A DNA stretch of 64,000 bases from Rubellimicrobium aerolatum (GTDB taxonomy: Bacteria; Pseudomonadota; Alphaproteobacteria; Rhodobacterales; Rhodobacteraceae). Positions 1 through 64,000 of this stretch are shown here, piece after piece. A program made the translations under genes and the position numbers. Each line of letters starts with the position of its first letter. Position 1 is the first letter of the stretch. A model generated the notes under the pieces. It did not search any database. It was given only the letters and a program-made list of their open reading frames with translations, and was not told the origin of the DNA. The stretch spans positions 1 to 64,000 of the forward strand of contig NZ_JAGGJP010000010.1 in the NCBI RefSeq assembly GCF_017872975.1, given 5' to 3'.

Positions 1-1
1 C

Positions 2-97
2 CCCATGATCACCCACACCCTGCCGCTGGACAGGATCAACGACGGATTCGAACTGATGAAACGAGGCGAAAGCATACGCAGCGTCGTGGTGTATTAA
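2..97 (+). CDS. frmA: S-(hydroxymethyl)glutathione dehydrogenase, C-terminal end (partial)
   Basis: Only the last 31 codons lie in the window. The visible end (LPLDRINDGFELMKRGESIR, then SVVVY and stop) matches the C-terminus of class III alcohol dehydrogenases, the NAD- and zinc-dependent enzymes that oxidise S-hydroxymethylglutathione in formaldehyde detoxification. The zinc and cofactor sites are outside the window, so the call rests on this tail alone. The TAA stop shares the palindrome TTAA (94-97) with the stop of the convergent ligase gene, so there is no room for a terminator between them. Confidence 0.8.
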   Translation, partial: PMITHTLPLDRINDGFELMKRGESIRSVVVY

Positions 98-1554
98 GCC
101 CCAAGGGCCGGGGGCAGGGCGTCCATCAGCGCCTGCGCCTCGGTTCCGTCGCGCCCGATCGCCACGGCGGCGAAGCGGCCGTCGATGGACAGGCCCGACA
201 GCATGAGCAGCACGACCCCCGTCCCCTGCGCCGGGTCGAACTGGAGCCCGGCCGCGCGCACCCGTCCGATGACCTCGGACGGCGGGCGGCCGACCCAAGC
301 CGGGTCCACAAGGTTGTCGTTCGCGACATAGGCGCGGACGCCCCCCGAATCGGCCCGCCAGACCCCCGCCTCGGCGTCGTAGCGGCCCGGCGCGAGGTTT
401 CGCAGGCACGCGTAGGGATGCGTCGTCCCGCCCTTCCGCAGGTTGATCTCCAGCGCCACGACCCGCCAAGCGCCCCGGGTCCCGACCGCCGCGAAGTCGA
501 GCGCGAAGCGTCCCAGGGCTCCCGCCTTCGCCAGCGCCTCACCCACGCGGCGGCCGTGATCTGCCAACTCGGGCGCGTAGGCCGGCTCGGCCGGGAAGCG
601 GCAGCCCACATAGACCTGCCCGTCCTCGCCGCCCAGCACCTGCTCGTGCGTCGCAAGCACCTCGACCGTGCCGTCGGGAAGGATGTCCACCTGCACTGAG
701 GGAGACGTGAAGCGGTCGCCTGCGACCATCTCCTCGACCACGCCGCCCTTGGCCATCTCCTCCCAGTAGGCGGGGCCGAAAGCGCCGAGCCGGTCGCGTA
801 GCGCCGCCTCATCGGGATCGTCCGACAGGTCCACGACCCGGTTCCCGTCTCCCGCCGCGCTGTCGTCGTGCTTGACGATCACGCGGACGAGGGCCGGGTC
901 CTCGGCCCGCAGCGCCCGAATGGCGTCGAGCGTGTCCTCCACGCCGATCAGTCCCTCCCGCCCGGCGGGCAGCGGCACCCCGGCCTCGCGCAGGAGCCGC
1001 CGCCCGGCTCCCTTGAATCCCAGCGGCCAGAGCGCCGGAGCCGAGCCGTTCACTGGCACGCCCAGCTCCAGCGCCAGTCGCGCCTCGGCTTCGGTGACGT
1101 TCCAGGGCTCCAGGAAGGCGGGCCGTCCGCCGATCCGGTCGCGGATGGTGGCGATCAGGTCGGGTCGGTCGAGCAGCTTCTCGGCCACGCCGCGCAGGGA
1201 GGTATCGCCCAAGGCGACGCAGTGGAACCGCGCCCGCGCGTCGCTCCCTTCGGGCAGGAGGGAGGCGCAGTAGTCCAGCACCTCGGGCGCGGGGGCGAGG
1301 GTGCCGACGAAGATCATCTCGGCGTTCGGGATGCGGTGGAGCAGAAAGAACGCCGCGAGGTAGCGGTGTTCCAGCGCCGGCAGGCGCGGGCCGTAATGGG
1401 CCAGCACCGCCTCTCCCAGCGACAGCGACGGCAGCACCACGACGACGTGCGGCCAGGTCTGGCCGGGGCGGTTCAGCGCCACCGCGCGGTTCAGCGACGC
1501 CTGCAACCTGTCGAAGCCCTGCAACCGCTCCTCCGCTTCCGGGTTTCCCTGCAA
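94..1554 (-). CDS. PGM1-related peptide ligase (ATP-grasp family)
   Basis: 486 residues. The N-terminal half (1-200) has alternating strands and helices like the pre-ATP-grasp domain. The middle and C-terminal parts carry ATP-grasp features: VIVKHDDSAAGDGNR around 225, a basic/acidic stretch near EEMVAGDRF, and the metal-binding ALEINLRKGG motif near 370 with conserved E and N. This layout matches proteins named after the pheganomycin peptide ligase PGM1, which joins a peptide to an amino-acid-like group with ATP. The substrate here cannot be predicted and no peptide precursor gene is seen nearby. The start is TTG; a GGAG lies about 12 bases upstream, and other in-frame TTG codons shortly inside leave the start uncertain. 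Its stop overlaps that of the formaldehyde dehydrogenase. Confidence 0.75.
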   Translation of the reverse strand: MQGNPEAEERLQGFDRLQASLNRAVALNRPGQTWPHVVVVLPSLSLGEAVLAHYGPRLPALEHRYLAAFFLLHRIPNAEMIFVGTLAPAPEVLDYCASLLPEGSDARARFHCVALGDTSLRGVAEKLLDRPDLIATIRDRIGGRPAFLEPWNVTEAEARLALELGVPVNGSAPALWPLGFKGAGRRLLREAGVPLPAGREGLIGVEDTLDAIRALRAEDPALVRVIVKHDDSAAGDGNRVVDLSDDPDEAALRDRLGAFGPAYWEEMAKGGVVEEMVAGDRFTSPSVQVDILPDGTVEVLATHEQVLGGEDGQVYVGCRFPAEPAYAPELADHGRRVGEALAKAGALGRFALDFAAVGTRGAWRVVALEINLRKGGTTHPYACLRNLAPGRYDAEAGVWRADSGGVRAYVANDNLVDPAWVGRPPSEVIGRVRAAGLQFDPAQGTGVVLLMLSGLSIDGRFAAVAIGRDGTEAQALMDALPPALGA

Positions 1555-1636
1555 GGCTAGCGTGGGCTCCGCTCCCGGCGAGGGTTCCCCCCGCCGCCCG
1601 CCTGGGGCACTGTGCCCGCGACTTCAGGAGGCGCCC

Positions 1637-2392
1637 ATGCCCGACCACGACCGCCCGCTGCTCGCCGTCCTCATCGACGCCGACAACACCTCGCCCCGCT
1701 ACGCCGGCGCCATCTTCGAGGAGATCGCCGCCATCGGCGAGGCCAGCGTGCGCCGCTGCTACGGCGACTTCTCCTCGCAGCAGATGTCCGGCTGGAACAA
1801 GGTCCAGTCCGAGCACGGACTCGTGCCGCTTCACTCCCCCGCCTACACGGTGGGCAAGAACTCCTCGGACATCAGCCTTGTCATCGACGCGATGGACCTG
1901 ATGCACACGGGCCGCTTCGACGCCTTCGTGCTGGTGTCGTCCGACAGCGACTTCACGCGGCTCGCCTCCCGCATCCGCGAGCAGGGGCTCGATGTCTACG
2001 GCATAGGCCAGCAGAAGACGCCCGAAGCCTTCCGCCGTGTCTGCAAGCGCTTCATCTTCATCGAGAACCTAGGCGGCCCCGTCAGCCCCAAGCCTACGCC
2101 TCCCGGCGAGAAGCCGGTTCCCGAGGAGAAGCCCGAAGCCCCCCCTTCCGCGCGGCCCAAAGCACCACTGACCGAGGCGCGCGACATCATCCTGCGCGCC
2201 ATGGACGCCATCGACCAGGAGGAGGAGTGGTTCGCCCTCGGGCCCCTCGGTCAGTTCATCACGGCGGCGAACCCGGACTTCGACACCCGCACCTATGGAC
2301 GCAAGAAGCTCTCGGACCTCGTGCAGGACCTCAAGATCTTCGAGACGAAGCGCGGCGCGGCCAACCAGCTCCTCATCCGACGCATCGACTGA
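1637..2392 (+). CDS. NYN domain ribonuclease-like protein with C-terminal LOTUS/OST-HTH domain
   Basis: 251 residues. Residues 8-140 form a NYN (PIN-like) nuclease domain with the acidic residues expected to bind metal: D14 and D16 in LIDADN, D78 in NSSDIS, and D103/D105 in VSSDSDF. A proline- and lysine-rich linker (about 143-175) leads to a C-terminal domain (about 176-251) with the pattern of a LOTUS/OST-HTH RNA-binding module. NYN-LOTUS proteins are thought to bind and perhaps cut RNA; the target is unknown. The ATG was chosen because AGGAG sits seven bases upstream (1626-1630); an in-frame start further up lacks this. The gene ends just before the mbfA promoter. Confidence 0.85.
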   Translation: MPDHDRPLLAVLIDADNTSPRYAGAIFEEIAAIGEASVRRCYGDFSSQQMSGWNKVQSEHGLVPLHSPAYTVGKNSSDISLVIDAMDLMHTGRFDAFVLVSSDSDFTRLASRIREQGLDVYGIGQQKTPEAFRRVCKRFIFIENLGGPVSPKPTPPGEKPVPEEKPEAPPSARPKAPLTEARDIILRAMDAIDQEEEWFALGPLGQFITAANPDFDTRTYGRKKLSDLVQDLKIFETKRGAANQLLIRRID

Positions 2393-2395
2393 GGC

Positions 2396-2423
2396 TTGCC
2401 TGATCTTAGAACGCTTCTAAGAT
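2396..2423 (+). promoter_or_regulatory. mbfA promoter with overlapping Irr box (iron control element)
   Basis: Bases 2403-2423 are a perfect 9-bp inverted repeat with a 3-bp spacer and core TTAGAA-N3-TTCTAA, very close to the ICE/Irr-box consensus TTTAGAA-N3-TTCTAAA. A possible -35 (TTGCCT, 2396-2401) and -10 (TAAGAT, 2418-2423) stand 16 bases apart, so the operator fills the spacer and covers the -10. Irr represses iron-storage and iron-export genes when iron is scarce. The box is seen directly; the promoter elements are inferred. Confidence 0.8.
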
Positions 2424-2430
2424 AGCCTCC

Positions 2431-3408
2431 ATGCTGAGCCGCTTCTCGTCCCGCCGTCACTTCCGCGACCTGTCCGAGCAGGAGGTCCTCGCCCTCGCCA
2501 TCTCCAACGAGGAGGACGACGCCCGCATCTACCGCAGCTTCGCGGAGCGCCTGCGGGACGACTACCCCGCCTCGGCGGCGGTCTTCGACGGCATGGCGGC
2601 CGAGGAGGACGGCCACCGCCGCCGCCTGATCGAGCTCCATCGCGCCCGCTTCGGCGAGGTGATTCCGCTGATCCGGCGCGAGCACGTCGCGGGCTCCTAC
2701 GCGCGCGAGCCGGTATGGCTCGACCCCGACCTCGGGCTGGACCGCATCCGCGCCATCGTGCACCGGATGGAGGAGTCGGCGGGCAGCTTCTACGCCGCCG
2801 CGGCCCGGCGAGTCACGGACGCGCGCACCCGTGACCTCCTGGGCAGCCTCGCCGCCGCCGAGGCGGGGCACGTCCAGCGCGCCGACGCCCTGGCCGAGGA
2901 GCACCTGACGCAGCAGGCCCGCGAGTCCGAGGACGAGGGCGCGCATCGCCGCTTCGTGCTGACCTGGGTGCAGCCGGGGCTCGCCGGTCTCATGGACGGC
3001 TCGGTGTCCACCCTCGCGCCGATCTTCGCCACCGCCTTCGCCACGCGCGACCCCTGGACGACCTTCCTCGTGGGGGCCGCCGCCTCCATCGGCGCGGGCA
3101 TCTCCATGGGCTTCACCGAGGTCGCGTCCGACGACGGCGTGATCTCGGGACGCGGCTCGGCGTGGAAGCGGGGGCTCTCCACCGGCGTGATGACGACGCT
3201 GGGCGGGATGGGCCACGCGCTGCCCTACCTGATCCCCGACTTCTGGACGGCGACGACCATCGCCATCCTCGTGGTCTTCGTCGAGCTCTGGGCCATCGTC
3301 TGGATCCAGAACCGTTACATGCAGACACCCTTCCTGCGCGCGACCTTCCAGGTGGTGCTGGGCGGCGCGCTGGTCTTCGCGGCCGGCGCGCTGATCGGGG
3401 CCGGGTGA
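2431..3408 (+). CDS. mbfA: MbfA-type ferritin-like/VIT1 iron exporter
   Basis: 325 residues in two parts. Residues 15-165 are a ferritin-like four-helix domain with di-iron ligands: E27/E28, E58/E59 with H62 (AAEEDGH), E114/E115, and E144 with H147 (EAGH). Residues 175-325 are the VIT1-like membrane part with about five hydrophobic segments and the [17 protein letters not shown] signature. MbfA proteins export iron across the inner membrane and protect against iron plus peroxide stress. The start is supported by family N-termini ([17 protein letters not shown]), yet there is no Shine-Dalgarno sequence and the predicted transcription start falls on the ATG. The Irr box directly upstream fits iron control. 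It overlaps the next gene by one base. Confidence 0.93.
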
Positions 3409-3851
3409 TGCCGACGCTGTTCATCGACGCCGACGCCTGCCCGGTCAAGGCCGAGGCGCTGCGCGTCGGCCTCCGCCACGGGGCGAAGGTGGTCATGGTC
3501 TCGAACGGCGGCATCCGCCCCTCGGCCTTTCCGGGGGCCGAGGTCGTCGTGGTGCCCGAAGGCCCGGACGTGGCCGACCAGTGGATCGCCGAACGGGTCC
3601 AGCCCGGCGACGTGGCGGTGACGACGGACCTTCCCCTCGCCGCCCGGGTGGTCGAAGGGGGCGGGCAGGTGGTCAAGCCCAACGGCGAGGCGCTGACCGC
3701 CCGCAACATCGGCCCGGCGCTGGCCGCCCGCGACCTCGCCGCCGACCTGCGCGCGGCCGACCCGTTCCGGCAGGGCGGCGGAAGGGCCTTCTCCCAGGCC
3801 GACCGCTCGCGCTTCCTCGACGCGCTCGACCGCGCGCTGCGGGGGCGCTGA
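3408..3851 (+). CDS. UPF0178 (YaiI/YqxD) family protein
   Basis: 147 residues, the usual family length. The N-terminal [11 protein letters not shown] motif, the SNGG segment and the TTDLPLA segment are the family hallmarks; the fold is PIN/NYN-like, so the aspartates of the first motif may bind metal, but no activity is established. The ATG overlaps the mbfA stop (TGATG, 3406-3410), so translation is probably coupled to mbfA and the gene may share its iron control. No membrane segment or signal peptide. Confidence 0.9.
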
Positions 3852-3916
3852 GGCCGGGGATTGCGCTCCCTCCCGGGCCGGGGCTCTATGCGCCCGGCGG
3901 ACCAGGAGGAACACGC

Positions 3917-4540
3917 ATGACAAGGCCCGAGGCCGTCGTCTTCGACATCGGCAACGTCCTGATCGAATGGAACCCCGAGCGGTTCTACGACCGCGAACTG
4001 GGCGAGCCGCGCCGCCGCGCCTTCTTCGAGGTGGTGGCGGTCCACGCCATGAACGACCGCGTGGATCTCGGCTCGGCCTGGGAGGACGAGGTGTCGGCGC
4101 TGGCGCGCGAGCATCCCGAATGGGCGTCGGAAATCTCCCACTGGCACCACCGCTGGATCGAGATGGCGAGCCCCGAGATCCCCCGCTCCGTCCGGCTCCT
4201 CCGGGCGCTCCGGTCCAAGGGCGTCCCCGTCCTCGCCCTCAGCAACTTCGGCGTGGAGACCTTCGCCGAGGCGCTACGCCATTACCCCTTCCTCGCGGAG
4301 TTCGACCGCGCCTTCGTCTCGGGCCACCTGCGGCAGGCCAAGCCCGCCCCGGCGATCTATGAGACGCTGGAGCGGGAGAGCGGCCTGTCCGGGGATGCGC
4401 TCCTGTTCACCGACGATCGCGCCGACAACATCGCGACCGCCGCCGCGCGCGGCTGGCGCACCCACCTGTTCGACGGCTCCGACGCCTTCGCCGACCGCTT
4501 GGTGGACGAAGGGCTGCTGACCGCCTTGGAGGCCGCATGA
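3917..4540 (+). CDS. HAD-IA family hydrolase (YihX-like)
   Basis: 207 residues. Motif I is VVFDIGNVL with the nucleophilic aspartate; motif II is the LALSNFG serine/asparagine; the lysine of motif III lies in RQAKPAP; motif IV is FTDDRADN. A helical cap sits between motifs I and II (about residues 20-90). This is the pattern of sugar-phosphate phosphatases such as YihX, though the substrate is unknown. A strong AGGAGGA (3904-3910) supports the ATG. The stop overlaps the next ATG (ATGA), so it is co-translated with the cyclodeaminase-family gene. Confidence 0.9.
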   Translation: MTRPEAVVFDIGNVLIEWNPERFYDRELGEPRRRAFFEVVAVHAMNDRVDLGSAWEDEVSALAREHPEWASEISHWHHRWIEMASPEIPRSVRLLRALRSKGVPVLALSNFGVETFAEALRHYPFLAEFDRAFVSGHLRQAKPAPAIYETLERESGLSGDALLFTDDRADNIATAAARGWRTHLFDGSDAFADRLVDEGLLTALEAA

Positions 4541-5454
4541 GCTTCGACGTCATCGGCTTCGCGGACGGTGAGGCCGTCCTCGACTGGCTGTCCGTCGCCC
4601 GCGCCATAGAGGCCGGGCACCGGCTGGGACGGCCCCGGATCGAGGACGTGATCCTGCGGCGCGGCCCCGACACGCTCCTCAACCGCACGGCTTGGATCGA
4701 CGGGCTGGGCCTCGCCGTTAAGCCCGCGACGGTGTTCCCCGGCAATGCCGCGCAGGGCAAGCCGACGATCAACGGCGTCGTCAACCTCCTCTCCGACGAG
4801 GACGGTACGCTGGAGGCCGTCATCGATTTCCACCTCGTCACCAAATGGAAGACCGCCGCCGACTCGCTACTCGGCGCGCTCCGCCTCGCACGGTCCGATG
4901 CAGGTTCCATCCTGATCGTCGGCGCGGGCACGGTAGCGGGGACGCTGATCGACGCCTACCGCGCGGGCTTCCCCGAGGCTCGCGTCGCCGTCTGGAACCG
5001 CACCCCCGCCGGGGCCGAGCGCCTCGCCGCCGCTCGTCCGGGCGTGACGGTCGCCCCCGACCTCGCGGAGGCGGTGCGCGCGGCCGACATCGTGACCTCC
5101 GCCACCATGTCCACCGCGCCGCTGATCCGGGGCGACTGGCTGCGCCCCGGCCAGCATCTCGACCTGATCGGCGCCTACCGCCCCGACATGCGCGAGGCCG
5201 ACGACGCCGCGCTCCGCCGCGCCCGCATCTTCTGCGACTCCCGCAAGACCGTCGGCGAGACGGGGGAGATATCCCTCCCCACCGCCGCCAGCGTCTTGGG
5301 GCCAGAGGCCATAGTCGCCGACTTCTACGAGATGGACCGGATGCGACGCAAAGCGCCGGACGAGATTACGCTGTTCAAGAACGGCGGCGGCGCGCATCTC
5401 GACCTGATGGTGAGCCGCCACATCCTGGAGGCGTGGCGGGCCGCGCGGGCCTAG
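4537..5454 (+). CDS. Ornithine cyclodeaminase/mu-crystallin family oxidoreductase
   Basis: 305 residues. The N-terminal part holds substrate-side elements (LGLAVKPATVFPGN with the family lysine; HLVTKWKTAADS with another conserved lysine). The Rossmann part begins at about 128 with ILIVGAGTVAG, and STAPLIRGDWLRPGQHLDLIGAY follows. Members include ornithine cyclodeaminase and delta1-pyrroline-2-carboxylate or ketimine reductases; the lysine-rich active site alone does not separate them. It is a likely NAD(P)-dependent imine/amino acid enzyme of proline or hydroxyproline metabolism. It starts inside the HAD gene stop, and its own stop shares CTAG (5451-5454) with the convergent MFS gene. Confidence 0.85.
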   Translation: MSFDVIGFADGEAVLDWLSVARAIEAGHRLGRPRIEDVILRRGPDTLLNRTAWIDGLGLAVKPATVFPGNAAQGKPTINGVVNLLSDEDGTLEAVIDFHLVTKWKTAADSLLGALRLARSDAGSILIVGAGTVAGTLIDAYRAGFPEARVAVWNRTPAGAERLAAARPGVTVAPDLAEAVRAADIVTSATMSTAPLIRGDWLRPGQHLDLIGAYRPDMREADDAALRRARIFCDSRKTVGETGEISLPTAASVLGPEAIVADFYEMDRMRRKAPDEITLFKNGGGAHLDLMVSRHILEAWRAARA

Positions 5455-6695
5455 GCCGGAACCGCCGCCACCGGCCGCGCGACCTCGCGGATCGGCAGGT
5501 GGACCACCGCGCTGAAGGCCCCCACGCCGACGCCGATCCACCACACGGCGTCGTAGCTGCCGAAGGCGTCATACAGCCGCCCGCCTAGCCAGACGCCCAT
5601 GAAGGCCCCAAGCTGATGGCTCAGGAACACGATGCCATACAGCGTCCCCATGTAGCGCAGCCCATATAGATGCGCGACCAGCCCCGAGGTCAGCGGCACC
5701 GTGGCGAGCCACAGCGACCCCATCACTGCCGAGAACGCCAGCACGGTCGTCGGCGTCATCGGCGTCAGGATGAACCACGCCGCCACCAGCGTCCGCCCCG
5801 TGTAGACCCCGGCCAGCAGGTATTTCTTCGTATACCGCTTGCCGAGCCAGCCTGCCGCCAGCGTGCCGGCGATGTTGCCGATCCCGATGACCGAGATCGC
5901 CACCGCGCCCAGCGCGCTGGTCGTCGTGATCCCCATCGAATGCAGCACGCCGCCCGGCAGGATCGGCCCGCAGACCTCGGCGATGAAGGCCGGGAAATGG
6001 GCGGTGACGAAGGCGAGCTGATAGCCGCAGGAGAAGAAGCCCAGGAAGATCAGCGCGAAGGACGGGTCGCGCAAGGCCCCCAGCACCGCCGCGCCCATGC
6101 TTACCTGCAACTCGGCCTTCGAGGCCGGGGCAGGGGAGCGCATCCAGGGCAGCACCGCCAGCACCGCCAGGATCAGCGCCGCGAAGGCGAGGAACACCCC
6201 CTGCCACGGCATGACGGCCAGCAGCCCCTCGGCCAGCGGCGGCCCGAGCACCTGCCCGGCCGAGCCCGCCGCCGTGACGATGGCCAGCGACATCGAACGG
6301 TTCTCGGCGCTCGACGCCCGCCCCACCACCGCGAGCACCACGCCGAATCCTGTCCCGGCGATCCCGAGCCCCACCAGCACCTCGTAAAGCTGGTGCTGGA
6401 TCGGCAGCGTCGCCCCCGCTGACAGCACGAGGCCCAGCGCATAGCAGATCGCCCCCAGGATCACCGCCTTGCGATCCCCGATCTTCTCGGCCACCGCGCC
6501 GAAGAGCGGCTGGCCGAATCCCCAGGCGAGGTTCTGGATGGCGATGGCGAGGCTGAACTCGGCCCGCGGCCAGCCGAACTCCTCGGCGATGGGAAGCTGG
6601 AACACCCCGAACGAGGCACGGATCGCGAAGCCCACCAGAACCACGAGGCTGCCGGCGAGGAGGACGGGGGTCAGGATCGGTGAACGCTGGGTCAT
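5451..6695 (-). CDS. Major facilitator superfamily transporter
   Basis: 414 residues with about twelve hydrophobic helices and a charged central loop near 195-205 (MRSPAPASKAELQ). The loop between helices 2 and 3 carries GAVAEKIGDRKAV, a relaxed form of the MFS signature. The beginning (GVFQLPIAEEFGWPRAEFSLA) is typical of the monocarboxylate/oxalate-formate type of MFS carriers. Substrate unknown. A 6-bp inverted repeat (TCCGGT...ACCGGA, 6695-6715) overlaps the start. Convergent with the cyclodeaminase-family gene and sharing its stop palindrome; divergent from the dgo operon, so a sugar-acid substrate is possible but unproven. Confidence 0.9.
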   Translation of the reverse strand: MTQRSPILTPVLLAGSLVVLVGFAIRASFGVFQLPIAEEFGWPRAEFSLAIAIQNLAWGFGQPLFGAVAEKIGDRKAVILGAICYALGLVLSAGATLPIQHQLYEVLVGLGIAGTGFGVVLAVVGRASSAENRSMSLAIVTAAGSAGQVLGPPLAEGLLAVMPWQGVFLAFAALILAVLAVLPWMRSPAPASKAELQVSMGAAVLGALRDPSFALIFLGFFSCGYQLAFVTAHFPAFIAEVCGPILPGGVLHSMGITTTSALGAVAISVIGIGNIAGTLAAGWLGKRYTKKYLLAGVYTGRTLVAAWFILTPMTPTTVLAFSAVMGSLWLATVPLTSGLVAHLYGLRYMGTLYGIVFLSHQLGAFMGVWLGGRLYDAFGSYDAVWWIGVGVGAFSAVVHLPIREVARPVAAVPA

Positions 6696-6831
6696 CCGGT
6701 TTCCCTGCTACCGGAGCGGGTCGCTGTCAACCGCAGGCGCGGTGACGCCCGGCATCACGTCGGCTGATGGTCGGGGTCTTGCCTTTCCGCTCCCCTCGCC
6801 CACAGTGTGCGCCCGACGCGGAGGGCGGACC

Positions 6832-6883
6832 GGGGGCTTCGCGCCCCCGAACCCCCGCGGGATATTTGGAGCCAAAGAAAGGC
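6832..6883. repeat. Intergenic hairpin plus ATATTTGGAGCCAAAGAA element, copy 1
   Basis: A G/C hairpin (GGGGGC 6832-6837, loop TTCGC, GCCCCC 6843-6848) is followed by a CCCCCG stretch and the core ATATTTGGAGCCAAAGAA at about 6863-6880. The same core occurs at 28865-28882, twice around 40563-40620, and in weaker form at 35412-35433. Here it lies between divergent genes, and its AAAGAAAGG end is placed where the ribosome-binding site of dgoK would be, so it cannot be acting simply as a terminator. Confidence 0.75.
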
Positions 6884-6892
6884 CAAGGCGCG

Positions 6893-7786
6893 ATGGACAG
6901 GACGCCCGATTGGATCGCGGTGGATTGGGGCACCTCGAACGTCCGCGCCTGGGCCATGACCGCAGGCGGCGAGGCGCTGGCCGAGGCCACCTCGGACAAG
7001 GGCATGGGCAAGCTCTCGCCCCCCGACTACGAGCCCGCGCTGCTGGACCTGATTGGCGGCTGGATGGATGGGCCGATCCGCGTCGTCGCCTGCGGCATGG
7101 TCGGCGCGCGGCAGGGCTGGGTCGAGGCGCCCTACGCTTCCGTGCCGGGCCACCCGCTCCCTGTCGGGCTGACCCTGGCGCCCACCACGACTCCGGGCCT
7201 GTCCTTCGGCATCATCCCCGGCCTCGCGCAGTCCGACCCCGCCGACGTCATGCGCGGCGAGGAGACCAAGGTCGCGGGCTTCCTCGCCCGGAACCCCGGC
7301 TGGGACGGCGTGCTCCTCCTCCCCGGCACGCATCCCAAATGGATCAGTGTCAGCGCCGGAGAGGTGGTGGCCTTCCGCACCTCGCTCACCGGCGAGGCCT
7401 TCGCCGCGCTGTCGGGTCACACCGTCCTGCGCCACAGCGTCGCCACTGACGCCTGGGACGACGACGCCTTCCTGGCGGGGGTGGCCGAGGGCCTCGCCCG
7501 GCCCGAGGCGCTGATGAACCGCCTGTTCGCGCTGCGCGCCGAGTCGCTCCTGAGCGGTCTCACGCCCGCCAAGGCCCGCGCCCGCCTCTCGGGCCTGCTC
7601 ATCGGCACCGACCTCGCCGGGGCGCGGGGCTGGTGGCTGGGCGCGCGCGTCGCCCTCCTCGGCGCGGGTGACCTCATGACTCCCTGGCGCGCGGCCCTCA
7701 CCTCCCAGGGTGTCGCGCCCGAGGAGGCCGACGCCACCGAGGCCACGCTCGCCGGCCTCACCGAAGCCTGGAGACGCAGCCAATGA
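6893..7786 (+). CDS. dgoK: 2-dehydro-3-deoxygalactonokinase
   Basis: 297 residues. WIAVDWGTSNVRAWAM at the N-terminus is the phosphate-binding motif of DgoK, the ATP-dependent kinase that phosphorylates 2-dehydro-3-deoxy-D-galactonate on C6. LLPGTHPKWISV and the MRGEETKV segment are further family blocks. Length and domain match the family. The ATG is preceded by AAAGAAAGG, which is part of the repeated intergenic element. The stop overlaps the dgoA ATG (ATGA). With the next two genes it forms a galactonate branch of the De Ley-Doudoroff pathway: lactone, then galactonate, then phosphorylated keto-acid, then pyruvate and glyceraldehyde 3-phosphate; a galactonate dehydratase is not present in the window. 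Confidence 0.93.
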   Translation: MDRTPDWIAVDWGTSNVRAWAMTAGGEALAEATSDKGMGKLSPPDYEPALLDLIGGWMDGPIRVVACGMVGARQGWVEAPYASVPGHPLPVGLTLAPTTTPGLSFGIIPGLAQSDPADVMRGEETKVAGFLARNPGWDGVLLLPGTHPKWISVSAGEVVAFRTSLTGEAFAALSGHTVLRHSVATDAWDDDAFLAGVAEGLARPEALMNRLFALRAESLLSGLTPAKARARLSGLLIGTDLAGARGWWLGARVALLGAGDLMTPWRAALTSQGVAPEEADATEATLAGLTEAWRRSQ

Positions 7787-8394
7787 CCCGCCCCATCATC
7801 GCCATCCTGCGCGGCATCGCCCCGCCCGAGGCCGTCCCCGTCGCCGAGGCGCTGGTGGAGTCCGGCATCACCACCATCGAGGTGCCGCTGAACTCCCCCG
7901 ACCCCTTCGTTTCCATCGGGAGCATGGTCCGCGCCTTGGGCGACCGCGCCAGGATCGGCGCTGGCACCGTTCTCACGACTGAGGACGTGAGTTATGTCAA
8001 AGAGGTCGGGGGGCAGATCGTCGTCTCGCCCAACTGCGACCCCGACGTGATCCGCGCCACTGTCGCCGCCGGCATGGAAAGCTGGCCCGGCGTGATGACG
8101 CCGACCGAGTGCTTCGCCGCGCTCAAGGCCGGGGCGACGGGCCTCAAGATCTTCCCCGGCAGCCTGCTCGGCCCCGAGGGGCTCAAGGCGATCCGCGCGG
8201 TGCTGCCCAAGGGGACGCTGGTCTACGGCGTCGGCGGGGCCAGCGCCGACAACTTCGCTGCCTGGATCAGGGCCAGCGCCGACGGCTTCGGGATCGGCAC
8301 GGCGCTCTACGCGCCCGGCCTCTCGGTCGAGGAGGTGCGCCAAAGGGCACAGAACATCGTCGCGGCCTTTGACGCCGCGAGGGAGGCCGCATGA
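7783..8394 (+). CDS. dgoA: 2-dehydro-3-deoxy-6-phosphogalactonate aldolase
   Basis: 203 residues forming one TIM barrel of the KDPG/KDPGal aldolase family. ILRGI at 8-12 binds phosphate or substrate, E33 (TTIEVPL) is the likely general acid/base, and K122 (GLKIFPGS) is the Schiff-base lysine. It splits KDPGal to pyruvate and D-glyceraldehyde 3-phosphate. The KDPG (glucose) and KDPGal enzymes are close relatives; the neighbouring dgoK decides the call. Four-base overlaps on both sides show tight translational coupling. Confidence 0.92.
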   Translation: MTRPIIAILRGIAPPEAVPVAEALVESGITTIEVPLNSPDPFVSIGSMVRALGDRARIGAGTVLTTEDVSYVKEVGGQIVVSPNCDPDVIRATVAAGMESWPGVMTPTECFAALKAGATGLKIFPGSLLGPEGLKAIRAVLPKGTLVYGVGGASADNFAAWIRASADGFGIGTALYAPGLSVEEVRQRAQNIVAAFDAAREAA

Positions 8395-9245
8395 CAACCG
8401 CACGGGTCCACGACCAGACCATCTGCCTCCTTGGCGAAGGCCCGCTCTGGCACCCCGAGCGGGCGGAGCTCCTGTGGTTCGACATCCTCGGCCGGACGCT
8501 GTTCGTGAACGGCCAGCGCCACCGCCTGACCGAGCTCTCCTCCGCCGCTGGCTGGATCGACCGCGACACGATCCTGCTGGCGCAGAAGGGCGCGCTCCTC
8601 CGCTTCGACCTGACCACAGGACGCGGCGAGACGGTCGCCGGCCTCGACGAGGCCAACCCCGCCGTCCGCTCCAACGACGGCCGCGCCGATCCCTGGGGCG
8701 GGTTCTGGATCAGCACCATGGGCCTGCGGACCGAGAAGAAGGCGGGCGCGATCTGGCGCTATTACCGGGGAGAGATGCGCCGCCTCGTGCCCGAGGTGAC
8801 GATCCCCAACGCCATCTGCTTCGACCCCGAGGGCACCCACGCCGTCTACGCCGACACCGACCTCCAGACCGTCTGGCGCCAGCCGCTCTCGGACAAGGAC
8901 GGCGCACCCACCGGCGAGCGCGCGGTGTTCCTCGACTTCAAGGGCACCGACCTCCACCCCGACGGCGCGGTTTTCGACGCCGACGGCACCGTCTGGATCG
9001 CCTTCTGGGGCTCGGGCAAGGTCGCGGGCTACGGCCGCGACGGTCGCCCGGTGGGCGAGTTCGCGGTCCCCGCCACCCAGAGCACCTGTCCCGCCTTCGG
9101 CGGCGAGGGGCTGTCCACGCTGTTCGTCACCTCCGCCGCCGCAGGCATCCCGCAGGCGAGGCTCGCCCAGATGCCCGAGACGGGCCGCACCTTCGCGGTC
9201 GAGACCGGGTTGCGCGGCCTCCCCGAGCCTCGGGTGATCCTCTAG
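8391..9245 (+). CDS. SMP-30/gluconolactonase family sugar lactonase (probable galactonolactonase)
   Basis: 284 residues, a six-bladed propeller of the SMP-30/regucalcin family. Metal ligands are visible: a glutamate in LLGEGPLWHPE (about residue 16), an asparagine in RSNDGRADPWGGFW, a second asparagine in TIPNAICF, and an aspartate in DGAVFDADGTVW. These enzymes open sugar lactones using a divalent ion. Its place behind dgoK and dgoA suggests D-galactono-1,4-lactone or the L-arabinose equivalent. No signal peptide, so cytoplasmic. Its stop shares the CTAG palindrome at 9242-9245 with the convergent hydrolase gene. Confidence 0.9.
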   Translation: MTTARVHDQTICLLGEGPLWHPERAELLWFDILGRTLFVNGQRHRLTELSSAAGWIDRDTILLAQKGALLRFDLTTGRGETVAGLDEANPAVRSNDGRADPWGGFWISTMGLRTEKKAGAIWRYYRGEMRRLVPEVTIPNAICFDPEGTHAVYADTDLQTVWRQPLSDKDGAPTGERAVFLDFKGTDLHPDGAVFDADGTVWIAFWGSGKVAGYGRDGRPVGEFAVPATQSTCPAFGGEGLSTLFVTSAAAGIPQARLAQMPETGRTFAVETGLRGLPEPRVIL

Positions 9246-9829
9246 CCGAGGAAGCCCCGCGCCGCTTCCCACTCCGACGGCGCGATCTCGTGCCCGCCGC
9301 CGTGCCAGTGGAGCGTGACCCGCGCGCCCTGCGCCTCCAGCCAGTCCGCCAGCCGCTGCGTCAGCGGCGCGGGGCAGATCGGGTCGCGCTGCCCGGCGGT
9401 GATGAGCACGCGCCGCCCCGCCAGCCCCTGCGCGTCGGGCGGCGCGAAGGGGATCAGCGGATGCAGCAGCACCGCATCCGTGAACAGATCGGGCCGCGCC
9501 ATCAGCACCGAGGCCAGGATGTTCGCGCCGTTGGAGTAGCCCAGGCCCGCGACCCGCGTCGCCCCCGTCCGCGCGACCTCCTCCGCCACGAACCCGGCCA
9601 TCGCCTCCGTCCGGCGGCCGAGGTCCTCCATGTCGTAGACCCCCTCGCCGGTTCGCCGGAAGAAGCGAAGCGCGCCGCCCTCGCTCACCTCGCCGCGCGG
9701 CGAGACGACATGTGCCCCCGGCATCAGCCGCTCGCCCGCCTCATGAAGCTGCCGCTCGTGCCCGCCGGTGCCGTGGAACGTCAGGAGGAGAGACGCTCCC
9801 GCCGCCCCTGCGGTCCGCGCCGCGATCAC
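9242..9829 (-). CDS. Alpha/beta hydrolase (MhqD-like carboxylesterase)
   Basis: 195 residues. An alpha/beta hydrolase with LLTFHGTGG (oxyanion side), the nucleophile elbow GLGYSNGA, the acid in TAGQRDPICP and the histidine in GGGHEI. It resembles the phospholipase/carboxylesterase group and in particular MhqD, which accompanies the dioxygenase MhqO in the quinone response of Bacillus. It starts inside the end of the dioxygenase gene (four-base overlap, 9826-9829), so the two act as one unit. The exact ester or ring-cleavage product hydrolysed is unknown. Confidence 0.85.
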   Translation of the reverse strand: MIAARTAGAAGASLLLTFHGTGGHERQLHEAGERLMPGAHVVSPRGEVSEGGALRFFRRTGEGVYDMEDLGRRTEAMAGFVAEEVARTGATRVAGLGYSNGANILASVLMARPDLFTDAVLLHPLIPFAPPDAQGLAGRRVLITAGQRDPICPAPLTQRLADWLEAQGARVTLHWHGGGHEIAPSEWEAARGFLG

Positions 9830-10758
9830 GCCAGCCCCTCCAGCGGCTCCAACTGCCGCGCCAGCGCCTCACGCAGGTGGGCGTGCTGGCGGGGCAGCTT
9901 CAGCGCCGTCCCCAGCGCCCCCGCCTCCTCGTCCCGCGTGAAGCCCGGCTCGTCCGTCGCCACCTCGAACAGCACCCCGCCCGGCGTGCGGAAGTAGATC
10001 GCCCAGAAGTAATCCCGGTCGATGGAGGGCGTCGCCTGGACCCCCGCCTCGGCCAGCTCGCGCCGGACCTCGGCCTGCGCCGCCTTATCGGCGACCGAGA
10101 AGGCGACGTGATGCACCGACCCCGCGCTCTGCCGTGCGGGCGGGGCCGAGGCGTCCTCGCGCAGGTCCACGATCTCCGCGCCATTGCCGCGCGGCAGGCG
10201 CATCCGCGTCACCGACCCTTCGCGGCCCGCCTCCGCGTAGCCCATCAGTCGCAGGAGGTCGGCCGTGGCCCGCGCGTCCCGCAGGGTGAGCGTGACCGAG
10301 TGGAAGCCCCGGATGCCCATGTCGGCCCCGACGCCGCCGCCGGTCCAGGGCGTCCGCGCGTCGCCCGCCACCTCGACCAGCGCCAGCCCCTCGCCGTCCG
10401 GCCCCTCGGCCAGCAGCCGCTCCTCGCCAAGGAACGTCTCGCGCCGGGTCGGCCCCAGCAGGGCCAGCCGCGCCGCCCAGGTGTCCAGGCTTCCCTCCGG
10501 CACGGCGAAGGCGGTGGTCGTGGCCTCGCCCGCGCCACGGCGCCCGCGCGCCGCGCGGGGGAAGGGGAACGAGGTCATCACCGTGCCGGGGCGCCCCAGC
10601 TCGTCGCCGAAATACAAGTGATACACGTCCGGCGCGTCGAAGTTCACCGTGGTCTTCACCCGCCGCAGGCCCAGCGCTTGCGTGTAGAAGGCGTTGTTGG
10701 CCCGCGCGCTCGACGCCATCATGGTGACGTGGTGCAGCCCGTTGATCCTGTCCGTCAT
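9826..10758 (-). CDS. Ring-cleaving dioxygenase, glyoxalase fold (MhqO-like)
   Basis: 310 residues with two vicinal-oxygen-chelate halves: the first from ITGLHHVTM-like residues 4-140 (here INGLHHVTMMA), the second from about 150 (GIRGFHSVTLTL) and 210 (SVHHVAFSV). Metal ligands are H9 or H10, H219-type histidine of VHHVAF and the glutamate of GVLFEVATDEPGF. MhqO proteins are thiol-dependent extradiol dioxygenases linked to hydroquinone and methylhydroquinone removal. No MhqR-type regulator is adjacent. Coupled to the hydrolase gene by a four-base overlap. Confidence 0.88.
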   Translation of the reverse strand: MTDRINGLHHVTMMASSARANNAFYTQALGLRRVKTTVNFDAPDVYHLYFGDELGRPGTVMTSFPFPRAARGRRGAGEATTTAFAVPEGSLDTWAARLALLGPTRRETFLGEERLLAEGPDGEGLALVEVAGDARTPWTGGGVGADMGIRGFHSVTLTLRDARATADLLRLMGYAEAGREGSVTRMRLPRGNGAEIVDLREDASAPPARQSAGSVHHVAFSVADKAAQAEVRRELAEAGVQATPSIDRDYFWAIYFRTPGGVLFEVATDEPGFTRDEEAGALGTALKLPRQHAHLREALARQLEPLEGLA

Positions 10759-10884
10759 CGCATCCTCCGCGATCTGATGGCGGACAGATAGGCGCAGCGG
10801 GGCAGGGGACCCAATTCCCCGCCACCGAACGGAGTCTGTGCGGGACCGCAGGCCCCGCGCGCCGACCCTGTGCGCCGCCGCGCC

Positions 10885-12312
10885 TCACCAGCCGGAAATC
10901 GACTTCACCTCCAGGAACTCCTCGATTCCCCAGAGGCCCCCCTCGCGCGCCCGACCGCTCGCCTTGGTCCCCCCGAACGGCGCGCCGCGCCCACGCAACT
11001 TGCCGTTCATCTCCACCATCCCCGACTTCAGCCCCTGCGCCAGCCGGTGCCGCCGCCCCTCGTCGGCGGTCTGGACATAGTTCGTCAGCCCGTAGTCGGT
11101 GTCGTTGGCGATCCGCAGCGCCTCCTCCTCGGTGTCGAAGGGCATCATCGACAGCACGGGGCCGAAGATCTCCGTCCTCTCCACGGCCATCCCGGGCCGC
11201 ACGTCGGCGAAGACCGTTGGCCGCACGAAGAACCCCCGGTTCAGGTGCTCGGGCCGCCCCGGGCCGCCCGCGACCAGCCGCGCGCCCTCCTCGATGCCCT
11301 TCTGGATCAGCCCCTGCACGTGCTCCCACTGCCGGGCGTTCACCACGGGGCCGATGTGGTCGCCCGCCTCGTCCGCCGGAGCGACCTTCGTCGCCTCGGC
11401 CACGGCGCGCGCCGTCTCGACCGCCCGCTCATAGATCGGCCGCTCCACCAGCATCCGCGTCGGCGCGTTGCAGCTCTGGCCGCTGTTCTCCATGACGTGC
11501 CGCACGCCGCGCTCGACCGCCCTCTCGTCCGCATCCGCGAAGACGAGGTTCGCGCCCTTGCCGCCCAGCTCCAGCGTCACGCGCTTGAACGTGTCCGCCG
11601 CCGCCACCGTGATCGCCCGCCCCGCCCGCGTGGACCCGGTGAACGAGATCATCTCCACCTCCGGGTGCGACGACAGCCGCGTCCCCGCCCCGGCCCCGTC
11701 CCCTTGGATCAGGTTGAACACCCCCGGCGGGCAGCCCGCGTCGTGCAGCATCTCGGCCACCACGCAGGCCGACAGCGGCGCCTGCTCCGACGGCTTCAGC
11801 ACCATCGCGCAGCCCGCCAGCAGCGCCGGCACCACCTTCAGCGCGATCTGGTTCGCCGGCCAGTTCCACGGCGTGATCAAGCCCACGACGCCCACCGGCT
11901 CCAGCGCGATCATGCTCCCCTTCGCGGTGCCCAACGGACGCAACCACTCGATCCCGTCGAAGGCTGTCAGGAAGTTCTCCGCGTGCCACGAGAAGCTCGG
12001 CGCCTGCTCGGCCAATGCGAAGTCGATGGGTGCCCCCATCTCCAGGGAGATCGCCTCCGCGAGATCCCGCTCGCGCCGCCGGTATTGCTCCAGCACCCGC
12101 TCCACCAGCGCCCGCCGCTCGCGCGGGTCGGCCACGGCCCATCCGGGCAGGGCGGCCTTCGCGGCGGCTACGGCCGCATCCACGTCCCGCGGCCCGGCCA
12201 GCGTGATCGCCACCGCCTCCTCCTCGGTCGAGGGGTCGATGACGACATGATCCCGCCCATCCAGCGACCCGATCCAAGAGCCGTTCATGTAGAACCGCCG
12301 CTTTTCGATCAT
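10885..12312 (-). CDS. NAD(P)-dependent aldehyde dehydrogenase
   Basis: 475 residues, full length for the superfamily. TPWNWPANQI (oxyanion asparagine), VLKPSEQAP (cofactor lysine), FTGSTRAG, ELGGKGANLV (general base glutamate) and the catalytic cysteine in NSGQSCNAPTR are all present; EIFGPVLSMMPF and NDTDYGLTNYV close the domain. The aldehyde substrate cannot be told from sequence. The start MIEKRRFYMNG was preferred because it matches the family N-terminus; the open frame continues upstream into the peroxiredoxin gene region. Divergent from the peroxiredoxin with 105 bases between them. Confidence 0.92.
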   Translation of the reverse strand: MIEKRRFYMNGSWIGSLDGRDHVVIDPSTEEEAVAITLAGPRDVDAAVAAAKAALPGWAVADPRERRALVERVLEQYRRRERDLAEAISLEMGAPIDFALAEQAPSFSWHAENFLTAFDGIEWLRPLGTAKGSMIALEPVGVVGLITPWNWPANQIALKVVPALLAGCAMVLKPSEQAPLSACVVAEMLHDAGCPPGVFNLIQGDGAGAGTRLSSHPEVEMISFTGSTRAGRAITVAAADTFKRVTLELGGKGANLVFADADERAVERGVRHVMENSGQSCNAPTRMLVERPIYERAVETARAVAEATKVAPADEAGDHIGPVVNARQWEHVQGLIQKGIEEGARLVAGGPGRPEHLNRGFFVRPTVFADVRPGMAVERTEIFGPVLSMMPFDTEEEALRIANDTDYGLTNYVQTADEGRRHRLAQGLKSGMVEMNGKLRGRGAPFGGTKASGRAREGGLWGIEEFLEVKSISGW

Positions 12313-12417
12313 TCTATTCTCCCGGCCCCCGTGGCGCGCTTCACGCCTCACGACTATATTGGCCCGACCCGCGCCCGGCCAAGTCCGGGCCGCGTCCTGA
12401 CCTTGGGGAGCCACGAC

Positions 12418-13071
12418 ATGGGCCTGCGCATCAACGACACCATCCCGAACCTGACGGTCGAAACCGATCAGGGCCCCATCCACCTCCACGACTGGGTGGG
12501 CGATTCCTGGGCGGTGATCTTCAGCCACCCCAAGGACTTCACCCCCGTCTGCACCACCGAGTTCGGGGCCGTCGCCCGGCTCGACGAGGAATGGAGGAAG
12601 CGCGGCGTCAAGGTGCTGGGCGTCTCCGTCGATGGCGTCGAGGATCACGTCCGCTGGAAAAGCGACATCCTCCTCGCCGGCAACGCGGAACCCACCTTCC
12701 CCATCGCCGCCGACAAGGACCTGAGCATCTCCAAGGCCTTCGACATGCTCCCCGCCGAGGCCTACCTGCCCGACGGCCGCACGCCCAACGACACCGCCAC
12801 CGTGCGGTCGGTGTTCATCGTCGGGCCGGACAAGAAGCTCAAGCTCTCGATGACCTACCCGATGACCGTGGGCCGCAACTTCACCGAGATCCTGCGCGCC
12901 CTCGACGCGCTCCAGGCCTCCACCCGGAACGGCGTGGCGACCCCCGCCGACTGGCAGCCCGGCGATGCCGTCATCATCCCGGTCGCCGTGTCCAACGAGG
13001 ATGCGACCGCCCGCTTCGGCAGCTTCGAGACGGTCCTGCCCTATCTCCGCAAGGCCAAGCTCCGCGCCTGA
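12418..13071 (+). CDS. 1-Cys peroxiredoxin (Prx6 type)
   Basis: 217 residues. The peroxidatic cysteine is C45 in HPKDFTPVCTTEFG, with the threonine and later arginine of the Prx active site. No other cysteine exists in the protein, so it must use an external thiol rather than a second cysteine of its own. The long C-terminal dimerisation arm (160-217) with VVIIPV-like residues (AVIIPVAVS) is typical of the Prx6 group. Reduces peroxides in the cytoplasm. GGGGAG about eight bases upstream supports the ATG. A strong hairpin follows the stop. Confidence 0.94.
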   Translation: MGLRINDTIPNLTVETDQGPIHLHDWVGDSWAVIFSHPKDFTPVCTTEFGAVARLDEEWRKRGVKVLGVSVDGVEDHVRWKSDILLAGNAEPTFPIAADKDLSISKAFDMLPAEAYLPDGRTPNDTATVRSVFIVGPDKKLKLSMTYPMTVGRNFTEILRALDALQASTRNGVATPADWQPGDAVIIPVAVSNEDATARFGSFETVLPYLRKAKLRA

Positions 13072-13078
13072 CGGGGAC

Positions 13079-13098
13079 GGGGGGCCGCCGGGCCCCCC
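13079..13098. terminator. Hairpin between convergent peroxiredoxin and transpeptidase genes
   Basis: An 8-bp G/C stem (GGGGGGCC / GGCCCCCC) with loop GCCG sits eight bases after the peroxiredoxin stop and eight bases before the convergent transpeptidase stop. There is no T-run on either side, so it may be a two-way terminator or an mRNA 3' end stabiliser. Confidence 0.6.
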
Positions 13099-13105
13099 AC
13101 CGGCC

Positions 13106-13660
13106 TCAGGCCGAGATCACCCAGGTCCCCACCGGCACCCGCTCATACAGATCGACGATATGATCGTTGATCATGCGCGGGCAGCCCGAGGAGAAGGCCT
13201 GCCCCATGGTCCAGGGCTGCGGCGTGCCGTGGATGCGGAAGAAGGTGTCGCGCCCGTCCTGATACAGGTAGAGCGCCCGCGCCCCCAGCGGGTTCATCGG
13301 ATGCCCGCCGGGCAGGCCGGCGTGGAACTTGCCATAGACGTGCGGCTCGATGGCGATCATCTCGGGCGTGGGCTTCCAGGCCGGCCACTCGGCCTTGCGG
13401 GCGACATAGGCCACGCCCTGGAAGTTGCGTCCCGGCGCCCCCACCGCGATCTTGTAGCGCCGCGCCACCCCGTCCGCGACCGTCAGGTAGAGCCAGGTGT
13501 CCGCCACATCGACGCTGATCTGGCCTACGGGCGTGCCCGGCTCGATCTCCACGTCGGTCGGCAGCCAGTCGCGCGGGATCCGCACGACCTCGCCCGCCAG
13601 CGCGGGCGCGGCCAGAAGGCTCGCCGCCGTCGCGGCGAGGAAGCGTCTGCGAGTCGTCAT
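13106..13660 (-). CDS. Tat-exported L,D-transpeptidase (YkuD domain), copy 1
   Basis: 184 residues. MTTRRRFLAATAASLLAAPALA is a twin-arginine type signal. The YkuD domain follows with the catalytic residues H144 (RIHGTPQ) and C160 (SSGCPRM). Such enzymes form 3-3 peptidoglycan cross-links or attach proteins to peptidoglycan in the periplasm. The last ATG before the twin-arginine motif was chosen. The next gene is a paralogue on the same strand, 116 bases away, with the same ELY/LYL-type DGRDTFFRIHGT layout. Confidence 0.9.
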   Translation of the reverse strand: MTTRRRFLAATAASLLAAPALAGEVVRIPRDWLPTDVEIEPGTPVGQISVDVADTWLYLTVADGVARRYKIAVGAPGRNFQGVAYVARKAEWPAWKPTPEMIAIEPHVYGKFHAGLPGGHPMNPLGARALYLYQDGRDTFFRIHGTPQPWTMGQAFSSGCPRMINDHIVDLYERVPVGTWVISA

Positions 13661-13776
13661 GGGGCCTGTCCCTCTTGTTCTGCTCGCCCCGGAGCCTACC
13701 ACGGCACACGGCGAAGGCCGCCGGGTCGCCCCGGCGGCTCGCATCTTTTCCGAGAACCGTGGCGGAATCGCGACCC

Positions 13777-14436
13777 TCAGTAGGCGAAGGCCCGCGCGCC
13801 CAGCGGCACGCGGTTGTAAAGGTCGATCACGTGGCTGTTGTACATCCGGAAGCAGCCGTTCGACGCCTGGTGCCCGATCGAGGTCGGGTCAGTGGTGCCG
13901 TGGACGCGGATCTGCGTGTCCCGCTCGCCCTGGAAGAAGTAGAGCGCCCGCGCGCCCAGAGGATTGTCCGGGCCGCCGGGCATCCCCTCGGCGTATTTCG
14001 AGTAGCGCTCCGGGTGCCGCTCGATCATCTCGTCTGTGGGCCGCCACGACGGCCACTCCACCTTGCGGCCGATCTCGGCCTGCCCGTGCCAGCCGAGGCC
14101 CTGCTGCCCCACCGCGACGCCGTAGCGGATGGCGTAGTCGCCCGGCAGGATGAAATACAGGTTGTAGCTCTGCGGCACGATATGGATGTCGTTCGGCACC
14201 AGCCCCGGCGCCACCTGCACCACGCGGGCGCGGAACCGCTCGGGGATGGCGTGGTCGCCCTCCATGTCCGGCGGCAGCGACAGCGAGGCCTGGACCGCCT
14301 CCGGCCCGATGTCGAGCCGGAGCGGGCCCGGATCCTCGACAGGCGAGACGCTGACGGGAAGCAGCTCCTGCGCGGCGCCCCCCCCGGCGGCGAGGGCCAG
14401 CCCCGAGGCGGCAAGGAAACGGCGGCGGGTCAGCAT
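13777..14436 (-). CDS. Tat-exported L,D-transpeptidase (YkuD domain), copy 2
   Basis: 219 residues. Starts MLTRRRFLAASG, again a twin-arginine signal, followed by a 55-residue extra segment (about 28-85) not present in copy 1. Catalytic H179 (RVHGTTDP) and C195 (ASNGCFRM). The block NPLGARALYFFQGERDT closely matches copy 1 (NPLGARALYLYQDGRDT), so the two genes probably came from one another. Both are shown as periplasmic wall enzymes. A further in-frame ATG 78 bases upstream was rejected because it would bury the Tat motif. Confidence 0.9.
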   Translation of the reverse strand: MLTRRRFLAASGLALAAGGGAAQELLPVSVSPVEDPGPLRLDIGPEAVQASLSLPPDMEGDHAIPERFRARVVQVAPGLVPNDIHIVPQSYNLYFILPGDYAIRYGVAVGQQGLGWHGQAEIGRKVEWPSWRPTDEMIERHPERYSKYAEGMPGGPDNPLGARALYFFQGERDTQIRVHGTTDPTSIGHQASNGCFRMYNSHVIDLYNRVPLGARAFAY

Positions 14437-14520
14437 GGATCGGGCACCTCGGTCGGGCGAATCACGGGGAACTTGGCCTTTCCCCCGTTCTACCCGTCCC
14501 ATCCCGGCGCACAACGCCGT

Positions 14521-15339
14521 TCACCCGAGCGGCAGCCCGTAGCGCGCGACCATCGCGGCCACGGCGCGGTCGTTCCCCGCCCCCGCCGTGTTGCCCGCCC
14601 GCAGGTTCACCGCCTGGCTGTCCGGCCATTCCAGCACCCGCGCGCGGCCCCCGACCTTGCGGGCCGTGGCCCCCGCCATCCGGTGCATCCACCACAGCCA
14701 CACGTCGTCCGCCGTGGGGGCCAGCTCCCCGAACAGCTCCGCCCGCGTCGCGTCCTCGTGCAGGCTTCCCGGCGGGTAGATCACCCCCATCACGCCCGTC
14801 GGAAAGACCAGCGGCCCCCGCTCGGGCGCGCGCAGGTTCCGGTCCCAGTCGGCGTAGGGCAGGGGGCGGCCGTCCGCCACGCCCACGCGATGCGCGCGAT
14901 GGGCCGCGACCTCGCCGGGCCGCGCCGCCGCGACCAGCCCCTCCAGCCAGTCGCGCCCATAGAACACGTCGTCATCCGCCGTGACCACGTGCGCCTCGGG
15001 ATGCGCGACCAGAGTCGGCACGATCTTGGTGAAGGACCGCAGGTCCCGCGTCTCGGCCACGGTCAGCCCCCGCGCCCGCAGCGCCAGCACCTCCCCCGGC
15101 AGTTCCCGCGCCTGCCCCTCGCCCAGCCACAGGATCACCGCGTCGGGCCGCACCGTCTGCGTCAGCAGCGCCCCCATCGTCGGCGCGAGCGTCCCGAACC
15201 GCCGGGGAAAGCTCGTGAGCGACACCACCAGCGGCGACGGCAGCCCATGCGCCCGCGTCTCCGGCGGCTCGCGCAGGCGCGCGGCGATGTCGGCCCGCGC
15301 GCGGGCGCTGCGCCAGCGGTGCTTCCACGCCTGCAGCAT
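14521..15339 (-). CDS. Glycosyltransferase-like protein (GT-A fold, DDD motif)
   Basis: 272 residues. LVVSLTSFPRRFGTLAPTMGALLTQT at about 38-63 and VVTADDDVFYGRDWLEGLV at 118-136 give the nucleotide-sugar fold with a DDD metal motif. This is the pattern of small glycosyltransferases of surface polysaccharide loci; sugar donor and acceptor are unknown. No signal peptide or membrane helix. The ATG overlaps the stop of the preceding gene by one base (TGATG), so it is the last gene of a four-glycosyltransferase run. Confidence 0.75.
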   Translation of the reverse strand: MLQAWKHRWRSARARADIAARLREPPETRAHGLPSPLVVSLTSFPRRFGTLAPTMGALLTQTVRPDAVILWLGEGQARELPGEVLALRARGLTVAETRDLRSFTKIVPTLVAHPEAHVVTADDDVFYGRDWLEGLVAAARPGEVAAHRAHRVGVADGRPLPYADWDRNLRAPERGPLVFPTGVMGVIYPPGSLHEDATRAELFGELAPTADDVWLWWMHRMAGATARKVGGRARVLEWPDSQAVNLRAGNTAGAGNDRAVAAMVARYGLPLG

Positions 15340-16121
15340 CAGCCCTCCCAGGCCGCGCGCAGCCAATCCACCCGGCCGATGCGCCGGTGCCACCGATGCC
15401 CGCCGCCCGCCAGCACCTCGGACATCTTCGGGCTCCCGGCAAAGACCACGATCCGCGCGCCCTCCGGGCACACCGGATCGCGCAGATAGCTCGCGACCCC
15501 CCGCGGCACGCACCCGTTCTTGAAGCTCACGCACCAGCCGCGCGGCCAGTAGTCCAGATTCCCATGCGCCGCCAGCCGGTCGCTCTGGAACTGCTGGGAG
15601 ATCTCGAATCGCCGCACCGCCCCTTCCGGGTCGGCGAGGTAGTCGTCGAGCACATACGGATGCGCCCCGATCCCGTAGCGGAACACCGACGAGTTGCCGA
15701 CCGCGTGCAGGAAGCGGTCCCGCCCCGGCCGCAGCCGCCGCAGGGGCTTCGGCCGGAACAGGTCGTCGTCGCGGATGATGCGGAACGCGCCGGGCAGGTC
15801 GAAGAAGGCATCCAGGCCCCCCACGACCACCAGATCGAGGTCGAGGAACAGCGCCGTCCCCGAAAGCCCCCCCAGGTCGCGCCGGAACAGCCCGAGCTTC
15901 CGCCACCGCGTGTCGCCATGTCCCTCCGGCAGCCCCAGCTCGGGCAGCGGCATCGCCTCCACCTCCGCATCGAGGCCGGTCGCGTCGTCCGTGAAGCACA
16001 CGAACCGATGCGGCCGCGCCAGATGCCGCGCCACCCCGCGCCGCAGGGCGTTCACATACTCCGGCCCGTAGAGCCGCCCCCACTTCATGCACAGGACATT
16101 GACGGGCCCTCCGTCAGGCAT
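15339..16121 (-). CDS. Glycosyltransferase-like protein with DLDL motif
   Basis: 260 residues. VNVLCMKWGRLYGPEYVNAL at the N-terminus, RFVCFTDD at about 40, and ALFLDLDLVVVGGLDAFF at about 88 are features of a GT-A family (DXD-type metal site). The later part (NGCVPRGVASYL, RIVVFAGSPKMSEVL) is typical of proteins of this kind in Rhodobacteraceae. Acceptor unknown. The start overlaps the end of the preceding gene by eight bases. It is not obviously related to the two paralogues upstream. Confidence 0.75.
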   Translation of the reverse strand: MPDGGPVNVLCMKWGRLYGPEYVNALRRGVARHLARPHRFVCFTDDATGLDAEVEAMPLPELGLPEGHGDTRWRKLGLFRRDLGGLSGTALFLDLDLVVVGGLDAFFDLPGAFRIIRDDDLFRPKPLRRLRPGRDRFLHAVGNSSVFRYGIGAHPYVLDDYLADPEGAVRRFEISQQFQSDRLAAHGNLDYWPRGWCVSFKNGCVPRGVASYLRDPVCPEGARIVVFAGSPKMSEVLAGGGHRWHRRIGRVDWLRAAWEG

Positions 16122-16914
16122 CGAAGCCGTCCTTCCGCGCCCGCTCCACCACCCGGCCGGTGAAGCTGTCGGGCGGGATCGCGCCGCCGTGCCGCTCGGC
16201 CAGCGTCTTGCGGAGCCGGCTGGCCCAAAGGTGGACCGCGTAGGTTTCGGGGCCGAAGCTTTCGGGCGTCAGGCCCGGCTCCAGAAGCCTCTGATGCTCG
16301 TTCACGCCGATGGGATAGAAGGCCTCCACCGGGCGGGCGTGGCGGATCTCTCCGGTCTGGGTCAGGTAGGTGGTCAGGGCGCGCGGCCCGGCGCTGCCCC
16401 AGACCCATTCGTCGATGGGATAGCCGCGCCCGAAGGTCCGCACCCAGTATTTCAGCCGCCGCAGCCCCTTGATGTGGGGCGCCACGCCCCGCGTGTGGGG
16501 CCCCAGCCGCGACAGCAGCTCCAGCGCCGGCGAATCCTTGGGCAGCCGCAGCACCGCGCCGTTCACCGAGGCCGGCGTCTCGTAGCCGAAGACGTGCCCG
16601 CCCTCGAAGGCCAGGGGCCGGAGGGCCACGATGTCGAGATCCACCCACAGGTGCTCCGTCTTGCGGAACATCGCGTAGCGGAAGAAATTCGAATGCAGCG
16701 CCGAGCTGCCGTGCTTGCGATGGACGGCCACCTTGTCGGTGGGCAGGATCTCGTCGGCGTCGCGCCATTCGACCGCGCCGGGCAGGTTCGCGATGGGCGC
16801 GTGGCTGTAGACCGTCACGGGATGGCCCAGCGCCACGAAGGAATGCAGGCTCGCCATCTCGATCGCGGCAAGGGGGCCGCCGTGCCAGAACGAGGCGAGG
16901 GAGGGAAGGGTCAT
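16114..16914 (-). CDS. Glycosyltransferase, GT32-like, copy A
   Basis: 266 residues. HSNFFRYAMFRKTEHLWVDL and the following DIVALRP contain the FRY...D-x-D pattern of the GT32 (Och1/capsule sugar-transferase) group. The WVWGSAGPRALTTYL block contains acceptor-side residues. It is a clear paralogue of the next gene upstream: about the same length, with matching blocks ALHSNFFRYA, WVDLDIVALRP, RGVAPHIKGLRR and WGSAGPRALTTYL. Possibly cell-surface polysaccharide or glycolipid assembly. Confidence 0.8.
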   Translation of the reverse strand: MTLPSLASFWHGGPLAAIEMASLHSFVALGHPVTVYSHAPIANLPGAVEWRDADEILPTDKVAVHRKHGSSALHSNFFRYAMFRKTEHLWVDLDIVALRPLAFEGGHVFGYETPASVNGAVLRLPKDSPALELLSRLGPHTRGVAPHIKGLRRLKYWVRTFGRGYPIDEWVWGSAGPRALTTYLTQTGEIRHARPVEAFYPIGVNEHQRLLEPGLTPESFGPETYAVHLWASRLRKTLAERHGGAIPPDSFTGRVVERARKDGFDA

Positions 16915-16980
16915 GGGCAGGGGCTCATCCGCGACGGAAACGGCCGGACCTTAAGGGGCCGGCCGCGAAAGGGAAAGCCG

Positions 16981-17772
16981 TCACGCCGCGAAGCCCTCGG
17001 CCCGCGCCCTCTCGATCTGCCGCCACAGGAACGACCCCTCGGGGATCGGCCCGCCCGTCTCCCGCAGGCGGCGCTGGATCACGCTCGCAGCCAGGTGGAC
17101 GCCATAGGTCTCCTTCGGAAAGCTGTCGTCGGCCAGGTCGCCGGGCGTCAGGAACCGCTCGAACCGCCCGGCGCGCACGGGATAGAAGGTTGTGCGCGGC
17201 ATGGCGAAGCGGATCTCGTCGAACGTCCGCAGGTAGGTGGTCAGCGCCCGGGGGCCGGTGCTGCCCCAGGGCCAGTCCTCGATCCGCACGCCGCGCCCGA
17301 AGGTCTTGATCCACTGCCTGGCCCGCCGTAGGCCGGTGATGTGCGGGGCGACGCCGCGTTGACCTGGCCCGAAGGCCAGCAGCGCCGCCAGCGTGGGCGA
17401 GTCCTTGGGCAGCCGCAGCACGGCGCAGTTGACCCGCTCGGGGTTCTCGTAGGCGTAGACGCGGTCCTCCGTGAACTCGAAGGGCCGCAGCGCGATCACG
17501 TCCAGGTCCACCCAGACGTGATCCGTTTCCCGCATCAGCGCATAGCGGAAGAAGTTGGAATGGAGCGACGGGCTCCCCTCCTTGCGGTAGGTCGCCACCT
17601 CCCGCGCGGGCAGCACCTCGGCCGCGTCGCGGTTCTCGAAGCCCGCCGGCACGTCCGGCAGCCGCCCGTAGCTGTAGATGACGATCGTCTGCCCCTGCCG
17701 CGCAAAGGAGGCGAGGCTCGCCATCTCGATGGGGCCGAGCCGTCCGGCCCAGAAGGTCGCGAGCGTGGTCAT
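16981..17772 (-). CDS. Glycosyltransferase, GT32-like, copy B
   Basis: 263 residues. Same organisation as copy A: MASLASF, HSNFFRYALMRETDHVWVDL, VIALRPFEF, RGVAPHITGLRR and WGSTGPRALTTYL. The DXD site is DLDV. The conserved blocks are spaced alike, but the loops differ, so the pair looks like an old tandem duplication with altered specificity. It is the first gene of the glycosyltransferase run, directly after the pnp terminator. A hairpin with a mismatch at 16941-16965 separates it from copy A. Confidence 0.8.
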   Translation of the reverse strand: MTTLATFWAGRLGPIEMASLASFARQGQTIVIYSYGRLPDVPAGFENRDAAEVLPAREVATYRKEGSPSLHSNFFRYALMRETDHVWVDLDVIALRPFEFTEDRVYAYENPERVNCAVLRLPKDSPTLAALLAFGPGQRGVAPHITGLRRARQWIKTFGRGVRIEDWPWGSTGPRALTTYLRTFDEIRFAMPRTTFYPVRAGRFERFLTPGDLADDSFPKETYGVHLAASVIQRRLRETGGPIPEGSFLWRQIERARAEGFAA

Positions 17773-17794
17773 TCCGTGGTCCCGGCAAGAAGAA

Positions 17795-17818
17795 GGCCCG
17801 GGGAGCGCTCCCCGGGCC
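17795..17818 (-). terminator. pnp terminator (24-bp perfect palindrome)
   Basis: A perfect 12+12 palindrome reading GGCCCGGGGAGC and its complement lies 13 bases after the pnp stop. On the minus strand it is followed by TTCTTCTTG, so it has both parts of an intrinsic terminator. It also separates pnp from the glycosyltransferase run. Confidence 0.85.
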
Positions 17819-17831
17819 GTCCGTTCCGTCC

Positions 17832-19973
17832 TCAGGCCTGGTCGGCCGAGGCGTCTTCCTTGGCCATTTCCTTGCCGGTCTCCTGGTCCACGACCTTCAT
17901 GGACAGGCGCACCTTGCCGCGATCGTCGAAGCCCAGCAGCTTCACCCAGACCTCCTGGCCTTCCTTGAGGGCGTCCGACGGATGGTTCAGCCGGCTCGCG
18001 GCGATCTGCGACACGTGCACGAGGCCGTCGCGCTTGCCGAAGAAGTTCACGAAGGCCCCGAAGTCCACGATCTTGACGACCGTGCCCTTGTAGACGCCGT
18101 TCACCTCAGGCTCCGCCACGATCGACCAGATCATGTCGTAGGCCTTCTTGATGGCCTCGCCGTTCGCCGACGCGATCTTGATCGTGCCGTCGTCGCTGAT
18201 GTCCACCTTGGCGCCGGACACTTCCACGATCTCGCGGATGACTTTCCCGCCCGAGCCGATCACTTCCCGAATCTTGTCGGTCGGGATGGTCATCGTCTCG
18301 ATGCGCGGCGCGTATTCCGAGAAGCCCTGCGGCGCGGACAGCGCCTTGTTCATCTCGGCCAGGATGTGGAGCCGGCCGGCCTTGGCCTGCTCCAGCGCCT
18401 TGCCCATGATCTCGGGCGTGATGCCCGCGACCTTGATGTCCATCTGCAGGGACGTGATCCCGGCCTCGGTGCCCGCGACCTTGAAGTCCATGTCGCCGAG
18501 GTGGTCCTCGTCGCCCAGGATGTCGGTCAGCACGGCCCACTGGCCATCATCTTCCAGCACGAGGCCCATCGCCACGCCGGCGACCGGCGCCTTGAGAGGC
18601 ACGCCCGCGTCCATCATCGACAGCGACCCGCCGCAGACCGACGCCATGGACGACGACCCGTTCGACTCGGTGATCTCCGACACGACGCGGATCGTGTAGG
18701 GGAAGTCCGTCGCCGCCGGCAGCACCGCCTGCAACGCCCGCCACGCGAGCTTGCCGTGGCCGATCTCGCGACGGCCCGGCGAGCCCACGCGCCCGACCTC
18801 GCCCACCGAATACGGGGGGAAGTTGTAGTGCAGCAGGAAGTTCTGCTTGGAGTTGCCGTGCAGCGCATCGACGAACTGCTCGTCGTCGCCGGTGCCCAGC
18901 GTCGTCACGACCAGCGCCTGCGTCTCGCCGCGCGTGAACAGCGCCGAGCCGTGGGTCCGGGGCAGCAGGCCCGTTTCCGACACGATGGGCCGCACCACGT
19001 CCAGCGCCCGCCCGTCGATCCGCTTGCCGCCGCGCACGATGTCGCCGCGCAGCACGTCCGACTCCAGCGCCTTGATCGCGCCCTTCAGCGACGGATCGGC
19101 CAGCTCGGCCTCGGTCAGGCCCGCCTTGATGGTCTCGACGGCGGCCTCGATGGCGGCCACGCGGTCCTGCTTGACGCGGTTGCCAAAGGCCTTCCGCATC
19201 GCGTCCTCGCCCAGCGCACGGACGCGGGCGCGGATCGCCGAGTCATCGACCGGGTGGAAGTCGAAGGGTTCCTTGGCGGCCTCCTCGGCGAGGTCGATGA
19301 TGAGGTCGATCACCGGCTGGATCTGCTGGTGGGCGAACACCACCGCGCCCAGCATCTCCTCCTCCGACAGCTCGTAGGCCTCGGACTCCACCATCATCAC
19401 GGCGTCCTGGGTCCCCGCGACCACGAGGTCGAGCCGCTGCTCGGGGTTCGACCGCAGGTTCTGGAGGTCGTCCACCGACGGGTTCAGCACGTATTCGCCG
19501 TTGACGAAGCCCACGCGCGCGGCGGCGATGGGCCCCCGGAAGGGCGCGCCCGACAGCGTCAGCGCGGCGGACGCCGCGATCATCGCCACCACGTCCGGCT
19601 CGTTGTGCAGGTCATGGCTCAGCACGGTGCACATCACGAGCACCTCGTTGCGGAAGCCCTCGACGAACAGCGGGCGGATCGGCCGGTCGATGAGCCGCGA
19701 GGTCAGCGTCTCCTTCTCCGACGGGCGCGCCTCGCGCTTGAAGTAGCCGCCCGGAATCTTGCCGGCGGCGTAGAATTTTTCCTGGTAATGCACGGTCAGG
19801 GGGAAGAAGTCCTGGCCCGGCTTCGCCTCCTTGGCGAAGGTGACGTTCGCCATCACGCTGGTCTCGCCCAGCGTGGCGATGACGCTGCCATCCGCCTGGC
19901 GGGCGACCTTGCCCGTTTCCAGCGTCAGCGTCTCGCCGCCCCACTGGATCGATTTCTTGACTTCGTTGAACAT
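17832..19973 (-). CDS. pnp: Polyribonucleotide nucleotidyltransferase (PNPase)
   Basis: 713 residues: two RNase PH domains (about 1-230 and 310-550), an alpha-helical linker between them, then KH (about 555-615, [11 protein letters not shown]) and S1 (about 622-690, [19 protein letters not shown]). The second RNase PH core carries the catalytic [18 protein letters not shown] aspartates. PNPase degrades RNA 3' to 5' with phosphate and is part of the degradosome. The start [11 protein letters not shown] fits other PNPases, and an upstream in-frame ATG does not. It follows rpsO as in most bacteria, with a terminator between. Confidence 0.97.
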
Positions 19974-20119
19974 CGGATGTCCTTCCGGCGCGCCTTCGCG
20001 CCTCTTGCCCCCGTTCATTCTTCCGTCCGAGGGGGCGGGTTTTCGGAGGGGCCGCATTGCCCCTGGCTCTGTCTAGCCCAAGCGCCGGTCGAGCCCGGCC
20101 GGCGCCCCTGAAAGAAGAA

Positions 20120-20143
20120 CCGCGCCCCGGTCAGGGGGCGCGG
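20120..20143 (-). terminator. rpsO terminator / rpsO-pnp attenuator
   Basis: A 9-bp G/C stem (20120-20128 with 20135-20143) with a six-base loop follows the rpsO stop by about eleven bases. Downstream on the minus strand comes GTTCTTCTTT, a U-rich tract, so this is a good intrinsic terminator. Read-through would feed pnp. Confidence 0.85.
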
Positions 20144-20154
20144 CCCGGAAACAC

Positions 20155-20424
20155 TTAGCGGCGCAGGCCCAGGCGCTCGATCAGCGACTGATACCGGGCC
20201 TCGTCCTTCTTCTTCACGTAGTCGAGCAGCTTGCGGCGCTGCGCCACCATCATGAGAAGGCCACGACGGCCGTGGTTGTCCTTCTTGTGCACCTTGAAGT
20301 GCTCGGTCAGCGTGGCGATGCGCGAGCTCAGGATCGCGACCTGCACCTCGGGCGAGCCGGTGTCGCCGGGCTTGGTGGCGAAGTCGGTGAGGATGCGGGC
20401 CTTGTCTTCGGCGGTGATCGACAT
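20155..20424 (-). CDS. rpsO: 30S ribosomal protein S15
   Basis: 89 residues, the standard S15 length. [30 protein letters not shown] and [20 protein letters not shown] are universal S15 blocks that bind the 16S rRNA three-way junction. ATG with AGGAG at a short distance upstream. First gene of the rpsO-pnp unit; a GC-rich hairpin is present 62-82 bases upstream (20488-20506), which could be part of an S15 autoregulatory leader. Confidence 0.97.
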
Positions 20425-20487
20425 CGGATGTTCTCCTGTAGGGTTCGTGTGACGGCGCAAGCCGGGATGTCGTCCAGCAAGGCCCGT

Positions 20488-20506
20488 CCCCGGACGGCGT
20501 CCGGGG
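20488..20506 (-). promoter_or_regulatory. Hairpin in the rpsO leader region
   Basis: An 8-bp stem (CCCCGGAC / GTCCGGGG) with a three-base loop, GGC on the plus strand. It lies upstream of rpsO between two divergent genes, so it is not the terminator of a neighbour. S15 commonly binds its own leader RNA in bacteria, but the structures differ by clade and this one is only a candidate. Confidence 0.35.
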
Positions 20507-20564
20507 ATTGGGGGCACATAGGGTCAAACGCCCCCGATGGGAAGGCCCGTCTCGCCCCTGCGGC

Positions 20565-20610
20565 GTCGCGGCCCAAGGCACCTCGCGCCCTTGGTCCGCC
20601 CCGCCGCGAC
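20565..20610 (+). promoter_or_regulatory. Two-tier hairpin in the kbl-tdh leader
   Basis: Outer stem GTCGCGG (20565-20571) with CCGCGAC (20604-20610); inner stem CCAAGG (20573-20578) with CCTTGG (20589-20594). It ends about 19 bases before the AAGGAGG ribosome-binding site of kbl. It could be a leader regulatory structure; no known riboswitch class was recognised. Confidence 0.35.
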
Positions 20611-20641
20611 CCTAGATGATGCCCCGCAAGGAGGCCCCCGC

Positions 20642-21832
20642 ATGACCGAGTTCCTGGACGAGATCCGATCCCGCCTCGACGCCATCCGCGCCGAGGGGCT
20701 CTGGAAGTCCGAGCCGGTGATCGCCTCGCCGCAGGGCGCCCGTGTCCTCGTCGAGGGCCGCGAGGTCCTGAACCTCTGCTCCAACAACTACCTCGGCCTC
20801 GCGAACCATCCCGCGCTCAGGGCCGCCGCCGCGCAGGCGATGGAGGATCGCGGCTTCGGCCTCGCCTCCGTCCGCTTCATCTGCGGCACGCAGGACCTCC
20901 ACAAGGCGCTGGAGTCCCGCGTCGCGAGCTACCTCGGCCACGACGACGCCATCCTCTTCGCCGCCGCCTTCGACGCCAACGGCGCGCTGTTCGAGCCGCT
21001 GCTCACCGACGCCGACGCCGTGGTCTCCGACGCCCTCAACCACGCCAGCATCATCGACGGCATCCGCCTCTCCAAGGCCCGCCGCTACCGCTTCGCCAAC
21101 GGCGACATGGACGACCTCGACCGCCAGCTCCGCGCCGCGCGCGAGGGCGGCGCGCGCCACGTCCTGATCGCCACCGACGGCGTCTTCTCCATGGACGGCC
21201 ACTTCGCCGACCTCGCGACGATGCGCGCGCTCGCCGACCGCCATGGCGCGCTCCTCATGGTGGACGACTGCCACGCGACGGGCTTCGTGGGGCAGGGGGG
21301 CCGGGGCACCCCGTCCCGCGCCGGCATCCAGGCCGACATCGTGACCGGCACCTTCGGCAAGGCCCTGGGCGGCGCGCTCGGCGGCTTCGTCGCCGGTCCC
21401 GGCCCCGTCATCGACCTCCTGCGCCAGCGCGCGCGCCCCTACCTGTTCTCCAACGCCCTCCCCCCCGCGATCACCGGCGCGACGCTGACTGCCCTCGACC
21501 TCGTGGAGGGCCCCGAGGGCGACGCCCTCCGCGCCCGGCTCGACGCCAACGCCCGCAGGTGGCGAGACGGCCTCCAGGCCCTCGGCTTCGACCTCCTCCC
21601 CGGCACCCACCCCATCATCCCCGTCATGCTCCACGACGCCCGCCTCGCGCAGGAGATGGCCCGGCGGCTCCTGTCGCACGGCGTCCTCGCCACCGGCTTC
21701 TTCTACCCCGTGGTCCCGCAGGGCCGCGCCCGCATCCGCACCCAGATGACCGCCGCCCTGACCCCCACCGACCTCGACCGCGCGCTCGACGCCTTCGCGC
21801 GGGCGGGCCGCGAAACCGGAGTGATCCCATGA
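20642..21832 (+). CDS. kbl: Glycine C-acetyltransferase (2-amino-3-ketobutyrate CoA ligase)
   Basis: 396 residues, alpha-oxoamine synthase family (PLP, fold type I). PLP lysine is K240 in TGTFGKALGG; VDDCHATGF holds the aspartate and histidine that contact the cofactor ring; SNNYLGLANHP and FGLASVRFICGTQ are family blocks. It splits 2-amino-3-ketobutyrate with CoA into glycine and acetyl-CoA, the second step of threonine catabolism. AAGGAGG supports the ATG. The stop overlaps the tdh ATG (ATGA), matching the metabolic link. Confidence 0.95.
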   Translation: MTEFLDEIRSRLDAIRAEGLWKSEPVIASPQGARVLVEGREVLNLCSNNYLGLANHPALRAAAAQAMEDRGFGLASVRFICGTQDLHKALESRVASYLGHDDAILFAAAFDANGALFEPLLTDADAVVSDALNHASIIDGIRLSKARRYRFANGDMDDLDRQLRAAREGGARHVLIATDGVFSMDGHFADLATMRALADRHGALLMVDDCHATGFVGQGGRGTPSRAGIQADIVTGTFGKALGGALGGFVAGPGPVIDLLRQRARPYLFSNALPPAITGATLTALDLVEGPEGDALRARLDANARRWRDGLQALGFDLLPGTHPIIPVMLHDARLAQEMARRLLSHGVLATGFFYPVVPQGRARIRTQMTAALTPTDLDRALDAFARAGRETGVIP

Positions 21833-22854
21833 AGGCCCTGGTCAAGGAGTCCCCCGGCGAGGGCCTGACCCTGCGCGACGAGCCCCGCCCGAGGATCGGT
21901 CCCGACGACGTGCTGATCCGCGTCCGCAAGACCGGCATCTGCGGCACCGACATCCACATCTGGGCCTGGGACGACTGGGCCGCCCGCACCGTCCCCACCC
22001 CGCTGATCACCGGCCACGAGTTCGCCGGGGAGATCGTGGAGCTCGGCCGCGACGTGACGGACCTCCGCCTCGGCCAGCGCGTCTCCGGCGAAGGCCACCT
22101 CATCGGCAAGACCTCCCGCCAGTCCCGCTCCGGCCGTTTCCACCTCGACCCCGAGACGCGCGGCATCGGCGTCAACGAGCCCGGCGCCTTCGCCGACTAC
22201 CTGCGCCTCCCCGCCTTCAACGCCGTCCCCCTCCCCGACAGCATCGACGACGAGATCGGCAGCATCCTCGACCCCCTCGGCAACGCCGTCCACACCGCGC
22301 TGTCCTTCGACCTGATCGGAGAGGATGTCCTCGTGACCGGCGCCGGCCCCATCGGCATCATGGCCGCCGCCGTCGCCCGCCACGTGGGCGCGCGGAACGT
22401 CGTCGTGACCGACGTGAACCCCCTTCGCCTCGACCTCGCCGCCAAGGTCGCCGACGTGACCCCCGTCAACGTCGCGCAGGAGGACCTCCGCGACGTGATG
22501 GCCCGCCTCCACATGGTGCAGGGCTTCGACGTGGGGCTGGAGATGTCCGGCTCCCAGGCCGCCCTCGACCAGATGGTTGAATCCCTCGTCATGGGCGGCC
22601 GCATCGCCCTCCTTGGCATCCCGCCCGGCAAGAGCCCCGTGGACTGGAGCCGCATCGTCCTCAAGGCCCTGACCATCAAGGGCGTCTACGGCCGCGAGAT
22701 CTTCGAGACCTGGTACAAGATGATCGCCATGCTGGAGAACGGCCTCGACGTGCGCCCCGTCATCACCCACCGCTTCAAGGTCGCCGACTACCGCGAGGCC
22801 TTCGAGACCATGCGCTCCGGCCGCTCCGGCAAGGTCGTCCTCGACTGGACGTGA
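21829..22854 (+). CDS. tdh: L-threonine 3-dehydrogenase lacking the structural zinc cysteines
   Basis: 341 residues, zinc-type medium-chain dehydrogenase. The catalytic zinc ligands C38 (ICGTD), H63 and E64 (GHEFAG) and the NAD-binding GAGPIGIMAAAVA are present, and VGARNVVVTDVN and KGVYGREIFETWYKM match the E. coli enzyme closely. In E. coli Tdh the structural zinc is held by C93, C96, C99 and C107; the same columns here are G93, S96, S99 and D107, so that zinc cannot bind in the usual way. It oxidises threonine to 2-amino-3-ketobutyrate for Kbl. The GTGA at its end starts the next small gene. Confidence 0.94.
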   Translation: MKALVKESPGEGLTLRDEPRPRIGPDDVLIRVRKTGICGTDIHIWAWDDWAARTVPTPLITGHEFAGEIVELGRDVTDLRLGQRVSGEGHLIGKTSRQSRSGRFHLDPETRGIGVNEPGAFADYLRLPAFNAVPLPDSIDDEIGSILDPLGNAVHTALSFDLIGEDVLVTGAGPIGIMAAAVARHVGARNVVVTDVNPLRLDLAAKVADVTPVNVAQEDLRDVMARLHMVQGFDVGLEMSGSQAALDQMVESLVMGGRIALLGIPPGKSPVDWSRIVLKALTIKGVYGREIFETWYKMIAMLENGLDVRPVITHRFKVADYREAFETMRSGRSGKVVLDWT

Positions 22855-23201
22855 GGCATCCCGTCACTCCCGACGGCCGCTACTTCGTGGTGCGCGGCCG
22901 CCTCTGGCGGATGTCCGACCCGTCGCTCGACCCGGCCACGCGCGAAGCCCTCGTCCGCGACCTCATGTCCGCCCGCCGAGCCGTCCGCGACGCGAAGGGC
23001 GACGCGCAGGCCCTCCGCGACGCCCGCGCCCGCGTGGACGCCGCCAAGCGCGCCTTGGGCGAGCGCGGCCCGGTCTGGTGGACCGACGGCGCCCCCGACC
23101 TCAACCGCCGCATGGCGCGGACGACCCCCTACGCCGACTGGTTCGCGAGCCTGCCGCACCCTTCGCAGGGCGGGGGTCCACCCTGCGCGGCCCACCCATG
23201 A
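22851..23201 (+). CDS. Conserved small hypothetical protein coupled to tdh
   Basis: 116 residues. The GTG start overlaps the tdh stop (GTGA). The pattern PDGRYFVVRGRLWRMSDPSL, a central charged helix (ALVRDLMSARRAVRDAKGD), and ERGPVWWTDGAPDLNRRM recur in small uncharacterised proteins that I recognise from many bacteria. No signal peptide and no catalytic motif. The tail after about residue 95 (TPYADWFASLPHPSQGG) is low-complexity. Function unknown; co-translation with tdh may be position only. Confidence 0.7.
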   Translation: MRHPVTPDGRYFVVRGRLWRMSDPSLDPATREALVRDLMSARRAVRDAKGDAQALRDARARVDAAKRALGERGPVWWTDGAPDLNRRMARTTPYADWFASLPHPSQGGGPPCAAHP

Positions 23202-23244
23202 CCGGACGCCTGACGTCACGCCCGCGCCACCCTCGGAGCCCCCA

Positions 23245-23502
23245 TCACTCCCCCTGATGCGTCCCCCGCGTCCGCGCCTCCTGATCGTCCCCCCTCGGCC
23301 CGCGCAGGTCCCCGGTCTCCCGCAGCCCTCGCGCGTCCTCCGTCACGTCCACCTCCCGGATGCGCTCCCGCACGCTCTCGGGCAGGTCCTTCGCCCGCTT
23401 GAGATCATGCTCCGCCGGGAACTCCGGCCCGGCGTTCGGCGGCTCGGTCTGCCGGCCGGGAAGCGTCCCCTGCCGCGTGTCGGACTTGTTGGAACCGACC
23501 AT
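23245..23502 (-). CDS. Small hydrophilic protein, probable general-stress protein
   Basis: 85 residues, highly charged, no hydrophobic segment: SDTRQGTLPGRQTEPPNAGP, then EFPAEHDLKRAKDLPESVRERIREVDVTE. I do not recognise a family. The ATG was chosen because GAGGAGGA stands nine bases upstream; a longer frame to 23616 has no such site. The leader resembles that of the DUF3072 gene at 35902-36123 (both read ACAGCA, then a purine-rich GGAGGACA or GGAGAGGACA before the start). A GGAAC-N17-CGTT promoter lies about 40-65 bases upstream, consistent with general stress control. Confidence 0.6.
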   Translation of the reverse strand: MVGSNKSDTRQGTLPGRQTEPPNAGPEFPAEHDLKRAKDLPESVRERIREVDVTEDARGLRETGDLRGPRGDDQEARTRGTHQGE

Positions 23503-23539
23503 GCCCTGTCCTCCTCGGATGCTGTCGGAATGCCCGAAC

Positions 23540-23567
23540 GGAACGCCCAGGCCTCCGACGCCGTTCC
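23540..23567. promoter_or_regulatory. Symmetrical EcfG-type (general stress sigma) promoter
   Basis: On the plus strand GGAAC (23540-23544) and CGTT (23562-23565) stand 17 bases apart. On the minus strand GGAAC (23567-23563) and CGTT (23545-23542) are also 17 bases apart. Both orientations match the GGAAC-N16-17-CGTT consensus of EcfG sigma factors exactly and use the same bases. One direction leads to the small protein at 23245-23502, the other to the MFS/ABC operon starting at 23667. Confidence 0.7.
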
Positions 23568-23666
23568 AACGAAAGCGCCCCCCGAAGACCCCGCCCCTCT
23601 GGACCTTCCCCCGCAAAGACCCCAGAACCTCTCCCGCGACCTCCTCCCCCCAAGGACTCCCGCGCC

Positions 23667-24796
23667 GTGACCTCCGCCTGCAACGTCCCGTCCGACGGGG
23701 CCGCCCCCGCCGGCTTCGCCTCGCGCCTGTTCGCCTCCGGGGCGCTGTCCTTCTTCCTTCTCGGGATGCTCCCCGCGCTGTTCGGCGTGGCGCTCCCCGT
23801 CTGGTCGCAGGCCTTCGGCCTCGCCCCAGGGCAGGGCGGCACCCTCATCGCCACCTACAACGCCGGGGCCGCCCTCGCCGTCGCGGCGGGCGTCCTCGGC
23901 CTTCCTGGCCTCGCCATGCGCCCGGCGCTGGTGGCGGTGACGCTCGGGGCCACGGGCCTCGCCCTCGGCGCGACCTGGGGCCTCCTGCTGACCGGCGCGC
24001 TGGTCGCGGGCCTGGGCTTCGGCATCCTCGCCGCCGCCGTCAACCGCCGCTTCCTGACCGACTTCGGCCCGCGCGGCCCCGGCATGGTGTCGCTGGTCAA
24101 CGCCATCTTCGGCCTCGGCGCGATCCTGTCCCCCCTGCTGTTCCTCGCGATGGGCGGCGCGCCCCAGGCCGTGTTCTGGACCGTCGCCGCCCTGTCGGCC
24201 CTCGCCCTCGCCCTCTCGGGACCCGAGCCCTTCCGCACCGCCGCCCCCGGCCTGCCGCCCCTCTCCCCGCGCCTCCTGCTCCTCCTCCTCCTCTTCGGCG
24301 CGGTGGTGATCGAATCGGCGCTGATCGGCCTCGGGGCCTCCGCCCTCGTGGACCTCGGCTTCTCGGAAACCTCCACCGCCCGCCTCGTCTCCGCCTTCTT
24401 CCTGGCCTTCGTCGCGGGCCGCATGGCCCTGGCCGCCGTCAGCCACCGCCTGCCCCCGGACCTGATGTTCCTCGGCGGCGTCGCCGGCGCGACCGCCGGC
24501 GCGGCGCTGGCGATCCTGTCCCCCGCCTGGGGCTTCGTCCTGTCGGGGGCCTTCGCGGCGGTCTGCTTCCCGGCCTTCTTCGTCTGGGCCACCCGCCTCC
24601 TCGGCCCCGACCCCCGCATGGGCGCGGCGATCCTCGCCTCCGGCCTCCTCGCCGGCACCCTTGGCCCCGTCGCGCTCCGCCCTATCCTCGGCTCGGTCGG
24701 CGAGGAGGGCCTGTTCTGGATCCTGAGCGTCTTCGGAACCCTGCTGACGGCGGTGGTGGCCCTGGTCCTGCCGCGCGCCCGCCGCCTCCATCCGCG

Positions 24797-24800
<4 letters not shown>
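23667..24800 (+). CDS. MFS transporter at the head of an AttEFGH-like operon
   Basis: 377 residues, with about twelve hydrophobic helices (FASGALSFFLLGML, FGVALPVWS, and onward). LTDFGPRGPGMVSLVNAIFGLG and the repeat-like SAFFLAFVAGRMALA are MFS segments, but the A-motif is weak. The GTG start was taken; a weak AAGGA stands about ten bases upstream. The stop overlaps the TTG of the ABC ATPase (TTGA), so it is part of the same transcript. Substrate unknown. Confidence 0.8.
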
Positions 24801-25458
<658 letters not shown>

Positions 25459-25462
<4 letters not shown>

Positions 25463-27846
25463 CCCGCGCCGGCCTCCACGCCCTCCTGTCCCACTGGCGC
25501 CGCCACCCGCTCCAGCTCTTCACGCTCCTCGCCGGCCTCGCCCTCGCCACCGCTCTCTGGTCCGGCGTCCAGGCCATCAACACCGAGGCCCGCGCCTCCT
25601 ACGCCCAGGCCGCCGACACGCTGGGCGAGGGCCGCCTCACCCGCCTCCTCCCCCCCGAGGGCGCGACGATCCCCGAAGCCACCTGGGTCGCCCTGCGCCG
25701 CGCCGGCTGGCTGGCGAGCCCCCTCGTCGAGGGCCGCCTCGGCCCCGCCCGCCTCCTCGGCATCGACCCCCTCACCACCCCCGTCCAGACCGGCCCCATC
25801 GAGGAGGCCGACACCGCCGACCTCCAGGCCTTCCTCGCCCCCCAAGGCGCGCTCCTCGGGCGCGAGGATACCCTCGCCGCCCTCCCCGACACCGGCGCGA
25901 CCCCGATCCCGTCCCCGGACGCCGCCCCCGGCACGGTGCTGACCGACATCACCACCGCCCAGCGCCTCCTCGGGCTGGACGGCTTCACCAGCCTGCTCCT
26001 CGCCCCCGACCAGCCCCGCCGCCAGACCCCGCTCGCGCAGGTCGCCCCCACCCTCCGCCTGCAACCACCCGACCAGTCCACTGACCCGGCGGCCCTCACC
26101 GACTCCTTCCACCTCAACATCACCGCCTTCGGCCTCCTGTCCTTCGCCGTCGGCCTGTTCATCGTCCACGGCGCCGTCGGCCTCGCCTTCGAGCAGCGCC
26201 GCCCCACCGTCCGCACCCTTCGCGCCCTCGGGATGCCGCTCCGCGCGCTCATCGCGCTCATGGCCCTCGAACTCGCGCTCCTCGCCCTCCTCGCCGGCGC
26301 GCTCGGCCTCCTCCTCGGCTACCTCATCGCCGCCGCGCTGCTGCCCGACGTGGCCGGCACCCTGCGCGGCCTCTACGGGGCCGAGGTCGCGGGCACGCTC
26401 ACCTTCCGCCCACTTTGGGCGCTCTCCGGCCTCGCCATCGCGCTCGCCGGCACGGCGGTCGCCGCCGCCAGCGCGCTGCGCCGCCTCGCCACCACGCCGC
26501 TCCTCGCCGGGGGCACCCGCCGCGCCGGCGCGCGCTGGGCCGCCCGCCGCGCCCGCACCCAGGGCCTCGTCGGGGCGGCGCTCCTGCTGCTGTCCCTCGC
26601 CCTCGGCCTCTGGGGCGGCGGCCTCGTCGGCGGCTTCGCGACGCTCGGCACCCTGATGATCGGCGGCGCGCTCCTCCTGCCGCTCCTCCTCGACCGAGTC
26701 CTCGCGCTCGGCCAGCACCTTGCCCGCAACCCCCTCCCGCAATGGATCTGGGCCGACGCCCGGTCGGAACTCCCCGGCCTCTCCCTCGCCCTCATGGCGC
26801 TCCTCCTCGCCATGGCCGCCAACGTCGGCGTCTCCACGATGGTCAGCAGCTTCCGCCAGACCTTCACCGGCTTCCTCGACCAGCGCCTCGCGCCCGAGCT
26901 CTACGTCGGCGTCTCCACCCCCGCGCAGGCCGAGGCCCTCCTCGCCGCCCTTCCCGGAACCGTCCGCGCCCTCCCCATCGCCTCCGTGGACCGCCCCCTC
27001 GCCGGCCTCCCCGCCGAGGTGCAGATCCTCCGCGACGATCCCACGTATCGCGAGAACTGGCGCTTCCTCTCCGCCGCCCCCGATCCCTGGGACCAACTGG
27101 CGGCGGGGCAGGGGGTCCTCGTCAACGAACAGCTCGCCCGCCGCGCGGGCCTCGCGGTCGGCGACCCCCTCGCCGTCACCGACGCCCTGACCCTCCCGAT
27201 CCTCGGCATCTACGGCGACTACGGCAACGCCGTGGGGCAGGCGATCCTGACCGAACCCCTGTTCCGCGATGCCTTCCCCGAGGTCGTCCCCCTCTCCTTC
27301 GGCCTCCGCCTCCCCCCCGCCGATGTCCCCGCCCTCGCCGAGAGCCTGACCACCGACCTCGGCCTCGACCCCGCCCGCGTGGTCAACCAGTCCAACCTCA
27401 AGGCGATCAGCTTGGGCATCTTCGAGCGCACCTTCGCCGTCACCGCCGCCCTCAACGTCCTGACGCTCGCGGTCGCCGGCTTCGCGCTCCTCATGTCCCT
27501 CCTGACGCTGGCCTCCATCCGCCTCCCCCAGCTCGCCCCCGTCTGGGCCTTGGGCACCCGCCGCGCCACCCTCGGCCGCCTCGAACTGCTGCGCGCCGTC
27601 GGCCTGTCCGCCCTCACCGCCCTCGCCGCGCTCCCCCTGGGCCTCGCCCTCGCCTGGGTCCTCCTGGCGGTGGTCAACGTCGAGGCCTTCGGCTGGCGCC
27701 TGCCGATGTTCCTGTTCCCCCTGGACTGGCTCCGCCTCCTCGCCCTCGCCCTCCTCGCGGCGGCGCTGGCCGCCCTCTGGCCCGCGATCCGCCTCGCCCG
27801 AGTCCCCCCCTCGCTCCTCCTCAAGGTGTTCTCGGATGAACGCTAA
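25459..27846 (+). CDS. FtsX-like ABC transporter permease
   Basis: 795 residues. One N-terminal anchor (about 15-40), a large periplasmic region (about 50-205), three helices near 215-345, a second pair of helices around 375-405, a second periplasmic region (about 450-630), and three helices at the end. This is the double MacB/FtsX layout of permeases that move lipids, lipoproteins or toxic compounds to or from the outer face. With the ATPase before it and the CrtC-like protein after it, it matches the attE-attF/G-attH operons of Agrobacterium-type bacteria. Its stop lies 11 bases inside the next gene. Confidence 0.9.
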
Positions 27847-28861
27847 GGCCCTGTTCCTCGCTTTGGCGCCATTCCCCGCCCAAGCCCAAGGCTTCGCCAA
27901 TCTCGGCACCTCCATCGAAGGCTACGCCCTCCCCCAACCCGGCACCGCCTTCACCTTCCCCCAGGACCACGGCGCGCACCCCGCCTTCCGCATCGAATGG
28001 TGGTATGTCACCGCCAACCTCACCGGCCCGGACGGCACCCCCTACGGCCTGCAATGGACGCTGTTCCGCTCCGCCCTCGCCCCCGACAGCGCCCCCACGT
28101 CCCAGGTCTGGATGGCCCACGCCGCCGTCACCACCCCCGACGCCCACCACGTCGCCGAGCGCCTCGCGCGCGGCGGCCCCGGCCAGGCCGGCGTCACCGC
28201 CGACCCCTTCGAGGCCTGGATCGACGAATGGCGGCTCATGGGCGACAACCTCGAAACGGCAACCCTATCCGCCCAAGGCCCCGACTGGGGCTACGACATG
28301 ACCCTGACCGCCCAGGGCCCCATCGTCCTCCAAGGCGACCAAGGCTATTCCGTGAAATCCGAGGACGGCCAGGCCAGCCACTACTACTCCCAGCCCTTCT
28401 TCGCCGTCACCGGCACCCTCCACCTCCCCGATGGCGACATCCCCGTGACCGGCAACGCCTGGCTCGACCGCGAGTGGTCCTCCCAGCCCCTCGCCGACCG
28501 CCAGACCGGCTGGGACTGGTTCTCCCTGTCCTTCGCGAGCGGCGAGAAGCTCATGGCCTTCCGCCTCCGCGCCGACGAGGGAGCCCCCTTCACCGCCGCC
28601 ACGTGGATCGCCCCCGACGGCACCCCCACGCCCTTCCCGACGGGAGCCTTCACCGCCACCCCCGGCGACACGACGACCGTCGCTGACCGCGAGATCCCCA
28701 CCGAATGGCGCGTCCAGCTTCCCGACCGCGCCCTCGACGCGACCGTGACGGCCCTGAATCCTCAGGCGTGGATGGAGACCTCCGTCCCCTACTGGGAAGG
28801 CCCCGTCACCGTCACCGGCTCCCACGAGGGCACAGGCTACCTCGAAATGACCGGCTACTAG
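27836..28861 (+). CDS. AttH/CrtC-like lipocalin-domain protein
   Basis: 341 residues. A short hydrophobic N-terminus (AKALFLALAPFPAQAQG) looks like a signal peptide. RIEWWYVTANLTGPDG is the hallmark of the CrtC/AttH family, and NAWLDREWSSQPLADRQTGWDWFSLSF is the second conserved block. The fold is two lipocalin-like barrels; carotenoid 1,2-hydratase belongs to the same fold but AttH-like proteins are thought to bind a hydrophobic ligand handled by the ABC transporter. A carotenoid role has no other support here. Overlaps the permease by 11 bases and is followed by repeat copy 2 and a terminator. Confidence 0.85.
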   Translation: MNAKALFLALAPFPAQAQGFANLGTSIEGYALPQPGTAFTFPQDHGAHPAFRIEWWYVTANLTGPDGTPYGLQWTLFRSALAPDSAPTSQVWMAHAAVTTPDAHHVAERLARGGPGQAGVTADPFEAWIDEWRLMGDNLETATLSAQGPDWGYDMTLTAQGPIVLQGDQGYSVKSEDGQASHYYSQPFFAVTGTLHLPDGDIPVTGNAWLDREWSSQPLADRQTGWDWFSLSFASGEKLMAFRLRADEGAPFTAATWIAPDGTPTPFPTGAFTATPGDTTTVADREIPTEWRVQLPDRALDATVTALNPQAWMETSVPYWEGPVTVTGSHEGTGYLEMTGY

Positions 28862-28864
28862 CCC

Positions 28865-28919
28865 TTCTTTGGCTCCAAATATCCTCGGGTGGGTCCGGGA
28901 GGGCAGACAGCCCTCCCGG
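28865..28919. terminator. Repeat element copy 2 with 10-bp terminator hairpin
   Basis: The repeat core in reverse (TTCTTTGGCTCCAAATAT, 28865-28882) comes directly after the attH-like stop, then CCTCGGG, then a perfect 10-bp stem (28895-28904 with 28910-28919) with loop AGACA. It lies between convergent genes, so it may terminate in both directions. Same arrangement as the other copies: a G/C hairpin next to the core. Confidence 0.75.
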
Positions 28920-28932
28920 CGGCATCCCCAGC

Positions 28933-30528
28933 TCACGCCATGTCGAACGCCAGCGCCTTCACCTGCTGGAACATCCCCGTCCGGCGAAGCTGGTCCAGCA
29001 CCCCTTCCGGCACCGGGTCATCGACATACAGGATGGCGATGGCCTCGCCCCCCCGATGCGACCGCCCCAGGGTGAAGTTCGCGATGTTCACCCCGTTCTC
29101 GCCCATGGTCCGGCCCAGCGCGCCGATGATCCCCGGCACGTCCTCGTTGGTCGTGTAGACCATGTTCGCCCCGATCTCGGCGTCCACCGTGATGCCCTTG
29201 ATCTGGATGAACCGCGGCTTCCCGTCCGAGAACACGGTCCCCGCCACCGACCGCTCCCGCGCGTCCGTGACGACCGTGACCTTGATGTAGCCCTCGAACA
29301 TCCCCGACTGGTCCTGCCGGGTGGTGCTGACATGGATGCCCCGCTCCCGCGCTATGACCGGCGCGCTCACCAGGTTCACGTCCGGGTTCGCCCGCCGCAG
29401 GATGCCCGCGATCACCGCGCAGTTCAGGGCGGCGTGGTTCATCCCCGCCGTGATCCCGTCGTACAGCACGTTGATCGCCTTGATCGGCTCGTCCGTCATC
29501 TGGCCCACGAAGTTGCCCAGATGCCCGGCCAGCCGGATCCACGGCCCCATCACCTTGGCCTCCTCGGCCGTGACGGAGGGCATGTTGAGCGCGTTCGTCA
29601 CCGCCCCCGTCAGCAGGTAGTCCGACATCTGCTCGGCCACCTGCAACGCGACGTTTTCCTGCGCCTCGGTCGTGCTCGCCCCCAGATGCGGCGTCACCAC
29701 GACATTCGGCAGCCCGAACAGCGGGCTCTCCGTCGCCGGCTCCACCGCGAACACGTCGAAGGCCGCGCCCGCCACGTGGCCGCTCCTCAGCGCCTCCGCC
29801 AGCGCCGCCTCGTCCACTAGCCCGCCCCGCGCGCAGTTGACGATCCGCACGCCCGGCTTCAGCTTGGCGATGGCCTCGCGCCCCAGGATGTTGCGCGTCT
29901 GGTCCGTCAGCGGCACATGGAGCGTGATGAAGTCCGCCCGCGCCAGCAGCGCGTCCAGCTCCACCTTCTCCACGCCCATCTGCGCGGCCTTCTCCTCGCC
30001 GAGGAAGGGGTCATAGGCCACGACCTTCATCTTCAGCCCCCGCGCCCGGTCGCAGACGATCCCGCCGATGTTCCCCGCGCCGATCACGCCCAGGGTCTTG
30101 CCGGTCAGCTCCACCCCCATGAAGCGCGACTTCTCCCACTTCCCCGCATGGGTGGAGGCGTTCGCCTCCGGGATCTGCCGCGCCACCGCCAGCATCAGGG
30201 CGATGGCGTGCTCGGCCGTGGTGATGCTGTTCCCGAAGGGCGTGTTCATCACGATGATGCCCTTCTTCGACGCCGCCGGAATATCGACGTTGTCCACGCC
30301 GATCCCCGCCCGCCCGATGACCTTCAGGTTCGCGGCGGCGGCGATCAGCTTCTCCGTCGCCTTGGTGGCCGACCGGATGGCGAGGCCGTCATACTGCCCG
30401 ATGACGGCCAGCAGCGCGTCCTTGTCCTTGCCGAGCTTGGGCTGGTAGTCCACCTCCAACCCGCGATCCTTGAAGATCTGCACGGCGGCGGTCGAGAGTT
30501 CGTCCGAGATGAGCACGCGGGGGGCCAT
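28933..30528 (-). CDS. serA: D-3-phosphoglycerate dehydrogenase
   Basis: 531 residues, the long SerA type: substrate and NAD domains (1-310), ASB domain (about 315-450) and ACT domain (about 455-531, NMVYTTNEDVPGIIG). NAD site GVIGAGNIGG; catalytic arginine in NCARGGLVDE, glutamate in AFDVFAVEP and histidine in PHLGAST. First step of serine synthesis from 3-phosphoglycerate. The start MAPRVLISD has GGAG eight bases upstream and is preferred over an ATG six codons earlier, which has none. The ACT domain is usually the place of serine feedback. Downstream of serC on the same strand. Confidence 0.96.
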   Translation of the reverse strand: MAPRVLISDELSTAAVQIFKDRGLEVDYQPKLGKDKDALLAVIGQYDGLAIRSATKATEKLIAAAANLKVIGRAGIGVDNVDIPAASKKGIIVMNTPFGNSITTAEHAIALMLAVARQIPEANASTHAGKWEKSRFMGVELTGKTLGVIGAGNIGGIVCDRARGLKMKVVAYDPFLGEEKAAQMGVEKVELDALLARADFITLHVPLTDQTRNILGREAIAKLKPGVRIVNCARGGLVDEAALAEALRSGHVAGAAFDVFAVEPATESPLFGLPNVVVTPHLGASTTEAQENVALQVAEQMSDYLLTGAVTNALNMPSVTAEEAKVMGPWIRLAGHLGNFVGQMTDEPIKAINVLYDGITAGMNHAALNCAVIAGILRRANPDVNLVSAPVIARERGIHVSTTRQDQSGMFEGYIKVTVVTDARERSVAGTVFSDGKPRFIQIKGITVDAEIGANMVYTTNEDVPGIIGALGRTMGENGVNIANFTLGRSHRGGEAIAILYVDDPVPEGVLDQLRRTGMFQQVKALAFDMA

Positions 30529-30561
30529 GGGCCACGCTCCATTCATTGATGTTCGGATGAT

Positions 30562-30614
30562 GGCGGGGTGAACCCCGCCCTATGATGTTGGGGGAGGGCG
30601 GGCGTCAGCCCGCC
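30562..30614. repeat. Two hairpins between serC and serA
   Basis: Stem 1: GGCGGGG (30562-30568) with CCCCGCC (30573-30579), loop TGAA. Stem 2: GGCGGGC (30597-30603) with GCCCGCC (30608-30614), loop GTCA. The first resembles the short GGCGGGGTTCACCCCGCC-like repeats seen between genes in this group. Neither has a T-run. They could terminate serC, slow read-through into serA or protect mRNA ends. Confidence 0.55.
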
Positions 30615-30620
30615 ACCACG

Positions 30621-31775
30621 TCACGCCGCCTGCGCGACCTTCGCGATCTCGGCATGGAACGCCCAGTCGAGCCACGGCAGCATCGCCTGCACGTCCGCCA
30701 GCTCGACCGTCGCCCCGCACCAGACCCGCAACCCCGGCGGCGCGTCGCGATACGCCCCCACGTCCAGCGCCGCGCCCGCCTGCTCCAGCCGCTTGGCGAC
30801 CGCCTTGGCGAACCCGGCCCCGTCCGTGATGCGCGGATCGGTGAACTTCAGGCACACGGACGTGTTCGACCGCGTGGCCGGCTCCTCGGCAAGGTTCGCG
30901 ATCCAGTCGCGGCCGTCGCAGAAGTCCCACACGGCCTTCGCGTTGGCCTCCGCCCGCGCGATCAGCCCCGCAAGGCCCCCGACCGACTTCCCCCACTCCA
31001 GGGCCACGATCCAATCCTCGACGCAGAGCATCGACGGCGTGTTGATCGTCTCGCCCGCAAAGATCCCCTCGATCAGCTTCCCCTTGCTCGTGAGCCGGAA
31101 GATCTTCGGCAAGGGCCGGTCGGGAACGTAGCTCTCCAGCCGCTCCACCGCGCGCGGCCCCAGCACGATCACCCCGTGCGCCGCCTCACCGCCCATGACC
31201 TTCTGCCACGAGAACGTCGTCACATCGAGCCGGTCCCACGGCAGCGCCTGGGCAAAGGCCGCCGAGGTCGCGTCGCAGATCGTCAGCCCCTTGCGCCCCG
31301 CCGGAATCACGTCCCCCGACGGCACCCGCACGCCCGAGGTCGTGCCGTTCCAGGTGAACACCACGTCCCTGTCATAGTCCAAGGACGCCATGTCCACGAT
31401 GCGCCCATAGTCCGCCCGATGCACCCGCGCATCGAGCCGGAGTTGCTTCACCGCATCCGTGACCCAGCCTTCGCCGAACGACTCCCAGGCGACCATCTCG
31501 ACGGGCCGCTCGCCCAGCATCGTCCACATCGCCATCTCGACCGCGCCGGTATCGGACGCCGGGACGATCCCGATGCGATGGGTGTCCGGCACCTCCAGCA
31601 CCTCGCGCGTCAGGTCGATGGCCCGCTTCAGCCGCGCCTTCCCCTCGGCCGCGCGATGCGACCGGCCCAGGCTCGCGCCGGCCAGCGCATCCAGCGACCA
31701 TGTGGGGGGTTTCGCGCAGGGGCCCGAGGAGAATCGCGGGTTCGCAGGCTTGGCCTGCGGCTCGTGCAGCGTCAT
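30621..31775 (-). CDS. serC: Phosphoserine aminotransferase
   Basis: 384 residues, PLP fold type I, of the longer alphaproteobacterial/archaeal class. PLP lysine in [12 protein letters not shown], aspartate in [10 protein letters not shown], and the N-terminal [13 protein letters not shown] block that binds the substrate. It makes 3-phosphoserine from 3-phosphohydroxypyruvate and glutamate. Leads the serC-serA transcription unit; a serC-type leader lies directly upstream. Divergent from serB, so all three serine genes sit together. Confidence 0.95.
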
Positions 31776-31778
31776 GTG

Positions 31779-31823
31779 CTACCCTTCCAGGTATATGGCC
31801 CCTCGTTGGGGAGGGGTGTCCCG
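31779..31823 (-). promoter_or_regulatory. Candidate serC leader RNA motif
   Basis: Directly upstream of serC the minus strand reads CGGGACA, then a 6-bp stem CCCCTC / GAGGGG with loop CCCAAC (plus coordinates 31799-31816), then CCATATACCTGGAAGG and the start. This order, the ATACCTGGAAGG string and the position immediately before serC agree with the serC RNA motif reported from alphaproteobacteria. No ligand has been established for that motif. Confidence 0.55.
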
Positions 31824-31931
31824 CCCGTGGGTCTATGAACCGCCCCGATCTTCCGCAAGCCGCGAAATGCCGCTAATCCGCCGCGAACGCGCCTCCGCGC
31901 CGGGGGCCGCGACTACGATCGGAAACTTCAC

Positions 31932-32801
31932 ATGCAGGTCGTCACCCTGATCGCCGCGCCGGGCGGCCTGTCCCCCGACACAGCCGACTCCCTTCGCGCC
32001 CGCTGGCAGGGCGGCCCCCTCCGCTGGCTCGCCCCCGGCGAGGCCGCCGAGTTCGAGGTCGAGGCCGAGCCCGCCGACCTCTGGGAGACGTGGGAGGCGC
32101 TGCAAGGGCAGGGGACCGACCTCCTCCTCCAGCCCGCCGGACCGCGCGCCAAGCGGATGCTCCTCGCCGACATGGACTCCACCATGATCCGGCAGGAGTG
32201 CATCGACGAACTCGCCGCCGTCGCCGGGGTCGGCCCCCACGTCGCCGCCATCACCGCCCGCGCCATGAACGGCGAGATCGACTTCGAATCCGCCCTGCGC
32301 GAGCGCGTGGCCCTCCTGCGCGGCCTCCCCGAGTCCGTCATCGACGACGTGCTCCGCGACCGCATCACGCTCATGCCCGGCGGCCCCGCGCTCCTCGCGA
32401 CCATGAAGGCCCACGGCGCCCACGCCGTCCTCGTCTCCGGCGGCTTCCTCAGCTTCGCCCACAAGGTCGCCCGGACCCTCGGCTTCGACGAAGCCCGCGC
32501 CAACACGCTCCTGTCGGAGAACGGCCACCTGACCGGCCATGTCGCCGAGCCCATCCTCGGCCGCGAGGCCAAGGTCCAGGCCCTCCAGGAGATCACCGCC
32601 CGCCTCGGCCTCGCCCCCCAGGACGTGCTCGCGGTGGGCGACGGCGCGAACGACCTCGGGATGCTCCGCCTCGCGGGCGCGGGCGTCGCCCTCCACGCGA
32701 AACCCGCCGTCCAGCAGGAATGCCGCCTCCGCGTCAACCACGGCGACCTCACGGCCCTCCTCTACCTACAAGGCTACGCGCGGGACGACTTCGCCGCATG
32801 A
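31932..32801 (+). CDS. serB: Phosphoserine phosphatase
   Basis: 289 residues. The first 70 form an ACT-like domain; the HAD core begins at LLADMDSTMI with D80 (nucleophile) and D82, then SGGF (motif II), K in REAKVQALQ (motif III) and VGDGANDLGML (motif IV). It removes phosphate from phosphoserine to yield serine. Divergent from serC. The stop overlaps the ATG of the TSUP exporter (ATGA), raising the possibility of co-expression of a permease with serine synthesis. Confidence 0.95.
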   Translation: MQVVTLIAAPGGLSPDTADSLRARWQGGPLRWLAPGEAAEFEVEAEPADLWETWEALQGQGTDLLLQPAGPRAKRMLLADMDSTMIRQECIDELAAVAGVGPHVAAITARAMNGEIDFESALRERVALLRGLPESVIDDVLRDRITLMPGGPALLATMKAHGAHAVLVSGGFLSFAHKVARTLGFDEARANTLLSENGHLTGHVAEPILGREAKVQALQEITARLGLAPQDVLAVGDGANDLGMLRLAGAGVALHAKPAVQQECRLRVNHGDLTALLYLQGYARDDFAA

Positions 32802-33574
32802 CCCTCCTGTCCCTCCCCGTCCCGCCCGAGGTCCTGCTCCTCCTCACCCTCGCCGCCTTCCTCGCCGGGGCCATCGACTCCATCGCGGGCGGCGGCGGCC
32901 TCCTCGCCCTTCCCGCGATCCTCCTCGCCGGGGCCCCCCCGGTCACGGCGCTCGCCACCAACAAGGTCCAGGGGATGTTCGGCACCGCCTCCGCCGCGCT
33001 CCACTACGCCCGCGCCGGCCTGGTGGAGCCCCGCACGCAAACCCTCCCGGCGCTCCTCGCCCTCGTCGCGGGGGGCGCGGGCGCCCTCCTCGCCTCCCGC
33101 CTCCCCGCCGACACGATCCGCGCCGCCCTCCCCGTCCTCCTCATCGCCGTCGCCCTCTACTTCGCCCTCAAGAAGGGCCTGGGCGACGACGACCGCCACG
33201 AACGCCTCCGCGCGCCCGCCTTCAACGCCACCGCCGTCCCCGGCCTCGCCTTCTACGACGGCGTCCTCGGCCCCGGCACCGGGTCGTTCTACATGATGGC
33301 CTTCGTCACCCTGCGCGGCATGGGCCTGCTGCGCGCCACCGCCCACACCAAGCTCCTCAACTTCGCCTCCAACATCGGCTCCATGGCCGTGTTCGCCCTG
33401 GTCGCCTCCCCCTGGTGGCTCGTGGGCCTTTCCATGGGCGCGGCCCAGTTCGCCGGGGCGCAGGTCGGCTCCCGCCTCGCCGTCCGCGTCGGCGCGCGGG
33501 TGATCCGCCCGCTTCTCGTCGTCACCTCGGTGGCGCTCGCCCTCCGCCTCCTCTGGCAGGCGTGGTCCGGCTGA
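32798..33574 (+). CDS. TSUP/TauE-SafE family sulfite or organosulfonate exporter
   Basis: 258 residues with about eight hydrophobic segments. IDSIAGGGGLLALPAIL and ATNKVQGMFGTASAA in the first half and FYDGVLGPGTGSF and NFASNIGSMAVF in the second half are the two internal repeats of the TSUP family. Transports small anions such as sulfite, sulfoacetate or sulfolactate; the exact substrate is unknown. Coupled to serB by a four-base overlap. Followed within 32 bases by pyrB. Confidence 0.9.
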   Translation: MTLLSLPVPPEVLLLLTLAAFLAGAIDSIAGGGGLLALPAILLAGAPPVTALATNKVQGMFGTASAALHYARAGLVEPRTQTLPALLALVAGGAGALLASRLPADTIRAALPVLLIAVALYFALKKGLGDDDRHERLRAPAFNATAVPGLAFYDGVLGPGTGSFYMMAFVTLRGMGLLRATAHTKLLNFASNIGSMAVFALVASPWWLVGLSMGAAQFAGAQVGSRLAVRVGARVIRPLLVVTSVALALRLLWQAWSG

Positions 33575-33606
33575 CGTAAACCCCTCGCGACACAGGAGGT
33601 CCCCCC

Positions 33607-34566
33607 ATGCCCTTCCGCCAGCCCCACCTCCTCGGCATCGAGCCCCTGCACCCCGTCGAGATCACGACCCTCCTCGACCTCGCCGACGCCTACGCCGAGA
33701 GGAACCGCAAGGGCCTCCCCGCCGGCGACGCCCTCGCCGGGCTCACGCAAGTGAACATGTTCTTCGAGCCCTCGACCCGCACCCAGTCCTCCTTCGAACT
33801 GGCGGGCAAGCGGCTCGGCGCCTCGGTGATGAACATGGGCGTGGCCGCCTCCTCGGTGAAGAAGGGCGAAACGCTGATCGACACGGCGCTGACCCTCAAC
33901 GCCATGCGCCCCGACCTCCTCGTGGTCCGCCACCCGATGTCCGGGGCCGTGGACCTCCTCGCGCAGAAGGTCCAATGCGCCGTCCTCAACGCCGGCGACG
34001 GCCGTCACGAGCACCCGACCCAGGCCCTCCTCGACGCCCTCACCATCCGCCGCGCCAAGGGGCGGCTCCACCGCCTGTCCATCGCCATCTGCGGCGACAT
34101 CGCCCACAGCCGCGTCGCCCGCTCCAACATCCTGCTCCTGCACAAGATGGAGAACCGCGTCCGCCTCGTCGCGCCCCCGACCCTCCTCCCCCCCGGCATC
34201 GACGCCTTCGGCTGCGAGGTCTTCACCGACATGGAGGAGGGCCTGCGCGGCGTGGACGTGGTGATGATGCTCCGCCTCCAGCGCGAGCGGATGGACGGCG
34301 GCTTCGTCCCCTCCGAACGCGAATACTTCCACCGCTACGGCCTCGACGCCGCCAAGCTCGCCCATGCGGCCCCCGACGCCATCGTGATGCACCCCGGCCC
34401 GATGAACCGAGGGGTTGAGATCGACGGCACCCTCGCCGACGACATCAACCGCTCCGTCATCCAGACCCAGGTGGAGATGGGCGTCGCCGTCCGCATGGCG
34501 GCGATGGACCTCCTCGCCCAGAACCTCCGCGCCGCGCGCGGGAGGGCGGCGCTGGGCGAGGGCTGA
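33607..34566 (+). CDS. pyrB: Aspartate carbamoyltransferase catalytic chain
   Basis: 319 residues. Carbamoyl-phosphate motif [27 protein letters not shown], and the aspartate-side [11 protein letters not shown] are all intact. It forms N-carbamoyl-L-aspartate. AGGAGGT is six bases upstream. No regulatory chain (pyrI) gene is seen; in such cases the catalytic trimer often needs a dihydroorotase or a dihydroorotase-like partner, and a non-catalytic one is encoded 1.7 kb downstream (36242-37534). Confidence 0.96.
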
Positions 34567-34676
34567 CCCCCGGCCGCGCGCGGCAGCGTTCCCCCACGCA
34601 GGCCGCGCCCGCCGTTCGCGCACAGGACCGACGGCCCCGCAACGCTAGGTCGTGACGATCATCAGGGAGGATCGCC

Positions 34677-35354
34677 ATGACCCCGCTCGTCCGGACCAGC
34701 CTCGCCGCCCTTCTCCTCGCCGCCCCCGCCCTCGCGCAGGACGCCCCGCCGTCCTTCTTCGTCACCAGCCGTGGCCTCGGCGACGGCGCCAACCTCGGCG
34801 GCCTCGCGGGCGCCGACGCCCACTGCGCCGCGCTCGCCCAGGCGGCGGGCCTCGCGGGGACCGACTGGCGGGCCTACCTGTCCACCCAGGGGGCCGACGC
34901 CGAGAACGCGCGCGACCGCATCGGCACCGGCCCCTGGCACAACGTCCGGGGCGACCTCATCGCGCAGGACGCGGACGCGCTCCACGGCCCCGACGTGAAC
35001 ATCACCCACGAGACCGCCCTCGACGAGACCGGCGCCCCCGTGCCCTTCGTCCCCGTGGACGACTCCGGCGTCCCTCTCCCGCGCGAGGAGCGGACCTACC
35101 TGGTGGAGCACGACATCCTCACCGGCAGCCAGGCCGACGGCACCGCCTTCCCCGAGGGCGAGGACATGACCTGCTCCAACTGGACGGCGAACGCCGAGGG
35201 GCAGGGCAGCGCCATGCTCGGCCACCACGACCGCCGCGGCCTCGAACCCGGCATCACCCCCTGGAACGCCGCCCATCCCTCGCGCGGGTGCAGCCAGGAC
35301 AACCTCATCAGCACCGCCGGCACCGGCCGCCTCTACTGCTTCCTAGCCGACTGA
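34677..35354 (+). CDS. Secreted lectin-like protein (DUF1554-type)
   Basis: 225 residues. MTPLVRTSLAALLLAAPALAQ is a signal peptide with an AXA-like cleavage. The mature part begins SFFVTSRGLGDGANLGGLAGADAHCAALA and contains WRAYLSTQGADAENARDRIG, WHNVRGD, CSNWT and GCSQDNLIS near the end; C-type lectin/endostatin-like folds with paired cysteines are likely (five cysteines). Probably periplasmic or surface. Ligand unknown. AGGGAGGA is close to the ATG. It stands alone between pyrB and the structured noncoding gap, without a partner gene. Confidence 0.75.
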   Translation: MTPLVRTSLAALLLAAPALAQDAPPSFFVTSRGLGDGANLGGLAGADAHCAALAQAAGLAGTDWRAYLSTQGADAENARDRIGTGPWHNVRGDLIAQDADALHGPDVNITHETALDETGAPVPFVPVDDSGVPLPREERTYLVEHDILTGSQADGTAFPEGEDMTCSNWTANAEGQGSAMLGHHDRRGLEPGITPWNAAHPSRGCSQDNLISTAGTGRLYCFLAD

Positions 35355-35468
35355 GCGCCGCCGCCCCGTCCGGTCCGCAACCCCGCGCGGCCACGCTCTC
35401 GCGCCCGGCCTCTCAACTTGGCCCAAATACGCCAGCCCCGCCTCCGCCCGCGCTCCGCAGGCCGGTTC

Positions 35469-35525
35469 GGCTCCCGTGCGAGCCAGATCCCTTCCCAAGG
35501 GATTCGCCACGAGCCTTCCAAAGGC
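35469..35525 (+). other. Three tandem hairpins, tRNA-like arrangement (candidate structured RNA)
   Basis: Hairpin 1: GGCTC/GAGCC with loop CCGTGC (35469-35484). Hairpin 2: ATCCCTT/AAGGGAT with loop CCC (35487-35503), which also reads as a five-pair stem with the seven-base loop TTCCCAA, the shape of an anticodon arm with anticodon CCC. Hairpin 3: GCCTT/AAGGC (35513-35525), or a seven-base loop TTCCAAA. No acceptor stem closes the set, so it is not a working tRNA. Confidence 0.4.
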
Positions 35526-35855
35526 GCCTGGTCCCCGGACGACCCACCGCGCGGCCAGTCCCTAAAATGCCACGCAACACGCAACGCCCGTTGCTGTCAG
35601 AGATCGTTAACCCCGCCCGTGCCATTCTCCCCGCGAGCGTGGCCCGGAGTCTCTCCCCCAACGCTCCCCTTGAGGCCCGCCCACGCGGCCTCCCCCCGCG
35701 CCGGAGGCCCCCTCGCCCCCGGTCGGTCTGTTTGACAGCGCGACGGGACCGCTCCCCCCGTCGCCCCCTGGGCAACCGCAAGGCCCCAGCCGCCGGCGCG
35801 TCGTGCACGCGCCTCCCGTGGGCCGGGCAGTCAATCCGGCACCACGGCCCCAGAC

Positions 35856-35890
35856 CCGCCGGCGCGCGAAGGGCACACGCGCGCCGGCGG
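35856..35890 (-). terminator. 13-bp perfect hairpin after the DUF3072 gene
   Basis: Stem 35856-35868 with 35878-35890, loop AAGGGCACA, all G/C. It stands 11 bases after the DUF3072 stop on the minus strand. No T-run, so it is either a Rho-independent-like 3' end or an mRNA end stabiliser. A further copy of the arm sequence CGCCGGCGCG occurs at 35791-35800. Confidence 0.55.
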
Positions 35891-35901
35891 CCTCTCTGGA
35901 C

Positions 35902-36123
35902 TCACCCCTCCTTCAGCCGGGGCGACCGTTCCTTCAGCGCGTCGATCCGCTCGGACGCGGCGGCCTTGCTCAGCCCCTCGTCGAACGCCTCCCCCGTCTC
36001 CTCGCACAGCGTCCGCAGATAGGAGGCCTGCGCCCCCGTCATCGGCTCGTCGCCCGTCACCCAGTCCTTCGGGTCCTTCTCGGCGTTCCCTTCGGGGTGC
36101 TGCTTGGCGTTGGCGTCGGTCAT
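35902..36123 (-). CDS. DUF3072 family small protein
   Basis: 73 residues, acidic and hydrophilic. WVTGDEPMTGAQASYLRTLCEETGEAFDEGLSKAAASERIDALK is the DUF3072 pattern, whose members are small proteins with one helical hairpin and no known activity. ATG chosen because GGAGAGGA lies eight bases upstream; a GTG 27 bases earlier has none. The upstream region reads GGAAC-N17-CATT, one base away from the EcfG consensus, and the leader resembles that of the small protein at 23245-23502. Confidence 0.8.
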   Translation of the reverse strand: MTDANAKQHPEGNAEKDPKDWVTGDEPMTGAQASYLRTLCEETGEAFDEGLSKAAASERIDALKERSPRLKEG

Positions 36124-36152
36124 GTCGTGTCCTCTCCGATTGCTGTTCACTG

Positions 36153-36178
36153 AATGTTCCAGCTCCCTCCGGGGTTCC
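36153..36178 (-). promoter_or_regulatory. Candidate EcfG-type promoter of the DUF3072 gene
   Basis: Minus strand GGAAC (36178-36174) and CATT (36156-36153) with exactly 17 bases between. One mismatch to GGAAC-N16-17-CGTT. The predicted start gives a leader of roughly 20-25 bases. Confidence 0.45.
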
Positions 36179-36187
36179 CGCCCTTGC

Positions 36188-36206
36188 CGCCCCCCTCACG
36201 GGGGCG
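36188..36206 (+). promoter_or_regulatory. Hairpin upstream of the pyrC-like gene
   Basis: CGCCCCC (36188-36194) pairs with GGGGGCG (36200-36206), loop CTCAC, followed by TTAAGG. It lies 35 bases before the ATG between divergent genes. It could be a leader attenuator of the pyrC-like gene, though no uracil-related element was recognised. Confidence 0.35.
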
Positions 36207-36241
36207 TTAAGGGTCGGCCGCAGCCAGCAGGGGCGACCGGC

Positions 36242-37534
36242 ATGACCACGCTGATCCACAACGCCGTCCTCATCGACCCCGAGGCCGGGACCGAGCGCCC
36301 CGGCGCCCTCGTCCTCAAGGACGGCGCGATCCTCGACATCCTTCCCGCCGCGCCCGAATCGCTCGACCGCTTCGCCGCCGTCCTCGACGCCGACCGCCGC
36401 CACCTCGCCCCCGGAATCGTCGATTGGGGCGTCAAGGTGAGCGAGCCGGGCGAGCGTCACAAGGAATCCTTCCGCTCCGCCGGCCTCGCCGCCGCCGCCG
36501 GGGGCGTCACCACCATGGTCACCCGCCCCGACACGCATCCGGCCATCGACACGCCCGAGATCCTCGAATTCGTCGCCCGCCGCGCCGCGCAGGACTCCCC
36601 CGTCCGCGTCCTCCCCATGGCGGCCCTGACCAAGGGCCGCGAGGGGCGCGAGATGACCGAGATCGGCTTCCTCCGCGACGCCGGCGCCGTCGCCTTCACC
36701 GACGGCGACCGCGTGACCGAGGACACCCGCGCCCTGTCCCGCGCCCTGACCTACGCCCGCAGCCTCGACGCCCTCGTCGTCACCCACCCGCAGGACCCCG
36801 GCCTGTCGCGCGGCGCGGTGATGACGTCGGGCAAGTTCGCCTCCCTGCGCGGCCTCCCCGCCGTCTCGCCCATGGCCGAGCGTCTCGGCCTCGACCGCGA
36901 CCTGACGCTCGCCCGGATGACCGGCGCGCGCCTCCACCTCGACCAGATCACCACCGCCGCCGCGCTCCCCGCGCTGGAACGCGCCAAGGCCAGCGGCCTC
37001 GACGTGACGGCGGGCGTGTCCGTCCACCACCTGACGCTCAACGACTTCGACGTGGGCGACTATCGCACCTTCTTCAAGCTGGTCCCCCCTCTCCGCCAGG
37101 AGGAGGACCGCGAGGCCGCCGTCGAGGCCCTCGCCTCCGGGCTCATCGACTGCCTCGGCTCCCAGCACACCCCCCAGGACGAGGAATCCAAGCGCCTCCC
37201 CTTCGAGGCCGCCGCCCCCGGCGCGGTCGGCCTCGAACTCCTGCTCCCCGCCTCGCTCCGCCTCGTCCACGCGGGCCGCCTCACGCTTCCCGCCCTGTTC
37301 CGCGCCCTGTCCCTGAACCCCTCCCGCCGCCTCGGCCTCCCCACCGGGCGGCTGGCCAAGGGCGCGCCCGCCGACCTCGTGCTCTTCGACATGAACGCGC
37401 CCTTCGTGCTCGACCGCTGGACGCTCCGCTCCAAGTCCAAGAACACCCCCTTCGACGGCGCCCGCCTCCAGGGCCGCGTGCGCGGCACCTGGGTCGCCGG
37501 CCGCCGCGTCTGGCCCGTCCCCGAGGACCGCTGA
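36242..37534 (+). CDS. Non-catalytic dihydroorotase-like protein (PyrC'/PyrX type)
   Basis: 430 residues with the complete amidohydrolase fold and a late ALFRALSLNPSRRLGL block, as in dihydroorotases. The metal and catalytic residues are missing: the HxHxR motif after LAPGIVD reads WGVKVSEPG, and the ATDHAPH motif with the catalytic aspartate reads GSQHTPQ. In Pseudomonas a similar non-catalytic protein (PyrC' or PyrX) is needed to assemble active aspartate carbamoyltransferase. That is the probable role here with PyrB. A true dihydroorotase must then be elsewhere. Its stop is directly followed by the plsY ATG. Confidence 0.88.
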   Translation: MTTLIHNAVLIDPEAGTERPGALVLKDGAILDILPAAPESLDRFAAVLDADRRHLAPGIVDWGVKVSEPGERHKESFRSAGLAAAAGGVTTMVTRPDTHPAIDTPEILEFVARRAAQDSPVRVLPMAALTKGREGREMTEIGFLRDAGAVAFTDGDRVTEDTRALSRALTYARSLDALVVTHPQDPGLSRGAVMTSGKFASLRGLPAVSPMAERLGLDRDLTLARMTGARLHLDQITTAAALPALERAKASGLDVTAGVSVHHLTLNDFDVGDYRTFFKLVPPLRQEEDREAAVEALASGLIDCLGSQHTPQDEESKRLPFEAAAPGAVGLELLLPASLRLVHAGRLTLPALFRALSLNPSRRLGLPTGRLAKGAPADLVLFDMNAPFVLDRWTLRSKSKNTPFDGARLQGRVRGTWVAGRRVWPVPEDR

Positions 37535-38140
37535 ATGCCCGAGATCACGACCCCCGCCGGCCTCCTGCTCCTCTGGGCGCTGCTCGGCTACCTCCTCGGC
37601 TCCGTGCCCTTCGGCCTCCTCCTGACCCGCGCGCTGGGCCTCGGCGACGTGCGCGCCATCGGCTCGGGCAACATCGGCGCGACCAACGTCCTCCGCACCG
37701 GCAGCAAGACCGCCGCCGCCGCCACGCTCCTCCTCGACGGCGGCAAGGGCGCGGCGGCCGTCCTCCTCGCCCGCGCGCTCGCCGGCCCCGACGTCGCGCT
37801 CCTCGCCGGGTTCACCGCCTTCCTCGGCCACTGCTTCCCGGTCTGGCTCGGGTTCAAGGGCGGCAAGGGCGTCGCCACCTTCCTCGGCGTCCTCCTCGCC
37901 GCCGCCTGGCCCGTCGGCGTCGCCGCCTGCCTCACCTGGCTCGCCACCGCCGCCGGCCTCCGCATCTCCTCGCTCGCCGCCCTCGTCGCGGCCGTCCTCG
38001 CCCCTCTCTGGGCCGTCCTCCTGGGCCGCCCCGAGGTCGCGGCCCTCGCCCTCGGCCTCGCGCTCCTCATCCTCATCCGCCACCGCGCCAACATCGCCCG
38101 CCTCCTCGCGGGGACCGAGCCGCGCATCGGCCGCAGGTAA
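37535..38140 (+). CDS. plsY: Glycerol-3-phosphate acyltransferase PlsY
   Basis: 201 residues, membrane protein with about five helices. The three PlsY motifs are present: [22 protein letters not shown], and a late [11 protein letters not shown] segment. Uses acyl phosphate to acylate glycerol 3-phosphate, the first step of phospholipid synthesis. The ATG follows the pyrC-like stop with no gap. The pyr genes followed by plsY is a frequent arrangement in this group. Confidence 0.95.
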
Positions 38141-38246
38141 GGCACCCTTGGAGCCGCCGCCGAATGGACTACCTTCGCGCCCGACAGGGACCGGGACGGC
38201 CGCGCGCCACGCGACGCGCCACGAACGACAGCACGGAGGACGGCAC

Positions 38247-38633
38247 ATGACGGATGCGGAACCCGCCGGGGCGGACGAGGGAGTCGCCGGCAAGCGCATC
38301 CTCGTGGTCGAGGACGAGATGATCATCGCCATGCTGATCGAGGACATCCTGACCGACATGGGCGCGACCGTCGTCGGCCCCGCCGCCCGCGTCGCCCGCG
38401 CCATGGACCTGCTCGGGACCGAGGACGTGGACGCCGCCCTCCTCGACGTGAACCTCGCCGGAGAGACGACCACCGCCGTCGCCGAGGAGCTGCGCCGGCG
38501 CGGCATCCCCTTCGCCTTCGCGACGGGCTACGGCGTCAGCGGCCTGCCCGCCGGCTTCTCGGGCCAGCCGTTCCTCCAGAAGCCCTTCCAGGAACGCGAC
38601 CTGAGCCAGGTCATGGCCCAGGTCCTCGCCTGA
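38247..38633 (+). CDS. Single-domain response regulator
   Basis: 128 residues. A receiver domain only: acidic pocket in VVEDEM, phosphoacceptor D67 (LLDVNL), T93 in FATGYG, K112 in LQKPF. No output domain, so it acts by binding a partner, for example a histidine kinase or PhyR-like regulator, or as a phosphate sink. The ATG at 38247 has ACGGAGGA upstream; a longer reading frame to 38148 lacks this. No kinase gene is adjacent. The stop abuts the dapD stop, forming TGATCA. Confidence 0.9.
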   Translation: MTDAEPAGADEGVAGKRILVVEDEMIIAMLIEDILTDMGATVVGPAARVARAMDLLGTEDVDAALLDVNLAGETTTAVAEELRRRGIPFAFATGYGVSGLPAGFSGQPFLQKPFQERDLSQVMAQVLA

Positions 38634-39461
38634 TCAGTCCCGCAGCAGCTCGTTGATACCGGTCTTGGCGCGCGTGCCTGCGTCCACCCGCTTGACGATC
38701 ACCGCGCAATAGAGGTGCACGCCGCCCGCCGAGGGCATCGACCCGGCGACGACCACCGAATAGGGCGGCACCTCGCCATAGCTCACCTCGCCCGTGGCGC
38801 GGTCGAGGATCTTGGTGCTTCGGCCGATGAACACGCCCATGCCGAGGACGGACCCCTCGCGCACGATGCAGCCCTCCACCACCTCGGACCGCGCGCCGAC
38901 GAAGCAGTTGTCCTCGATGATCGTCGGCCCCGCCTGCATCGGCTCCAGCACGCCGCCGATGCCGACCCCGCCCGACAGGTGCACGTTCGCCCCGATCTGC
39001 GCGCAGGACCCGACCGTGGCCCAGGTATCGACCATGGTGTTCTCGCCCACATGGGCGCCCAGGTTCACGAAGGACGGCATCAGCACCGCGCCGCGGCCCA
39101 CGAAGGCCGACCGCCGCACGATCGCCCCCGGCACCGCCCGGAACCCCGCCTCGCGCCAGCGCGCGGCGTCCCAGCCCTTGAACTTGGTGTCCACCTTGTC
39201 CCACCAGACGGACCCCTGCGGCCCGCCCTCCATCGGCCCCATGTCGCTCAGCCGGAACCCCAGCAGCACGGCCTTCTTGGCCCACTGGTTGACGGTCCAC
39301 CTGCCGTCCGCCTGCCGCTCCGCCACCCGCAGCGACCCGCCGTCGAGCGCCTCCAGCACCGCCTCCACGGCGTCCCGCGCCTCGCCCTTCGTGTCGGGCG
39401 TCAGCGCCGCGCGATCCTCCCAGGCGGCGTCGATGGCGGCTTCGAGGGCGGCGTGGGACAT
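38634..39461 (-). CDS. dapD: 2,3,4,5-tetrahydropyridine-2,6-dicarboxylate N-succinyltransferase
   Basis: 275 residues. An N-terminal helical domain (1-100) followed by the left-handed beta-helix of hexapeptide repeats ([40 protein letters not shown]). Transfers succinyl from succinyl-CoA to tetrahydrodipicolinate in lysine and diaminopimelate synthesis. The start [11 protein letters not shown] fits family lengths. No terminator separates it from the response regulator gene; the stops meet back to back. Confidence 0.96.
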
Positions 39462-39603
39462 GGATCGATCCTCCGGTTTGGGCCTTCGGGCCTCATAGGT
39501 CCCCGGTCCGGCCCACGCAATCCACGACGGTTCCGGCCACGGCGGGTTTGGTTTTCCGCCGATCCGTGCCACATCCCTCCGATCACCCAAGGACCCTTTC
39601 GCG

Positions 39604-40512
39604 ATGACCGACGACAGCCTGCCCGACCCCCGTCCCCCCGAGCCCCACTCCGCCGAGCCCGCGCTCCGCACCCCCCTGCGCGACAGCACCGAGGATCGCG
39701 AGACGGCGTCGCAGATCCCCGACACGGCGCAGACCCGCTCCGCCTCCTACCGCCTCGCCTTCGCCGACGACGACTTCCTGCTGCGCGAGGAGCTGCGCCC
39801 CGTCCGCCTCCAGCTCGAACTCCTCAAGCCCCAGCTCATGCTGGACGAGGCCGGGATCGAGACGACGATCGTCCTCTTCGGCGGCGCCCGCATCCCCGAG
39901 CCCGCCCGCGCGCAGACCGCCCGCACGCCGCTCCTCGCCCAGCTCTCCCGCTACTACGAGGAGGCGCGCCGCTTCGCCTATCTCGCCACCGAGTCGTCGC
40001 TGGTCGAGAGCCGGGGCCGGCGCGGCGTGATCGTGACGGGCGGCGGCCCCGGCGTGATGGAGGCCGGCAACCGCGGCGCGGCCGAGGCGGGGGGCCGCAG
40101 CATCGGCCTCAATATCGTGCTCCCGCACGAGCAGGCCCCGAACCCCTACGTCACGCCCGAGCTGTGCTTCAACTTCCACTACTTCGCGCTGCGGAAGATG
40201 CACTTCCTGATGCGCGCCGAGGCCGTCTGCGTCTTCCCCGGCGGCTTCGGCACGCTGGACGAGATGTTCGAGGCTCTGACCCTGATCCAGACCGGCCGCA
40301 TGGCGCAGGTGCCCTTCCTGCTCTTCGGCCGCGACTACTGGGAGCGGATCATCGACTGGCCCGCCCTGGCCGAGGCCGGCACGATCTCGCCCGAGGACCT
40401 GGACCTGTTCCGCACCGTGGAAACGGCCGAGGAGGCGCTGGAGGCGATGCGCACCTGGCCCGGCCGCACCCACAAGCGCGAGCACATCCCCGGCCGCGTC
40501 GCCAACGGCTGA
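39604..40512 (+). CDS. LOG family (TIGR00730) Rossmann-fold protein
   Basis: 302 residues. A 75-residue N-terminal extension is followed by the LOG core: [27 protein letters not shown], and [18 protein letters not shown], the nucleotide-binding and catalytic motifs. LOG proteins remove the base from AMP-type nucleotides (cytokinin-activating type); the bacterial role is usually unclear. Longer than plant LOG proteins and of the type II class. Followed by copies 3 and 4 of the repeat element. Confidence 0.9.
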
Positions 40513-40519
40513 CGGGGCA

Positions 40520-40659
40520 GGGGGGCTCTGCCCCCCTCGGCCTGACGGCCTCACCCCCCGGGATACTTGAAGTCAAAGAAAGCCGGACGGAGGCTGCGGC
40601 CCTTCTTTGGCTCCAAATATCCCGGGGGTGTCTCCGAAGGAGACGGGGGCGGAGCCCCC
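40520..40659. repeat. Head-to-head repeat elements, copies 3 and 4, with flanking hairpins
   Basis: Outer hairpin GGGGGGC/GCCCCCC, loop TCT (40520-40536); then core GATACTTGAAGTCAAAGAA at about 40562-40580; then the same core reversed TTCTTTGGCTCCAAATAT at 40603-40620; then TCTCC/GGAGA (40631-40643) and GGGGGC/GCCCCC, loop GGA (40645-40659). The whole is an imperfect mirror image. It lies between convergent genes and so may serve as a two-way terminator. Confidence 0.75.
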
Positions 40660-40678
40660 ACGACCTTTGGGGCCGGAG

Positions 40679-41806
40679 CTACCGCCCGACCCACTCCCCG
40701 CCCGCCCGCGACGACCGCTGGCAGGCCCCGATGAACCACATCCCGTCCAGCCCCGAATCGATGCCGGGCAGCAGCGCCCCGTCGCCGCTCCCCAGGATCA
40801 GGTCCGCCGCGTCCGTGTAGATGGTCGCGAAGCCTTCCAGATAGCCCTCCGGGTGCCCCGGCGGGATGCGCGTCCAGCGATTGCCGCCGGTCCCGAGCCC
40901 CGCCCCGCCCCGCGTGACGATCCGCTTCGGCTCGCCCAGCGGCGCGTAGGTCAGCACGTTCGGGTTCTCCTGATGCCATTCGATCCCGGCCTTGGTGCCG
41001 TAGATCCGCAGCCGCAGCCCGTTCTCGTTGCCCGGCGCGACCTGCGACGCCCAGAGCATCCCGCGCGCGCCGCCGTCGAATCGCAGCAGCACATGGCCGT
41101 TGTCGTCCACCTGCCGCCCCGCTCCGAAGCTTTGCAGGTCGGCCAGCAGCGCCTCGACCTTCAGCCCCGACACGAAGCTCAGCAGGTTGAAGGCGTGGGT
41201 CCCGATGTCGCCCAGCGCGCCCGCGCCCGCCATTTCCGGGTTCGTCCGCCACGCCGCCTGCTTGTTGTCGCCCCCGGTCTCGACGCTCTCGGTCAGCCAG
41301 TCCTGCGCGTACTCCGCCTGCACCAGCCGGATCTCGCCCAGGTCCCCGCGCTCGACCATCTCGCGGGCCTGCCGGATCAGCGGATAGCCCGTGTAGTTGT
41401 GCGTGAGCACGAAGCGCGCCTTGGACGCCGCCACGGCCTGTGCGATCCGCTCCGCCTGCTCGGGCGTGGCGGCGAGCGGCTTGTCGCAGATGACGTGGAT
41501 GCCGGCCTCCAGGAAGGCGATGGCGGGGTCCGCGTGCATGTGGTTCGGCGTCACGATGGACACCGCGTCGATGCCATCCGCGCGGCCCGCCTCGGCTCGC
41601 GCCATCTCGCGGAAGTCGCTGTAGGCCCGGTCCGGCGCGATGCCGAGATCCCCGGCCGAGGCCCGCGCCCTCTCGGCGTCCGAGGACAGCGCCCCCGCCA
41701 CCAGCTCCCAGCGGTCGTCGATGCGGCTCGCGATCCGATGCACCGCCCCGATGAAGGCCCCCCGGCCCCCGCCCACCATGCCCAGTCTCAGGCGTCGTTG
41801 CGCCAT
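40679..41806 (-). CDS. Gfo/Idh/MocA oxidoreductase, left arm
   Basis: 375 residues. Rossmann start LRLGMVGGGRGAFIG, then ICDKPLAATPEQAE (the EKP-like lysine motif of the family), GALGDIGTHAFNL (with the catalytic aspartate and histidine) and a C-terminal sheet domain. NAD(P)-dependent oxidation or reduction of a sugar or sugar derivative. Last gene of the lacI-isomerase-dehydrogenase arm, with only 14 bases after the isomerase stop. Possible substrates follow from the mannoside context but cannot be named. Confidence 0.9.
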   Translation of the reverse strand: MAQRRLRLGMVGGGRGAFIGAVHRIASRIDDRWELVAGALSSDAERARASAGDLGIAPDRAYSDFREMARAEAGRADGIDAVSIVTPNHMHADPAIAFLEAGIHVICDKPLAATPEQAERIAQAVAASKARFVLTHNYTGYPLIRQAREMVERGDLGEIRLVQAEYAQDWLTESVETGGDNKQAAWRTNPEMAGAGALGDIGTHAFNLLSFVSGLKVEALLADLQSFGAGRQVDDNGHVLLRFDGGARGMLWASQVAPGNENGLRLRIYGTKAGIEWHQENPNVLTYAPLGEPKRIVTRGGAGLGTGGNRWTRIPPGHPEGYLEGFATIYTDAADLILGSGDGALLPGIDSGLDGMWFIGACQRSSRAGGEWVGR

Positions 41807-41820
41807 GGTTCGTCCCTCCC

Positions 41821-42876
41821 TCAAAGTCCCAGCATCGCCTTGATCGCCGCCTCGTTCCGCTCCGCGCCCGCGAAGTCGTCGAAGGCCTTCGCCGCCCGGT
41901 CGATCAGGTGGCCTGCGATGAACGGCGCCCCCTCGGCCGCCCCCTGCTCGGGCGACTTCAGCGCGCATTCCCATTCCAGCACCGCCCAGCCGTCGAAGCC
42001 GTATTGCGTGAGCCTGGAGAAGATCGCCCCGAAGTCCACCTGCCCGTCGCCCAGGGACCGGAACCGGCCCGCGCGCTTCACCCAGGGCTGGTAGCCCGAA
42101 TACACGCCCTGCCGCCCGTCCGGGTTGAACTCGGCGTCCTTGACGTGGAACGAGCTGATCCGCTCGTGGTAGATGTCGATGAAGGCGAGGTAGTCGAGCT
42201 GCTGGAGCAGGAAGTGCGACGGATCGTAGTTGATCGTCGCCGCCACGTGCCCGCCGACCGCGTCGAGGAACATCTCGAAGGTCGCGCCGTCGAAGACGTC
42301 CTCGCCCGGATGGATCTCGTAGCCGTAGGACACGCCGTTCTCGGCATAAACGTCGAGGATCGGCCGCCAGCGCCGCCCGAGTTCCGCGAAGGCATCCTCG
42401 ATCAGCCCCTCGGGCCGTTGCGGCCAGGGATACAGGAACGGGAAGGCCAGCGACCCCGAGAAGCCTACGTGACGATCAAGGCCCAGCCGGCGCGAGGCGA
42501 CCGCGCCCTTCTTCACCTGATCGACGGCCCAGTCCTGCCGCCCCTGCGGGTTCCGGTGCAGCCGCGCGGGCGCGAAGGCGTCGAAGGCCAGGTCATAGGC
42601 CGGGTTCACCGCCACGAGCTGGCTTTGCAGGTGCGTGGACAGCTCGGTGATCTCCACGCCCGCCTCGGCGCAGGTGCCCTTCACCTCGTCGCAGTAGTCC
42701 TGGCTTTCCGCCGCGCGGTCGAGGTCGAAGAGCCGGGCGTCGAAGGTCGGGATCTGCACGCCCCGGTAGCCCAGTCCCGCAGCCCATCCGGCGATGTCTT
42801 TCAGCGAGTTGAACGGCGCCGCGTCCCCCGCGAACTGCGCGAGGAAGATCGCCGGTCCCTTGATCTGGCTGGTCAT
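41821..42876 (-). CDS. Sugar phosphate isomerase/epimerase (TIM barrel), left arm
   Basis: 351 residues, an AP-endonuclease-like TIM barrel. Metal ligands are expected from E and H in YEIHPGEDV, D and H in NYDPSHF, H in SFHVKDAEF and E near the end (VLEWECA). This is the pattern of xylose-isomerase-like sugar epimerases. It is longer than the right-arm isomerase and not obviously a close copy. Ten bases follow the lacI stop, so they share a transcript. Confidence 0.88.
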   Translation of the reverse strand: MTSQIKGPAIFLAQFAGDAAPFNSLKDIAGWAAGLGYRGVQIPTFDARLFDLDRAAESQDYCDEVKGTCAEAGVEITELSTHLQSQLVAVNPAYDLAFDAFAPARLHRNPQGRQDWAVDQVKKGAVASRRLGLDRHVGFSGSLAFPFLYPWPQRPEGLIEDAFAELGRRWRPILDVYAENGVSYGYEIHPGEDVFDGATFEMFLDAVGGHVAATINYDPSHFLLQQLDYLAFIDIYHERISSFHVKDAEFNPDGRQGVYSGYQPWVKRAGRFRSLGDGQVDFGAIFSRLTQYGFDGWAVLEWECALKSPEQGAAEGAPFIAGHLIDRAAKAFDDFAGAERNEAAIKAMLGL

Positions 42877-42886
42877 GTCGGTCCTT

Positions 42887-43909
42887 TCACTGGTCGTCGT
42901 CCTGGGGCACCTCGAGGTCCTGGAGCGGGGCCGCTCCGGGTTCCCGAATCGCGCGGATGGCGGCGCGGGCCAGCACGTCGCCCGCCCGTCCCACGTCCTC
43001 CCGAATCGCGATGATCTCGCGCCGGAACAGGGAAAGGAAGGGGATCGCCTCCTTGGCCACGAGGTCGATGCCCTCCCCGAGCCGCATACCCCGGTCCTCG
43101 ATCGCGGCGACGCCGGCCATGGCCGCGTTGGTCGAGCAGACCACCAGCCCGTCGATGCCCAGGGACAGGGCCTGCGCGACCGCCTCGCGAATCGAGGCCG
43201 TGGGGCTGTCGCTCGATGCCTCCGAGACGATCCGCACCTCGACGCCCGTCTCCGCGCCCGCGCGGATGACGCCCGCCACGATGTTCTGCGCGTAGTTCTG
43301 ATCGAGAGGCGGGGCCACCACGGCGACCCGCCGCCGCCCGGCCCGGGCGAGCCGCCGCACGGCGATGGCCCCGAAGGCCTGGTTGTCGAAGTCCGCCCAG
43401 GCGTGGCTCTCGGACCATTGGGTCCGCCCATGGGTGGCGAAGGGGAAATGCCGCTCCATCAGCCACGCCACACGGTGGTCCTCGGGCCGGGTCTGGTTGA
43501 AGATCACCCCGTCGGCGAGGCCCATCTCCACGATGTGCCGGATCGGCTTCATCGGGTCCTCTCCGGGGAAGTAGTAGCTGACGTTGAGGTGGAACGACGT
43601 GCCCCGCAGCGCCCCCGCGAGAGAGGAGATGAGCCGCGCCGTGTTGTTCATCATGTCGTGCTCGGCCGACATGACCAGCGCGATGACCTGCGTGCGCCCG
43701 GTCCGCAGCCGCAGCCCGGCGCGGTTGGGCACGTAGCCCATCTCCTCGGCCACCCGCCGCACCAGCGCCTTGGTGTCGGCCCGCAGGTCCGGCGCGTCGG
43801 CCAGCGCGCGCGACACCGTGGCCACGGCCAGCCCCGTCGCCCGCGCGATGGTCTTGAGCGTCGGCTTCTCCCCCAACGGGGGGCGGCCCGTCCCACCCAA
43901 CTCGGTCAA
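42887..43909 (-). CDS. LacI family transcriptional regulator
   Basis: 340 residues. Helix-turn-helix at about 17-40 (LKTIARATGLAVATVSRALA) with hinge helix near VPNRAGLRLRTG, then the periplasmic-binding-like effector domain (about 72-330). Divergent from the ABC importer operon, it most likely controls both arms. A LacI-like operator with a central CG lies in the 115-base gap (43974-43991). Effector likely a mannose-containing sugar or oligosaccharide. Confidence 0.93.
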   Translation of the reverse strand: MTELGGTGRPPLGEKPTLKTIARATGLAVATVSRALADAPDLRADTKALVRRVAEEMGYVPNRAGLRLRTGRTQVIALVMSAEHDMMNNTARLISSLAGALRGTSFHLNVSYYFPGEDPMKPIRHIVEMGLADGVIFNQTRPEDHRVAWLMERHFPFATHGRTQWSESHAWADFDNQAFGAIAVRRLARAGRRRVAVVAPPLDQNYAQNIVAGVIRAGAETGVEVRIVSEASSDSPTASIREAVAQALSLGIDGLVVCSTNAAMAGVAAIEDRGMRLGEGIDLVAKEAIPFLSLFRREIIAIREDVGRAGDVLARAAIRAIREPGAAPLQDLEVPQDDDQ

Positions 43910-43946
43910 GTTTTCGTCCTCCCCGGACGCGCCGCGCGAATCCCGC

Positions 43947-43991
43947 TTGTCAGCCGCGTCGGGATAGTCATACTCCTAAATCGTTATAGGA
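43947..43991 (+). promoter_or_regulatory. Promoter and LacI-type operator of the sugar importer operon
   Basis: Inverted repeat TCCTAAATC|GTTATAGGA at 43974-43991, seven of nine positions symmetrical with a central CG as in LacI-family sites. A possible -35 TTGTCA (43947-43952) and -10 CATACT (43969-43974) with 16 bases between put the operator at the start of transcription. Binding is inferred. Confidence 0.55.
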
Positions 43992-44024
43992 AACGAGACG
44001 ATTTCCTTACGGGAGGAAAAAATC

Positions 44025-45266
44025 GTGAGACTGACTGCCAGACTGATGGGGGCCTCCGCCCTCTGCGCCGCCATGGCCGCCACCTCGGCCGCCGCCGTCG
44101 AGCTTGAGGTCACCCACTGGTGGACCTCCGGGGGCGAGGCCGCAGCCGTCGCCAAGTTCGCCGAGGCGCTGAACGCGACCGGCACCCACACCTGGGTGGA
44201 CGGCGCCATCGCCGGGGGCGGCGACACCGCCCGCCCGATCATGATCTCGCGCATCCTGGGCGGCGACCCGATGGACGCCTTCCAGTTCAACCATGGCCGC
44301 CAGGCCGAGGAGCTGATCGAAGCCGGCCTGATGCTCGACCTGACCGACGTGGCCGAGGCCAATGGCTGGAAGGATCTCGTCAATCCGCCGGACCTTCTGG
44401 ACGCCTGCACCTACGAGGGGCGGATCTACTGCGTCCCCGTGAACATCCACTCCTGGCAATGGATGTGGCTGTCGAACAAGGCCTATGAGGACGCGGGCCT
44501 GCCGGTCCCGACCAACTGGCAGGAGTTCATGGACTCGGCCGACGAGCTCCAGGCCGCCGGCAAGATCCCGCTCGCGCTCGGCGGGCAGCCCTGGCAGTCC
44601 GCCGGCGCCTTCCAGGTGATGGCGACCGCCATCGCCGGGACCGACGCCTGGCTCAAGGTCTTCCGCGACAAGGACTCCGAGGCCGTCATGGGCCCCGAGT
44701 TCACCCAGGTCTTCGAGTCCGCCGCCCAAGCGCGCGAGTTCACGCGCGGCTCGAACGTGCAGGACTGGAACCAGGCCACCAACCTCGTCATCACCGACGC
44801 GGCGGGCGGGCAGATCATGGGCGACTGGGCGCAGGGCGAGTTCGCGCTGGCCGGCGAGGTCGCGGGCACGGATTACAGCTGCCTCCCCGGCCTCGGCATG
44901 AGCGACGTCATCAGCACCGGCGGCGACGCCTTCTACTTCCCGGCCCAGGACGACCCCGAGGTCACCGCGGCCCAGAAGGAGCTCGCGCAACTCATGATCT
45001 CGCCCGAGGTGCAGGTCTCGTTCAACGCCGCCAAGGGCTCGCTGCCGGTGCGCGGCGACGTGAACCTCGAAGCGGTCAACGACTGCACCCGCAAGGGGCT
45101 CGACATCCTGGCGTCCGGCAACATCATTCCGGCGACCGAGCAACTCCTGTCGCCGGACACGGCGCAGCAGGTCAACGACCTGATGACCGAGTTCTGGGCG
45201 TCCTCCGATATGTCGGCCGCCGACGCGCAGCAGCGCTTCGCCGACATCATCGCCAGCGCCGACTGA
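44025..45266 (+). CDS. Sugar ABC transporter substrate-binding protein
   Basis: 413 residues. Signal peptide MRLTARLMGASALCAAMAATSAAA; the mature protein begins VELEVTHWWTSGGEAAAVAKF, a form typical of glucose/mannose-type CUT1 binding proteins such as GtsA. GTG start with GGGAGGA eight bases upstream. Periplasmic. First gene of the right arm. A strong hairpin separates it from the permeases, which probably allows the binding protein to be made in excess. Confidence 0.92.
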   Translation: MRLTARLMGASALCAAMAATSAAAVELEVTHWWTSGGEAAAVAKFAEALNATGTHTWVDGAIAGGGDTARPIMISRILGGDPMDAFQFNHGRQAEELIEAGLMLDLTDVAEANGWKDLVNPPDLLDACTYEGRIYCVPVNIHSWQWMWLSNKAYEDAGLPVPTNWQEFMDSADELQAAGKIPLALGGQPWQSAGAFQVMATAIAGTDAWLKVFRDKDSEAVMGPEFTQVFESAAQAREFTRGSNVQDWNQATNLVITDAAGGQIMGDWAQGEFALAGEVAGTDYSCLPGLGMSDVISTGGDAFYFPAQDDPEVTAAQKELAQLMISPEVQVSFNAAKGSLPVRGDVNLEAVNDCTRKGLDILASGNIIPATEQLLSPDTAQQVNDLMTEFWASSDMSAADAQQRFADIIASAD

Positions 45267-45279
45267 CGACGGCACCCCG

Positions 45280-45310
45280 CCGGGGCGCGCGCCCGACCCG
45301 CGCGCCCCGG
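45280..45310 (+). terminator. Intercistronic hairpin after the binding-protein gene
   Basis: A 12-bp G/C stem (45280-45291 with 45299-45310), loop CCCGACC, between binding protein and first permease. Such hairpins protect the 3' end of the binding-protein message or stop part of the transcription, giving more binding protein than permease. Confidence 0.6.
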
Positions 45311-45337
45311 CCCCCATGGCAGGGAGGAGAACCGCCC

Positions 45338-46273
45338 ATGGCCGCGACGCACGACACGTCCGCCCTCGCCGGACCAGGGGCCGCCCCGGCGCGCCGCCCC
45401 ATCCGGCTCTTCCGCAACCTCAGCTCCAAGATCGCCGCGCTGCCGATGATCCTGGTCGCGACGGTGATCTTCGTCGGCTGCACGCTCTGGACGGTGGTCC
45501 ATTCCTTCACCAGCTCCCGGCTCCTGCCCCGGCTCGACTGGGCGGGCCTCGACCAGTACGAGCGGCTCTGGTCCACGCCCAAATGGTATGTGTCCATCGG
45601 CAACCTCGCCGTCTTTGGCCTCCTGTCGATGGTCTTCACGCTGCTGATCGGCTTCGTCCTCGCGGCGCTGCTCGACCGCAAGGTGCGGGGCGAGGACGTG
45701 TTCCGCACGATCATCCTCTACCCCTTCGCGCTGTCCTTCATCGTGACGGGCCTCGTCTGGCAGTGGATCCTCAACCCCGAGCTCGGCATCCAGGCCGTCG
45801 TCCGCTCGCTCGGCTGGACCGGCTTCACCTTCGATCCGCTCTACGACGCCGACATCGTGATCTACGGCATCCTGATCGCCGCGCTCTGGCAGGGCACCGG
45901 CCTCATCATGTGCATCATGCTCGCCGGCCTGCGCGGCGTGGACGAGGAGATCTGGAAGGCCGCCAAGGTGGACGGCATCCCGACCTGGAAGACCTACACC
46001 CATGTCATCATCCCGATGATGCGGCCGGTCTTCGTCACCTCGCTGGTGCTGATCGCCTCCAGCATCGTCAAGGTCTACGACCTCGTGGTCGCCCAGACCG
46101 GCGGCGGCCCCGGCGGCGCCTCCGAGGTGCCCGCGAAATACGTGATGGACGCGATGTTCGGCGCGCAGAACCTCGGCCAGGGCTTCGCCGCCTCGACCAT
46201 GATGCTGCTGTCGGTCGCGATCATCCTGATCCCCTGGGCCTACCTCGAGTTCGGAGGCAAGAAGCGTGGCTGA
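45338..46273 (+). CDS. Sugar ABC transporter permease (MalF type)
   Basis: 311 residues with six membrane helices. The cytoplasmic EAA loop reads DEEIWKAAKVDGIPTWKTYTHVIIPMM (about residues 200-226). CUT1 inner-membrane channel subunit. GGGAGGAG stands nine bases before the ATG. Its last bases overlap the next permease by eight. Confidence 0.94.
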   Translation: MAATHDTSALAGPGAAPARRPIRLFRNLSSKIAALPMILVATVIFVGCTLWTVVHSFTSSRLLPRLDWAGLDQYERLWSTPKWYVSIGNLAVFGLLSMVFTLLIGFVLAALLDRKVRGEDVFRTIILYPFALSFIVTGLVWQWILNPELGIQAVVRSLGWTGFTFDPLYDADIVIYGILIAALWQGTGLIMCIMLAGLRGVDEEIWKAAKVDGIPTWKTYTHVIIPMMRPVFVTSLVLIASSIVKVYDLVVAQTGGGPGGASEVPAKYVMDAMFGAQNLGQGFAASTMMLLSVAIILIPWAYLEFGGKKRG

Positions 46274-47222
46274 TCCCGCAAGCCTGAACACCCTCGCCGC
46301 CCTCGACCCCGTGCACGGACGCACCGGCGCGGTGGGCGACATGGCTGGCCCGCGCGGCCGCCGCCCCCGCCGCGCCCTGTCCCGCGGCAACATCATGCTT
46401 TACGGCATCCTGCTGCTGGTCTCGGTCTACTACCTGCTGCCCCTCTGGGTGATGGTGATGACCTCGCTCAAGGGGATGCCGGAAATCCGGGTGGGCAACA
46501 TCTTCGCGCCGCCGATGGAAGTGACCTTCCAGCCCTGGGTCAAGGCCTGGGCCGAGGCCTGCACCGGCCTCAACTGCGACGGCCTGAGCCGTGGGTTCTG
46601 GAACTCGGTGCGGATCACGGTCCCCTCGGTGGTGGTCTCCATCGCCGTGGCCTCCGTCTCGGGCTACGCGCTGGCCCGCTGGCGCTTCAAGGGAAGCGAG
46701 GCCTTCTTCGCCATCCTGCTGATCGGCGCCTTCATCCCCTATCAGGTGATGCTCTACCCGATCGTCATCCTGCTGCGGGAACTGGGCCTCTACGGCTCCC
46801 TGTCGGGCCTCGTGCTGGTGCACACGATCTTCGGGATGCCGATCAACGTGCTGCTGTTCCGCAACTACTTCGCCGCCATGCCCGAGGAGCTGTTCAAGGC
46901 CGCGCGCGTGGACGGGGCGGGCTTCTGGCGGATCTTCTTCCAGATCATGATGCCGATGTCGCTGCCGATCTTCGTCGTGTCCATGATCATCCAGATCACC
47001 GGCATCTGGAACGACTTCCTGTTCGGCGTCGTGTTCACCGTGCCGGAGAACTACCCGATGACGGTGCAGCTCAACAACATCGTCGCCTCCGTGCAGGGCG
47101 TGAAGGAATACAACGTCAACATGGCCGCGACGCTGCTCACCGGCCTCGTCCCGCTCATCGTCTACTTCGCGTCCGGCAAGCTCTTCGTGCGCGGCATCGC
47201 CGCGGGCGCCGTGAAAGGCTGA
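46266..47222 (+). CDS. Sugar ABC transporter permease (MalG type)
   Basis: 318 residues. N-terminal 40-residue charged cytoplasmic tail, then six helices. EAA loop: PEELFKAARVDGAGFWRIFFQIMMPM. GTG start overlapping the previous gene. The partner of the MalF-type subunit; together they form the membrane pore. Confidence 0.94.
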   Translation: MADPASLNTLAALDPVHGRTGAVGDMAGPRGRRPRRALSRGNIMLYGILLLVSVYYLLPLWVMVMTSLKGMPEIRVGNIFAPPMEVTFQPWVKAWAEACTGLNCDGLSRGFWNSVRITVPSVVVSIAVASVSGYALARWRFKGSEAFFAILLIGAFIPYQVMLYPIVILLRELGLYGSLSGLVLVHTIFGMPINVLLFRNYFAAMPEELFKAARVDGAGFWRIFFQIMMPMSLPIFVVSMIIQITGIWNDFLFGVVFTVPENYPMTVQLNNIVASVQGVKEYNVNMAATLLTGLVPLIVYFASGKLFVRGIAAGAVKG

Positions 47223-47225
47223 TCC

Positions 47226-48314
47226 ATGCTCGTCCCCAACCACTCGGTCCGCATCCGCGACCTCACGCTCACCTTCGGCGCGGTGACCGTGCTCGAAGCC
47301 CTCAATCTCGACATCCACGAGGGCGAGTTCCTGGTCCTCCTCGGCTCCTCCGGCTGCGGCAAGTCCACGCTGCTGAACTGCATCGCCGGGCTGCTCGAAC
47401 CGACCGACGGCCAGATCTTCATCAAGGGCCGCAACGTGACGTGGCTGGAGCCCTCCGAGCGTGGCATCGGCATGGTGTTCCAGTCCTACGCGCTCTACCC
47501 GCAGATGACCGTGCGCGGGAACCTGAGCTTCGGCCTCAAGAACGCCCGGATGCCCCAGGCCGAGATCGACGCCCGCATCGCCAAGGCCGCCAGGATCCTG
47601 CAAATGGAGTCGCTGCTCGACCGCAAGCCCGCCGCCCTGTCCGGCGGCCAGCGCCAGCGGGTCGCCATCGGCCGCGCCCTGGTGCGCGACGTGGACGTGT
47701 TCCTCTTCGACGAGCCGCTGTCGAACCTCGACGCCAAGCTGCGCGCCGACCTGCGGGTGGAGATCAAGCGCCTCCACCAGAACCTCGACAACACCATGAT
47801 CTACGTGACCCACGATCAGGTGGAGGCGATGACGCTCGCGGACCGCATCGCCATCATGCGCGCGGGCAAGGTGCTCCAGCTCGGCACCCCCGACGAGATC
47901 TACAACCGCCCGCAGAACAAGTATGTCGCCGACTTCATCGGCAGCCCGTCGATGAACTTCCTCGACGGCCATTACGAGCGCGGCACCTTCCGCTCGGGCG
48001 ACCTGTCCATCTCCATGGACGGCTACAAGCTCGCCATGCCGCAGATCGCCGACCGCCCCGCCATCCTCGGCATCCGGCCCGAGCACGTGGCGACCGGCGC
48101 GCTGGTCGCCGCCGCCCCCATCCACGGCGAGGTGGTGGTGGACCTCGTGGAGCCCATGGGGTCCGACACGCTGGTCTGGGCGCAGGTGGCGGGCAAGCCC
48201 TTCCGCATCCGCATGGACGGGCAGGCCCGCGTCGCCCCCGGCGACCGCATCCCCATCGGCCTCGACCCCGCCAAGGCCTCGCTCTTCGACGCCAAGACGG
48301 AAGAACGCCTGTGA
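47226..48314 (+). CDS. Sugar ABC transporter ATP-binding protein (UgpC/MalK type)
   Basis: 362 residues. Walker A GSSGCGKST, Q-loop VFQSYALYPQM, signature LSGGQRQR, Walker B DVFLFDEPLSNLDAK, H-loop VTHDQVEAM; the C-terminal OB-like regulatory domain (about 240-362) contains LGIRPEHV. Powers uptake through the two permeases. Such ATPases can serve more than one importer. The stop overlaps the GTG of the mannosidase (GTGA). Confidence 0.95.
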   Translation: MLVPNHSVRIRDLTLTFGAVTVLEALNLDIHEGEFLVLLGSSGCGKSTLLNCIAGLLEPTDGQIFIKGRNVTWLEPSERGIGMVFQSYALYPQMTVRGNLSFGLKNARMPQAEIDARIAKAARILQMESLLDRKPAALSGGQRQRVAIGRALVRDVDVFLFDEPLSNLDAKLRADLRVEIKRLHQNLDNTMIYVTHDQVEAMTLADRIAIMRAGKVLQLGTPDEIYNRPQNKYVADFIGSPSMNFLDGHYERGTFRSGDLSISMDGYKLAMPQIADRPAILGIRPEHVATGALVAAAPIHGEVVVDLVEPMGSDTLVWAQVAGKPFRIRMDGQARVAPGDRIPIGLDPAKASLFDAKTEERL

Positions 48315-50749
48315 CATCTTCGACCCCGGTCCTCGACCTCGCGGGGACGTGGCAGCTCACCGACGAGGCGGGCGACCACGCCTGCCTCATGCGCGTCCCC
48401 GGCGACGGCATCACCGCGCTCCACGAGGCCGGGCTGATCCCCGACCCCTACTGGGGGCGCAACGAATACGGCCTGCGCTGGATCGCCGACCGCGACTGGA
48501 CCATCCGGCGCAGCTTCATGCTCGACCGCACGGACGTCGCGCTGGTGCTCGACGGGCTCGACACCGTGGCCGAGGTGCGCGTGAACGGCGAGCCGGCGCT
48601 CTCCGCCCGCAACCAGTTCCGCACCTACCGCGTCCCGCTCGGCTCCGTCGCGAAGGCGGGCGAGAACGAGATCGCCATCACCTTCCGCTCCGCGACCAGG
48701 GAGGCCGCGCGCCTCGCCGCGGCGCAGCCCTTCCCGGTCCCCTACATCCATCAGAACAACCCGATCCCGCATGGCAACATGCTCCGCAAGGTCGCCTGCG
48801 ACTGGGGCTGGGACTGGAACATCGCGCTTTGCCCCTTCGGCGTCACTGGCAGCATCCGGCTGGAGCGCGCGGACGCGCCCCGCATCGCCCGCCTCGCCAC
48901 GACGCAGGCGCACCGCCCCGGCCACGCGACCCTGACCGTCACCGCCTTCGCCGAGGGGGCCGAGGGCCAGCCCGTGGCCTTCGCCATCGCGGGGCAGGGC
49001 GCGCAGGCCACGGTCCGCCAGGGCCGCGCCACGGCCGTCTTCGAGATCCCGAACCCCGACCTCTGGTGGCCCGCCGGGCTCGGCCCGCAGACGCTCCACG
49101 ACCTCGTGGCGCAGGTGGGCGACGACGTGGCCCGCCGCCGCATCGGCCTCCGCACCCTCGAGTTGGTGACGGAAAAGGACGACGCCGGCCTGTCCTTCGG
49201 CTTCCGTGTCAACGGGCGCGTGGTCTTCGCCAAGGGCGCGAACTGGATTCCCGCCGACGCCCTCGCGGGCCGGATCACCGAGGCCGCCACCCGCGACCTC
49301 CTCGAATCCGCCGTCGCCGCCCACATGAACATGATCCGCGTGTGGGGCGGCGGGCGCTACGAGCCCGACTCCTTCTACGACGCCTGCGACGAGCTGGGCC
49401 TGATGGTCTGGCAGGACTTCATGTTCGCCTGCAATCTCTACCCGTCCACCCCCGACTTCCTCGCCGAGGTGGACGCCGAGGTGCGCGACAACGTGGCCCG
49501 GCTCCAGCACCACGCCTGCCTCGCGCTCTGGTGCGGCGACAACGAGCTGATCGGCGCGCTGACGTGGTTCCCCGAATCGCTGAACGACCGCGACCGCTAC
49601 CTCGTCAGCTACGACCGCCTGAACCGCACCATCGAGACGGCGCTGAAGCAGACCGACCCGCAGGCCAACTGGTGGCCCTCGTCGCCCAGTCCCGGCCCGC
49701 TCAACTTCCGCGACGCCTGGCACGAGGACGGCTCGGGCGACATGCACTTCTGGAGCGTGTGGCACGAGGGCAAGCCGTTCGAGCACTACCGCGACGTGGC
49801 CCCGCGCTTCTGCTCCGAGTTCGGGTTCCAGTCCTATCCGTCGATGGAGGTGATCCGCACCTTCGCCGACCCCCAGGACTGGAACATCGCCTCGCCCGTC
49901 CTCGAATCCCACCAGCGGAACAACTCGCCCGACGGTGGCCCCGGCGGCAACCCCCGCATCGCCTCGACGCTGTTCCGCTACTTCCGCTGGCCCGAGCGGT
50001 TCGAGGACTTCGTCTGGCTGACCCAGGTGCAGCAGGGACTCGCCATCAAGGCCGCCGTGACCGACTGGCGGGCCAAGAAGCCGCATTGCCAGGGCGCGCT
50101 CTACTGGCAGCTCAACGACACCTGGCCCGTCTGCTCCTGGTCCTCGCTCGACTACGGCGGCGGCTGGAAGGTGCTGCACCACATGGCCAAGGGCTTCTTC
50201 GCCCCCGTCACCGTCACAGCCGTCCCCACCCCGGAGGGCATCGCCCTGTTGGGCGTCAACGACCGGCTCGACCCCGTGGACCTGCGCGTGACCGCCTACG
50301 CCACCGCGCTCGACGGCTCCGCGCGCGAGATCGGGCAGGGCCGGGCGACCATCGGCGAGGCGGCCGAACGCCTCCTCCTCATTCCGCCCGGCACGCTGGG
50401 GGACCACGAGGTGCTCACCTTCGGCTGGGAGGGCTCGGACGGCACCCACGCCGGCGACATCCACAACCCGCTGCCCTGGAAGGCCTACGACCTGCCCGAC
50501 CCCGGCCTCTCGCACGAGGTCACGCAGGACGGCGAGTGCTGGACCCTTTCCATCAGCGCGCAGGCCATGGCCTTCTTCGTCACCGCCGAAGCCGACGTTC
50601 CCGGCCGCTGGGACCGCAACGCCGTCCATCTCGGCCCCGGCGCCGTTTCGCGCCTGACCTTCACCCCGCGCGACCCCGGCGCCACGCCGCGATTCGCGCT
50701 CCGCGACCTCCATGCGGCCACCATGCGCCGCCCCGACCAGAGGACCTGA
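48311..50749 (+). CDS. Beta-mannosidase (GH2)
   Basis: 812 residues, cytoplasmic (no signal). GH2 order: jelly-roll domain (about 5-190), immunoglobulin-like domain (about 195-285), TIM barrel (about 290-600), then further beta domains. Acid/base E412 in WCGDNELIG and nucleophile E503 in CSEFGFQSYP; CDWGWDWN and VWGGGRYEPDSFYD are typical of the mannosidase rather than galactosidase branch. It cleaves terminal beta-mannose. GTG start overlapping the ATPase stop; a longer open frame upstream is in the wrong gene. Imported oligosaccharides are probably hydrolysed inside the cell. Confidence 0.92.
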   Translation: MTSSTPVLDLAGTWQLTDEAGDHACLMRVPGDGITALHEAGLIPDPYWGRNEYGLRWIADRDWTIRRSFMLDRTDVALVLDGLDTVAEVRVNGEPALSARNQFRTYRVPLGSVAKAGENEIAITFRSATREAARLAAAQPFPVPYIHQNNPIPHGNMLRKVACDWGWDWNIALCPFGVTGSIRLERADAPRIARLATTQAHRPGHATLTVTAFAEGAEGQPVAFAIAGQGAQATVRQGRATAVFEIPNPDLWWPAGLGPQTLHDLVAQVGDDVARRRIGLRTLELVTEKDDAGLSFGFRVNGRVVFAKGANWIPADALAGRITEAATRDLLESAVAAHMNMIRVWGGGRYEPDSFYDACDELGLMVWQDFMFACNLYPSTPDFLAEVDAEVRDNVARLQHHACLALWCGDNELIGALTWFPESLNDRDRYLVSYDRLNRTIETALKQTDPQANWWPSSPSPGPLNFRDAWHEDGSGDMHFWSVWHEGKPFEHYRDVAPRFCSEFGFQSYPSMEVIRTFADPQDWNIASPVLESHQRNNSPDGGPGGNPRIASTLFRYFRWPERFEDFVWLTQVQQGLAIKAAVTDWRAKKPHCQGALYWQLNDTWPVCSWSSLDYGGGWKVLHHMAKGFFAPVTVTAVPTPEGIALLGVNDRLDPVDLRVTAYATALDGSAREIGQGRATIGEAAERLLLIPPGTLGDHEVLTFGWEGSDGTHAGDIHNPLPWKAYDLPDPGLSHEVTQDGECWTLSISAQAMAFFVTAEADVPGRWDRNAVHLGPGAVSRLTFTPRDPGATPRFALRDLHAATMRRPDQRT

Positions 50750-51486
50750 TGCCCACCATCGCCTATCAGCTTTACTGCTCCCGCAACTTCCCGCCGCTCG
50801 ACGGCACGCTCTCCATGCTGGCCGGGGCCGGATACAAGGCCGTCGAAGGCTACGGCGGCCTTTACGACGACCTCGCCGGCCTCAAGGCCGGGCTTGACCG
50901 CAACGGCCTGTCCATGCCCTCCGGCCACTTCGCCCTCGACATGGTGGAAGGCGACCCCGCCCGCACCCTGAAGGTCGCCCGCGCCCTCGGCGTCCAGAAG
51001 GTCATCGTCCCCTGGGTCGCGCCCGAGCTGCGCGGCACCGACCTCGACTCGTGGAAGTCCTTCGCGCAGCGCCTCGCCACGGCGCTGGCCCCCATTCGCG
51101 ACGAAGGGTTCGTCACCGGCTGGCACAACCACGACTGGGACTTCGCCGACCTCGGCGGCACGACGCCCATGGACCTGATCGTGGACGCCGGGCTCGACCT
51201 CGAACTCGACCTCGGCTGGGTCAAGCGCGCCGGACTCGACCCCGTGGAGACGCTGCGCCGCTTCTCGGGCCGCGTGCGCGCCGTCCACGTCAAGGACCTC
51301 GCCCCCGAGGGCCAGAACGCCGAGGAGGACGGCTGGGCCGACGTGGGCCACGGCACCCAGGACTGGGCCGCCATCAAGGCCGAGCTCGACGCCCAGGGCA
51401 TCGACCACTTCGTGATCGAGCACGACAACCCCGCCGACCACGCCCGCTTCGCGCGCCGGTCGCTCGAATCCGTCCAGGCCTGGTGA
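50749..51486 (+). CDS. Sugar phosphate isomerase/epimerase, right arm
   Basis: 245 residues. A shorter TIM-barrel sugar epimerase with metal ligands in WHNHDWDF, ELDLGWVKRAG, AVHVKDLAPEG and FVIEHDNPADH. Coupled to the mannosidase by TGATG. It belongs to the inositol-catabolism-like epimerase group. Its substrate may be the mannose or keto-sugar released by the preceding enzyme, but this is an inference from position. Confidence 0.9.
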   Translation: MPTIAYQLYCSRNFPPLDGTLSMLAGAGYKAVEGYGGLYDDLAGLKAGLDRNGLSMPSGHFALDMVEGDPARTLKVARALGVQKVIVPWVAPELRGTDLDSWKSFAQRLATALAPIRDEGFVTGWHNHDWDFADLGGTTPMDLIVDAGLDLELDLGWVKRAGLDPVETLRRFSGRVRAVHVKDLAPEGQNAEEDGWADVGHGTQDWAAIKAELDAQGIDHFVIEHDNPADHARFARRSLESVQAW

Positions 51487-51497
51487 GGAGCCCCGAC

Positions 51498-52628
51498 ATG
51501 GCAAAGCTCGGCGTCGGCATCATCGGCTGCGGCAACATCTCCGCCGCCTACCTGCAACTCGCCCCGTCCTTCAAGGCGCTCGACCTCCGGGCGGTGGCGG
51601 ACATCAACATGGACAACGCGCGCGCCCGCGCCGCCGAGTTCAACGTCCGCGCCCACACGGTCGAGGAGCTCCTCGCCGCCCCGGACATCGACGTGATCGT
51701 CAACCTGACGGTCCCGGCGGTGCACTACGAGGTCAGCCGCCAGATCCTCGAAGCCGGCAAGCACGCTTACTCCGAAAAGCCGCTGGTCCTGTCGCTGGAC
51801 GAGGGCGAACGCCTCCGTGACCTCGCGGCCAGCAAGAACCTGCGCGTCGGCTCGGCCCCCGACACCTTCCTCGGCGGCTCGCACCAGCAGGCCCGCGCGG
51901 CGATCGACGACGGCCGCACCGGCCGCATCCTCGGCGGCACCGCGCACGTCATGGGCCACGGCATGGAGATGTGGCACCCCAACCCGGACTTCTTCTTCGC
52001 GCCGGGCGGCGGGCCGGTCCTCGACATGGGACCCTACTACATCACCAACCTCGTCCAGCTCATCGGGCCGGTGAGGACGGTGGCCGCCATGGCCAAGGCC
52101 GGCTTCAAGACCCGCACCATCGGCAACGGCCCCCGCAATGGCGAGGTGCTGCAGGTCACCACCCCCACCGACATCCACGCCGTCCTTGAGTTCGCCAACG
52201 GCGCGACGGTGACGCTCGGCGCCTCCTGGGACGTCTGGAAGAACCGCCACGCCAACATGGAGCTGTATGGCGAGGAGGCGTCGCTCTTCGTCCCCGACCC
52301 CAACTTCTTCGGCGGCACCGTGGAGATCGGCGGCGAGGGCGACATCGAGGCGCTGCCCGAGACCGACCACCCCTTCGGGCAGGCGAACTTCACCACCGGC
52401 GACGGGCGGCACCTTGCCAACTACCGGGGCGCGGGCCTCGCCGACATGGTTACGGCCATCGAGGAGGGGCGCAAGCACCGCTGCGACATCGACCTCGCCG
52501 TGCACGTGGTGGACGTGATGACCGGCATCCTCCGCTCGGGCGAGGAGCGTCGCTTCGTGGACATGACCACCACCTGCGACCGCCCTGCCGCCCTGTCGCC
52601 CGAGGAGGCGCGGGCGCTGCTGGCCTGA
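51498..52628 (+). CDS. Gfo/Idh/MocA oxidoreductase, right arm
   Basis: 376 residues. KLGVGIIGCGNISAAYL (NAD site), HAYSEKPLVLSLDEGERL with the EKP lysine, and GPVLDMGPYYITNLVQL with the catalytic aspartate. Similar fold to the left-arm dehydrogenase, but the N-terminal and metal-site details differ, so it is not a recent copy. Last gene of the right arm, 11 bases after the isomerase, closed by a strong hairpin. Confidence 0.92.
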   Translation: MAKLGVGIIGCGNISAAYLQLAPSFKALDLRAVADINMDNARARAAEFNVRAHTVEELLAAPDIDVIVNLTVPAVHYEVSRQILEAGKHAYSEKPLVLSLDEGERLRDLAASKNLRVGSAPDTFLGGSHQQARAAIDDGRTGRILGGTAHVMGHGMEMWHPNPDFFFAPGGGPVLDMGPYYITNLVQLIGPVRTVAAMAKAGFKTRTIGNGPRNGEVLQVTTPTDIHAVLEFANGATVTLGASWDVWKNRHANMELYGEEASLFVPDPNFFGGTVEIGGEGDIEALPETDHPFGQANFTTGDGRHLANYRGAGLADMVTAIEEGRKHRCDIDLAVHVVDVMTGILRSGEERRFVDMTTTCDRPAALSPEEARALLA

Positions 52629-52637
52629 CACGCGAAC

Positions 52638-52660
52638 GGCCCGGCCGATCAGGCCGGGCC
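52638..52660. terminator. Terminator hairpin after the sugar operon
   Basis: 9-bp perfect stem GGCCCGGCC/GGCCGGGCC with loop GATCA, between convergent genes, one more C-G pair possible outside. No T-run; likely works in both directions. Confidence 0.65.
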
Positions 52661-52680
52661 GCCGACGCGGACCGAACGGC

Positions 52681-53430
52681 TCAGGCCGCCTTGGCCGCCT
52701 TCGTCTGGAGCACCTTCCACTCGATCCCCAGCTTGGCGATGGCAAAGCGGCGCGGGTCGTCCAGCGGCAGGTCCGCGACGGCCTTGCCGCCCAGCTCCGC
52801 TTGGAACTCCGTCAGCCGCCGCGCCACGGCCAGCCGCCGCATGGTCAGCGCCGCCTGGTTCCCCGCCGGGATCACGAAGCCCGGCCGGATCGCGCCGGGC
52901 CTGGGCGCGCCCTCCACCACCTCCGCCGTCGTGTGCAGGAAGGTGACAAGACCCGGCAGCACCACATAGGCCGACAGGTTCCGCGCCGCGTTCGCCAGTT
53001 CCAGCACCGAGAAGTCGGTGTGCATGACGATCGTGTAATCCGCCTTGTCGTTCAACTCGGCGAACTCCTTCAGCGGCAGGGTCTTCTTCGGCACCCCGGT
53101 GATGCGCGCCACGGCCTGCATCACCTGCCCGAAGTTCTTGGCCCCCACGGCCGCCAGGAACCGCTCGCCCATCTTGGTCGTCGGCCCGTCCGCGCGCTGG
53201 AGCGGCATCACCCCGGCCTTGGGCACGTAGACGCTGACCCCGGTGGGCAGCGTCAGCGCCCCGTCCGGCAGCGGGTTGACGAGGAAGCGCCCCTTGCCCT
53301 CGGCCTTGCTCCAGGCCCAGACCGGCCGCAGCCCCGCCTGCCGGATCGCCGGCTCGGCCATCAGCGCGGCTTGGGTGGCGCCGTCCACCGGCACCACCTC
53401 GAACGGCACCTTGTTGAGCGTGATCTGCAT
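52681..53430 (-). CDS. Unrecognised 249-residue cytoplasmic protein
   Basis: I do not recognise the family. Residues: MQITLNKVPFEVVPVDGATQ at the start, a glycine/proline-rich middle (NPLPDGALTLPTGVSVYVPK), GVPKKTLPLKEFAELNDKAD, a hydrophobic stretch at about 160-180 (NLSAYVVLPGLVTFLHTTAEVV), GFVIPAGNQAALTMRRLAVARRL, and a lysine/alanine tail. No signal peptide; the hydrophobic stretch is too mild for a sure membrane helix. ATG chosen because the frame continues upstream without a start-like site. Gene composition agrees with its neighbours. It sits alone between the sugar operon and rlmN. Confidence 0.7.
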   Translation of the reverse strand: MQITLNKVPFEVVPVDGATQAALMAEPAIRQAGLRPVWAWSKAEGKGRFLVNPLPDGALTLPTGVSVYVPKAGVMPLQRADGPTTKMGERFLAAVGAKNFGQVMQAVARITGVPKKTLPLKEFAELNDKADYTIVMHTDFSVLELANAARNLSAYVVLPGLVTFLHTTAEVVEGAPRPGAIRPGFVIPAGNQAALTMRRLAVARRLTEFQAELGGKAVADLPLDDPRRFAIAKLGIEWKVLQTKAAKAA

Positions 53431-53489
53431 GGCGGCTCCCCCTCCGTGATCCCGCGCTTCTAGCGCAGGGAGGGACACCGATCCAGCCC

Positions 53490-54674
53490 TCAGGCCCGCG
53501 GCACGCCCGCCTCGGCCGCGACCTGCGCCCGCGACTTCCGCGCCCGCTCGGTCGCGGACTTGAGCTGCCCGCAGGCCGCCATGATGTCCTCGCCGCGCGG
53601 CGTGCGGATGGGCGAGGCATACCCGGCCTTGTAGATGATGTCCGCGAAGGCCCGGATGCGGTTGTTGCTGCTGCGCTTGTAGGGCGCCCCCGGCCATTCG
53701 TTGAAGGGGATCAGGTTGATCTTGGCCGGGATGCCCTCGATCAGCCGGACCAGCCGCCGCGCGTCCTCGTCCGAATCGTTCACCCCGTCCAGCATCACGT
53801 ATTCAAAGGTGATCCGTTCCGAATTGGACAGGTTCGGATACTCCCGCAGGCTGTCCAGCAGCGCCGCGATGTTCCACTTCCTGTTGATCGGCACCAGCAC
53901 GTCCCGCACGTCATCCGTCGTCGCATGGAACGACACGGCGAGGTTGCAGCCGATCTCGGTCGCCGTCCGCGCGATCTCCGGCACCACGCCGCTCGTGGAC
54001 AGGGTGATCCGCCGACGCGACAGCGACAGCCCCTCCGGGTCCATGGCGATCCGCATCGCGTCCCGCACCGCCTCGAAGTTGTAGAGCGGCTCGCCCATCC
54101 CCATCAGCACGATGTTGGACAGAAGCCGCGTCTCGTCCTTGGGCGCGCCCGGCACCGGCCATTCGCCCAGGTCGTCGCGGACCAGCATGACCTGCCCGAC
54201 GATCTCCCCGGCGGTCAGGTTCCGCACCAGCCGCTGCGTCCCCGTGTGGCAGAACGAACAGGTCAGCGTGCAACCGACCTGCGAGGACACGCAAAGCGTC
54301 CCGCGATCCTCCTCGGGGATGTAGACCGTCTCGACCTCGTGCCCGCCGGCGATGCGGACCAGATACTTGCGCGTCCCGTCCGCCGAGACCTGCTTCGACA
54401 CGATCTCGGGCAGCTCCACCACGAAGCTGCGCGCCAGCAGCGCCCGGTAATCCTTGGCGAGGTTGGTCATCGCCCCGAAGTCGCGCACGCCCCAATGGTA
54501 GATCCACTGCCAGACCTGCCCGACGCGCATCTTCGCCTGCTTCTCCGGGGTGCCAGCGGCGACGAGGGCCTCGCGCATCTCGTCGCGCGTCAGGCCGACA
54601 AGGTTCACCCCCCCCTCCGGCAGCCTGCGCGGGATGGTGTGCACGTCCTGCGTGATGGGGGCGGAGATCGTCAT
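53490..54674 (-). CDS. rlmN: 23S rRNA (adenine-2503-C2)-methyltransferase
   Basis: 394 residues. Radical SAM cluster motif C135-x3-C139-x2-C142 ([11 protein letters not shown]); methyl-carrying cysteine in MAACGQLKS near the C-terminus; the SAM-binding GMGEPLYN and the N-terminal wing (about 20-100) for RNA binding. It methylates A2503 of 23S rRNA and A37 of some tRNAs. The start [15 protein letters not shown] is supported by length; the open frame continues upstream into ialB without meaning. Confidence 0.96.
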
Positions 54675-54712
54675 GGCATCCTCGGGCGGGGGAGGGGCCT
54701 CACATAGCAACG

Positions 54713-54741
54713 AAAAGGCCGGCTTCCAAGGGAAACCGGCC
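54713..54741 (-). terminator. ialB intrinsic terminator
   Basis: An 11-bp stem with one G-U wobble (54717-54727 with 54731-54741), loop of three, followed on the minus strand by TTTT (54716-54713). Located after the IalB-family gene and before rlmN. Confidence 0.85.
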
Positions 54742-54769
54742 CGATGGCCTTGCGGCGCCGCGACGCGCG

Positions 54770-55297
54770 TCAGGAGGCGCAGCGGCTCTGGGCCTGCTCG
54801 ACCGCCGAGGTGAAGCCGAGGAGCGAGAAGGTGTCCCGCGTGACGGTCCCGCGCCCCGATTGCCCGGTCAGGACCGCCTCCGATCCGCCCTTCATGGCGG
54901 CGACGATCCGGGCGTCGTCCTCGGGCCCGGCCGGCCAGGCCCATTCGCCCTCGGTGAAGAGCTGGAACTGCGTGCCGCCCACGTCCAGCGTCACCGTGGA
55001 GTTGTCCGCGAAGGGATAGCCGCCGGTGAAGGTCACCTGCCCGTTCACGCCCTCGGACGGGCGATAGAAGACGAAGAGCAGCGTCTCGCCGCGCGACACC
55101 TCGACGGCCTGGCCGTCGCGGGTGTTCTCCTGCTCCGTGGGGGCCGAGACCGAGAAGCACTCGGCCGGGTCGCTTTCCTGGAACACCGACCAGTCGGTGC
55201 TCGCGGCCACGCGGTTCGTGCTCTGCTGCGCCCAGGCGCCGCCCGCGGCAAGGGCGGCGAGGGCGATCGCCCCGAGCCGCGACAGGGTCTTGGTCAT
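54770..55297 (-). CDS. Invasion-associated locus B (IalB) family periplasmic protein
   Basis: 175 residues. Signal peptide [23 protein letters not shown], cleaved before QQSTNR. The mature part [40 protein letters not shown] and [14 protein letters not shown] fits the IalB family of small periplasmic proteins, originally linked to invasion in Bartonella but widespread in free-living alphaproteobacteria. Two cysteines (one near each end) could form a disulfide. Role here unknown. Confidence 0.85.
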
Positions 55298-55478
55298 CGT
55301 TCGTCAGCCTCCAGTTCCAAGCCCGCCGTTCCCCGTGGCCGCCGGGGCCATGCCTGCTGGCGCCGTTTGCGGCTGGCGGGGGCTCATCCAACCCGATATT
55401 GGCCCCCATAGCATCGCGGGACGCGCGGGGCAAACCCCGCCCGGTCACGTCCCTGCGGGAACCCGGACGGAGGGACAC

Positions 55479-56462
55479 ATGGCGGCGGTGGAACTGGTCG
55501 AGCTCTGGCGCGGCGGCCTCCTGGAATCGGTGCATCGGGGACACGTCGCGGTCTGCGACGGCGCCGGGCAGGTGATCCAGGCCTGGGGCGACCCCGAGGC
55601 GGTGATCTTCCCGCGCTCTTCCGCCAAGATGATCCAGGCGCTGCCCTTGGTAGAATCCGGCGCCGCCGACGCCGCTGGCCTGACCTCCGAGCATCTGGCC
55701 CTCGCCTGCGCCTCGCACCAGGGCGCGCCGATCCACACCGACCGCGTGGCCGCGTGGCTCTCGCATCTGGGCCTCGCCGAGCCCGACCTGCGCTGCGGCG
55801 CGCATATGCCCTCCGACCGTCCCACCGCCGAGTCGCTGGTCCGCGCGGGCGACCGGCCCTGCCAGATCCACAACAACTGCTCGGGGAAGCACGCGGGCTT
55901 CCTGACGCTGGCCCGCCATCTCGGCGCCGGCCCTGAATACGTGGAGATCGACCATCCGGTGCAGCAGGCCGTCCGCGCCGCCGCCGAGGAGACGGCGGGC
56001 GAGGCCAGCCCCGGCTGGGGCGTGGACGGCTGCTCGGCCCCGAACTTCGCCGGCACCCTCGCGGGGGTCGCGCGCGCGATGGCGTCCTACGCCACCGCCG
56101 GATCACGCGGCGGCGTTCGCGCCGACGCCCAGCGTCGCCTGACCGCCGCCATGATCGCCCATCCCGAACTCGTGGCGGGCGAACGTCGGGCCTGCACCGA
56201 CCTCATGCGCGCCTGCGAGGGCCGCGCCGCCATCAAGACCGGGGCCGAGGGGGTCTTCGTCGCGATCCTGCCCCAGCAGGGCCTCGGCGTCGCGCTCAAG
56301 ATCGCCGACGGCGCGACCCGCGCCTCCGAGGCGGTGATCGCCGCCCTCCTGGTGCGCCTGGGCGTGCTGGACGCCGCGCACCCGGTGGCCGAGCGCCTGA
56401 CGGCCGGGGTCCAGCGCAACTGGCGCGGCATCGAGACCGGGCGGATCGTCACCCGTCTGTGA
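55479..56462 (+). CDS. L-asparaginase, thermolabile ReAV-like class
   Basis: 327 residues. Matches the rhizobial AnsA/ReAV class, not the common type I/II enzymes. Expected active residues are visible: S47/S48 and K50 in FPRSSAKM, a cysteine in [11 protein letters not shown] and C in VDGCSAPNF, and C and K in [11 protein letters not shown]. Cytoplasmic hydrolysis of asparagine to aspartate and ammonia. AGGG close to the ATG; the frame remains open upstream over the ialB promoter region but that part looks noncoding. The gene is divergent from ialB. Confidence 0.88.
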
Positions 56463-56477
56463 CCCGCCGGCAAAGGT

Positions 56478-56500
56478 CCGCCGACGCCTCGCATCGGCGG
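56478..56500 (+). terminator. Hairpin after the asparaginase gene
   Basis: CCGCCGA (56478-56484) pairs with TCGGCGG (56494-56500). Seven pairs, nine-base loop, no T-run. Lies 16 bases after the stop. Confidence 0.5.
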
Positions 56501-56517
56501 GCCGCCGCCACCGGGCC

Positions 56518-56532
56518 TTAACGTTTTGGTAA
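56518..56532 (+). promoter_or_regulatory. Candidate CtrA half-perfect box upstream of the diguanylate cyclase
   Basis: TTAA-CGTTTTG-GTAA, seven bases between the halves, close to the CtrA consensus TTAA-N7-TTAA. Lies 44 bases before the ATG. Also near it, AAGCAT/ATGCTT at 56531-56550 form a small inverted repeat. Confidence 0.35.
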
Positions 56533-56575
56533 GCATCTTCCGGTATGCTTGGAAGAAACAAGCGAAGGCGGAACG

Positions 56576-57760
56576 ATGGATCTGGTCATAGACACGCTCA
56601 AGGACAGCACGGGCTCCATAGCCTTCATGTGCCTTCTGGCCGTGGGCTATGGCGTCGTGGTCCGGCAGGACCTGCCGGGCGCCTGGGCGCGGACGCTGCT
56701 GGGCGCGATGTTCGGCCTGGCGGCCATGGTGTCGATGCTGGACCCGTCCCCCGTCGCGCCGGGCGTCTTCGTGGACCTCCGCAACCTGCCCATCGCCCTC
56801 GCCGGGGCCTTCCTGGGCCTGCGCGGCGCCGCCGTGGCGATGGCCATGGCCGTCGTCCTCCGCCTGGGGATCGGCGGCTCCGGCATGTGGGCCGGCGCCG
56901 CCGGCATCCTGATCGCCGGGGGGATCGGGCTCGCCTGGAACCGCGGGACGCGCGGCCGGGGCCGGCGCAGCGCCCGGGCGGTGCTGGTCCTCGCCCTCCT
57001 GACCTCCTCCCATGTCCTGAGCTCGCTGCTCCTGCCCTGGCCCACCGCCCTGCGCGTCATCGGCGCGACGCTGCCCGTGCTCCTGCCGCTCCACGTGCTG
57101 GGCGTCCTCGCCGCCGGCGTCCTGATCGAGCGGGAGCGGGCGGCCCACGCGCGCGAACGCCGGCTCCGCCTCGAGGCACACCATGACGCGCTCACCGGCC
57201 TCCTGAACCGCCGCGGCTTCGAGGTGGCGCTCGCCGCCCTGCCGCCGGACGCGGCGGGCGCGCTCCTCCTGCTCGACCTCGACCACTTCAAGCGCATCAA
57301 CGACCGCCACGGCCACCCGGCCGGCGACGCGGTGCTGCGCGCCATCGGCGGGCGGCTGGCGGCGGCGCTGCGGCGCGGCGACATCCTGGCCCGCATCGGC
57401 GGGGAGGAACTGGCGATCTTCCTGGCCGGGCAGGGCCCCGAGGGGGCGGGCATCGTCGCGCGCCGCCTGTGCGAGGCCGTGCGCGCCGCCCCCTTCACGC
57501 TGCCCGACGGCACGGTGGTCCCGGTCACGGTCAGCCTCGGCGGCGCCGGCGGCCCGGCCTCGGCCTTCCCGGCCCTGCTGGCCCAGGCCGACGCCGCGCT
57601 CTACGACGCCAAGGCGGCCGGGCGCGACCGCTGGCACTTCGCCGACGCACCGGCCGAGCCCGCCTCCGCCGAGGCCGCGTCCGGGCCGCAATCCGAGGCT
57701 CCCTCCGACCCGGCCACACCCGCCGCGCCGCGCCGCCGCTGGGCGGGCGTCGCCGCCTGA
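56576..57760 (+). CDS. Membrane-bound diguanylate cyclase (GGDEF)
   Basis: 394 residues. Five or six hydrophobic helices at about 15-185, resembling the 5TM sensor region, then a short coiled linker ([19 protein letters not shown]), then the GGDEF domain (about 200-355). The active motif is GGEEL (275-279), a working variant, and the inhibitory I-site RRGD at 266-269 is intact. It makes cyclic di-GMP from GTP with product feedback. An alanine/proline tail (357-394) has no known role. The start at 56576 has GAAGGCGGA upstream; a TTG further up is less likely. Confidence 0.9.
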
Positions 57761-57902
57761 CCGGCGTCCCGCGCCACCCGGCCGGACGCCGCTCGGCGGC
57801 CTTCAAGGCACCGGCCCGCGCGGACGGCCCCGGTTGCATCCCGCGCGCCCCTTCGCCATATCGCGTCAGCCCATCGTCGCGGGCGCATCGGGAGAGCCGT
57901 CC

Positions 57903-58862
57903 ATGAACTACCTCGAGTTCGAGAAACCCCTGGCCGAGATCGAGGGCAAGGCCGAGGAGCTGCGCGCGCTCGCCCGCAACAACCCCGGCATGGACGTGGA
58001 AAAGGAGGCCCAGGGCCTTGATCGCAAGGCGCAGGACATGCTGGTCCAGCTCTATGGCAGCCTGTCGCCCTGGCAGAAGGCCCAGGTCGCGCGCCACCCC
58101 GACCGCCCGCACTGCAAGGACTACATCGAGGGCCTGCTCACCGACTACACCCCGCTTGCCGGCGACCGCAACTTCGCCGACGACCATGCAGTGATGGGCG
58201 GCCTCGCCCGGCTCGGCGCGCAGCCCGTCGTGGTGATCGGCCACGAGAAGGGCCACGACACCAAAAGCCGGATCGAGCACAACTTCGGCATGGCCCGCCC
58301 CGAGGGCTATCGCAAGGCCATCCGCCTGATGCAGCTCGCCAACCGCTTCGGCCTGCCGATCCTGACCATCGTGGACACCCCCGGCGCCTATCCCGGCAAG
58401 GGCGCCGAGGAGCGCGGCCAGGCCGAGGCCATCGCGCGTTCCACCGAGACCTGCCTGGAGGTGGAGGTCCCCCTCGTCTCCGTCGTCATCGGCGAGGGCG
58501 GCTCGGGCGGCGCCGTGGCCTTCGCCACCGCCAACCGCGTCCTGATGCTCGAACACTCCATCTACTCGGTGATCTCGCCCGAGGGCTGCGCCTCGATCCT
58601 CTGGAAGGACGCCGAGAAGATGCGCGAGGCCGCCGAGGCGCTGCGCCTGACCGCGCAGGACCTCGACCGCCTGGGCGTCATCGACCGCATCATCCGCGAG
58701 CCGCTGGGCGGCGCGCACCGCGACCGGCACGCCACGATCCAGGCCGTGGGCGAGGCGGTGCAGGCCGCCCTCGCCGACCTCACGGCCAAGCCGGGGCGCG
58801 AGCTGCGCGACTCCCGTCGCCGCAAATTCCTCGGCATGGGGGCCAAGGGCCTCGCGGCCTGA
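57903..58862 (+). CDS. accA: Acetyl-CoA carboxylase, carboxyltransferase alpha subunit
   Basis: 319 residues, standard length. [20 protein letters not shown] starts the family, [20 protein letters not shown] and [19 protein letters not shown] and the [12 protein letters not shown] block make the CoA and carboxybiotin site. With AccD it forms malonyl-CoA for fatty acid synthesis. No accD in the window. Convergent with plsC, with only three bases between stops. Confidence 0.96.
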
Positions 58863-58865
58863 CCG

Positions 58866-59591
58866 CTACCCCCGGAATCCCGCCTCGGCCATCAGCCGGT
58901 CCGAGGCGGGCTCGATCTCGGCCTGGAGCCGCGCCATGAACTCCTGGGCGGGCAGGTCCGCTGGAAGGGGCGGAAGGAACTCCACCACCGCGCGGCCGGG
59001 GCGCAGGCGGATGCCATGGCGCGGCCAGAACAGCCCGACATTGCAGGCCACCGGCACGCAGGGCTGGCCCAGCTCGGCATAGAGCGCCGCCGTGCCGGAC
59101 TTGTAGGGCGCGACGACGCCGGGCAGGACGCGCGTCCCCTGCGGATAGATGATGAGCTGCCCCGGATCGGCCCGCCCTGCCGCCACCTCGGCCAGCATCC
59201 GGCGGATCGCCGCGCCCCGCCGGCCCCGGTCCACCGGGATGCAGCCGACCCGCAGGGCGAACTGGCCCAGCACCGGCGCCCAGATCAGCTCCCGCTTCAT
59301 GATGAACTTGCCGCGCGGGATCGCGCCGTAGATCAGGATGATGTCGAGGAAGCTCTGGTGCTTGGCGGCGACCATCACCTCGCCGGTCGGGGGCGTGCCC
59401 CGGATCTCGGTCTCCAGCCCGACGATGAGCCGCGCGGCGTGGCGCACGAAGCCGCACCAGCCATGGCAGGCCGCGACCGCGCCCTCGCGGCTCCACAGCG
59501 CCCAGGGCAGGTAGAACAGCCCGTAGAACGGCATCGCCGCATAGATGACGAAGGTGAACAGCAGGCCCCGGATCGGGCGCTCGGGTCTCAT
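58866..59591 (-). CDS. plsC: 1-acyl-sn-glycerol-3-phosphate acyltransferase
   Basis: 241 residues. One membrane helix at about 10-32. HX4D catalytic motif KHQSFLD, then the phosphate-binding PVDRGRRG (about 123), and the later YPQGTRV motif. Adds the second acyl chain in phospholipid synthesis. It starts inside the ftsX stop (ATGA), so translation is coupled to ftsE-ftsX. This places a phospholipid enzyme in the same unit as a division ABC complex. Confidence 0.92.
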   Translation of the reverse strand: MRPERPIRGLLFTFVIYAAMPFYGLFYLPWALWSREGAVAACHGWCGFVRHAARLIVGLETEIRGTPPTGEVMVAAKHQSFLDIILIYGAIPRGKFIMKRELIWAPVLGQFALRVGCIPVDRGRRGAAIRRMLAEVAAGRADPGQLIIYPQGTRVLPGVVAPYKSGTAALYAELGQPCVPVACNVGLFWPRHGIRLRPGRAVVEFLPPLPADLPAQEFMARLQAEIEPASDRLMAEAGFRG

Positions 59592-60562
59592 GACTGGGTC
59601 CTCAGCGTGCGGAGAGCGGCGGCGCGGGTGGCGGCGAAGGCGGTTCCCGCCGCCAGGACGGGGATGACCAGCGGCGCGAGCCAGCCCGCCCCCTGGAACC
59701 CCAGCCCCGTCAGGAACCCTCCCGACGACTCGTCGGCCGACGGCAGGAGCAGGATCGCCAGCATCCCCGCCAGCGTCCCCGCCGCCGCCCCCCAGCCCGC
59801 GCGCAGGGTGAAGCGCCGCACGAAGGCCCGCGCGATGGTGATGTCCCGCGCGCCCACCAGCCGCAGCACCCGGATCACCTGCGCGTTGGCCGCCAGCGCC
59901 GCCTGGGCCGCCAGCGTGATCATCGCCCCCGTCGATCCCGCGATGAGCAGGAGCGACAGCCACCCCAGCGCCCGCATCCGCCCCGCCGCCACCACCAGCG
60001 GCGCGCGCCAGGCCGTGTGATCGTCCAGCACCGCGCCGGGCACCTCGGCCGCCAGCCGCGCCCGCAGCCCCTCGGCGTCGAAGTCCTCGCCGTCCAGCGT
60101 CACCGCGACAAGCTGCGGCACCGGCAGCGCCTCCAGCGGCAGGTCGGGGCCGAGCCACGGCTCCAGCAGCGCCCGGTTCTCGTCCGCCGTCAGCGCCCGC
60201 GCCTCACCCACGCCGGGCGTCTGATCCAGCACCCGCAGCGCCGCCGCCACCTGCGTCGCGGCCGCGTCCCCCTCGGCCGGGGGCAGCCGCAGCGTGGCGC
60301 TCTCGGCCAGCTCCTCGCCCCAGCGCTCGGCCAGCCGCCCCGTCGCCAGCGCCAGGGCGAGCGCGAACACGGCGAGGAAGGCCATCGCCCCCGAGGTCAG
60401 CAGCGTCAGCGAGGCCGTGAAGCCCGTGGGCGGCACCGCCCGGTCGGCCTGCGGGTCGCCGGCCAGGAAGGCCACGAAGCGCCGCCCCTGCCGCACGCCC
60501 TCGGCCGGCGCCCGCGCCAGCAGCCCCAGGACCCGCGCGACGGGGACGGGCAGGGGCCTCAC
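59588..60562 (-). CDS. ftsX: Cell division protein FtsX
   Basis: 324 residues: charged N-terminal cytoplasmic tail, one helix (about 55-80), a periplasmic loop with an acidic surface (about 85-195), then three helices (about 205-310), as in FtsX permeases. With FtsE it controls peptidoglycan hydrolases at the septum. The GTG start overlaps the ftsE stop (GTGA); the upstream part of the long open frame is ftsE in a wrong frame. Low similarity outside the topology is normal for this protein. Confidence 0.88.
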   Translation of the reverse strand: MRPLPVPVARVLGLLARAPAEGVRQGRRFVAFLAGDPQADRAVPPTGFTASLTLLTSGAMAFLAVFALALALATGRLAERWGEELAESATLRLPPAEGDAAATQVAAALRVLDQTPGVGEARALTADENRALLEPWLGPDLPLEALPVPQLVAVTLDGEDFDAEGLRARLAAEVPGAVLDDHTAWRAPLVVAAGRMRALGWLSLLLIAGSTGAMITLAAQAALAANAQVIRVLRLVGARDITIARAFVRRFTLRAGWGAAAGTLAGMLAILLLPSADESSGGFLTGLGFQGAGWLAPLVIPVLAAGTAFAATRAAALRTLRTQS

Positions 60563-61233
60563 AGGTCCGCCCCCGCCTGCAACAGCCGCCCGTCCCGCAG
60601 ACGCAGCACCCGAGCCGCGACATGGGCCTTGGCGGCGCGGATCAGGTTCAGGTCGTGCGTCGCGATCAGCACCGCCTTGCCCATCCGGTTCAGCTCGATC
60701 AGCAGCGTGAGCAGCCGCTGCGACATCTCCCAGTCGATGTTCCCCGTCGGCTCGTCCGCCAGGATCACGTCGGGCGAAGTGATGACCGCCCGCGCCAGCG
60801 CCGCCCGCTGCCGCTCGCCCCCCGACAGCTCGGGCGGGAGCCGCCCCGCCTGCGCCGTCAGCCCGACCCAGGCCAAGAGCTCGCGCAGGTTCTGCCCGCC
60901 CTCGTCCTGCCGCCCGGCGACCGTCAGCGGCAACAATATGTTCTCGGACACGGGAAGATGGTCGAGGAACTGGCAGTCCTGATGCACCACCCCGATCCGC
61001 CGCCGCGCCAGCGCCACCGCGTCGCGGTCCATCGCCGCCGCGTCCCGGCCCCAGAGCGTCACCCGCCCCTCGGTGGCCGTCAATTCCGCGTAGCACAGCT
61101 TCAGCAGCGTGGTCTTGCCCGCGCCCGACGGCCCCGTCAGGAAGTGGAACGACCCCGGCGCAAGGGCCATCGACAGGTCGGAGAACAGGGTCCGCCCGCC
61201 ATAGCCGTAGCCCACGCCGTCCAGCTCGATCAC
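60559..61233 (-). CDS. ftsE: Cell division ATP-binding protein FtsE
   Basis: 224 residues. Walker A GPSGAGKTT, Q-loop VVHQDCQFLDHLPV, signature LSGGERQR, Walker B DVILADEPTGNID, H-loop ATHDLNLIR. FtsE-type sequence with the ENILLPLTVAG block. It drives FtsX. Divergent from the zinc-ribbon gene across a 123-base gap, which must hold its promoter. Confidence 0.95.
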   Translation of the reverse strand: MIELDGVGYGYGGRTLFSDLSMALAPGSFHFLTGPSGAGKTTLLKLCYAELTATEGRVTLWGRDAAAMDRDAVALARRRIGVVHQDCQFLDHLPVSENILLPLTVAGRQDEGGQNLRELLAWVGLTAQAGRLPPELSGGERQRAALARAVITSPDVILADEPTGNIDWEMSQRLLTLLIELNRMGKAVLIATHDLNLIRAAKAHVAARVLRLRDGRLLQAGADL

Positions 61234-61356
61234 CGGGCCGCTCCCTGTCCGGGGGCCCGCTCGCCCCGCCCGCCCTTCTGCCGCAGGACGCGAGGGGTTT
61301 CAATGGACGCGCCGGCCCGGCTAATCTGCCGTCATCACAGCAAGGAGAGCCCGCCG

Positions 61357-62262
61357 ATGCGCCTGACCTGCCCGAGCTGCGGCGCGCGATACGACGTGCC
61401 CGCCGAGGCGATCCCGCAGGCCGGCCGCGACGTGCAGTGCTCGGCCTGCGGGCGCACCTGGTTCCAGGCCGCCGAGCCCCCGGCCGAAGAGGCAGAGGCG
61501 GCCTTCGGCGACTGGGAGGCCGTGCCCCGCGTCGCCGACGACGACGAGGAAGCCGACGACCTCCTCGAAGCCCAGGCCGCCCCCCTGCCGCCCATGGGCA
61601 TGGCGCGCACCACCGTCACGCCCGAGGTGGCCGGCATCCTCCGCGCCGAGGCCGCGCGCGAGGCCGAGGCCCGCGCGAGCGAGGCGGGCCGCACCCGCCC
61701 GGAGCCCGGCAGCCGCCCGCCGCCGCTCCCCGAGGCCGAGCTTCCGCCGCTGGAGCGGGCGCTGCGCCGCCGCGCCGCCGCCGGGCCCGCCGGGCCCGCC
61801 GCCGGGCCCGCCGCCGGGTCTGGCGCCCCTGCCCCGACAGAGGCCCTGCCGCCCGATCCGGTCCCACCCGACCCGATCCCGCCCGGGGCCGAGGCTCTCG
61901 CCCTGCCGCCGGAGCCCAAGCCCGAACCCGCGCCTCTGGCCGAGCCGTCGCCCGTCCGCTCCGTGCGGCAGGCCGACGGGGGGGAACTCGACCCCGACGC
62001 GATCGACTCGACCCTGCGCCCTCCGGGCCGAACCACCGCCGACCGCTACCCGCCCGTGCGCCGCCGCCGTCGCCGGGCGGGCTTCGGCCTGGGCCTCGGG
62101 GCCGGGCTCCTGGCGGTCGCGCTGCTGGCCGCGCTCTACGCCATAGCGCCGCGCGTCACCGCTGCGATCCCGGCGGTCTCGGGCATCGTCGGCCCCTACG
62201 CCGAGGCCGTGGACCGGGCGCGCGACTGGCTCGACGCCCGCCTGCGCCCGCCCACCGAGTGA
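61357..62262 (+). CDS. Zinc-ribbon (MJ0042-type) single-pass membrane protein
   Basis: 301 residues. Residues 1-38 are an MJ0042 zinc ribbon, C5-x2-C8 and C28-x2-C31 (CPSCGARY ... CSACGRTW). A long acidic and then proline/alanine-rich region follows (about 45-230), then an arginine cluster (RRRRRR, about 238) and one transmembrane helix (about 245-268), leaving a short C-terminal tail outside. A frequent neighbour of ftsE in Rhodobacteraceae. It may sense or anchor something at the division site; no activity is known. Confidence 0.85.
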   Translation: MRLTCPSCGARYDVPAEAIPQAGRDVQCSACGRTWFQAAEPPAEEAEAAFGDWEAVPRVADDDEEADDLLEAQAAPLPPMGMARTTVTPEVAGILRAEAAREAEARASEAGRTRPEPGSRPPPLPEAELPPLERALRRRAAAGPAGPAAGPAAGSGAPAPTEALPPDPVPPDPIPPGAEALALPPEPKPEPAPLAEPSPVRSVRQADGGELDPDAIDSTLRPPGRTTADRYPPVRRRRRRAGFGLGLGAGLLAVALLAALYAIAPRVTAAIPAVSGIVGPYAEAVDRARDWLDARLRPPTE

Positions 62263-62266
62263 CCGC

Positions 62267-64000
62267 TCAGAACCGCTCCAGCAGCCGCTTGAGGTAATCC
62301 AGCTCGATCTTCGGCCGCTCCTGCTCCGCCGCGCGGCGGCGGATCTCGGCCAGCAGCTCCTCGGCCCGGCGATACACGTCCTCGGCCCCGGTCATCTCCT
62401 CGTCGGTGCCGAAGTCGCCGCCATCGCCCAGCTGCCGGCCCAGCGGGTCGCGGCGGCCCGGCACCGGGCGGCCGCCCTCCTGGCCCTCGCCGGCCTGCTG
62501 GTTCGGCTCGGGCTGCGTGCGCCCGTTCTCGGCCAGCGCCTGCCCGAGGTTCCGCATCCCCTCGCGCAAGCTGTCCATCGCCTCGGCCTGCTGGTCGATG
62601 GCCCCGCCGAGGTCGCCCTCGCGCAGCGCCTCCTCGGCCCGGTCCATCGCCTCCCCGGCCCCGTCCAGCGCCCGCCGCGCCGCCTCGGCCGCGTCGCCGG
62701 TCAGGCCGGGCAGCTCGCCCCGCTGCCGCGCGATCTCGTCCCGCAGCGCCTGCTGCCGGTCCGCGAGGCTCCCCGCCTCGTCGCCTTCGCCCGGCTGCTG
62801 GCCCTGACCTTGCTGATCGCCCTGTCCGTTGGGCTGCTGGCCTTGGCCTTGCCCCGGCTGACCCTGGCCCTGCTGCCCCTGTCCCGGCTGGCCGGGCTGG
62901 CCCTGCTGGCCTTGCCCCTGCTGTCCGGGCTGCTGCTGCCCCTGTTGTTGGCCGAACTGCTCCTGCAGGTCGCGGAAGGCCTCGTCCGACAGTTCCTGCT
63001 GCTCGCGCAGCGACTCCTGAAGGTTCTCCATCGACTGCTGCCCCGGCGACGGCGGCCCGCCCTGACCCTGGCCCTGGGTAACCTGAAGGTTCTCCATCAG
63101 CCGGTTCAGCTCCTCCATCAGCTCCTGGGCCTCGGCCATCCGGCCCTGCTCCATCAGCTCCTGGATGCGGTCCATCAGCGCCTGGATCTGGTCCTGCGTG
63201 ACCGCCTGGTTCTCCCCCTGCGAGGTCTGCGGCTCGTCCGCGCCCGGCTGGTCCTGCGGCTGGGCGTTCTGCGCCAGCATGTTCAGGTAATCCTGCGTCG
63301 CCTCGCGCAGCTCCTGCATCAGCTCGGCGATCTCCTCCTGCGAGGCCCCGTTCCGCATCGCCTCGGCCAGCCGCTCCTGCGCCCGCTCCAGCCGCTCGCG
63401 CGCGTCGCGCAGCGTCCCGTCCTCCAACTGCACCGCGAGATCCCAGAGAGCCTCCGCGATCTCGTCCTGCTCCGCGACGGTCATGGTCCCGGCGTCCGCC
63501 AGCGCGTCCAGCCTGCGGATCGTGTAGCTCAGCCGCAGGTAGATCGCCCGGTCGGGGAACAGCTCCTCGGGCCGGTGGGCCACCGCCCGCAGGATCTGCG
63601 TCACCCGCCGGGCGTTGCCCTTCGACCACAGCAGGTCGCGCCGCTGCTCCACCACCGCGCGGGCGACCGGCTGAAAGAAGCGCCGCCCCGGCAGCACCAT
63701 CGACGCGGGCGCGCTCTCGGCCCGCTGCCCGGCGGCGTCGGTGACGCTCAGGGTCAGCGTGACCGGCAGGTTGGCGAAGGGATGCTCCGACAGGTTCTCG
63801 ACCAGCTTCTCCTCGAACGCGGCCCGGTCCCCCGTGAAGGGCATCGGCAGGTCGAGCACCAGCGGCTCCCGCGCATCCGGCTCGGCGGCCAGCCCATGCG
63901 CCCGCTCCACGGCGGCCACGTCCAGCGCCACCGTCGCGGTGCCCGCCGTCACGCCGTAATCATCCGAGGCCCGGAACGGCTGCGCCATCTCGCCCATGGC
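62267..64000 (-). CDS. TIGR02302 family membrane protein, C-terminal part (partial)
   Basis: The N-terminal part with the expected membrane helices lies beyond the window edge; about 578 residues are visible. First a beta-rich region (about 1-110 of the visible part), then long helices rich in glutamine and glutamate (EELMQELREATQDYLNM, QALMDRIQELMEQGRM), then a glutamine/glycine run (coding bases about 62785-62965) with QGQGQ and PGQGQ repeats, then further helices and the end DYLKRLLERF. TIGR02302 proteins are alphaproteobacterial DUF4175-like membrane proteins of unknown function near ftsE. Confidence 0.85.
   Translation of the reverse strand, partial: AMGEMAQPFRASDDYGVTAGTATVALDVAAVERAHGLAAEPDAREPLVLDLPMPFTGDRAAFEEKLVENLSEHPFANLPVTLTLSVTDAAGQRAESAPASMVLPGRRFFQPVARAVVEQRRDLLWSKGNARRVTQILRAVAHRPEELFPDRAIYLRLSYTIRRLDALADAGTMTVAEQDEIAEALWDLAVQLEDGTLRDARERLERAQERLAEAMRNGASQEEIAELMQELREATQDYLNMLAQNAQPQDQPGADEPQTSQGENQAVTQDQIQALMDRIQELMEQGRMAEAQELMEELNRLMENLQVTQGQGQGGPPSPGQQSMENLQESLREQQELSDEAFRDLQEQFGQQQGQQQPGQQGQGQQGQPGQPGQGQQGQGQPGQGQGQQPNGQGDQQGQGQQPGEGDEAGSLADRQQALRDEIARQRGELPGLTGDAAEAARRALDGAGEAMDRAEEALREGDLGGAIDQQAEAMDSLREGMRNLGQALAENGRTQPEPNQQAGEGQEGGRPVPGRRDPLGRQLGDGGDFGTDEEMTGAEDVYRRAEELLAEIRRRAAEQERPKIELDYLKRLLERF

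Follow-up and report, generated by a model that had tools for sequence, protein, structure and literature searches.

Locus and palindromic element

The window is the whole 64-kb stretch of Rubellimicrobium aerolatum DNA analysed here. A small hydrophilic protein of 85 amino acids is encoded on the reverse strand (23245..23502); it matches no Pfam or NCBIfam family at E 0.001. Its ribosome-binding site, GAGGAGG, lies at 23510..23516 on the same strand. An operon runs divergently on the forward strand and encodes an MFS transporter (PF07690, 23667..24800, GTG start at 23667) as its first gene, an ABC transporter ATPase (24797..25462), an FtsX-type permease (25459..27846) and a CrtC/Lipocalin_9 (AttH-like) protein (27836..28861). 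Both flanks are as an earlier sequence-only reading of this DNA had described them. Named relatives of the MFS protein are those of Rubellimicrobium arenae (76% identity over the best segment), R. mesophilum (74%) and R. sp. CFH 75288 (59%). In R. mesophilum a second, tandem MFS gene (L051:2848-3963) separates the small gene from the MFS orthologue, and this copy is the divergent neighbour of the small gene there. A further protein of 116 amino acids, without Pfam or NCBIfam match, is encoded at 22851-23201 of the window; relatives of it adjoin a dehydrogenase gene in L051 and L052, and another was seen in L054.

The element between the divergent genes occupies 23540..23567 and was characterized by direct reading, motif scan and shuffles. 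It is 28 bases long and reads GGAACG CCCAGGCCTCCGACGC CGTTCC, i.e. GGAACG-N16-CGTTCC. Symmetry is limited to the arms; the 16 bases between them form no perfect palindrome. The boxes of an EcfG promoter (-35 GGAAC, spacer 16–17, -10 CGTT) are present on both strands, and the claim that GGAAC-N17-CGTT occurs exactly in both directions within the same 28 bases holds by reading and by scan. Toward the small gene (23542..23567, reverse strand), -35 GGAAC at 23567-23563 is followed by N17 and -10 CGTT at 23545-23542. Toward the MFS operon (23540..23565, forward strand), -35 GGAAC at 23540-23544 is followed by N17 and -10 CGTT at 23562-23565. Measured between their starts, the -10 boxes of the two readings are 20 bp apart; each shares bases with the -35 of the other reading, and the offset between the two opposed promoters is 2 bp. 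These are the only two matches of GGAAC-N16/17-CGTT in the window; shuffled versions hold 0.35 on average, and two or more occur in 4 of 100. The symmetric form, GGAACG-N15/16-CGTTCC, occurs once in the window and at least once in 3 of 100 shuffles.

The small gene starts 40 bp from its -10 and the MFS gene 102 bp from the MFS-ward -10. Transcription is predicted to start near 23535 toward the small gene and near 23572 toward the MFS gene, the two predicted starts being about 35–39 bp apart. With initiation about 7 bases after the -10, the leader would measure about 33 nt and carry a strong ribosome site on the small-gene side, and would measure about 95 nt on the MFS side.

Tandem GAACG-GAACG at 23536..23545 (forward strand, by sequence) is the source of the MFS-ward -35. 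The related genome G061 carries GAACG in single copy, CCGAACGC, where the window has the tandem pair, and the second arm could stem from a 5-bp duplication of GAACG.

A separate block, CTGGAC-N18-CAGAAC, precedes the MFS start at 23599..23628 (forward strand) and was found by alignment of relatives. CTGGAC/A-N18-CA is present in all six sequences compared, namely five species and CFH 75288 (L052), the latter without an EcfG site. The block begins 60–68 bp upstream of the assumed MFS start, which is a TTG in G064 and that of the tandem MFS copy in G062; the stretch from G063 is 1925 bases long (its anchor was missed) and has no MFS-ward site, and its block line, taken from the last CTGGA, is unaffected. 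Scanning the DNA between the two divergent genes for sigma-70 promoters gave no hit, in the block or elsewhere. It may be an EcfG-independent promoter or operator, perhaps the operon's own promoter.

EcfG-type motif and symmetric sites in the genome

The genome encodes NepR (PF18557, above the curated cut-off), an adjoining sigma factor and a divergent PhyR, the last identified by its domains PhyR_sigma2, PhyR_sigma-like and Response_reg. NepR is present in all eight genus genomes searched, this one included. GGAAC-N16/17-CGTT has 76 matches genome-wide, against 41 for the reversed pattern, a control whose base composition differs from that of the real pattern and which outnumbers the real matches in most family genomes. 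Intergenic positions account for 61 of the 76, with 14.2% of the 412,930 bases examined being non-coding (some loci overlap, so that this total counts some DNA twice, while hits were de-duplicated; genes were called by a home-made codon model, so that start sites and intergenic labels are approximate). Of these 61, 54 point into a gene within 300 bp.

Variants of the -10 are intergenic in 17/19 cases for GGTT, 3/4 for AGTT and 2/2 for TGTT, against 1/23 for the sham box CGTC and 0/3 for CGTA. Variants of the first two -35 bases, combined with -10 C/GGTT, are intergenic in 7/7 cases for GCAAC and 4/4 for GAAAC and, ambiguously, in 3/7 for CGAAC and 2/3 for CCAAC; CAAAC does not occur in the loci examined. 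These loci were picked around exact matches and so do not sample the genome at random. GGTT is credible as a -10 in this genome. Among family genomes, that of the window left out, the plain motif separates those with NepR from those without it by a modest gap (median ratios 0.69 and 0.52, P 0.008).

The EcfG-type motif is a working promoter class in this genome. The element in the window is very probably a real EcfG promoter, because 61 of the 76 matches are intergenic in DNA of which only 14% is non-coding. Assignment to EcfG, as first proposed from the letters alone, is supported by the nepR-ecfG genes with divergent phyR and by the concentration of the motif in non-coding DNA upstream of genes.

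The EcfG consensus is almost its own reverse complement, since -10 CGTT complements the AACG within -35 GGAACG. Hence any promoter in which GGAAC is followed by G and CGTT by CC can be read in both directions. Palindromes GGAACG-N-CGTTCC with spacings of 2–32 number 26 in the genome. Spacings 15 and 16 hold six (4 and 2) against about 1.4 expected (Poisson P 0.003); the next commonest spacing is 22, with three. All six are intergenic, against 3/11 at other spacings, a figure that covers 11 of the 20 such palindromes. Another of the six, C2:8788-8814 (L034 / L086), lies between co-directional genes; its orthologous site in G066 (L092:1501-1527) is likewise palindromic, with a diverged spacer.

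In the family, 29 genomes with NepR above the cut-off hold 42 of 343 palindromes at spacing 15–16 (20.8 expected), and 31 genomes without NepR hold 17 of 319 (20.8 expected); G001, whose NepR match is below the cut-off, belongs to neither group. Without the genome of the window the former group holds 36 of 317 (19.4 expected; Fisher test against the group without NepR, P 0.004). The excess is uneven: G000, G004, G023, G047, G048 and G058 hold 29 of the 42 sites, and the other 23 genomes with NepR hold 13 against about 14.7 expected (by hand), i.e. no excess, setting aside the six highest being itself a biased step. Symmetric sites accumulate where EcfG exists, though unevenly.

Frequency of symmetric sites is about what independent bases give. 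Among 49 non-symmetric intergenic matches, G follows GGAAC in 14, CC follows CGTT in 8, and both are found in none, by definition. Independence predicts about 4.1 symmetric sites (14x8/27, by hand) and six are seen, so that selection is not needed. Symmetric sites lie between divergent genes in 3/6 cases in this genome and in 5/10 in relatives, where 9/10 are intergenic; ordinary intergenic sense matches do so in 18/46. Placement of symmetric sites at divergent pairs was rejected as evidence of selection, 8/16 and 18/46 showing no clear difference.

Conservation in relatives and competing explanations

The small protein is present in 5/8 genus genomes and in 5/6 of those at least 90% complete; the four other proteins are 64–76% identical to that of the window. 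Across a family sample of 295 genomes it was found in the window's own genome only, among the matches listed with at most 18 candidates scored per genome, and a plasmid search gave no match. An exact GGAACG-N16/17-CGTT points into the small gene in all five genomes that have the gene, the window's included, and the spacers are quite different. The sites of loci L050 and L051 are the same as those of G061 and G062 and are counted once. The ribosome site of the small gene (TCCTCCT on the forward strand) is invariant in the five-species alignment.

The MFS-ward -35 is GGAAC in the window, CGAAC in G061, GAAAC in G062, CCAAC in G063 and CAAAC in G064. CC after CGTT, part of this box, occurs in the window's genome only among the five compared. 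An exact MFS-ward promoter at the element is accordingly present in 1/5, with looser or relocated candidates in G061, G062 and G064. The reverse reading in G062 is GAAAC-N16-CGTT. In G064 (L054) a separate MFS-ward site, GGAAC-N16-GGTT, lies in the DNA that parts the small gene from the MFS gene; shuffling this stretch produces such a site in 0.4% of cases, the stretch being one of several inspected. The G after GGAAC, needed for an intact reverse -10, is found in 5/5 species. No EcfG site was found in CFH 75288 (L052), where the gene of 116 amino acids reaches almost to the MFS gene and leaves no room for the small gene.

Symmetry of the element is species-specific, because none of the other genomes compared has the opposite -35 in exact form. 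The proposal of one element serving two divergent units stands for the small-gene direction (exact in 5/5) but not, as a conserved feature, for the MFS direction (exact in 1/5). Relatives keep one half of the palindrome only, the very outcome that the sequence-only reading had named as speaking against it. In this species a single element may serve both divergent units, without conservation in relatives.

Probably, then, the element is an EcfG promoter whose conserved job is transcription of the 85-aa genus-specific gene, with an MFS-ward start plausible as well in this species. By sequence the motif is exact both ways, general-stress-response (GSR) genes are present in the genome, conservation is one-way and a separate block precedes the MFS gene; activity in each direction, the positions of the starts and steric exclusion are presumed from these. 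Released EcfG with core polymerase would bind the element in one orientation. The bases for two-way reading are present in this species, perhaps by way of the GAACG tandem duplication, and probably allow EcfG-RNA polymerase to initiate toward the MFS operon too, with a single polymerase on the element at any time. Whatever its history, the exact element should be able to fire MFS-ward; the chance that it does so in this species is about even or better, and the MFS gene may be a genuine EcfG target. The two footprints coincide, and one polymerase should therefore exclude the other at any moment, with a weight that would depend on the firing rate. 'Strictly mutual, competing' transcription, as once suggested for the element, goes too far: at two-way sigma-70 promoters of Escherichia coli, according to the accessible part of PMC12825309, competition is negligible at basal activity and arises once one direction is substantially activated.

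Several observations pull against so one-way a reading, namely the separate site in G064, GAAAC in G062, the G after GGAAC in 5/5, the excess of palindromes in genomes with NepR and the palindrome C2:8788 kept in G066. A two-way promoter held by selection, with both units as GSR targets and the MFS-ward arm diverged or relocated in relatives, is rather unlikely. It would explain the exact consensus on both strands, its sense to both genes and the suitable distances, and it can draw on the G064 site with its -10 GGTT (17/19 intergenic), on GAAAC as a possibly tolerated variant (4/4 intergenic with -10 C/GGTT) and on the excess in genomes with NepR taken together, with none in those without. It is opposed by the exact MFS-ward -35 in one species of five, by G063 with CCAAC only (2/3 intergenic) and L052 with none, and by symmetric sites being about as frequent as independent bases predict.

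The two remaining explanations dispense with a promoter or with function altogether. Perfect 6-bp inverted arms are also what a dimeric repressor or activator would bind at a plain inverted repeat, no promoter being present; this is very improbable and was rejected, since the excess lies at two adjoining spacings, which are those of EcfG (6/26 over spacings 2–32), and is confined to the group with NepR, and relatives keep the asymmetric promoter, not the palindrome. A chance match, functionless both ways, would accord with a single symmetric match in 64 kb, which is not extreme (3/100 shuffles). It is as improbable as a regulator site, and chance alone was rejected on the small-gene-ward promoter, exact in 5/5 diverged species.

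Interlocked nepR-ecfG and phyR promoters and known systems

Two exact EcfG promoters facing apart, with an offset of 7 bp, lie between nepR-ecfG and phyR in the same genome (C9:53639-53671, L102:1686-1718; GGAACCGAACG-N11-CGTTCGGTTCC). Inspected were 41 nepR loci, 34 from the family search and seven from further genus genomes. A divergent phyR is present at 38/41; the other three have none in the stretch examined. Second NepR-like genes, with no phyR within the 2.5 kb examined, were noted at L125 (G037), L128 (G046) and L119 (G022). Exact EcfG matches point toward both units at 23/38 loci and overlap at 22 of these 23, those of G048 being separate; exact matches are absent both ways at 7/38 and present in one direction only at 8/38. 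Overlapping exact pairs occur in 8/8 genus genomes and at 14/30 other loci. Their offset (first pair per locus, 22 loci) is 7 bp in 18, 8 bp in two and 6 bp in two. With relaxed boxes (G.AAC /.GTT), 31/38 overlap, with an offset of 7 in 23, 6 in six, 8 in one and 2 in one. In a class-wide sample the 7-bp pattern was found in 2/385 genomes, only 5/385 of them, the window's included, belonging to the window's family; the second match, in G503, has only a weak PhyR-like neighbour.

The better-conserved two-way EcfG element is that of nepR-ecfG/phyR, found at 22/38 family loci, against one species at the site in the window. Both units are already known to be driven by EcfG (PMC4814048, PMC8103513, as far as the text available of each goes). 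No description of the interlock was found in the running text of open-licence papers, in a set including the accessible parts of PMC6599016, PMC7083833, PMC12148442, PMC4814048, PMC8103513, PMC3892343, PMC3999984, PMC5830050 and PMC3073932.

A broader reading is offered tentatively, at somewhat less than even chance. Self-feedback of the GSR in this family would pass through one interlocked promoter of the sigma/anti-sigma operon nepR-ecfG and the anti-anti-sigma gene phyR. The same bases, about 32 bp with a fixed offset of about 7 bp, would serve both, and each polymerase engagement would yield the brake plus sigma or else the release factor, but not the two together. The palindrome in the window and others like it would be further two-way EcfG promoters, arising easily because the EcfG consensus is nearly self-complementary.

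With -35 and -10 boxes nearly self-complementary, two or so substitutions, or duplication of 5 bp, could turn a one-way ECF promoter into a two-way one and so bring neighbouring genes under shared stress control by a simple route. The genome offers a comparison between a young, non-conserved two-way element, that in the window, and the conserved interlocked one of nepR/phyR, which makes the effect of polymerase exclusion at a feedback promoter on the stress response testable. The interlocked nepR/phyR element is the part worth following.

Among known systems, general-stress promoters of EcfG (ECF15) resemble the element in both boxes, spacer and intergenic placement, and the genome encodes NepR, EcfG and PhyR. 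In the parts of the sources available, the consensus is given as GGAAC-N16-CGTT (PMC7083833, PMC3892343) or GAAC-N16,17-C/GGTT (PMC4814048), and for R. thermophilum two GSR loci are described and promoters predicted from GGAAC-N16-17-C/GGTT (PMC12148442). The element differs from these promoters in that its boxes extend further and thereby place the same promoter on the other strand as well.

Bidirectional sigma-70 promoters, as presented in the accessible text of PMC12825309, share with the element a pseudo-symmetric core and two polymerase orientations unable to bind together. They give divergent mRNAs, whereas two-way RNA from the element is a prediction from its sequence. Their -10 is shared and their starts are mostly 18 bp apart, also 10 or 23. 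The element has no such shared -10 with divergent starts: each -10 falls within the -35 of the other direction, the starts are predicted to be about 35–39 bp from each other and the sigma factor is of the ECF type.

In Pseudomonas syringae, by the portion of PMC5263251 available, ECF-sigma polymerase at one promoter of the hrpL/hrpJ pair interferes with the divergent neighbour; the other promoter is sigma-54 dependent and the two sites are adjacent, in contrast to the same bases at the element in the window. The nepR-ecfG/phyR pair (PMC4814048, PMC8103513, from the available parts of both) has two EcfG-dependent units back to back and promoters often interlocked in the family. Its offset is mostly 6–8 bp and conserved, whereas the site in the window falls outside this range, with an offset of 2 bp in one species.
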